IMG/VR virus record: IMGVR_UViG_3300022935_002565
Location: 1 to 23,047 of that record
DNA: 23,047 nt
Source of the DNA: a virus
Strand: one strand, 5' to 3'
In this document: positions 1 through 23,047 of the stretch, in pieces
Position numbering within the stretch: position 1 is the stretch's first letter
Layout of the letters: the number at the start of each line of letters is the position of its first letter
Program-made: the position numbers and the translations under genes
The notes under the pieces: model-generated
The model's database searches: none
What the model saw: the letters and a program-made list of their open reading frames with translations, nothing else
Told to the model about the DNA's origin: nothing

Positions 1-1
1 A

Positions 2-763
2 TACCTTAAAGCGATCAATCCAGACATAGAGATTGTTATGCACACCAACGGCGGAGCAAGAAACAAAGACTTCTGGAAGCTCATTGCGGAGATAGGTGTG
101 TTGGTCACATTCGGTATAGACGGTCTGGAAGATACAAATCATTTATATCGCAGGAATGTCAAGTGGGAAAACTTAATGGCTAATACTAAGACCTACATTG
201 ACAACGGAGGTGAGGCCAGTTGGGAGATGCTTGTTTTTAAGCACAATCAACACCAGATCGAAGACTGTAAAGAACTATCCACAAACATGGGCTTTGTAAC
301 TTTCGAAAACATGTTCAGCGAACGATGGATGGATTTCGATAATGAAGGGAACTATCGAGATATAACATCACTAAAAGTCGATGACTACGTTATTGAAAAG
401 CCTGTCGACCAACGAAAAGACTTCGTAAAAGATGATGCGTGGTTCAAGAACAAGAATGTTTTTGTTTCAGAGCAAACAGTAAAAAAAGATTTTTTTATAA
501 GAAAGATAAATTGTCTGGCATGCCAGCCAAACAAACGTGAAATCTACCTACGTGCTAATGGGTATGTAAGTCCTTGTTGTATATTGGGAGCCGTTGAAAA
601 CCACGAACCTAAACAATTAATCAAAGACTACGCTAAAATAAATCTGCATCACACCAATCTCAAAGATATTCTAGAAGGAGATTTTTTTAAGAACCTGGAG
701 AACGGTATCAACGGTGGAGAAAAAAGACTACAAGGGTGCTACCACGCCTGTGGGGTGAAATAG
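2..763 (+). CDS. Radical SAM protein with C-terminal SPASM-type cysteines (5' end cut by window)
   Basis: The frame is open from base 2, so the gene begins upstream of the window and the ATG at 38 is internal. The visible 253 residues cover the later strands of a radical SAM barrel (IEIVMHTNGG, then VLVTFGIDGLEDTNHLYRR). A cysteine-rich tail follows: CxxC at visible residues 171/174, a CC pair at 192/193, and C246/C250. That pattern fits a SPASM/twitch auxiliary iron-sulfur domain. The N-terminal CxxxCxxC that binds the SAM-cleaving cluster must lie off the left edge. Family members act on peptides, sugars or small molecules; the substrate here is unknown. The stop codon abuts the next gene's ATG at 764, so the two are probably co-translated. 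Confidence 0.8.
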   Translation, partial: YLKAINPDIEIVMHTNGGARNKDFWKLIAEIGVLVTFGIDGLEDTNHLYRRNVKWENLMANTKTYIDNGGEASWEMLVFKHNQHQIEDCKELSTNMGFVTFENMFSERWMDFDNEGNYRDITSLKVDDYVIEKPVDQRKDFVKDDAWFKNKNVFVSEQTVKKDFFIRKINCLACQPNKREIYLRANGYVSPCCILGAVENHEPKQLIKDYAKINLHHTNLKDILEGDFFKNLENGINGGEKRLQGCYHACGVK

Positions 764-1939
764 ATGTCTACTGAATGTAAGTTGGCTAAACTAGCACTTA
801 ACTTCGACATGAGCGGAATGGTGCAACCTTGCCATCTCACAGAATACTTCCTCAAGGATAAAGACGGAAGGCATTTTAATGTGCTGACAGATGATGTCAA
901 AGATATCTGGAACAGCGAACATAGAAAAAAACTGCTAGACGATCATGCCAACGGAATAAAAAACCCAACGTGTAAACTTTGTTGGGATATGGAAGAGACC
1001 GGTGTAGAATCAATGAGGCAGAGCCAAAACAATCTTTTAAAAGATGTAGAAGTACTGGAACAACCACGCGTGATGGTAGTTAAACCCGGGAATCTATGTA
1101 ATAATGCCTGCAGAAGTTGTAATGCTCATACCAGCAGTATGTGGTACAAGGACGACCATGCTATGAACCATGAGAATACGAGCTTCAAAGAATACTTAAA
1201 ATTTTTTCAACGGCACAAGACAGCGTACACTAACAATCAATTGCTGGAAAACAGGTTTGCCAAGTGGGAAGATAAGATTATAGAGTGGGATATGTTTGGG
1301 GGAGAACCTTTAATTGTTCCTCTTTTTTATAAGATTCTGAATCAGTCTTGTACAAGTGAGAACGTCCACACAAAAAACTTTAATGTTCACACTAATGGAA
1401 TGATTTATTCGGAAGGACTGATAAAAAAACTCAGTAAGTTTCGTGAGTCTCACATGGGATTCAGCATAGACGCCATAGGCGAAAAAAATGATTACATCAG
1501 ACACGGTAGTAAATGGGATAACATCATTAACAACTTAAAAAGATATGTTGAGGATTGTGCAGAATATCCTAATGTTTCGATCACGGTGCGGACAACCATA
1601 ACTCCCTGGAACATTTATCACTATGATGAAAATTTTGAATATTTTAGCAAGATGGGTATCCTTGCCATCGGATGTTGGTGTAATGATAAGCCGTGGAATG
1701 ATCTTAGATATCTTCCGGAAAATGTAAAAAAAAATGTACTAGACAAATTATTATTATACAAAAACAATAGAGATGAATGGCAAGAACTAATTGTTGATTT
1801 AACGAAATGGATGATGTCACGTCCTGCCGATTATAACAAATTAAAAAATTCTTTTATGGAATTCAACAAGACGCTAGATGAATTGAGGGGACAAAAATTT
1901 GAAAGCGTGTTCCCCGAATACTCTAAACTTTTTACATAA
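764..1939 (+). CDS. Radical SAM protein with N-terminal twitch-like domain
   Basis: A 391-residue protein. An N-terminal cysteine set (C5, C23, and CxxC at 70/73) resembles the half-SPASM (twitch) domain that precedes the barrel in N-twitch radical SAM proteins. The cluster-binding CxxxCxxC is at 112/116/119 in GNLCNNACRSC. It is followed by the GGEP motif (179-182), which contacts the SAM amino group in this superfamily, and by a strand ending in HTNG. The chemistry should be reductive SAM cleavage to a 5'-deoxyadenosyl radical; the substrate is unknown. The ATG directly follows the previous stop, and the next gene starts one base after this stop, so the three radical SAM genes probably form one transcript. 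The second domain is missed if only the core motif is searched. Confidence 0.85.
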   Translation: MSTECKLAKLALNFDMSGMVQPCHLTEYFLKDKDGRHFNVLTDDVKDIWNSEHRKKLLDDHANGIKNPTCKLCWDMEETGVESMRQSQNNLLKDVEVLEQPRVMVVKPGNLCNNACRSCNAHTSSMWYKDDHAMNHENTSFKEYLKFFQRHKTAYTNNQLLENRFAKWEDKIIEWDMFGGEPLIVPLFYKILNQSCTSENVHTKNFNVHTNGMIYSEGLIKKLSKFRESHMGFSIDAIGEKNDYIRHGSKWDNIINNLKRYVEDCAEYPNVSITVRTTITPWNIYHYDENFEYFSKMGILAIGCWCNDKPWNDLRYLPENVKKNVLDKLLLYKNNRDEWQELIVDLTKWMMSRPADYNKLKNSFMEFNKTLDELRGQKFESVFPEYSKLFT

Positions 1940-1940
1940 C

Positions 1941-3239
1941 ATGGGCATATCTAAGCAACCTCCAAAACCTTTCCCCATCAAAAAGGGACTGCCTTGTCAG
2001 CTCAAATGGACACACAGTACGATCTATCTCACAGACGGAGTCAGCGCGAGTTGTCATAGGGTCCTAGGAGATACGTTAGAAGTGCGCGATGGAGAACTCA
2101 ACTTCCACAACTTGCCCGCCAAACTGGAAGCGCGGAGGAAGATGTTGCGTGGCGAATGGCCCGGTCGTGGCTGTGAGCACTGCAAACACATCGAGGAGGC
2201 CGGTGGCACTTCAGACAGGATGATTCATTTAAATCTAGAGGGAACGACAGCACCGCCGGAACTGGACACAGACTTGGAAGCGGTCGACGTCACCCCGAGG
2301 CAGTTGGAGGTATACTGGGGCAATACATGCCAGCAATCATGTATATACTGTGGAGCCCATTACAGCTCGACCATACAGCAGGAAGAAAAAAGGTTTGGGG
2401 AGTTCAATGTTGAAGGTGTGCGCTTAAGAAATGATTGGGAAAAGAATCCTAACATAGAGCAACACACGGAATTACTTTTCAAATGGTTTGAAAAACATTT
2501 ACACAAATTACACAAGATATTCGTTATGGGGGGAGAACCTTTCCTACAGAAGGAGACATTCAGGTTCATAGAGTTCCTGGAGAAGGGAGACTATCCGGAT
2601 CTCACATTGGTTTTTTTCAGCAACCACAACATAGAAAATGAGAGATTCAAGGGATGGATCGATAGATTAGATCGACTACAGAAGTCGGGTAGACTAGACA
2701 AGATACAATTATTCTTCAGTTGTGATGCATTTGGTCCGGAAGGAGAATATGTGAGGACTGGACTGGATTTAGATATTGCTGTTAAGAACTTTGAACACAT
2801 ACTACACAACACAAACATAGAACAGGGTATAAACTCCGCCCTCACTGTGACCGCCGTCCCGGGAATGCCAGCCATGGTAAAATACATCAACGAATGTAGC
2901 AAGATCAAACCCATCTACTGGAGCATGATGAAAGCAAATCAATACGAGTTATCCCCGCGACCATATATGTATCCAGGAATTTTTGGTGATAAAATCAATC
3001 AATGGGGTCTCAAAGAAGCAGTCGAGATGTTTGATACAAATTCTCATGGATATCCCGATTCAGTAAAGGTTTCACATAAAAGATACATGAAGGGTGCGAT
3101 GCAAGAGTTTGAAAAACGAGATCCTAATACCTTTAGACAGAAGCAATTTAAAATATGGCTTAATGAACTAGATCGTAGACGTGGTACCGATTGGAAAGTA
3201 ATTTATCCACAGATTTGGGAACTAGTAAAAGACTTGTAA
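1941..3239 (+). CDS. Radical SAM protein with N-terminal twitch-like domain (second copy)
   Basis: A 432-residue protein with the same design as its upstream neighbour. The N-terminal cysteines are C19, C38 and a CxxC at 78/81. The radical SAM CxxxCxxC lies at 130/134/137 (GNTCQQSCIYC) and GGEP at 197-200, followed by FFSNHN. I chose the ATG at 1941, one base after the preceding stop. An upstream ATG at 1899 would overlap the previous gene by 41 bases and adds no recognisable sequence. No clear Shine-Dalgarno sequence is seen, so translation may be coupled. Its composition looks richer in G+C than the preceding gene, especially in the first half, so the two may have been acquired separately. 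The stop abuts the stop of the convergent gene at 3240. Substrate unknown. Confidence 0.85.
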   Translation: MGISKQPPKPFPIKKGLPCQLKWTHSTIYLTDGVSASCHRVLGDTLEVRDGELNFHNLPAKLEARRKMLRGEWPGRGCEHCKHIEEAGGTSDRMIHLNLEGTTAPPELDTDLEAVDVTPRQLEVYWGNTCQQSCIYCGAHYSSTIQQEEKRFGEFNVEGVRLRNDWEKNPNIEQHTELLFKWFEKHLHKLHKIFVMGGEPFLQKETFRFIEFLEKGDYPDLTLVFFSNHNIENERFKGWIDRLDRLQKSGRLDKIQLFFSCDAFGPEGEYVRTGLDLDIAVKNFEHILHNTNIEQGINSALTVTAVPGMPAMVKYINECSKIKPIYWSMMKANQYELSPRPYMYPGIFGDKINQWGLKEAVEMFDTNSHGYPDSVKVSHKRYMKGAMQEFEKRDPNTFRQKQFKIWLNELDRRRGTDWKVIYPQIWELVKDL

Positions 3240-3596
3240 TTACTTCCTACGGTTCATGGCCGACTTGGCCATCTTCTTGACCACATCCGTTGACCCTTGG
3301 TCGTCGTAGTCCATCGCAGGATTGTCTTCTGCCTCTTGATCCGTCTTCACAACAATCTTCTCGTTGTCGAAATCCGCTACCACGTTTTTCAGATCGCCAT
3401 CGGCATCATAGATCCTCTTGAACACGTCGTAGTTGAATGCTGGATAACCGGTGTTGCTCATGATCTGTTTGACTGCGTCCATGCTGACATCACTTGGCAT
3501 GTCCTTCTCGTCGGCGTCGCCCTTCATGTTCAACAGGATGTTGATCAATGCTGACTCTAGGTCTGTGTCGCTTTTGTTGAATTCGAAAAATCTCAC
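3240..3596 (-). CDS. Small acidic phage protein, function unknown (GTG start)
   Basis: A 118-residue acidic protein ending in a basic tail (KKMAKSAMNRRK). It starts at GTG (3596-3594), preceded by GGGAAG about eight bases upstream, which serves as the ribosome binding site. I see no catalytic motif. It is the last gene of the leftward block, four bases after the end of the 287-residue gene, so the two are probably co-transcribed. It looks like the short conserved proteins of unknown function in marine T4-like phages. That comparison is from memory and was not searched. Confidence 0.7.
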   Translation of the reverse strand: MRFFEFNKSDTDLESALINILLNMKGDADEKDMPSDVSMDAVKQIMSNTGYPAFNYDVFKRIYDADGDLKNVVADFDNEKIVVKTDQEAEDNPAMDYDDQGSTDVVKKMAKSAMNRRK

Positions 3597-3600
3597 GGGA

Positions 3601-4464
3601 CTACTTCCCTGCTAGTTTACTGAACAATCTGTTTGATGCTTCAAACACTTCTTTGGATTCTCTCTGTTCTCTGCCTTCTGGTTCTGTTCCACCCGCTTCG
3701 GCATCAGAGGCGCCAAACTCATCTGATTCTAGGTCGTCGGTCCCTAGGTCATCTAAGTCTGCGTCTGTTGTGTCCATGTCCATCGTGTCATCGGCGCCCA
3801 TAGGGTCTGATGCTACTTCTTCTCCGGTCAAAATTCTTACACCGTTGTCCAGTTCTTGTCTGGTTGTCGTTAAAGTGGCTTCCGCCTGTTCAATCGCTGG
3901 TTGGATTTTTTGTAGGAATGCGTCTGATTTCTCAGCACCCATCTCGTCTCTGATTCTGTCTGCCAGTTCTAACATGCCTTCTGTCTTCATTGATGCTAGA
4001 TCTTCCAAGAATGATGTGACCTTGTCCATCATGTCTTTTGCGGCTAAAATTAATTCTGATTGTTCCTCAACACCTTCTTTGGTCATTATCTTGCTGACGA
4101 TCTTCTTCTCGTCTTGGTCCAGTGCCTGGCCCTTGTCCAGTTTGCTTTTCGCTGACAGTGTCGTTGATGCTACCTTGGTCATTGGATCTGATGAACCGCC
4201 GTACTCCGCAAGTTTCCTCTCTTGTATCGCTTGGTTGATGATGTCCAACATCATTTGGTTCTTCTGGTAACCGTCGTCCTTGAGTTCCTGTCCGAAGTGT
4301 GTGTTCTGTGTGATCTCGTGTATCTTTGTTCTCACGTGATTGGCGTAGTCCTGCAGTTCTTCCTCGTTGAACTGTGACAGATCCATTGTCATGTTGAATC
4401 TAGATTCGAATTCTTTCAGCAATGATTCTGTTGTGATAGGTTTTGTAAGGTCTAAGCTCTTCAT
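3601..4464 (-). CDS. Acidic helical phage protein, possibly scaffold-like
   Basis: A 287-residue protein. Residues 1-210 are rich in predicted helix and coiled coil (many E, K, Q, L). A strongly acidic low-complexity stretch of repeated Asp, Met and Thr follows (about 215-265), then a short basic C-terminus. No enzyme motif is visible. Long acidic helical proteins of about this size occur among T4-type prohead core and scaffold proteins, but there is no residue-level match that would justify naming it. It starts at ATG 4464, eight bases after a TAAATA element and without a Shine-Dalgarno sequence. The GTG gene follows four bases downstream. Confidence 0.7.
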   Translation of the reverse strand: MKSLDLTKPITTESLLKEFESRFNMTMDLSQFNEEELQDYANHVRTKIHEITQNTHFGQELKDDGYQKNQMMLDIINQAIQERKLAEYGGSSDPMTKVASTTLSAKSKLDKGQALDQDEKKIVSKIMTKEGVEEQSELILAAKDMMDKVTSFLEDLASMKTEGMLELADRIRDEMGAEKSDAFLQKIQPAIEQAEATLTTTRQELDNGVRILTGEEVASDPMGADDTMDMDTTDADLDDLGTDDLESDEFGASDAEAGGTEPEGREQRESKEVFEASNRLFSKLAGK

Positions 4465-4480
4465 ACTGTGTTTATTTATT
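4465..4480 (-). promoter_or_regulatory. T4-late-type promoter motif (AATAAATA)
   Basis: On the minus strand AATAAATA occupies 4480-4473, seven of eight matches to the T4 late -10 element TATAAATA. It lies eight bases before the ATG at 4464. Initiation five to seven bases downstream would give almost no leader. Confidence 0.45.
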
Positions 4481-4482
4481 AT

Positions 4483-4986
4483 CTATGCTCCGAACGTGTC
4501 ATTAAAGATCTGCTGTATTTTAGCCTTGCACTCGTCCGCTAGGCGGTTTGCGACGTCCAACCTATCCCAGTACACATCCTCCATCTGTTCGTCCTTGTTC
4601 TTCTGTGCCTCCCGTATCATGCGTTTGGCACTCTGTATGTCAAACAGTTGTGAAGCGTGTTTGGCGTCAACGTCCAATATGTTGTAGGGCACGTTCTTGC
4701 CGTCCGCCAGGTAGTGTGCCACCAGTATGGCAGTTTGTTTGAGGTTGATGTCTTCGTGTAAGATTTTGGCTTCCATCATGTCCGCTATCACGTACACGTA
4801 CCTGGTGCCCGTGTGCTTCTTGGGTACGATGGCTATGTTGCCGATAAGGATGCCCTTTGAGAACTGCTTGGGCAGGTGGCGGAACGGTTGACGTGCCTGT
4901 TCCCGTTGTGCTAGGTCCGCCAGTTTAGACTTCAGCCCGTAGGCTTCTATCTGTTTTACCAGTTCTGATTTATTTTTTCCTGTCAT
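4483..4986 (-). CDS. Phage protein of unknown function with helical C-terminal half
   Basis: A 167-residue protein. The N-terminal half is basic with a beta-rich stretch (GILIGNIAIVPKK, RYVYVIADMMEAK). The C-terminal half is helical and charged. I used the ATG at 4986 rather than the in-frame TTG at 4995. Both lie inside the end of the upstream 77-residue gene, so translation is probably coupled. No motif identifies a function. Its place in a run of small same-strand genes suggests a conserved late or assembly gene of the phage. Confidence 0.65.
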   Translation of the reverse strand: MTGKNKSELVKQIEAYGLKSKLADLAQREQARQPFRHLPKQFSKGILIGNIAIVPKKHTGTRYVYVIADMMEAKILHEDINLKQTAILVAHYLADGKNVPYNILDVDAKHASQLFDIQSAKRMIREAQKNKDEQMEDVYWDRLDVANRLADECKAKIQQIFNDTFGA

Positions 4987-5203
4987 TGGCCACAAACTTT
5001 ATCTTCCTATTTAAAGCATATTGCATGTGGGTGTCAAGTTTCTTTCGCACGAAGATGGCCTTGTCCGCCAACCTCTTGGCCTTGTCCGCGTCCTCCGGAG
5101 ACAGTTGGTCACTCCTGAATGATTCTGTCGAGTGTGCCCGGATGAATTCAACGTCAGTGTCTGTGACGTAGACCTTGGCCCGAGGTGCTATCTGTATGAA
5201 CAT
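4970..5203 (-). CDS. Small basic phage protein of unknown function
   Basis: A 77-residue protein with an N-terminal beta-like stretch (MFIQIAPRAKVYVTDTDVE) and a lysine/arginine-rich helical remainder. It has no cysteine, membrane segment or known motif. The ATG at 5203 is 12 bases after the stop of the upstream coiled-coil gene. Its 3' end overlaps the next gene by 17 bases. Placement in the overlapping gene run supports it being real, but its role cannot be read from sequence. Confidence 0.6.
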   Translation of the reverse strand: MFIQIAPRAKVYVTDTDVEFIRAHSTESFRSDQLSPEDADKAKRLADKAIFVRKKLDTHMQYALNRKIKFVANDRKK

Positions 5204-5215
5204 GTATTGATAATA

Positions 5216-5530
5216 TTAGCCTGGCATCTTCATCAGGATCACCACCACCGTTGATAGTAAGCCTGCGACCACTGTGCCCGCCGTTGCTATGATTGTCTTT
5301 GTCTGTGACTTGTGACCTTGGGTCATCTCTTCGTTCATTTTACCTAGACGAAGTTCGATCGCACTCAGTCTGTCGTGTAAGCCTTTGTATCTCTCTGAAC
5401 AAAGGTCCACGTGTGCTTCAAGGTTCTGTTTCTCTAATTCTGTTGTACTCATCAATATTATGTATTCTCTTAATTCCTGTTTGATCTCTCTGATCTCCGC
5501 CGTTATAGCCTGGAACTGTGCCTGTCGCAT
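5216..5530 (-). CDS. Coiled-coil protein with C-terminal membrane anchor
   Basis: A 104-residue protein. Residues 1-75 are a charged helix with coiled-coil character, and residues 79-100 (TIIATAGTVVAGLLSTVVVILM) form a single C-terminal transmembrane segment. This layout recalls short phage proteins of the XhlA/hemolysin-like type, or a tail-anchored component of lysis or membrane targeting. An internal ATG at 5452 (MSTTELEKQN) would give a 78-residue form. Neither start has a convincing Shine-Dalgarno sequence. A GATAAATA element lies about 50 bases upstream. Membrane anchoring is well supported; a lysis role is inference. Confidence 0.65.
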   Translation of the reverse strand: MRQAQFQAITAEIREIKQELREYIILMSTTELEKQNLEAHVDLCSERYKGLHDRLSAIELRLGKMNEEMTQGHKSQTKTIIATAGTVVAGLLSTVVVILMKMPG

Positions 5531-5578
5531 TGCCTAGATGAGCCTCTGTGTGTTTTTTGTTTGTGCCTAAATGTACTG

Positions 5579-6094
5579 TTATTTATCGATGGGACCGGCG
5601 TATGAAAAGTACGTGTTTATGATCCCGCCCGCCAGTGCACCGATGATCTTCTGCCTGTCCGTGCCAGTTATTTCTTTGGTGACAAAGGTGTGTATGGGCA
5701 GGTGTGCTGTGTTGGTGCAGTCCGCGACAATGGGTATGAGGCTGAAGTCCTCCACCAGGTTCTCGGTGGGGTCTGTGAAGTCTCCGTACACTCCCGACTG
5801 TTCAGTGAAGAACTGGAAGTGCCATGTGGAGTGTGCACCTTCGTAGTAGGATCCGAAAGCATGGTTACCCAGGTTGGGCAGTTCAACCTTCTGCGGTGGC
5901 TGTTCCCACGTGATGTTACCCCTCATCTGTAGCAGTTGCAACATGGTACTGAAGTTTGAATTCTGGTCACGTGCTATTGCGAGCGTGTGCTTGTCGTGTA
6001 CTTTGTTGCCTGCTGACGTGGTGAAAGGGAATTGCTGTTTGAGGTTTCCGTTGTTGGTGATGTCTACCAAGGTGTGTATGCGGTACTCATACAT
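5579..6094 (-). CDS. Conserved-looking T4-like phage protein of unknown function
   Basis: A 171-residue protein beginning MYEYRIHTLVDITNNG. It has a globular mix of beta strands and aromatics and a C-terminal GALAGGIINTYFSYAGP stretch. From memory, proteins with this opening and a central FGS-x-H-T-W-x-F pattern (here FGSYYEGAHSTWHFQF) recur in marine T4-like viruses without an assigned role. I could not check this. The ATG at 6094 has GGAAAG about nine bases upstream and overlaps the ParB-like gene by eight bases, so the two are probably co-translated. Confidence 0.7.
   Translation of the reverse strand: MYEYRIHTLVDITNNGNLKQQFPFTTSAGNKVHDKHTLAIARDQNSNFSTMLQLLQMRGNITWEQPPQKVELPNLGNHAFGSYYEGAHSTWHFQFFTEQSGVYGDFTDPTENLVEDFSLIPIVADCTNTAHLPIHTFVTKEITGTDRQKIIGALAGGIINTYFSYAGPIDK
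5580..5587 (-). promoter_or_regulatory. T4-late-type promoter motif (GATAAATA)
   Basis: GATAAATA on the minus strand matches seven of eight bases of TATAAATA. It sits 49 bases upstream of the ATG at 5530, a conventional promoter distance, and overlaps the last codons of the upstream gene. Confidence 0.35.
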
Positions 6095-6497
6095 TTGTGT
6101 TTCTTTCCGATTGGGCCTTTCCTACTATTTTGTGAAGTTCTTTTTCTATGACACAGTCCACGTGTGTAAATCCCAACTCTTTGGCCATTTGATATCTCTG
6201 ACGTCCTTTCCAAACAACCAGGACCCTGCCATCTTTCTCTGGTGCCTCGGCCGGTAGGTCTGGACTGCTCCTTTTGTAAAATTTTAGATGAATGTTCTGC
6301 CAGTATTTCTGTGTCATCGGCCACAACATCAAAGGCTGTTCCATTTCACCTTTGCTGATGCTGTCTTTCAATGAATCACGATCCGGTATCTCTTGGTATA
6401 TCGATGCCGTCTGGATCTCGTCCATGGACATGGTCACTATCTCGTAAGGATTTCCGTTTTCCATGGGAAACATTTTTGTTGCTTTGAGGTGTTTCAT
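6087..6497 (-). CDS. ParB/sulfiredoxin-fold domain protein
   Basis: A 136-residue protein. Residues about 18-55 (IVTMSMDEIQTASIYQEIPDRDSLKDSISKGEMEQPLML) and about 91-112 (VVWKGRQRYQMAKELGFTHV) match the ParB N-terminal fold. The first part specifies sites to act on, and the G-x-x-R segment corresponds to the nucleotide-binding GxxR/GxHR motif. Phage ParB-like proteins may be CTPases, nucleases or modifiers; no helix-turn-helix for DNA binding follows here. The ATG at 6497 lies just downstream of a terminator and five bases after TTAAATA, with no Shine-Dalgarno sequence. Confidence 0.7.
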   Translation of the reverse strand: MKHLKATKMFPMENGNPYEIVTMSMDEIQTASIYQEIPDRDSLKDSISKGEMEQPLMLWPMTQKYWQNIHLKFYKRSSPDLPAEAPEKDGRVLVVWKGRQRYQMAKELGFTHVDCVIEKELHKIVGKAQSERNTNV

Positions 6498-6510
6498 ACT
6501 GATATTTAAC
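6498..6510 (-). promoter_or_regulatory. TTAAATA element between terminator and ATG
   Basis: On the minus strand TTAAATA (6509-6503) is followed by five bases and then the ATG at 6497. Only 17 bases separate this ATG from the terminator T-run, so this is the only promoter-like sequence available unless transcripts read through the terminator. Confidence 0.4.
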
Positions 6511-6514
6511 TGAT

Positions 6515-6550
6515 AAAAAAAGGGCGGACCTAATTAAAGATCCGCCCCTT
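6515..6550 (-). terminator. Rho-independent terminator after the virion gene pair
   Basis: On the minus strand a 12-13 bp G+C-rich stem (GGCGGATCT pairing with AGGTCCGCC through one wobble) closes a loop TTAATT. It is followed by seven T residues (6521-6515). It lies 31 bases beyond the stop of the gene ending at 6582. Confidence 0.9.
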
Positions 6551-6581
6551 GGTAATTAGAATCTACCGAGATAGATTAGAA

Positions 6582-7013
6582 TTATACGTTACCCACAACT
6601 GCTACTGTAGTTCCGCCCACGTCGATTTTAGCATCTTCTGATGTAGATGTTGAACTCGCTCTACACTCGACTGTTCCCATCGCTCTTAGAAAAGTCTGTA
6701 AGTTCGCCGCCGCTGTCGCTGTTGGCGTTCCAGACAAATCAGATTGATTTGAGTCTTCCCAAGAGTTTGCTCTTTCGATCGCAACTGTCAACGTACCGTT
6801 AGTTGTTGTGATGTTGTAGTACCTTAGAGTACCTCGTGTTTGAATCCCTTGTAGGATCCTGTCCACGATTCCGTCTTTGTGCGTGTTTCCGTCGATGTCA
6901 ACTGCTGTTCCTGATGTGTCAGTTACCACAACAGTAAAATACTCTTGTGCAACTTCACCGTCAGTTCTAGTATCTGCTACGAAAACTGCATTGTTATTTG
7001 AGTTAATTGGCAT
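6582..7013 (-). CDS. Probable abundant virion protein (small, beta-rich)
   Basis: A 143-residue protein starting MPINSNNNAVFVADTRT, rich in Thr, Ser, Ala and Val with almost no lysine. Together with its predicted beta content this fits a capsid decoration or other virion protein. AGGAGG (7026-7021) lies seven bases before the ATG, the strongest ribosome binding site in the block together with the one for its neighbour. A good terminator follows. The next gene upstream shares the MPI start, asparagines near the N-terminus and a YFTV segment, so the two may be diverged duplicates. Expression strength is supported by sequence; a structural role is inference. Confidence 0.65.
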   Translation of the reverse strand: MPINSNNNAVFVADTRTDGEVAQEYFTVVVTDTSGTAVDIDGNTHKDGIVDRILQGIQTRGTLRYYNITTTNGTLTVAIERANSWEDSNQSDLSGTPTATAAANLQTFLRAMGTVECRASSTSTSEDAKIDVGGTTVAVVGNV

Positions 7014-7020
7014 TTCTTAT

Positions 7021-7026
7021 CCTCCT
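7021..7026 (-). promoter_or_regulatory. Strong Shine-Dalgarno sequence AGGAGG
   Basis: AGGAGG on the minus strand is seven bases from the ATG at 7013. The same hexamer at the same spacing precedes the gene starting at 7463 (7476-7471). Most other genes in the window have weak or no such sites, so these two messages should be heavily translated. Confidence 0.85.
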
Positions 7027-7040
7027 AATATTACAAACTA

Positions 7041-7463
7041 TTACGATACAACTGCCGCAGTCAAGATACCAAGTTTAGTTTCTCTAACTGTTGCTGAAGT
7101 TATGTCTGCTGTAATTGTTGGGTAAGATGAAGAAGATTCATCCAAAGCCTTGATCGCTTCTTCAAGTAAACCACCTGCGCCTAATGTTTTCTCAGCCGCC
7201 GCACCTAATGTGTGCAGTTCGTCTGTTCTAACACCGTAAGTTTTTTGTGTGCCGGTATCCGTTAATGGACCTTCAAACAAAATTGTGCAGTATTGGCCTA
7301 TTGTTTGTCTCACAAGTTCTAAACCAGCAGTAGCCGAGCCTGCAGAAACACTTCCTGTTTCTGAAGCCATACTGTTGATGAAGTCCACTGTGAAGTATGT
7401 TACATCCACTGAACCCACTTCGAAGTTTTGGTTAAGTGAAAAGTTGTTTTGTGCTATTGGCAT
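7041..7463 (-). CDS. Probable abundant virion protein (paralogue-like neighbour)
   Basis: A 140-residue protein beginning MPIAQNNFSLNQNFEVG, with a YFTV segment near residue 23 and an Ala, Ser, Thr and Gly-rich body that alternates predicted strands and helices. AGGAGG lies seven bases before the ATG, identical to the next gene. It is probably co-transcribed with the downstream virion-like gene (27-base gap). A late-promoter-like CTAAATA and a perfect 8-bp inverted repeat lie upstream. No cysteine-rich or catalytic motif is visible. The virion assignment is inferred from expression signals and composition and could be tested by virion proteomics. Confidence 0.65.
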   Translation of the reverse strand: MPIAQNNFSLNQNFEVGSVDVTYFTVDFINSMASETGSVSAGSATAGLELVRQTIGQYCTILFEGPLTDTGTQKTYGVRTDELHTLGAAAEKTLGAGGLLEEAIKALDESSSSYPTITADITSATVRETKLGILTAAVVS

Positions 7464-7497
7464 TTGTTATCCTCCTTTTTTCTGTTAACATAATGCT

Positions 7498-7518
7498 TTG
7501 ATCCCGCTCAGGGATCAA
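7498..7518. repeat. Perfect 8-bp inverted repeat with 5-base loop
   Basis: TTGATCCC-GCTCA-GGGATCAA lies between the methyltransferase stop (7563) and the virion-gene start (7463). No T-run follows on either strand, so it is not a standard terminator. It falls in the 5' leader predicted for the virion transcript, where it could stabilise or regulate the mRNA, or bind a dimeric regulator. Confidence 0.6.
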
Positions 7519-7526
7519 GTTGCAAG

Positions 7527-7534
7527 TATTTAGT
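7527..7534 (-). promoter_or_regulatory. Late-promoter-like motif ACTAAATA upstream of virion genes
   Basis: On the minus strand ACTAAATA (7534-7527) is close to TATAAATA and lies about 63 bases before the virion-gene ATG at 7463. A transcript from here would carry the inverted repeat in its leader. Confidence 0.35.
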
Positions 7535-7562
7535 GGTAAGATTGGTAAATTATGCTGTAATA

Positions 7563-8183
7563 TTAAGATTTGAGCCACACTTCATCACTTCTCACACGTG
7601 AATGACGATTATAACCAAGGTTACGCAGTATTTTCCTAGATTCTTCAACTATCTTGGGCCTCTTGCGTTCCTTCATCTCAATGTTGATCACGGGACTGTT
7701 TCTCTTCAGGGTCTCCTGTGCACCTCGGAGCACTGGTATCTCGAACCCATCCACATCTATCTTGATGTAGTCAAGATTACGGAGATCGAAACTGTCAAGG
7801 GATCGACATTCTATGTCGCCATCGCGAGGTGTGGTGTCCCCCACCACGTAGTTTAGATGTGTGTGATTGGTGCCCTGTTCGGCCGTGTGTGAATGTGAGC
7901 TCAACCCATATGGATACAGTGTCACGTTTGATTCTGTGATGTTCCTGTTGAAGCACTCTCTGAAGTTGGGGTTGGGTTCGAAACAGATCACATGGTCGAA
8001 CCTCTTGGCCAAGGGTCTTGCCCATTCGCCAACGTTGGCTCCTATGTCCAGGCATACACGCCATTGCTTGACATATTTCAAACTGGCATCTCTCTGTGCC
8101 TGTTGACCGTTGCCTGCCTCTTCTAGGTAAGTGGGTTCGGTGTGATGGAGATAGTATACCCAGTAACTATTTTCGTTTGGCAT
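7563..8183 (-). CDS. FkbM-family SAM-dependent methyltransferase
   Basis: A 206-residue protein from the ATG at 8183, with AAGGA five bases upstream. A longer frame to 8267 exists but runs through the cysteine-rich gene. Motif I is LDIGANVGEW (Asp at 46), followed by ICFEPNP, where the acidic residue contacts the SAM ribose. YIKIDVDGFEIPVLRG is the hallmark of FkbM-type O-methyltransferases. Members methylate hydroxyls of sugars or natural products. Phage copies sit beside glycan genes and may mask surface sugars. The start overlaps the 38-residue cysteine-rich gene by 17 bases, so the enzyme is translated from the same message. Confidence 0.88.
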   Translation of the reverse strand: MPNENSYWVYYLHHTEPTYLEEAGNGQQAQRDASLKYVKQWRVCLDIGANVGEWARPLAKRFDHVICFEPNPNFRECFNRNITESNVTLYPYGLSSHSHTAEQGTNHTHLNYVVGDTTPRDGDIECRSLDSFDLRNLDYIKIDVDGFEIPVLRGAQETLKRNSPVINIEMKERKRPKIVEESRKILRNLGYNRHSRVRSDEVWLKS

Positions 8184-8283
8184 CACATTCCTTACAAGCA
8201 CAGTCTGGACAGTCCCTGCACTCGGTACAGGATTTTCTACAGTGCTGTTCACACCCACACTTCTCACAGATGTACTTGATCAT
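8167..8283 (-). CDS. Ten-cysteine micro-protein B (38 residues)
   Basis: Read directly from the minus strand: 38 residues starting MIKYICEKCGCEQHC and ending at TAG. Cysteines are at 6, 9, 11, 15, 19, 22, 25, 28, 30 and 33, which is CxxCxCxxxCxxxCxxCxxCxxCxCxxC. The spacing is identical to that of the gene just upstream, though most other residues differ, so both are under selection as proteins and probably arose by duplication. With 26 percent Cys, a single His and a basic tail, it should bind several Zn(II), Cu(I) or iron-sulfur-type metals, like a small metallothionein. GAGAGG about ten bases upstream can serve as ribosome binding site. The start is two bases after the upstream stop, and the 3' end overlaps the FkbM gene. 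No known family is recognised. Confidence 0.8.
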   Translation of the reverse strand: MIKYICEKCGCEQHCRKSCTECRDCPDCACKECDAKRK

Positions 8284-8285
8284 TT

Positions 8286-8408
8286 TCAAAATGCCCTCTC
8301 TAAACATCTGTCACAGTCACAGTGATCACACTTCTCACAGTTAGAGCAGGGCTCATCACAATGTGGATCGCAGTTGCACCTGTGGCATTTTTTTCTTTGT
8401 TCTTGCAT
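8286..8408 (-). CDS. Ten-cysteine micro-protein A (40 residues)
   Basis: Read directly from the minus strand: 40 residues starting MQEQRKKCHRCNCDPHC and ending at TGA. Cysteines are at 8, 11, 13, 17, 21, 24, 27, 30, 32 and 35, the same ten-cysteine register as its neighbour. Histidines at 9, 16 and 29 and many Asp/Glu lie between them. The start ATG shares one base with the stop of the 186-residue gene (TAATG), and AAGGA lies six bases upstream, so it is coupled to that gene. Candidate roles are a metallothionein-like metal store, a multi-zinc knuckle that binds a host protein or nucleic acid, or a disulfide-rich effector. The lack of a signal peptide favours the reduced, metal-bound cytoplasmic form. 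The cysteine pattern is plain to see; the role is inference. Confidence 0.82.
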   Translation of the reverse strand: MQEQRKKCHRCNCDPHCDEPCSNCEKCDHCDCDRCLERAF

Positions 8409-8968
8409 TACAGTTCCTTGAATTTCTTTAATATGTCAGTGTTGGGCAGTTTGGCCTGTAGTTGCTGTTGTAGCCTGTGTAGGGTCTGAATCTTCATCTT
8501 TGAATCCAACTTTGTGTAGTTTGCCACTGCTCGCCTTATATTCTTGAGGTTGGCGTCTGTTATGTTAAGTGCCCTCTCAAGATGTGTTAGATTCTTGTAA
8601 TGATCCTCCCAGGTCCTTAGGTATCTCCTCAGCGCCATCACCGGTACCGGCTGTCTCTGTCTCATGGCCTGTGCTTGGTCCTTGTTCTTGAGCTTCTTGG
8701 TTATCTCAGGATCACCCGACACGATGGCCAACATGTTTGATAGATCATTGTTGATCATCCTCACTTGGTCGAATGTGCCCTTGGCCATGGTCTGGTCCGC
8801 ATATGATTTAGCGAACGATTGTGTGTCCTTGTTCTGACTCATCAGGGCTAGTGCCAGGAAACTGAGGTATATCCTCTCAGTGACCTCTGGGAAAGTGTAT
8901 CTCTGCAAGTCACTATGTCGCCTTATGACCTTGCCCTCAGATACATACTTTAAAAATGGTGTTAACAT
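8408..8968 (-). CDS. Helical phage protein of unknown function
   Basis: A 186-residue protein from ATG 8968 (MLTPFLKYVSEGKVIRR), strongly helical with many Gln, Lys and Arg and a leucine-rich basic C-terminal half. A start at 9010 would run across the promoter motif and into the divergent gene, so I prefer 8968. It has no Shine-Dalgarno sequence and sits five bases after TATAAATA, suggesting a leaderless message. It leads a four-gene operon with the two ten-cysteine genes and the FkbM methyltransferase, all overlapping or within two bases of each other. No motif indicates an activity. Confidence 0.7.
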   Translation of the reverse strand: MLTPFLKYVSEGKVIRRHSDLQRYTFPEVTERIYLSFLALALMSQNKDTQSFAKSYADQTMAKGTFDQVRMINNDLSNMLAIVSGDPEITKKLKNKDQAQAMRQRQPVPVMALRRYLRTWEDHYKNLTHLERALNITDANLKNIRRAVANYTKLDSKMKIQTLHRLQQQLQAKLPNTDILKKFKEL

Positions 8969-8973
8969 ACAGG

Positions 8974-8981
8974 TATTTATA
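8974..8981 (-). promoter_or_regulatory. Perfect T4-late promoter element TATAAATA
   Basis: The minus strand carries an exact TATAAATA (8981-8974) in the 19-base gap between divergent genes, five bases before the ATG at 8968. T4 late transcription normally starts about six bases past this element, which is at the ATG itself. Confidence 0.65.
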
Positions 8982-8987
8982 GGGCTT

Positions 8988-10025
8988 ATGCAACGAAACT
9001 TTATTCTCACAGACGTAATGAAGACTGGCTTTCATCAGGACCTCGAGAATTTTATTTCTATGCACAGTATAAAGGATCAAACTTTTGAAATGACTGGAGA
9101 ATATTACTCCTTACATGGCTACGACTTGGACAGTTTCGATCGTAAATTTGCAATAATTGATATGAGGACGGCAAATATCAGACTGAAAGATAATGAAGAG
9201 TTCAACACAGAATTAGAAAGACGTTGTAAATTACTACATAGCCAGGGATTTGTCTTTATAAAATCCAACCCATGGGAGTCATTGGAGAACATCAACAATA
9301 CAGTACAATATCCAGAAATAGAGATAGAACATGTAAGGTGGACAGGAGGGGTAAGTTGGTTTTGGTATTATATGTACAACAAGCACAAAGATAAAACATT
9401 TGACTTCGACCACTCTAACAAGAAATACGATTTCCTATATCTGAACAAGATGTCCAGACCACACAGGACAAAACTTTATGACAAATTAATAGATAAGGGT
9501 GTATTAGAAAACAGCCTATACACATCGTGGCCGAGTAGGAAACTGCCTGCCGAGTACGAACTGCCATGGGCACAGGACTATCCACAGTACGGCATGGATC
9601 AAGACATATTTGAAAAGCCATACAACGACACTGCCTGTAGTATCGTGTCAGAGACCAACGACAACGATTATGAAGTGTTCATGACCGAGAAAATATGGAA
9701 GCCAATTATCGCACAACAGTTTTTCATCGTGCATGGCAATTACCTATATCTGCAGAAGTTGAGAGAGATGGGATTTAAAACTTTCAACAATTACTTCGAA
9801 GAGGTTTATGATTTAAACAGACATCCTGGCGCAAGGATCGATACCATCGTTGACGTGTGTGATAGACTTCGTGATGCCCCGTGGCAAGACATGTATCTGC
9901 AAAGTCAGGCACTACGACAATACAATTACAATCACTTTTTCAATGCAGAAAAGTTAAGCAATGAAATTAATAAAACTTTGAATCTATTTCTTGAATTTGC
10001 TGATAGCCGTCAAGTTCCTTCTTGA
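8988..10025 (+). CDS. Glycosyltransferase-like protein with GT10/fucosyltransferase-type C-terminal motif
   Basis: A 345-residue protein from ATG 8988; an upstream ATG at 8880 would run into the divergent gene. The C-terminal half carries CSIVSETNDNDYEVFMTEKIWKPI (TEKIW at 233-237) followed by FFIVHGNYLYLQKLREMGFKTF. This resembles the donor-binding segment of GT10 fucosyltransferases and related GT-B enzymes, where a Glu-x-Asn, a TEK-x-W and a Gly contact the nucleotide sugar. The N-terminal half is unlike standard families. Two relatives with the same signature lie at 21505-22602 and 22599-23047. Its last 42 bases overlap, antisense, the end of the gene at 9984-11198. Confidence 0.7.
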   Translation: MQRNFILTDVMKTGFHQDLENFISMHSIKDQTFEMTGEYYSLHGYDLDSFDRKFAIIDMRTANIRLKDNEEFNTELERRCKLLHSQGFVFIKSNPWESLENINNTVQYPEIEIEHVRWTGGVSWFWYYMYNKHKDKTFDFDHSNKKYDFLYLNKMSRPHRTKLYDKLIDKGVLENSLYTSWPSRKLPAEYELPWAQDYPQYGMDQDIFEKPYNDTACSIVSETNDNDYEVFMTEKIWKPIIAQQFFIVHGNYLYLQKLREMGFKTFNNYFEEVYDLNRHPGARIDTIVDVCDRLRDAPWQDMYLQSQALRQYNYNHFFNAEKLSNEINKTLNLFLEFADSRQVPS

Positions 10026-11198
10026 GAATCCTAATCTATCCACAAGTTTGACAGCATTACCTGACTTGTCAACAGCGACAAATCCTTCTGGCTCTGTGAC
10101 CTCCAGTCCGCCGTCCGTCTGTTGGAATGATCCTATGGCCTGTGCTTGGTTCATTTTTTTGAGTACGAATGCTTTCATTGTCTGCACCGCTCTATAGAAA
10201 GTTAGCATGGCCTGTAATGGCTTCTTTGCCCTGTTAAGGAACACGGGCATCTGTTTCATCTTATCTTGTCTCAGTTGTAGAGCCTTCTGTGCTTTCAGTC
10301 CTGACATTTGCTGTTGCATTCTATCGTTGTAGAATTTCTTAAAGCCTAGTAGAAACTTGTTTGCATCGTTTGGCAGTTGTCCTTGTCTCACCATGGCGTT
10401 TATGTACATCTGGAACATGGGTATGAAGTCTTGGTTCTGCCCCAGCACACTTGATAGATTCCTTGGCACACTGTTCAACAGGTTCTCAAGTTTCTCTATT
10501 CCGTTATAGAATTGTTTTGTTTCATCGTCAGTGAACTTAGCACTGCCAGACACGTCTTTGTAAGTGGCATTGTCAAAGAACACATCATTGCTCTTGGCGA
10601 ATGAACTCACGTCTGCTCCTCCCTGTGCGTTCATGTCCGCTAGGGCATCTCCCACGTATGTTGTGTGGAATATAATCCCCACCTTTGCTCTATCTATCTG
10701 TTTACCTAGATCACTTGCTTCTGGCACTGCGTATGTGATTGTGTTGGGTGTAAATGTTAAATTGGGTTTGCCGTCCACGTTCTTACGTGTGATGTCCTCG
10801 TCTGTGAACAACAAGTCTCCCTGAACAACACCCTGTATGTTCAGTTTTTTAAGATGCACAAGACACTTCAACAACTTCTGTCCTAGGTCGTCTGTACCGT
10901 GATTGTTCGCTATGTCTCGCTTGGTATAATTGATCTTTGCGTTCTTGGCGAACACTGATTTGGTGCCCACAAAGAACTTACCGTTGTCTGGATTGGTACC
11001 ACACACCACAGCAGGTGCACCGTCCCATTTCACAGACACACTCATGGCCTCTGAACTTGTGCCTTTGAGTGTCAGTAGTAGTCCCCTGAAGTATTCCAAG
11101 ACCGCCTTGCCGCCCTCGTAGCCGTCGGTTATAACTATGTCCTCGATGTGTTCAAGGTGTGTCCTCTTAAACTCTGTTAGGACATCTTCTATCAACAT
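9984..11198 (-). CDS. Putative covalent nucleotidyltransferase (ligase-like KxDG protein)
   Basis: A 404-residue protein. Five segments fall in the order seen in ATP-dependent DNA/RNA ligases and capping enzymes: SVKWDGAP (K57-W-D-G60, motif I with the lysine that would take AMP), VFAKNAKIN (80s), VQGDLLF (125-131, motif III), EGFVAV (371-376, motif IV) and VKLVDR (383-388, motif V). About 240 residues separate motifs III and IV, far more than in compact ligases. That insert is helical and Gln/Met-rich, so the enzyme is unusual or degenerate. I believe related proteins in marine T4-like phages are annotated only as an unknown-function family (DUF6267), but I have not verified this. AGAGGA precedes the ATG at 11198, and the gene is three bases after its upstream partner. 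Confidence 0.7.
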   Translation of the reverse strand: MLIEDVLTEFKRTHLEHIEDIVITDGYEGGKAVLEYFRGLLLTLKGTSSEAMSVSVKWDGAPAVVCGTNPDNGKFFVGTKSVFAKNAKINYTKRDIANNHGTDDLGQKLLKCLVHLKKLNIQGVVQGDLLFTDEDITRKNVDGKPNLTFTPNTITYAVPEASDLGKQIDRAKVGIIFHTTYVGDALADMNAQGGADVSSFAKSNDVFFDNATYKDVSGSAKFTDDETKQFYNGIEKLENLLNSVPRNLSSVLGQNQDFIPMFQMYINAMVRQGQLPNDANKFLLGFKKFYNDRMQQQMSGLKAQKALQLRQDKMKQMPVFLNRAKKPLQAMLTFYRAVQTMKAFVLKKMNQAQAIGSFQQTDGGLEVTEPEGFVAVDKSGNAVKLVDRLGFSRRNLTAISKFKK

Positions 11199-11201
11199 TG
11201 G

Positions 11202-11501
11202 TTAGTCCTCTTTGTATTCGCCGTCTTTGATTTTAAGCAGATTTTCTTTGACGTCTCTGTTCTCTTTGATACGAGCAACGCCTTTGCTGAATTTGGATGC
11301 ATCCATGTTCTTGAGTGCTGAATTGAATTTCTTCTCTAGTTTGAATGCTGTGTCTTGATCGAAATTCTCTCTTATATAGGTCATCAGTCTTATGGCACTT
11401 TCCAGGATGTGAGAAGCCCTGCTCTCCACGACCTCCTCTTTGTCTCTCCTAAGAGGCATTGAGCTCAATTCTTCTAATAAACTTCTAGTATGTTTCTGCA
11501 T
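11202..11501 (-). CDS. Small helical phage protein of unknown function
   Basis: A 99-residue, highly charged helical protein (MQKHTRSLLEELSSMPLRR, then a SRASHILESAIRLMTYI segment). It resembles short conserved proteins of marine T4-like phages, though this was not searched. It directly precedes the KxDG protein (three-base gap), so the two are probably co-expressed and perhaps functionally linked. The ATG at 11501 has no Shine-Dalgarno sequence but lies six bases after TAAATA on the minus strand, suggesting a leaderless transcript. No catalytic residues are apparent. Confidence 0.7.
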   Translation of the reverse strand: MQKHTRSLLEELSSMPLRRDKEEVVESRASHILESAIRLMTYIRENFDQDTAFKLEKKFNSALKNMDASKFSKGVARIKENRDVKENLLKIKDGEYKED

Positions 11502-11507
11502 CGTAGG

Positions 11508-11513
11508 TATTTA
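11508..11513 (-). promoter_or_regulatory. Late-promoter-like TAAATA next to the ATG
   Basis: The minus strand reads GTAAATACCTACG and then the ATG at 11501. The TAAATACC core matches that of the perfect element at 8974-8981. Confidence 0.4.
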
Positions 11514-11548
11514 CTTCTTATTGTAGCACAATTCTAGCATAAGTCTAC

Positions 11549-12208
11549 TCATTTTACTTTTCTAAACACGAAATACTTACGTTGATTGGTGTCATCACGT
11601 ATATCTAGCACCTTTAGATTGAACATCTCTGATAGTTCTATTATAAACGGAACATTCCAGGCAAAAAATTCTATCCAATCTGCCTCGGGTCTGTCGTGTT
11701 GCACACCCGGGTTGACTCTGAAGAACATGGTGCCACCATCTGCTAAAAGATTGACACATCTTGACACCTCCGCTATTATCTTGTCTCTGCTACCGAAATT
11801 CACCGAACCCAGACACAATATAGCGTCAAACCGTTGATCCGTCTTGTAGTCCAGTGTGCTAACTTCAAAATCCGCTCGATCGTTATAGGGATCAATTCCT
11901 ACGAGATTGTCTATCTTGCCCTTGAACTCGTTATAGCCACAACCTACATCAAGAACTGCCCTTGGTTTGAGACTGTTCACTTCGTCGATAAGTGCCACAC
12001 CCGAGTACTTCCATTTCTTCATGTCGTTCTGCCAGTACTTGGAGAAGTACTTGTGCAGACAGGCATTGTCTATGGCCTCCACGTATTGCTCCAGTGTGTC
12101 GCAACGTTCCACTTCCACACCGAATGTTTCCAAGATGTATGGTTGTGTTATCTTCGTGAGATCGTTTTGGCTGTGTGCCAATAATTGTGCAAATATTTTT
12201 TTGTTCAT
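11549..12208 (-). CDS. Class I SAM-dependent methyltransferase
   Basis: A 219-residue protein. Motif I is VLDVGCGYNEF (D87, G89, C90, G91). VGIDPYN supplies the acidic residue for the SAM ribose, and FDAILCLGSVNFG is motif IV at the substrate side. A GGTMFFRVNPG strand and a C-terminal KYFVFRK strand complete a Rossmann-type fold. The helical N-terminal 80 residues include WQNDMKKWKYSG, a feature often seen in sugar or small-molecule methyltransferases. The substrate is unknown. The ATG at 12208 lies seven bases after TATAAT with no Shine-Dalgarno sequence. It stands 31 bases downstream of the 2OG oxygenase gene and may be part of the same unit. Confidence 0.82.
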   Translation of the reverse strand: MNKKIFAQLLAHSQNDLTKITQPYILETFGVEVERCDTLEQYVEAIDNACLHKYFSKYWQNDMKKWKYSGVALIDEVNSLKPRAVLDVGCGYNEFKGKIDNLVGIDPYNDRADFEVSTLDYKTDQRFDAILCLGSVNFGSRDKIIAEVSRCVNLLADGGTMFFRVNPGVQHDRPEADWIEFFAWNVPFIIELSEMFNLKVLDIRDDTNQRKYFVFRKVK

Positions 12209-12215
12209 ACACTAT

Positions 12216-12221
12216 ATTATA
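12216..12221 (-). promoter_or_regulatory. Sigma-70-type -10 box TATAAT next to the ATG
   Basis: A perfect TATAAT on the minus strand (12221-12216) ends seven bases before the ATG at 12208. The best -35 candidate, TAGACC (12242-12237), is weak and has a 15-base spacer. Confidence 0.4.
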
Positions 12222-12239
12222 TTATTTTAAACTTAAGGT

Positions 12240-12896
12240 CTATATCTTTTTCTTGATGGGCTTCGACAGTATATCTCTGGTCTGGTCTGTCATGACCCCT
12301 GTGATTACCAACATGGGTCTGGGTCTGTTGCTGGCGTTCGCTGTGGCGTGTGGAATGTTCTGCCAATCAAATTTGTGTATGTCTCCCGCCCTCCATCTGT
12401 CAAACTGCTCATTGCCATACATCAGGAACTGTCCAGGTTCCCAGTCCTGTAGCATCACCATGACACGGACAACATTGTTTGGATCAGCATCCAAGTCATA
12501 CAGTTTGTCTATGTGCATGTTCAGTACCTCGCCTGTGAACTGTATGTGTAGTTTAGATTTAGTGGGCTCCATGGCGAAGTAGTCTGTCATACGTTGTAGA
12601 GTTGGACATTTGGTGAAGTCGGCCAGTCCCCTGTATATGGTCATCTTGGGGTCGGCACCTGCTGTCCTTAGATCATTCTCTTCTGCTTCTACATCAACAT
12701 TGACGTTTTCTCTGCCCGTACCTTCCCTACGGTTGCCCCAGTTCAATGGCTTGGCATCATCAATAACCGTTTGTAGTTCGGTCTGCCACCCGCCCGTGAA
12801 CTTGCCCAGGTGTTGAACACAGTCTGTGTCCCGGTGCCACTTGTTGAAGTGATAGTTGCTTCTTGCTCTTGCGTCTTCCCAATTACTTGTAGACAT
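12240..12896 (-). CDS. 2-oxoglutarate/Fe(II)-dependent oxygenase-like protein
   Basis: A 218-residue protein with the iron-binding facial triad in expected order: HID (H128, D130) and a distal H183 in IPHATANAS, followed by RPRP (R191/R193), where an arginine would hold the 2-oxoglutarate carboxylate. Between them lie strands VVRVMVMLQDWEPGQFLMYGN and a WRAGDIHKFDW turn typical of a double-stranded beta helix. Likely reactions are hydroxylation or oxidation of a protein side chain or small molecule. It overlaps the upstream sulfotransferase-like gene by 14 bases and has AAGGA about ten bases before its ATG. Marine phages often carry such genes, but the substrate here is unknown. Confidence 0.8.
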   Translation of the reverse strand: MSTSNWEDARARSNYHFNKWHRDTDCVQHLGKFTGGWQTELQTVIDDAKPLNWGNRREGTGRENVNVDVEAEENDLRTAGADPKMTIYRGLADFTKCPTLQRMTDYFAMEPTKSKLHIQFTGEVLNMHIDKLYDLDADPNNVVRVMVMLQDWEPGQFLMYGNEQFDRWRAGDIHKFDWQNIPHATANASNRPRPMLVITGVMTDQTRDILSKPIKKKI

Positions 12897-13473
12897 ATAC
12901 CTGTATTCCTTTGTGTGCGTAATTATGTATCCTTCCCTTTGTGTCAGGAAAACTTATATCTAATAACCTACACAGGTCAACATTGTCTTTGGGTTGATGA
13001 ATCTTATCTTTGTTATCTTTGATGAACTGCATTGTGTCTCGGTTCTCTGCCTGTATGTGTTCCCACATGAGGTCGAGGTTTACAAAGTGTTGGTAGTTGG
13101 GATATGTGATTGTGAACTCGCCACAAAGTTTCCACCATTCAAGGCACTCAAAATCGTTCCTGTACACCATCACTATGGGATGGCCTAGATCCTTGAGATG
13201 GTCAAGTTCGTGTGCGAAAGTGTGTGACTTTATGATTCGCTTGCCTGTGCCCGAGAAAGGAAGATCCCAATTATCCCTTGTTGCCCTGAACTCCATTCCC
13301 GGATCAAAGTATGCTCCAATGTGCATGAGATGACTGCGTCCAGGGGTATCGGCATCGTGCCAGTAGGTCCTTGCTTCAGAATAGTCAGTGTGATCTATGT
13401 CCTCACTCCAGTAGATATTCTTGACGACACTACTCCATTTTGATCCCGGTGCCCCTGTGAACAGTATGTACAT
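12883..13473 (-). CDS. P-loop sulfotransferase-like protein
   Basis: A 196-residue protein opening MYILFTGAPGSKWSS. Residues 7-15 form a phosphate-binding loop similar to the 5'-phosphosulfate loop of PAPS-dependent sulfotransferases. RIIKSHTFAHELDHL and IVMVYRNDFECLEWW follow, the latter placed like the 3'-phosphate-binding strand and helix (R-x(7)-W). The fold therefore looks like a small cytosolic sulfotransferase, but a nucleotide kinase-like activity cannot be excluded because the catalytic base is not clear. Its ATG shares one base with the tctC-like stop (TAATG), so it is coupled to the transporter genes. Confidence 0.65.
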   Translation of the reverse strand: MYILFTGAPGSKWSSVVKNIYWSEDIDHTDYSEARTYWHDADTPGRSHLMHIGAYFDPGMEFRATRDNWDLPFSGTGKRIIKSHTFAHELDHLKDLGHPIVMVYRNDFECLEWWKLCGEFTITYPNYQHFVNLDLMWEHIQAENRDTMQFIKDNKDKIHQPKDNVDLCRLLDISFPDTKGRIHNYAHKGIQVYVYK

Positions 13474-14519
13474 TATTTGGTCAGCTCTTCTTTGTACACA
13501 GCATTGTAACCCAACTGATTCTTTCCAAAGTCAGACAGTGTTTTCAATGCACCCGGTGTGATGAATGACTTCAGCGTCCTCACTGCGGCGTCACCCTCTG
13601 CACCCGTTCTCCATTCGTACTTGCCAACCTTCTTCTCGATGGCGGCCACCGACTCTGGATCCTTGATCATCTTGTCCAAAGCGGCAACAAGTTTCGCTTT
13701 GTTTGGATTGCCCGCGTTCACCCAGAATGCTTTCTGTAATGCATCTCTCCAACTTTTGACCAGTTTGTATGCATCATAGAAGTCACCACTCGGTGCGACT
13801 CCGTATGTGGATTCATACAGTGCTTCGAATGTTGGCTCTGTGAAGTTTGGATCAGCATCATGCTCACCCGTTTTTACATTCAGTAGTCCATGATGGAACC
13901 AAGTGTATGCGTCACCTTTGCCTATCACTGGCATCACGTGTTTCTTGTATGCGGCAGGGTTCTCCCTTGTAGCGTTCAAGTCACCTCTGATGAATGCAAG
14001 TCTCCTCTCTGAACCTTTCATACCTTTTACCCATACTATTTTTTCTTCAAATGTTTTTACTGGATCACCGTCAGGTCCTGTAAGCAACATAACGATTGCC
14101 ATGATCTCTGGGGTCATTCCAGATCCTGACGGAAACTGTATAGGTCCGTTTTTCGTGTCTGCCTTGTTCCTTGCACCCACAATGATGTTAAGGTTCATGT
14201 GTCCCACTGATTCCCAATCAAAGTAGTTGTACTCAACTGGCTCCACAAGATACGATATACCATTACCACCGTGTGATACTAATATGGTCTTGTCGTCGAA
14301 CCTCAGTTTATTTTGGAACTCGTTCGGTCCCAGTTGATCTCTTGCACCTGGCTTGTAGATAAGATTGATCTTCTCACCCAGGTGTTTCTCCCATTCCGCT
14401 ACAACTATCTGTGCCCACACAGAAGTTCCACCAGAAGGTTTTTGAGGCACGATCAAGTTGTAATCTGCCAAGGCTGTTGTTGTCATTAACACCAACGCCA
14501 TTATTGTTTTCTTAAGCAT
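13473..14519 (-). CDS. tctC: TctC-like periplasmic substrate-binding protein (tripartite tricarboxylate transporter family)
   Basis: A 348-residue protein with a clear Sec signal peptide: KK at 3-4, hydrophobic 5-15, and TALA before D19. The mature part starts with an IVPQKPSGGTSVWAQIV strand-loop matching the TctC/Bug ligand loop. A two-lobe body follows, with VSHGGNGISYLVEP, MTPEIMAIVMLL and a GAPSGDFYDAYK-like hinge region. Such proteins capture di- and tricarboxylates or related acids in the periplasm and deliver them to TctA. The gene overlaps tctA by eight bases. No TctB small subunit is present; the next gene is sulfotransferase-like. Confidence 0.85.
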   Translation of the reverse strand: MLKKTIMALVLMTTTALADYNLIVPQKPSGGTSVWAQIVVAEWEKHLGEKINLIYKPGARDQLGPNEFQNKLRFDDKTILVSHGGNGISYLVEPVEYNYFDWESVGHMNLNIIVGARNKADTKNGPIQFPSGSGMTPEIMAIVMLLTGPDGDPVKTFEEKIVWVKGMKGSERRLAFIRGDLNATRENPAAYKKHVMPVIGKGDAYTWFHHGLLNVKTGEHDADPNFTEPTFEALYESTYGVAPSGDFYDAYKLVKSWRDALQKAFWVNAGNPNKAKLVAALDKMIKDPESVAAIEKKVGKYEWRTGAEGDAAVRTLKSFITPGALKTLSDFGKNQLGYNAVYKEELTK

Positions 14520-15948
14520 AGTCTAATCGACTCCTTTTTGTTATTCCCCAATACAGTAGCAGTATAACACATGCCATCAAGAAAATAAAGATAGGTCTTG
14601 TTATTAAATCATTTACTGTATGTAAGGATGTTAGTTGATAAGTGAGGTTATAAATCCTGTCACTCAATATGTACCCAATCAACAGTGCTGGCCTGCTGAC
14701 TTGGAATTTTTTACAAAGCACTCCGAATATAGAGAATGCTGTCAGTACCGCTAGGTCTTCCCACCCTCCTGTGTACTGTAAGGTTGCCCAAACAATCACA
14801 GCAAGTATGAAAGGGAAATAGTAAACGTATGGAATACGTGTCACCCACCCTGCGAAATATGCCAGTCCATAACACAAGACGGCAGTGATGATCGTTCCAA
14901 GCAGGAACGCATAAGTCATGCTGTCAAATAATTTGTCGTCGTAGAACGTATCAGGTGATCCCAGATCGATGCCTAGGTATAGAAACAATCCCATCAGTAT
15001 CGCGGCGAAACTAGCACCTGGTATACCAAATAGCACAGTGGGAATGAATGACGAGGCCTTCTGTGCATTGTTGGCACCCTCGGCGCCCACCACTCCTCTT
15101 ACATTACCATCACCAAACTTCTCCTTTGGATTGGCCGCGACCGTGGCACCGTATGCCAACCAGTCCGCCATTGCACCACCCAGTCCAGGTAGCAGTCCTA
15201 TGAAAGAACCTATGGCGCCACCTCTAATACTATCCTTCCAACATCGTACAGTATCCTTGACCCCTTGTTTGAGATCATTCCAACTGCCGTGTTCTGCCCG
15301 TATCGTTGTGGTCTTCTTCCTGTTGAACCATCCGTCCCAGAGCTCTGGTATGGCGAAAAGTCCTGCCATGTAAGGTAAAATCTGTACACCGTCTTCGAGG
15401 TATCGCCAACCCATCGTGAATCTCGGCACATTGTTCACATCAACACCTACCAGTCCAACGGTCACACCTATGACAATAGCAAGTACACTCCTAACATATT
15501 TCCTAGTGGACACAAATCCCACAGTGACAAATGCCAATAGTACCAATGCCCACAGTTCGGGTATGCCCATGTACATCACAACTTTGGTGTACCAAGGCAA
15601 GAATAAAAATGTTAGTGATCCCCAGAACAGACCATTGCATGTTGATGATGTGATAGCGGCTGAAAGAGCCCTAGTGGCCTCACCGTTCTTGGCCATGGGG
15701 AATCCATCCACCATGGTGGCCGCCGCTGAGTTGGCTCCTGGTATGCCCAACAGCACGCCTGCGAATGAATCACCGGTTGTTGAGGATGCCACAACTGCCA
15801 CACAGAATATCACGCCCAGGTAGGGATCTCCTACGAAGTAGGGCATGACTCCAAATAGTGTGATAAGACCTGTTGTTGCTCCCGCGGCTGGTATTAGGCC
15901 AATGATTAAGCCGTAAACAATACCCGCCATTAATATAGCAAGTTCCAT
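14512..15948 (-). CDS. tctA: TctA-like large membrane permease (tripartite tricarboxylate transporter family)
   Basis: A 478-residue, strongly hydrophobic protein of near-normal length for TctA. The family's duplicated halves are both present: GLIPAAGATTGL (17-28) with GIPGANSAAATMVDGFPMAKNG in the first, and GLLPGLGGAMADW (251-263) with a second GIPGASFAAILMGL in the other. About ten to twelve membrane segments are visible. TctA is the permease that moves carboxylates inward using an ion gradient after delivery by TctC. The gene looks intact with no frameshift. It is the first gene of a leftward cluster that overlaps tctC. Phage carriage of a full-length permease is unusual. The substrate cannot be read from sequence. 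Confidence 0.88.
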   Translation of the reverse strand: MELAILMAGIVYGLIIGLIPAAGATTGLITLFGVMPYFVGDPYLGVIFCVAVVASSTTGDSFAGVLLGIPGANSAAATMVDGFPMAKNGEATRALSAAITSSTCNGLFWGSLTFLFLPWYTKVVMYMGIPELWALVLLAFVTVGFVSTRKYVRSVLAIVIGVTVGLVGVDVNNVPRFTMGWRYLEDGVQILPYMAGLFAIPELWDGWFNRKKTTTIRAEHGSWNDLKQGVKDTVRCWKDSIRGGAIGSFIGLLPGLGGAMADWLAYGATVAANPKEKFGDGNVRGVVGAEGANNAQKASSFIPTVLFGIPGASFAAILMGLFLYLGIDLGSPDTFYDDKLFDSMTYAFLLGTIITAVLCYGLAYFAGWVTRIPYVYYFPFILAVIVWATLQYTGGWEDLAVLTAFSIFGVLCKKFQVSRPALLIGYILSDRIYNLTYQLTSLHTVNDLITRPIFIFLMACVILLLYWGITKRSRLDYA

Positions 15949-16042
15949 ATACTATCGATTTTTGGGGTTGATGTTGTGAACTTCCTTGGGAGCGTTACAA
16001 CAATTATGTGTTTCTACTTATATGCTATACTATATACTTTAT
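15949..16042. other. Divergent intergenic region
   Basis: 94 bases separate the tctA start and the rightward membrane-protein start. Two TATACT boxes (16026-16031 and 16033-16038) precede the rightward gene, but I find no convincing -35 for either strand. No structured RNA is evident. Confidence 0.4.
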
Positions 16043-16480
16043 ATGAAACTGAGTCAACGACAAAAGATGAGAATGTACTCACACCACGATCACGATCTGG
16101 ATGTTGAGGAGGAGTTCTGGCCCATCATGGGCATACTGCTGGCCATACTGGGTGTGTGGACAGGCATCATACATCTCATAGATTGGTTGACCATAGACGC
16201 GATCCCATGGTGGATGGAACCATTCACAATCACGCCAGTGATATTTGTTATCATAATGAAGGAGCGATTTGATTCTCTCAATCCTCTGCACTGGTGGCCC
16301 ATGTTCTGGGGTTACGAAGCCAAGTTACCAGAAGAGGACAGGATAACGATCAGACCTTTGGACACCGAAAGGATAATGGATGAGCATGGTGGTAGGTTGA
16401 ACGTGTACATCGTAGACTACGAACATATCAAGTTCCGTAGGCGGAAGGATGCTGTTATCTTTGGTCTGAGATATTTCTAG
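16043..16480 (+). CDS. Small two-helix membrane protein of unknown function
   Basis: A 145-residue protein from ATG 16043; an ATG at 15986 would need an unlikely extension through the promoter-like region. The N-terminus has HHDHD (14-18), a possible metal-binding run. Transmembrane segments lie at about 26-46 (WPIMGILLAILGVWTGIIHLI) and 58-72, separated by a short tryptophan-rich turn (IPWWMEP). SLNPLHWWPMFWGYE and a charged soluble tail follow. It lies divergent from the TctA/TctC genes, but it is not TctB: that subunit has about four helices and no such tail. The stop overlaps the convergent gene's stop within CTAG. Confidence 0.7.
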   Translation: MKLSQRQKMRMYSHHDHDLDVEEEFWPIMGILLAILGVWTGIIHLIDWLTIDAIPWWMEPFTITPVIFVIIMKERFDSLNPLHWWPMFWGYEAKLPEEDRITIRPLDTERIMDEHGGRLNVYIVDYEHIKFRRRKDAVIFGLRYF

Positions 16481-17448
16481 TATAATTTCTTGATTCTGGA
16501 TCGGGTGTTTTTTCCTAGAAGTTTGTAGATCTCTTGCGTGTCATTGGGTAATTTGTCTATGCTGATTGTTAGATTTAAATTGTGTTTGTAAATTAACAGG
16601 TGCAACAAGACTGCTTCTTTAAGAACGTCCATGCGGTAACGACCCAAATCTATTTTTTTGTTTGCAACAATGTTGTCAATTATATGTTCAATATCATTAC
16701 AGAAATCCAAGTATGGCATCAATTCTGCACTCCATTTTTTTTGTGTCCTGCTCCAATCTTCTAATCGAGCATCAATGATCTGTAGATTCAAATAAGACAT
16801 TGTGCTTTTAATTACTTTATAGCCATTTGTCAGTAGGTCGTAGAAATCATTGGTTAGAATTCTATCTGTGAAATTGTGTGTCTTATGATGTTCCCAAAAA
16901 TCATAGGGCCTTAGACGAAATGCAATCGCTTCTCTGATACCATGGAACGTGGTAAGGTTATCCGGATAAATTTCAGGATCGTCTAAAATATCAGGCCAAT
17001 AGTGTTTACAGTGTTTCTTGACTATTTCAAAGTCATTTTGCCACTTGTCTTGCTCGTAATCAGATCTAAGGAACCCTATAAGATGTTGGAGATTTTTACA
17101 AGACATATTGATTATTGGAATTTCACGATCTATCATGGAAAGTTGAAAGTCCTTATTCAGACTATGATATTCACGCAAAGTTTCAACCACTGGATAATAT
17201 TTGATGTGATTAATGTGTCCGGGTGTGTTGTGTTGTGTGTCCAAGTAATGGTGACAATCTTTAATAGATGTAATTTCGTTGGCTATGAATTTGTGAGCAG
17301 TTCCACCGGAAAGTGGATTGTTTGGTATTTGTAATATTTTATTTTTTTCAATGGACTGGTATTTGTCGTTGCCGCTTAGATAATGGGTTGACCATATAAG
17401 GAATGTTGCACCCAGGTTAAACTGATCACATGTTACTGAAAATATCAT
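16477..17448 (-). CDS. Unknown phage protein, weakly P-loop/sulfotransferase-like N-terminus
   Basis: A 323-residue protein, A+T-rich compared with its neighbours. The N-terminus (MIFSVTCDQFNLGATFLIW, then THYLSG) has the strand-loop-helix shape at the start of sulfotransferase-like P-loop domains but lacks the usual Lys and Ser/Thr pattern. A REAIAFRLRPYDFWEHHKTHNF segment at about 170-190 and helical repeats follow, with a basic C-terminus (KNTRSRIKKLY). No confident family can be given. It overlaps the upstream 59-residue gene by four bases (ATGA), so it is translated from the same message. Confidence 0.7.
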   Translation of the reverse strand: MIFSVTCDQFNLGATFLIWSTHYLSGNDKYQSIEKNKILQIPNNPLSGGTAHKFIANEITSIKDCHHYLDTQHNTPGHINHIKYYPVVETLREYHSLNKDFQLSMIDREIPIINMSCKNLQHLIGFLRSDYEQDKWQNDFEIVKKHCKHYWPDILDDPEIYPDNLTTFHGIREAIAFRLRPYDFWEHHKTHNFTDRILTNDFYDLLTNGYKVIKSTMSYLNLQIIDARLEDWSRTQKKWSAELMPYLDFCNDIEHIIDNIVANKKIDLGRYRMDVLKEAVLLHLLIYKHNLNLTISIDKLPNDTQEIYKLLGKNTRSRIKKLY

Positions 17449-17624
17449 TTTTGCGTTGAATTTTTTTTCCCGGATCTGAACACGGTGCCATGTTTGTTTT
17501 CGTAGAGGCTAAGTCTGTTGGAGAGTTCTTTGACGATCTGTTGATAGTCCGCCACCTGCACTTCGAGGTTGCCTATCTGAGCCCTTAGTAATCTGACTTC
17601 GTCCTTACTTGCCCTGTCCTGCAT
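17445..17624 (-). CDS. Small coiled-coil protein (59 residues)
   Basis: Read directly from the minus strand: MQDRASKDEVRLLRAQIGNL, continuing as a heptad-like helix to about residue 42 and ending in a basic tail (FRSGKKNSTQK) at TGA. The start lies inside the end of the 46-residue basic gene (20-base overlap), and its stop overlaps the ATG of the 323-residue gene (ATGA). The double overlap and the coiled-coil pattern support a real gene. The short alpha-helical rod should dimerise; its role is unknown. Confidence 0.65.
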   Translation of the reverse strand: MQDRASKDEVRLLRAQIGNLEVQVADYQQIVKELSNRLSLYENKHGTVFRSGKKNSTQK

Positions 17625-17745
17625 ACGCCTTGTAACTTCTCTTCTTGGCCTTGTTCATAGAGCTCATCTTGATCCTGCTCTTGTTCTTGCCTTGGGAAGT
17701 CTTCTTGGGTTTGCCTTTTGTGTATCCTGAAACATTTATTGCCAT
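17605..17745 (-). CDS. Small lysine-rich basic protein (46 residues)
   Basis: Read directly from the minus strand: 46 residues starting MAINVSGYTKGKPKK, with 13 Lys and 2 Arg, one Asp/Glu-free stretch after another, and no cysteine. It ends YKAYAGQGK at TAA. Such a charge suggests nucleic-acid binding or condensation, or a host-takeover peptide. TATAAT ends eight bases before the ATG and there is no Shine-Dalgarno sequence. It is the first gene of a three-gene overlapping unit (46, 59 and 323 residues). Confidence 0.65.
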   Translation of the reverse strand: MAINVSGYTKGKPKKTSQGKNKSRIKMSSMNKAKKRSYKAYAGQGK

Positions 17746-17753
17746 GTTCTTAT

Positions 17754-17780
17754 ATTATAGTAGACAGTTCATTTAGTCAA
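17754..17780 (-). promoter_or_regulatory. Leftward sigma-70-type promoter (TTGACT-15-TATAAT)
   Basis: The minus strand has TTGACT (17780-17775) and TATAAT (17759-17754) with a short 15-base spacer. The ATG at 17745 is eight bases past the -10. It overlaps the rightward promoter on the other strand. Confidence 0.5.
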
Positions 17781-17789
17781 GTATATAAT
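17761..17789 (+). promoter_or_regulatory. Rightward sigma-70-type promoter (TAGACA-17-TATAAT)
   Basis: TAGACA (17761-17766) and TATAAT (17784-17789) with the ideal 17-base spacer drive the DUF1178 gene. A TAAATA follows at 17791-17796, and the ATG at 17802 is only 12 bases beyond the -10. Confidence 0.65.
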
Positions 17790-17801
17790 GTAAATAATAT
17801 T

Positions 17802-18212
17802 ATGATCAAATATCAATTGAGATGCAGATGCAACCACGAGTTCGAGGGTTGGTTCCCAGACAGCAAGGAATACAAGAGACAGAAGAACAAGGGCATGATA
17901 CAGTGTCCCATGTGCGACAGCACCGCAGTGGACAAGGCCATAATGGCACCCGCCGTGAAGACCTCCAAGAAACAGGTACCAGACGACTACTTCGTGATGG
18001 GGGAGACCGCGGAACAGATACTGCGTAAACTCAACAAGAAGATCAAGAAAGATTACCAGGACGTTGGTAAGAACTTCGCCCGTGAGGCCAGGAAAGCACA
18101 CAAGGGCAAACGTGACCAGAAGTTCTACGGCAACCCCACCAAGGAAGAGACCAACAAGTTGTTGGACGAGGGCATAGACCTATTCGCTGTGCCGGACTAC
18201 AAGGACAATTAA
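17802..18212 (+). CDS. DUF1178-family zinc-ribbon-like protein
   Basis: A 136-residue protein from ATG 17802; a start at 17718 would run through both promoters. The N-terminus MIKYQLRCRCNHEFEGWFPD, with a second cysteine pair QCPMC (35/38) and the AIMAPAV motif, matches the bacterial DUF1178 family, which is common in proteobacteria. There the cysteines form a probable zinc ribbon. Here the first pair is C8/C10, a CxC where other members have a wider spacing. The rest is a basic helical region and a GIDLFAVPDYKDN tail. Function is unknown even in bacteria. A phage-borne copy suggests capture from a host. The gene is followed four bases later by the SGNH gene. Confidence 0.8.
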   Translation: MIKYQLRCRCNHEFEGWFPDSKEYKRQKNKGMIQCPMCDSTAVDKAIMAPAVKTSKKQVPDDYFVMGETAEQILRKLNKKIKKDYQDVGKNFAREARKAHKGKRDQKFYGNPTKEETNKLLDEGIDLFAVPDYKDN

Positions 18213-18216
18213 CAAT

Positions 18217-18822
18217 ATGAGCACGATAGCATTCTATGGCGACAGTTTTTGCGCCAGCGACAAGGAAGATAGTTGGTGTTTGATTCTGGCAGATTTATTA
18301 GGTAGCAAAATAAAGAGATTGGGAGTGGGTGGATCTAGTGTCTGGCACACTTTCCTTGATTTTGAGAGGGATTTGGACACCAATAATTTAGCAGACTTTA
18401 TTATTTTTTGTTGGACAGACGCCAACAGGCTGTATCATCCAACCCTTCCGTTGACTGTCAACAATAAACCTATAGAAGGAACAGATAAAAATACATGGAA
18501 GGCGGCCGATTATTATTACAAATACCTTTCTTTTAATGATAAGGATAATATTGCATACAAATATGCCCTACAGTTTTTTGATCAAAATATTTTGATAAAC
18601 CTAACCCAACAAAAAACCATTGTCCACATGTGGAGTATGCTACCTTTTGATATTGAATTAAAATCAGGCGTTTTTATCAATGAAAGTTGTCTCATACATT
18701 CTTGGGACGGAGACATGAATTATAAAAGCAAACCGGATTTAAATTTAAGCAACCATATGACCACGGAGCAAAATAAAAAATGGGCAAAAAAAGTGTATGA
18801 TTACATACAGAATGACAGGTAA
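18217..18822 (+). CDS. SGNH/GDSL-type hydrolase
   Basis: A 201-residue protein. Block I is FYGDSFCAS, with nucleophile S10. Block II is GVGGSS (Gly38/Gly39). Block III-like WTDAN replaces the usual GxND asparagine region. The catalytic histidine is probably H180 in NLSNHMT; the usual Asp three residues before it is replaced by Leu177, with D174 nearby. Such enzymes are esterases or acetylhydrolases, and phage versions often remove O-acetyl groups from glycans. No signal peptide is present, so it acts in the cytoplasm or in the particle. It starts four bases after the DUF1178 stop, implying one transcript. Confidence 0.75.
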   Translation: MSTIAFYGDSFCASDKEDSWCLILADLLGSKIKRLGVGGSSVWHTFLDFERDLDTNNLADFIIFCWTDANRLYHPTLPLTVNNKPIEGTDKNTWKAADYYYKYLSFNDKDNIAYKYALQFFDQNILINLTQQKTIVHMWSMLPFDIELKSGVFINESCLIHSWDGDMNYKSKPDLNLSNHMTTEQNKKWAKKVYDYIQNDR

Positions 18823-18844
18823 TACCACCCAAAAAACCTATAGG

Positions 18845-18873
18845 TTGACTTAATACACTTTCTAGTATATAAT
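18845..18873 (+). promoter_or_regulatory. Near-consensus sigma-70 promoter (TTGACT-17-TATAAT)
   Basis: TTGACT (18845-18850), a 17-base spacer and a perfect TATAAT (18868-18873) form the best promoter in the window. Initiation about seven bases later falls on the ATG of a 27-codon ORF at 18880. It starts the 123-residue protein unit that ends at 19345-19379. Confidence 0.85.
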
Positions 18874-18879
18874 TGTAAC

Positions 18880-18963
18880 ATGGAACGTAGGATAACAGAG
18901 ATTGAAACTCCAGAGTTACGTAACCATAATAATAACAATAAGGAAAAGGAAACAATATGCTAA
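18880..18963 (+). CDS. Possible 27-residue leader peptide (leaderless start)
   Basis: ATG at 18880 opens a short frame (MERRITEIETPELRNHNNNN, then a lysine/glutamate tail and TAA at 18961). The predicted transcription start coincides with its ATG, and its stop overlaps the next gene's start (ATGCTAA). This would couple translation of the two. It could equally be untranslated leader. Confidence 0.35.
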   Translation: MERRITEIETPELRNHNNNNKEKETIC

Positions 18964-19328
18964 AAGGTATGTTTAATACACTTTTTCCATCTACTAAAGA
19001 GGAAACAAAAACCATGGCAAACTCAACACAATACGTTGTATACACAAGAAACTTCAAATCAAGAGCGAAGCAGATTGGTGTATTTGCGGAGCCGGCTTCA
19101 ACTTACAAAGTAAATGGTGAAGTACACGGTGGTAAAATCAAGTTCAAAAACCTAGCGGTGAAAAACACTGCGAGAAAAACAGCGACTAACAAGTTGTTAT
19201 CAAAAGGTTTGGACTTTACAGTAGAAGTATTAGGTGTTGCACCTAAGAACTCTGCTTTGACTATGAAGTCAAACATCATTTCTTTATTAAAGAAATCAGG
19301 AAGAAAAGTAATTAATTACTCTGCGTAA
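18957..19328 (+). CDS. Small basic, likely highly expressed phage protein
   Basis: A 123-residue protein with many Lys and few acidic residues. Residues 20-123 alternate beta strands and helices (QYVVYTRNFKSRAKQIGVF, GLDFTVEVLGVAP). AAGGA six bases before ATG 18957 sets the start; an alternative at 19014 (MANST) would remove a 19-residue extension. The gene stands alone between a near-consensus promoter and a strong terminator and looks A+T-rich with simple codons. This fits an abundant early protein that binds DNA or blocks a host process, though I recognise no family. It is one of the few clearly monocistronic units here. Confidence 0.7.
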   Translation: MLKGMFNTLFPSTKEETKTMANSTQYVVYTRNFKSRAKQIGVFAEPASTYKVNGEVHGGKIKFKNLAVKNTARKTATNKLLSKGLDFTVEVLGVAPKNSALTMKSNIISLLKKSGRKVINYSA

Positions 19329-19344
19329 TTAATACAATAATTCT

Positions 19345-19379
19345 AAAGGGGCGGTGCAGAAATGTATCGCCCTTTTTTT
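19345..19379 (+). terminator. Rho-independent terminator with GAAA tetraloop
   Basis: A 14-bp stem (AAAGGGGCG + GTGCA pairing with TGTAT + CGCCCTTTT, including G-U pairs) closes a GAAA tetraloop. Seven T residues follow. It ends the basic-protein unit and could weakly stop leftward transcripts too (CCCCTTT on the other strand). Confidence 0.92.
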
Positions 19380-19385
19380 GTGACC

Positions 19386-19715
19386 TTAGAATAGATGATC
19401 TTCTGAATTTTCTTTGGTGTATCCGTTTTTACCCCAACTATCCGATGATAGTAAAGCGTCTTTTTGTGTGTTGTAGGTGGCGCCAATACCACTTGTGTCA
19501 AAGCCTTCGGTTTTTTTCACTTTTGTATAATCGCCATTGGCATCTGCTACCAATTGATATTCAACTCTACTAGTATAGTTGTCCACAACTGCCAGAGCTT
19601 CTGCTGTCCAAAAAAAAGATTTGGCCTCGTCTATCGTTGCAAAGACCGTAAGTGCTGTAGACCCATCGTCTATCTGAGAGTTTATTGTTGTAAACATGTT
19701 ATGGTAAGTTGGCAT
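19386..19715 (-). CDS. Small protein of unknown function at the end of the sugar operon
   Basis: A 109-residue protein from ATG 19715 (MPTYHNMFTTINSQIDDG). CAGGAGA about seven bases upstream fixes this start; the frame is open to 19844 but upstream ATGs lie inside the dehydrogenase gene. It has no cysteine or known motif, is rich in Thr, Ser and Asp, and looks mostly beta with two short helices. The tail is acidic and charged. It overlaps the dehydrogenase gene by 17 bases and is the last gene before the terminator on the opposite strand. Confidence 0.65.
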   Translation of the reverse strand: MPTYHNMFTTINSQIDDGSTALTVFATIDEAKSFFWTAEALAVVDNYTSRVEYQLVADANGDYTKVKKTEGFDTSGIGATYNTQKDALLSSDSWGKNGYTKENSEDHLF

Positions 19716-20895
19716 CTGTTTTTTCTCCTGTAAACTTTGTGTATTTACCATAGTAGACCACATTTTCCGCTTTAGGATAGGTTCTCCATGGATCAAATAT
19801 GATAGTTTTATCGTCTGTGGTGATTTGGTCTGACTCATGCACACGCACTATAACCTCCGCAGGATTGTCAAACCCATGCACAATCTGTCCACCATGCTTG
19901 ACCACATAGTGTTGCACCAATAGTGAATATGATCCGTCCATTAAATTAGTACCGGGTTTGTAACTATCCGATGTAAAGTATATGTTCTTGCCATGCTCGA
20001 GTATTGCTTTTGCCATGTGTTCGGCTTGCCTCTCTCTTGCTGTCATTATGCTTTCGAACAGGTCATAACCTAGATTTAATTCCTTTGCTAACCATCTTAG
20101 AGCGATGTTGTCCCTGGGATGGCACGCACCACCGTCGCCCATTCCCGCTTTCATGTAGGCTGGACTGACTATACGTTTGGTGCTTTTTGCTAGTGCCTGT
20201 GTGACCACGTCAACATTCATGTTGCCCAGTTTGTGTGCCACGTCCTGTATCATGTTGACGAGGGCAACCTTGTTGCTTATGAAGGTGTTGTAGAATATCT
20301 TCATGCTCTCCACTTCTTCATATGTACCAAACTCCATCCTTGGGAAGTTTTCACAAACCTGATTGTAGAAACTTTCCAGCAGTTCACTTCGTTCTCTGCA
20401 TCTCGAACCCTTAAGTCCCTTCTTGGATCCTATCATTATCATCTCTGGATTAAGCATGTCATCCGCTACGGTGCCCATGGCTATGAGGTAAGGGTTGTAT
20501 ATTAATTTTGTGTTTGTAACGATAGGATGCAATTCTCTGCGTATTGTTCCTGGTAACACAGTTGATATCAGCACCAGGGTCTGTTCTGGTTTCATGTATT
20601 TGTTACACTTGCTCAATACTTGTTTGACGGCGGTGTAGTCAAAATCCTTCACAGGCAAATGGCTCGTGGGTGCTCTTCCATCATACCCATCCTCGTGTGG
20701 AGTTGGCGTGGCCACAAACACGATGTCTCTGTCTCGGCAAACATCTTCGATCGAATCTCTGATCTCGATGTGCGAACTGGTCTTGGAAAGGATGTCATAT
20801 CCCGTCACATCAAATCCCTTGTCCGCGATGGCCTCGGCACACGGCATGCCCAATTTTCCCAGACCTATAAATCCAATTTTAGTCGCATATATCAT
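19699..20895 (-). CDS. UDP-glucose/GDP-mannose dehydrogenase family protein
   Basis: A 398-residue protein from ATG 20895, with AAGGA 11 bases upstream; an ATG at 20907 is also in frame. The NAD-binding Rossmann motif KIGFIGLGKLGMP is at residues 6-18. The family's central helix and the catalytic cysteine C258 follow in GMGDGGACHPRDN, a variant of the GFGGSCFPKD motif with His for Phe and Arg for Lys. The C-terminal third holds the UDP-sugar-binding half. It should oxidise the C6 hydroxyl of a nucleotide sugar to a carboxylate, for example UDP-glucose to UDP-glucuronate, giving acidic sugar donors. The start overlaps the sulfotransferase gene by 17 bases. Confidence 0.85.
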   Translation of the reverse strand: MIYATKIGFIGLGKLGMPCAEAIADKGFDVTGYDILSKTSSHIEIRDSIEDVCRDRDIVFVATPTPHEDGYDGRAPTSHLPVKDFDYTAVKQVLSKCNKYMKPEQTLVLISTVLPGTIRRELHPIVTNTKLIYNPYLIAMGTVADDMLNPEMIMIGSKKGLKGSRCRERSELLESFYNQVCENFPRMEFGTYEEVESMKIFYNTFISNKVALVNMIQDVAHKLGNMNVDVVTQALAKSTKRIVSPAYMKAGMGDGGACHPRDNIALRWLAKELNLGYDLFESIMTARERQAEHMAKAILEHGKNIYFTSDSYKPGTNLMDGSYSLLVQHYVVKHGGQIVHGFDNPAEVIVRVHESDQITTDDKTIIFDPWRTYPKAENVVYYGKYTKFTGEKTDANLP

Positions 20896-21499
20896 ATAAT
20901 TGTACATCCTTTTTTAGAAAGCCTGTGTAAAAACTCTTGTTAGTTTCAAAGTTCTTTCTATACGCTTCCTCGAACAGCTCGTTTTGCTGTTGGTTTAAGA
21001 TATTTTTATTGCTGTGTCTCACATTATAATCTTTGATATTCAAAGCACTATTTAAATCATTGATGGCCTGTTGTAAATTTTCTATCTTGTGGACGTGATC
21101 AAAATTGATGTTCACGGAATCTATGAGACTGGTTTGCGGAATAAAGTGTATCATGTCATTGTAGTGGGCATATGGTATTCTTTCACCTCGTAGGAAAGAA
21201 TGGTATTTGGCAATAGTGCTATCAAAGTTATCAGAACTTAATTCATTGTAGCACTTCATCCTAAATGCAGATTTCAGCCTAGAGTGAGGTTCTCGTAGGA
21301 ACAGCAATGTCTTGTGTCCTCGTAGTGGTTGTCGGCACAGGAATTGGAAATATTCGCCTAGAGATGTTGATGCACATTTTGGCATATTGAACAACGTGAT
21401 GTTTTCATTTCTATGAAACTTATGGAATTGACACTGTGAGTCATCGTTGTTGAATCTGATCTCTAGGTGATCTATCGAGGGGAGTATTTTATATAACAT
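20879..21499 (-). CDS. Sulfotransferase
   Basis: A 206-residue protein. LFNMPKCASTSLGEYF (36-51) is the 5'-phosphosulfate-binding loop of PAPS-dependent sulfotransferases (PKxxSTSL). TLLFLREPHSRLKSAF (64-79) is the 3'-phosphate-binding strand and helix with R69 and S77. HKIENLQQAINDLNSALNI matches the typical helix that follows. These enzymes move a sulfo group from PAPS to a hydroxyl of a sugar, lipid or protein. The gene sits five bases after a glycosyltransferase-like gene and overlaps the nucleotide-sugar dehydrogenase, so a glycan acceptor is likely. Confidence 0.82.
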   Translation of the reverse strand: MLYKILPSIDHLEIRFNNDDSQCQFHKFHRNENITLFNMPKCASTSLGEYFQFLCRQPLRGHKTLLFLREPHSRLKSAFRMKCYNELSSDNFDSTIAKYHSFLRGERIPYAHYNDMIHFIPQTSLIDSVNINFDHVHKIENLQQAINDLNSALNIKDYNVRHSNKNILNQQQNELFEEAYRKNFETNKSFYTGFLKKDVQLYDICD

Positions 21500-21504
21500 A
21501 CTAT

Positions 21505-22602
21505 CTATTCATTGCCCATAATATCAAAAGTGGTACACACATCTTCAACCCTTGTGGGATGGATGCCGTATTCCTCACAAATGTTTTCTAAAATTTTAAG
21601 ATTTGCACCGGCCAGGTCAATCAACCTCTGGTGGTTATGTCTGACATCTTCAGCAATCTGTTCTCTGTCAATCATAGAATTTATCCAATATTTTGTGTTT
21701 TCCACGATAGCATCCAGTTTCTTTTCCTCATCACGTATTTCATCATAGTGGGGGATGGGGAGATACTTCTCGAAAGTCCTGAAACCCATTTTATTCAGTT
21801 TGTGTAGGCTGTTGTTGTCACCTGCCATGATGAATGGTAGGTTGTTTAATATGGTCAAAAATGTTTTTTCTGTCAGCCATGGCAAGACATCTGGACGAAC
21901 CACGAAATCTGTTTCTGTGATAATTCTAAACAACGAGTCGCCAAACATCTTCTCGTCGTAGGGGATTCCTCCATAGTGCAATGAATCTGTCTGGAATATT
22001 ATCTTTGCCTGGTCTGGGTTGTTGTTGTATTGCTTTACAAACGCTTCAAACTCACCATCACTCAATTCTGGGATCATTGATCTGCATTCATTTTTGGTTC
22101 CGCTGTGTACGTGCAGTGACCATATGGCCTTGTGTAGATGCGGTTTCAGTTTCCACAGTAATCTGATCCTATTTTTTCGGCCAGGCTTACCGTTCAGTAT
22201 CAAGAACTTATTTGCGTCGCCGTTCCAGGAGGTGTTGACTTTGGATTTGTTTTGTCTCACTACTTTGTCGTAGGTCCTCCATAAGAAATAATTGACATAA
22301 TGTATCTCTGTGGATAATCCGCTTACATCTTTGTCCTTGTAGTGTGAGTCAAGTATCAGTATGGTTTTGATTTTCCTCCTTTTAAAACTGTCAAAGAGAT
22401 TCTTGTATAGTGTTAGATCATCTAGCAGGTGTCTCTCCCACAGTAGAGTGGTCACCAACAGGAAGTCATCGGCATCTGTGCGTACACTGTTTTTATTGAT
22501 CTTCACCTGTGACAAGATGTGGTCTGCGTACTGGTCACTGTTTTCATATTGGTCACGCACATATTTGTACATCTCAATGTTGGCAGTGTAGAAATTGTTC
22601 AT
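21505..22602 (-). CDS. Glycosyltransferase-like protein (second relative of the 8988 gene)
   Basis: A 365-residue protein. The C-terminal signature RIITETDFVVRPDVLPWLTEKTF (TEKTF from 244) followed by LPFIMAGDNNSLHKLNKMGFRTF matches the other two members in order and spacing. It differs mainly where TEKIW is replaced by TEKTF. The N-terminal 200 residues contain Rossmann-like strands (KTILILDSHY, KFLILNGKPGRKNR). The donor sugar is unknown, and GT10-like assignment rests on the motif only. The ATG overlaps the upstream stop by four bases (ATGA), and the sulfotransferase follows five bases after its stop. Confidence 0.72.
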   Translation of the reverse strand: MNNFYTANIEMYKYVRDQYENSDQYADHILSQVKINKNSVRTDADDFLLVTTLLWERHLLDDLTLYKNLFDSFKRRKIKTILILDSHYKDKDVSGLSTEIHYVNYFLWRTYDKVVRQNKSKVNTSWNGDANKFLILNGKPGRKNRIRLLWKLKPHLHKAIWSLHVHSGTKNECRSMIPELSDGEFEAFVKQYNNNPDQAKIIFQTDSLHYGGIPYDEKMFGDSLFRIITETDFVVRPDVLPWLTEKTFLTILNNLPFIMAGDNNSLHKLNKMGFRTFEKYLPIPHYDEIRDEEKKLDAIVENTKYWINSMIDREQIAEDVRHNHQRLIDLAGANLKILENICEEYGIHPTRVEDVCTTFDIMGNE

Positions 22603-23047
22603 AGTCCTAGGGTTCGTTTCTGTTCACGGGCGTATTCAAAAAATCTTCTTCTGTTATCAATTAGTTTGGGCCGAAGAGTTTCATAGTCCTGTGCCGGATC
22701 ACCCTGGTATCTCTTTACTAGATTCGTGATGTCGTCCACTGTAAGGTCATCCTTGTCAAAACCAAAGAACTCGTTGAAGGTCTCGAATCCTGCTTCCTTC
22801 AAACTTTTGATTGTTCCCTTGTCTCCTAGGCACACGAAAGGCCGCATACCAATCAGTGGCTTCCATATCTTCTCGCTCAGGAATGGCACGGCGGTGTTCA
22901 TGTTGTGGTCCGTCTCTGTGACTATCACCAGGAAACTGCTGTTCCATGCATCCAGTGGTCCAACACTGAGTGTGTCGTTGGGTATGTTCAGGTTGCCGTG
23001 TATGTTGTTGTTGGCGAATGGCATCGTCATCTTGTCCTGATTTCTTA
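22599..23047 (-). CDS. Glycosyltransferase-like protein, 5' end cut by window
   Basis: The frame stays open to the window edge (RNQDK precedes the Met at 23030), so the gene begins outside and the ATG is internal. The visible part shows FLVIVTETDHN, FLSEKIWKPLIGMRPFVCLGDKGTIKSLKEAGFETFNEFFG, the signature shared with the genes at 8988 and 21505, and a helical C-terminus rich in Arg and Lys. EKIWKP is identical to that in the 8988 gene. The stop overlaps the next gene's ATG (ATGA), so it belongs to the same operon. Function as for its relatives: probable nucleotide-sugar-dependent transferase. Confidence 0.72.
   Translation of the reverse strand, partial: RNQDKMTMPFANNNIHGNLNIPNDTLSVGPLDAWNSSFLVIVTETDHNMNTAVPFLSEKIWKPLIGMRPFVCLGDKGTIKSLKEAGFETFNEFFGFDKDDLTVDDITNLVKRYQGDPAQDYETLRPKLIDNRRRFFEYAREQKRTLGL

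Follow-up and report, generated by a model that had tools for sequence, protein, structure and literature searches.

A modular cassette of twitch-type radical SAM genes at a dedicated site in uncultured marine T4-like phages

Radical SAM genes at the left end of the window

The window, by which we mean the whole stretch of DNA analysed (23,047 nucleotides), is itself the IMG/VR virus record; as the record ends with it, the region to its left is readable in relatives only. Three radical SAM genes were identified at its left end, here referred to as rSAM-A, rSAM-B and rSAM-C (A, B and C), followed by two genes denoted by cl2 and cl1 (Table 1). In agreement with the initial annotation, the ORFs of the trio are in tandem, all on the plus strand and head to tail, separated by 0 and 1 base.

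Table 1 Features at the left end of the window
Feature	Position	Strand	Evidence
rSAM-A, 5'-truncated (253 of ~338 aa): radical SAM core end and C-terminal twitch domain	2..763	+	PF04055 partial, PF13186, full-length relatives
Twitch Cys set of A (C171, C192, C193, C246, C250 of P0001)	512..751	+	Kept in 33/33 unique A
rSAM-B, N-terminal-twitch radical SAM protein, 391 aa	764..1939	+	NF033640, 251 bits; relatives 59-66%
N-terminal twitch Cys set of B (C5, C23, C70, C73)	776..982	+	8/8 unique B
CxxxCxxC radical SAM motif of B (C112, C116, C119)	1097..1120	+	8/8 unique B
rSAM-C, N-terminal-twitch radical SAM protein, 432 aa from ATG	1941..3239	+	NF033640, 222 bits; 37 IMG/VR relatives
N-terminal twitch Cys set of C (C19, C38, C78, C81)	1995..2183	+	35/35 unique C
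CxxxCxxC motif of C (C130, C134, C137)	2328..2351	+	35/35 unique C
cl2, small conserved protein, island right flank, tail to tail with C, gap 0	3240..3527	-	Same flank in relatives
cl1, right flank, virion structural protein family phrog_14154	3601..4464	-	PHROG E 9e-13; flank marker

The CxxxCxxC motif of A falls outside the window; in the full-length relatives (L007, L017, L027 and L040; 338-340 aa, 68-74% identical) it begins at residue 20. The ATG start of C is supported by its relatives, whose alignments begin at about residue 10-15 of the ORF as called from TTG. Forms of C with 532 aa (L018-L020) were considered as carrying an extra domain, and this was rejected, the added length appearing to be upstream read-through by the ORF caller. 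No TATAAATA-like late promoter was found ahead of the cassette with the motif used.

Family membership and auxiliary cysteines

Radical SAM enzymes form a large and chemically inventive superfamily, and its CxxxCxxC motif was present in every full-length A, B and C. The PF04055 match was above cut-off for B and for the A of L007, and below it for C and for the truncated A of the window (P0001). Both B and C belong to the family NF033640 (N_Twi_rSAM), passing its curated cut-off of 170 bits and matching over their whole length with the N-terminal twitch cysteine pattern; the four auxiliary cysteines at each N-terminus are invariant, which bears out the N-terminal twitch-like sets initially proposed for the two. 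A, on the other hand, is not a member (P0001 scored 32.6 bits), and the order of its radical SAM and twitch parts is swapped relative to the model. We found no reaction assigned to N-twitch members, and the name of the NF033640 model gives none.

A SPASM domain has seven auxiliary cysteines and two auxiliary clusters; a twitch domain has one auxiliary cluster and about four conserved cysteines. Among unique sequences, five auxiliary cysteines (two of them adjacent) are invariant in A, four in B and four in C, so that none of the three has the SPASM set of seven. These counts fit a single-cluster twitch domain in all three rather than a full SPASM domain, and the conserved residues are putative Fe-S ligands of the predicted cluster. 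The description of A as SPASM-like at its C-terminus thus holds in part: the C-terminal cysteine set is there, with a PF13186 (SPASM) match above cut-off (B has a PF13186 match too), but five cysteines are twitch-like rather. The other early claims on the trio, namely phage origin, radical SAM identity and differing auxiliary domains, were supported.

Membership of B in the viperin family NF038283 (viperin_w_prok) was considered and dropped, its score being 31.2 bits against a cut-off of 180. For an RRE/PqqD-like domain, there was no Pfam or NCBIfam match in A, B or C, and divergent RREs can escape these models.

Domain order and predicted fold of A

When relatives of A were compared with NF033640, the core came first and the twitch last in several records, each piece scoring below 52 bits. 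The N-terminal twitch regions of B (E 1.5e-4) and of M, another module of the same site (E 1e-4), aligned with the C-terminal region of A, with moderate probabilities of 51 and 58%; the N-terminal twitch of C and four control regions did not. From the swapped profile order and these alignments, A plausibly has the N-twitch plan with its domains permuted.

The structure models were of medium quality (pLDDT 76 and 78), and the N-terminal part of C was modelled poorly. Over its whole length, the predicted fold of A matched the SPASM/twitch enzymes SuiB, anSME, SkfB, PqqE, BlsE, MoaA and BtrN with Z of 14-18, at 13-19% identity; A differs in having five conserved auxiliary cysteines, where SPASM has seven, and no linked precursor. 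At Z of about 16-18, the peptide enzymes (SuiB, anSME, SkfB and PqqE) were tied with the sugar or nucleoside ones (BlsE and DesII). BlsE was the top match by Foldseek E, and level with SuiB, MoaA and anSME by Z. When the profile of A was searched against PDB sequences, ChlB was the sole match (E 0.002).

A dedicated insertion site

Orthologues of C with 60-87% identity were identified in 37 IMG/VR contigs. In nearly all of them, C is encoded on the opposite strand, with a Cas4-like exonuclease gene (phrog_298) on one side and cl2/cl1 on the other; past the exonuclease come a gene for a spike-like protein, which has Mtd_N and pectate-lyase domains, and then nrdA and nrdB. In one contig (L025), C is in a different setting. 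Single-protein IMG/VR scans with B or the truncated A returned no relatives, owing to a limit of the exact-word step; relatives of both were found beside C.

The site was also approached from its flank, using the best 80 of 141 confirmed stretches with the exonuclease, ranked by their likeness to L007, a carrier of A-B-C. Among the 63 distinct contigs with both flanks, 51 had radical SAM genes at the site, one had an unrelated 366-aa gene and 11 had none; thus, radical SAM genes occupied 51 of the 52 filled sites, and because of the ranking, 51/63 may overstate the occupancy for the whole lineage. C was present in 13 of the 51, and one (L140) kept only a 64-aa relic of M with 86% identity. Ten empty sites were clean, with flanks 17-56 bases apart.

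We then compiled 79 distinct sites from the exonuclease set, the C-selected contigs and a cl1 set, de-duplicated by the exonuclease C-terminus and leaving out the window, whose left flank is absent; A, B, C and M were assigned with custom HMMs and cut-offs. No radical SAM gene was found in 13 sites, including two (L152 and L240) with other ORFs. The site is fixed and its modules are conserved, in the combinations A-B-C (4 sites), A-C without B (6), C alone (9), A with M (11, plus 2 without a called cl2), M with a partner gene denoted by cl27 (12), M (10) and A only (3).

As a side observation, cl27 resembles glutathione peroxidase; L110 and L176 carry it as a fusion with M, and the one PF00255 match among 55 scanned phage neighbour proteins is most likely cl27. 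Several other passengers of the island have no family match.

In 50,697 phage records, the tblastn matches of B and C were confined to Vibrio phages, whereas A and the virion flank cl1 had none, so a cultured representative of this lineage is not available. Nor did the three closest isolates examined (HTVC008M, Melnitz and S-CAM9) give an N-twitch match above cut-off. The lineage that carries the cassette at this site is best read as uncultured marine T4-like phages related to Kyanoviridae.

Linkage, selection and turnover of the modules

B is followed by C in 7/7 unique relatives, as in the window. A is followed on the same strand by C (8), B (5) or M (13) in 26 of its 34 unique copies, the other eight being arranged otherwise, and A-C and A-M neighbours mostly overlap or touch, like co-translated genes. 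The copies of A on the minus strand form one group on a quick tree, with support of 97, so the A-M pairing looks like a single event. Homologues are therefore not single and scattered, the outcome that the initial annotation had set against its own proposal; they occupy one fixed site, and both A and B have preferred downstream partners.

All three genes are under purifying selection, with a median dN/dS of 0.087 for A (13 pairs), 0.066 for B (1 pair) and 0.057 for C (33 pairs). Together with an arrangement that recurs in relatives, these low values place the trio beyond chance. Distances of C and the exonuclease showed a rank correlation of 0.394 (0/999 permutations as high), those of A and the exonuclease 0.085 (138/999), and those of C and A 0.313 (22/999). 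As C tracks the exonuclease more than A does, C appears to be the steadier part and A the exchangeable one.

It had been suggested that three radical SAM enzymes in a row form a stepwise pathway. The kept order of partners supports a functional linkage, but not three obligate steps, since C alone and A-C exist beside A-B-C; an obligate three-enzyme pathway was thus dropped. The gene set is real, conserved and selected.

A precursor peptide does not fit in the cassettes

A precursor gene to the left of the trio had also been considered possible. In the A-B-C relatives for which both flanks are present (four), the distance between the exonuclease gene and the start of A is -7 to 21 bases, which leaves no room there for a precursor, and a precursor immediately left of A was dropped; the window's own left flank lies outside the record. 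Similarly, 62 of 66 occupied sites had no unassigned gap larger than 87 bases, and in the other four the two largest gaps were filled by genes. The arrangement typical of RiPPs, with a precursor adjoining its maturase, was thus not found, and there is no room for it in the relatives' cassettes, which is a statement on the cassettes and not on whole genomes.

N-twitch genes in other phages and in bacteria

N-twitch matches recur elsewhere within the same records, with seven in one record of 15.6 kb and six in five others, among them Vibrio phage K566, and some of these repeated matches are pieces of one gene. The Vibrio phages KVP40 and K566 likewise carry N-twitch radical SAM genes, clustered in K566, but at another locus and with 21-27% identity. 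In K566 a GT8-type glycosyltransferase gene adjoins the N-twitch cluster. Another N-twitch gene of this phage has in its vicinity a protein that, on inspection by eye, looks like a glycosyltransferase.

Among 97 Bdellovibrionota genomes, 24 had N-twitch matches at E 1e-40, of which 18 had at least two and up to 12; one genome searched apart (G040) had 17 matches at E 1e-20. These are tandem N-twitch paralogues like those of the phage cassette, with seven radical SAM genes in ~10 kb in one case (L045). Unlike the phage genes, they are chromosomal, show 22-30% identity to B and have no exonuclease or virion flanks. Their neighbours are mixed: of 97 neighbour proteins scanned, three matched GT2, one a carbamoyltransferase and one DegT, and no conserved bacterial partner gene was found among them. 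Two Bdellovibrionota genomes and one phage-like contig have, beside their N-twitch genes, a family 'YISYDEP' that was called GT-like by eye; no match to it was found in Pfam (one member searched), PHROGs (two members) or PDB.

Possible substrate of the cassette

From knowledge of the family, the core [4Fe-4S] cluster would cleave SAM to a 5'-deoxyadenosyl radical, and the twitch cluster may bind the substrate or accept an electron, with oxidation, epimerisation or a cross-link as the expected outcome. Gene order suggests that A would act on one substrate together with an N-twitch partner, C in one cassette type and M in the other, with B being optional. Our preferred, though tentative, reading is that the trio of the window is the A-B-C form of a modular radical SAM cassette at a dedicated site that acts on a surface sugar or glycan. 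With low confidence, a glycan is ranked as the most likely substrate, above a peptide and a small molecule; it could be a host or virion surface sugar, and module swaps might then alter the surface chemistry of the infected cell.

The leads towards a glycan come from neighbouring genes and from published work, namely the pelagimyophage cassettes that share a cluster with LPS genes (PMC7029224) and the Tasman Sea viromes (PMC7150976), both described below. GDSL/SGNH-like genes are present in some islands (Pfam E 4e-5 and 0.02, below cut-off), a GT8-type gene adjoins the cluster of K566 as described above, and 55 hand-chosen phage neighbour proteins, taken from around other radical SAM genes of these phages, included four UDP-sugar dehydrogenases, two epimerases, two DegT aminotransferases and two GT8 proteins. 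No constant glycan gene was found in the cassette. We also counted the mixed bacterial neighbours, the tied fold matches of A, the hand-chosen nature of the phage neighbour set and the island passengers lacking a family match against a glycan.

A protein or peptide substrate, such as a tail-spike, a capsid protein or a RiPP encoded elsewhere, on which A together with C or M would install crosslinks, epimers or thioethers, seems rather unlikely to us. The nearest solved folds to the predicted structure of A include SuiB, anSME, SkfB, PqqE and ChlB (Z 16-18), with ChlB also the only PDB sequence match of its profile, and the site is two genes from the spike-like protein and beside virion genes; yet no precursor gene fits in the cassettes, a PqqD/RRE domain was not found by Pfam/NCBIfam, and sites with C only (9/79) or A only (3/79) oppose one fixed peptide pathway. 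We consider it less probable still that the product is a small molecule, cofactor or nucleotide, made as auxiliary metabolism or as a viperin-like analogue in conflict with the host or with rival phages. The structural matches include viperin-like and MoaA/BlsE folds, and KVP40, which has N-twitch matches, carries QueC-like and NadV genes nearby; the viperin_w_prok match of B (31 bits), weak as it is, points the same way, but its score is below the family cut-off, viperins have to our knowledge no twitch domain, and the cassette has no nucleotide or cofactor gene as a constant member. It is improbable that the site simply collects mobile cargo of any kind, with unrelated radical SAM passengers side by side by chance: other genes also occur there and the distances of A do not track the backbone, but radical SAM genes fill nearly all the occupied sites of the exonuclease set (51/52), partner order is kept, and the genes show strong purifying selection and invariant cysteines.

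An extended form of the glycan reading, which we regard as speculative and rather doubtful, is that the fixed socket by the virion genes holds swappable twitch sets that would privately modify a surface glycan or the spike, with consequences for superinfection exclusion or host range, the permuted A pairing with two N-twitch partners.

Relation to previous work and significance

The T4-like marine phage TARA_ERS488813_N000010 was described with 12 radical SAM genes and cas4 (PMC5332604), pelagimyophages have radical SAM cassettes in a host-recognition cluster that also holds LPS genes (PMC7029224), and Tasman Sea viromes were found rich in radical SAM, RmlD and glycosyltransferases (PMC7150976), according to the portions of these papers available to us. 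The phages in the first two are also T4-like, marine and rich in radical SAM genes, with Cas4 and cassettes that come and go. On the other hand, a dedicated site, the A/B/C/M modules and a permuted twitch are absent from the portions of PMC5332604 and PMC7029224 at hand, and in the portions of the open-access literature available to us no description of the fixed site or its modules was found. Thus, the enzyme family and radical-SAM-rich T4-like marine phages were already known, and the dedicated site with its modules is a new organisation.

Metagenome pipelines may misname such radical SAM genes. In the available portion of one study, 261 'ahbD' calls were reported, of which only three contigs had both radical SAM domains and passed the taxonomic filter (PMC9301287); our guess is that misnamed calls of this kind are the genes described here.

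The locus is nearly always filled, its modules recombine in natural populations, and its empty relatives are natural controls, which together make the N-twitch reaction testable. If the glycan reading is true, the cassette would be a new route by which marine phages alter cell surfaces.

N-twitch radical-SAM genes in related phages and in records filed as bacterial

At the island, the minus-strand N-twitch gene M, of the other cassette type, has upstream of it the gene of its partner family, cl27, and the two were found fused in two contigs, L110 and L176. Short forms of cl27 lack the usual Cys. In contig L140, a 289-base gap separates the small-protein gene cl2 from the exonuclease gene and holds a 64-aa relic of M (86% identical), which marks a cassette in the course of loss. 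N-twitch genes also occupy a second place in the same phages, which in L009 includes a C-like gene (50% identity).

Contigs L049 and L050, of a Betaproteobacteria MAG, are filed under a bacterial genome, yet their gene content, judged by eye, resembles that of T4-like phages; five radical-SAM genes with N-twitch matches were detected in L049. Genome G040, placed with Bdellovibrionota-type relatives, had 17 N-twitch matches, and one 10-kb stretch (L045) packs seven radical-SAM genes.

Coordinates of the features in the window and in the compared contigs
Feature	Location	Strand	Remarks
cl27, glutathione-peroxidase-like	L016 12573-12992; L110 4328-5986; L176 8240-9898		
Second place for N-twitch genes	L009 14813-16715; L043 3627-6171		Adjoins DUF6267 gene
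FkbM-type methyltransferase	window 7563-8267	-	PF05050, E 1e-18
348-aa secreted-looking protein, after TctA gene	window 13473-14519	-	Named by eye
TctA transporter subunit, full-length	window 14512-15948	-	PF01970, E 1e-94
UDP-glucose/GDP-mannose dehydrogenase family gene	window 19699-20907	-	Overlaps Sulfotransfer_2 gene
Sulfotransfer_2 gene	window 20879-21499	-	Overlaps dehydrogenase gene

Other genes of the window

The dehydrogenase and Sulfotransfer_2 genes overlap, and neither clustered with genes from the first set of relatives; the FkbM-type methyltransferase groups in a 19-ORF cluster across that set. The 348-aa protein, for which no match was found in PDB by sequence, retains the same position after the TctA gene in contigs of three genomes (G010, G011 and G035). 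Together, the TctA gene and this neighbor, the latter named by eye, form a phage-borne tripartite-transporter-like pair.

What the first reader, a model, noticed from the sequence alone, without database searches (positions are those of the whole stretch)
9984..11198. KxDG protein with a full set of ligase/capping-enzyme motifs and a large insert
K57-W-D-G60, VQGDLLF, EGFVAV and VKLVDR occur in the order of motifs I, III, IV and V of covalent nucleotidyltransferases, but about 240 helical residues lie between III and IV. It may be an unrecognised RNA/DNA ligase, RNA end-modifying enzyme, or nucleotidylated structural protein. Its neighbour at 11202-11501 is a likely partner.
Basis: partly seen in the sequence, partly recalled or inferred. 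Interest (0 to 1): 0.65.

Follow-up and report, generated by a model that had tools for sequence, protein, structure and literature searches.

The report
Hidden ligase-fold enzyme in marine phages
A protein of unknown function (DUF6267) carried by hundreds of ocean viruses of bacteria turns out to have the predicted fold and the invariant catalytic residues of enzymes that join RNA or DNA strands, so it is probably an unrecognised ligase-type enzyme with an unusual helical insert.

Summary
The ORF is real (minus strand, 404 aa, dN/dS about 0.02) and is Pfam DUF6267/phrog_455, a family without assigned function, found in 466 phage records (mostly marine T4-like cyanophages, also pelagiphages and methylophages). 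Two separate AlphaFold2 models (404-aa long form, pLDDT 91.5; 297-aa short form, 94.2) align best with covalent nucleotidyltransferases: 49 and 50 of the 50 PDB entries listed are RNA, tRNA or DNA ligases (Naegleria RNA ligase first, Z 8.4 and 8.7). Profile comparison links it, far above shuffled controls, to unannotated KxDG proteins of jumbo phages (PA5oct, Phosso, Atu_ph07), encoded near a homologue of the window's 99-aa neighbour. The insert is about 130 helical residues, not 240. No OB fold follows motif V, so it is neither a canonical DNA ligase nor a capping enzyme. Most likely a polynucleotide-ligase-like enzyme forming a lysyl-AMP at K57. Substrate open: 9 of 10 DUF6267 phages first checked lack any recognisable ligase, but S-CRM01 and DLP6 carry both; T4-type end-healing kinase is absent. 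New variant of a known kind; activity untested.

The parts
9984..11198 (-). DUF6267 gene, 404 aa, predicted covalent nucleotidyltransferase (ligase fold)
11206..11211 (-). Shine-Dalgarno-like AGAGGA, inside the end of the upstream gene
   Evidence: sequence printed
11019..11030 (-). motif I, K57-W-D-G60 (predicted nucleotidylated lysine K57)
   Evidence: 249/249 for K57, D59, G60
10959..10967 (-). G78-T-K80, conserved; K80 invariant (position of motif Ia, inferred)
10806..10826 (-). V125-QGDLLF131, motif III position (D128 where classical enzymes have E)
   Evidence: Q126 and D128 249/249; strand 124-132 in model
10731..10748 (-). P151-NTITY156, signature shared with jumbo-phage nucleotidyltransferases (PNVIEY, PNSIRY)
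10656..10679 (-). G174-IIFHTTY181, strand at the position of motif IIIa (inferred)
   Evidence: T179 249/249; H178 and Y181 248/249
10143..10529 (-). helical insert, residues 224-352, with conserved N267, R271 and K342
   Evidence: DSSP of model; conservation
10071..10088 (-). motif IV, E371-GFVAV376
   Evidence: T4 Rnl1 has EGYVAV at the same place
10035..10052 (-). motif V, V383-K-LVDR388
   Evidence: K384 243/243, R388 242/242
9993..10037 (-). C-terminal helix; the chain ends here, no OB or other C-terminal domain
11202..11501 (-). 99-aa upstream neighbour, phrog_11854 'virion structural protein', probably co-transcribed (inferred)

Best explanation
DUF6267 is a phage family of covalent (lysyl-NMP) nucleotidyltransferases with the RNA-ligase fold. 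K57 attacks the alpha-phosphate of ATP (or another NTP) to give an enzyme-K57-NMP; E371, K384 and probably D128, K80 and R388 bind metal, ribose and phosphates; the NMP is then passed to a 5'-phosphate end and the strands are sealed, as in T4 Rnl2 or Naegleria RNA ligase. Instead of an N- or C-terminal accessory domain, a helical insert between motifs IIIa and IV would hold the nucleic acid. Shown here: predicted fold in two models, residue invariance, homology to a second phage KxDG family, synteny with replication genes in related phages. Inferred: NMP transfer, ATP as donor, strand joining, roles of single residues. My estimates: nucleotidyltransferase fold 0.93, catalytically active through K57 0.85, strand joining 0.6, RNA rather than DNA as main substrate 0.5.
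For: Models with pLDDT 91.5/pTM 0.87 and 94.2/0.88. VIA-align over Foldseek's top 1000: for the long form 49 of the 50 entries listed are ligases (Naegleria RNA ligase Z 8.4, 181 residues, 3.7 A; TbREL1 7.5; T4 Rnl2 7.2; T4 Rnl1 6.8; the one unrelated row is a BAR protein); for the short form all 50 are (Naegleria 8.7; T4 Rnl1 8.0). The aligned ends put E265 and K277 of the short form 26 and 14 residues before the end, as E312 and K326 lie 27 and 13 before the end of the Naegleria ligase domain (the mutated residues are named in the PDB titles). Catalytic residues invariant. HHalign with the PA5oct/Phosso/Atu_ph07 KxDG proteins: scores 49.8 and 52.0 against at most 22.4 in 150 column shuffles per profile, matching motif I to PNxIxY with one profile and motif IV-V with the other. 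In Phosso and Atu_ph07 that gene is followed by a protein with a Pol-beta-type GS...DxD motif, as RNA-ligase-associated RlaP enzymes accompany RNA ligases (PMC7824862). DUF6267 lies in the uvsX-gp41-mazG replication cluster of cyanophages. T4 carries three ligases and no DUF6267; 9 of 10 DUF6267 phages first checked show no hit to four ligase families.
Against: No activity has been shown. Foldseek alone finds no significant PDB match (best E 0.17 and 0.13), and Z 8-9 is near the level that unrelated models can reach. Direct sequence comparison with T4 Rnl1, Rnl2 and gp30 is not clearly above controls, except that with Rnl1 it lands on motif IV-V. Motif III has D instead of E, and motif V has V386 and R388 rather than K-x-K. 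No accessory domain at either end. T4-type polynucleotide kinase/phosphatase is not found in the ten cyanophage-type DUF6267 genomes or DLP6, which speaks against classical tRNA-break repair.
Confidence: 0.75

Rival explanations
1. It is the replicative nick-sealing DNA ligase of this phage lineage, replacing the T4 gp30 ligase that cyanophages lack.
For: Nine of ten DUF6267 phages have no PF01068 or PF01653 match, whereas T4 has gp30; the gene lies among uvsX, gp41 and gp61 genes; Petrov et al. 2010 note that many quasicore replication genes, a group that includes gp30, are missing from one or more marine cyanophages (PMC2993671).
Against: S-CRM01 and DLP6 carry both DUF6267 and a DNA ligase, and PA5oct and Phosso carry a DNA ligase beside the homologous protein. 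No OB fold with motif VI, which DNA ligases need. Host LigA could serve.
Confidence: 0.2
2. It uses the lysyl-NMP to modify something other than a strand break: a nucleic-acid end (adenylylated or capped 5' end), a protein or a small molecule, in a pathway with the HIGH-type nucleotidylyltransferase that is often next to it or fused with it.
For: In the P-RSM6-like clade 61 of 64 loci have the cytidylyltransferase-like gene within 2.5 kb (median gap 4 nt), and two MAG contigs carry a fused 939-aa ORF; BFVD lists a 591-aa S-PM2 protein of this make-up. That neighbour is in the S-SZBM1 virion (PMC9146016).
Against: The window clade (0 of 73) and the short-form clade (0 of 37) have no such gene nearby, so the core reaction does not seem to need it. 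Capping enzymes of known type need an OB domain.
Confidence: 0.17
3. It keeps the fold but is a catalytically dead binding or scaffold protein of the virion or replisome.
For: Neighbouring genes in several phages encode virion proteins; motifs III and V deviate from the classical form.
Against: Lys, Asp, Gly and Glu of the reaction centre are invariant down to about 30 percent identity; the protein was not detected in the S-SZBM1 virion.
Confidence: 0.07
4. The resemblance is accidental and the fold unrelated to ligases.
For: Foldseek E-values are not significant.
Against: Two models, almost only ligases in the alignment lists, and matched spacing of catalytic residues; homology to a second family with textbook KxDG and EGxV motifs.
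Confidence: 0.04

Closest known systems
DUF6267 (PF19782) / phrog_455
   Same: The protein is a full-length member: 358 bits over residues 13-398.
   Different: The family has no function in Pfam or PHROGs, and no paper in the held library names it.
Naegleria gruberi RNA ligase, nucleotidyltransferase domain (5cot, 6vt0 and others)
   Same: Best structural match (Z 8.4 and 8.7); spacing of motif IV and V residues from the domain end agrees.
   Different: About 10 percent identity; the Naegleria enzyme has an N-terminal accessory domain (established knowledge; most alignments start at its residue 143-145), here there is a helical insert between IIIa and IV.
T4 RNA ligase 1 (Rnl1, PF09511)
   Same: Fold (Z 6.8 and 8.0); motif IV reads EGYVAV...FK against EGFVAV...VK.
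   Different: No Rnl1 C-terminal helical domain; no Pfam match apart from one weak hit in 119 members.
T4 RNA ligase 2 / RNA editing ligases (Rnl2, REL1, PF09414)
   Same: Fold (Z 6.9 to 7.6), overall order of motifs.
   Different: No C-terminal domain, motif III D for E, no significant sequence match.
Unannotated KxDG proteins of jumbo phages: PA5oct gp256, Phosso 446, Atu_ph07 gp066
   Same: Homologous by profile comparison; share KxDG, PNx(I/V)xY, EGxV; the gene lies downstream of gp41 helicase and of a homologue of the window's 99-aa neighbour.
   Different: Long C-terminal extension after motif V, E at motif III, no HLEHLED-type N-terminus.

Membership tests
DUF6267 (PF19782) | score above the curated cut-off over most of the model | tested here: met
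   358.2 bits against 27, profile 2-374 of 376
Covalent nucleotidyltransferase superfamily (DNA/RNA ligases, capping enzymes) | motif I KxDG with invariant lysine | tested here: met
   249/249; 201 of 201 homologues with the separate FVGTK pattern keep KxDG
Covalent nucleotidyltransferase superfamily | motif III glutamate | tested here: inconclusive
   QGD with D128 invariant at the expected strand; assigned by order and by the jumbo-phage family, not by coordinates
Covalent nucleotidyltransferase superfamily | motif IV EGxV | tested here: met
   E and G 244/244
Covalent nucleotidyltransferase superfamily | motif V with essential lysine (K-x-K) | tested here: inconclusive
   first lysine K384 invariant; second position is V386, with R388 invariant
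Covalent nucleotidyltransferase superfamily | nucleotidyltransferase fold | tested here: met
   two models; VIA-align lists are ligases almost throughout, best Z 8.4 and 8.7; Foldseek alone not significant
Covalent nucleotidyltransferase superfamily | lysyl-NMP intermediate | not testable with these tools
   needs biochemistry
ATP-dependent DNA ligase / mRNA capping enzyme | C-terminal OB fold with motif VI after motif V | tested here: not met
   the chain ends 16 residues after R388 in a single helix
T4 Rnl1 family (PF09511) | Pfam model match and helical C-terminal domain | tested here: not met
   one member of 119 at E 0.017 only; no C-terminal domain
T4 Rnl2 family (PF09414) | Pfam model match | tested here: not met
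   window protein has no match up to E 1; none of ten DUF6267 genomes has a hit, so not at the DUF6267 genes either
Any RNA or DNA ligase | joins 5'-phosphate and 3'-OH ends | not testable with these tools
   needs biochemistry

The most novel reading that the evidence does not exclude
DUF6267 and the jumbo-phage KxDG family form a new class of strand-joining enzyme, outside Rnl1, Rnl2, DNA ligases and RtcB, in which a helical insert between motifs IIIa and IV replaces the accessory domain; in one large lineage it works as one unit with a HIGH-superfamily nucleotidylyltransferase, making a two-step end-modification and sealing system carried by a large share of marine T4-like phages.
Probability: 0.35. 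Interest if true: 0.75.

Novelty: new variant of a known kind. Interest (0 to 1): 0.58.

Why it matters
DUF6267 is present in at least 466 sequenced phages and common in marine viral contigs, yet has no assigned function. A ligase-type fold gives it a testable reaction, may answer how T4-like cyanophages and pelagiphages manage with no recognisable ligase of their own, and adds a compact ligase architecture that could be of use as a reagent.

Tried and rejected
Single-sequence search of the PDB found nothing useful; an HMM of 119 members gave only weak matches of the helical part to ribosomal proteins, taken as composition. HHalign against T4 Rnl1, Rnl2 and gp30 gave no significant score. Foldseek without VIA-align had weak top rows. 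The idea of a replacement DNA ligase was weakened by phages that carry both. Classical tRNA repair was weakened by the absence of T4-type polynucleotide kinase. An obligatory partnership with the cytidylyltransferase was rejected for the window's clade and the short-form clade. A virion structural role was checked in the S-SZBM1 proteome and not found. Plasmids hold no homologue. The coordinates of the models are not given out, so a residue-by-residue superposition of the active site could not be made.

Full report
What is there. The interval 9984-11198 holds one open reading frame on the minus strand, 404 codons from ATG. The window is a 23-kb virus record. The start codon lies 3 nt behind the stop of the 99-aa gene 11202-11501, with an AGAGGA motif in that gene's last codons, so the two are probably translated together. 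The protein matches Pfam DUF6267 (358 bits) and phrog_455, both of unknown function. Close relatives differ mainly at silent sites (median dN/dS 0.023).

Conservation. 466 of 50,697 phage records encode a homologue: mostly Synechococcus and Prochlorococcus T4-like phages, with Pelagibacter phage HTVC008M (42 percent identity), Methylophilales phages Melnitz and Stenotrophomonas phage DLP6. Viral contigs gave 240 loci and bacterial or archaeal assemblies 37, mostly MAG contigs. In 249 aligned proteins K57, D59, G60, K80, Q126, D128, N152, Y156 and T179 are invariant, as are E371, G372, K384 and R388 in all that reach them. Searches used KxDG or FFVGTK patterns, which could favour K57; but one search used patterns that do not touch K57, and all 201 proteins with the FVGTK pattern also have KxDG. 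Long (about 400 aa) and short (about 297 aa) forms exist; they differ mostly in the helical insert and in the loop after motif III.

Fold. AlphaFold2 with 119 aligned proteins gave pLDDT 91.5 and pTM 0.87 for the window protein, and with 79 gave 94.2 and 0.88 for a short form. Foldseek against the PDB was not significant for either, though T4 Rnl1 was third for the long form, and DNA ligases and T4 Rnl2 led the short form. VIA-align 2 over Foldseek's best 1000 chains ranks Naegleria gruberi RNA ligase first both times (Z 8.4, 181 residues, 3.7 A; Z 8.7, 176 residues, 3.6 A), then RNA editing ligase, T4 Rnl2, fungal tRNA ligase, T4 Rnl1, archaeal RNA ligases and DNA ligases; only a BAR protein among the long form's 50 rows is unrelated, and all 50 rows of the short form are ligases. 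Z near 8 can occur through a common arrangement, so the weight lies on the agreement of the rows, on coverage of the whole domain and on the spacing: in the short form E265 and K277 fall 26 and 14 residues before the aligned end, E312 and K326 of the Naegleria enzyme 27 and 13. Strand and helix order fits: motif I ends strand 53-57, motif III lies on 124-132, the IIIa position on 173-182, IV on 372-376, V on 382-386, then one helix and the end.

Sequence links. Against T4 Rnl1, HHalign picks exactly motif IV-V (EGYVAV...FK) but at no significant score. A second link came through the neighbour. The 99-aa protein has homologues in a few large-genome phages only (25 records, the 15 listed all 285-470 kb); in those looked at it follows the gp41-type helicase gene directly or after one small gene. 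Two or three genes further on, PA5oct gp256, Phosso 446 and Atu_ph07 gp066 encode proteins with KIDG or KLDG, with PNVIEY, PNSIRY or PNTVVY, and with EGYV or EGVV, followed by K(I/V)VDK in two of them. DUF6267 profiles match this family at HHalign scores 49.8 and 52.0; 150 column shuffles of it reach at most 22.4 per profile, and unrelated T4 proteins at most 20.8 with the short-form profile. One profile aligns motif I through PNxIxY, the other motif IV-V, at consistent places. Phosso 446 itself has a weak RNA_ligase hit over its motif I to III part (E 0.085). So DUF6267 belongs to a wider phage family of KxDG nucleotidyltransferases that is not annotated.

Context and function. In cyanophages the usual order is DNA polymerase, uvsX, 2OG-Fe oxygenase, gp41, mazG, DUF6267, cytidylyltransferase, large ORF. 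The HIGH-type cytidylyltransferase-like gene is within 2.5 kb downstream in 61 of 64 loci of the P-RSM6-like clade and in 22 of 30 genome contigs, fused in two, but absent near the gene in the window clade (0 of 73) and the short-form clade (0 of 37). In the S-SZBM1 virion proteome the cytidylyltransferase and the next ORF were detected, DUF6267 not (PMC9146016; the match of the paper's numbers to genes rests on protein lengths). Ten DUF6267 phages were searched with PF01068, PF01653, PF09414 and PF09511: only S-CRM01 had a ligase, while T4 has three and no DUF6267. DLP6 and, with the homologous protein, PA5oct and Phosso have DNA ligases too. T4-type kinase/phosphatase is missing from these cyanophage-type genomes, so substrates with ready 5'-phosphate and 3'-OH ends are more likely than classical tRNA breaks. 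In Phosso and Atu_ph07 the next gene carries a Pol-beta-type motif (GS...DxD, by eye), as RlaP enzymes accompany RNA ligases (PMC7824862).

Verdict. Most likely it is a polynucleotide-ligase-like enzyme with a lysyl-AMP at K57. What it joins or modifies is open. It is a new variant of a known kind: a ligase core without OB or other terminal domain, with an insert between IIIa and IV, D at motif III and R at the end of motif V. No paper in the held library names this family; other literature could not be searched.

Noticed in passing
window 13473-15948 (-): A TctA-type transporter (PF01970, 318 bits) beside a 348-aa protein with a signal-like N-terminus that may be its binding protein: possible phage-borne tripartite tricarboxylate transporter.
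   Followed up: no
window 764-3239 (+): Two radical SAM proteins in tandem, the first with a SPASM domain.
   Followed up: no
L321:1819-4635 and L322:285-3101: 939-aa ORFs that fuse DUF6267, a HIGH-type nucleotidylyltransferase (GRMNPPTKGH) and a third domain with GDVKIGDYQVEVKS, which resembles a PD-(D/E)xK nuclease motif (by eye only).
   Followed up: partly
L323:9119-10459, L326:7025-8260, L329:6049-7023: Unannotated KxDG nucleotidyltransferases of jumbo phages PA5oct, Phosso and Atu_ph07; in Phosso and Atu_ph07 a Pol-beta-like protein is encoded directly after.
   Followed up: partly
window 8880-10025 (+): A 381-aa ORF converges on and overlaps the 3' end of the DUF6267 gene by 42 nt; a match is found in all 80 close relatives.
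   Followed up: no
L085, L086 (P-SSM2, ACG-2014f): The short form lies among many tiny ORFs, away from the replication cluster, unlike most long forms.
   Followed up: no
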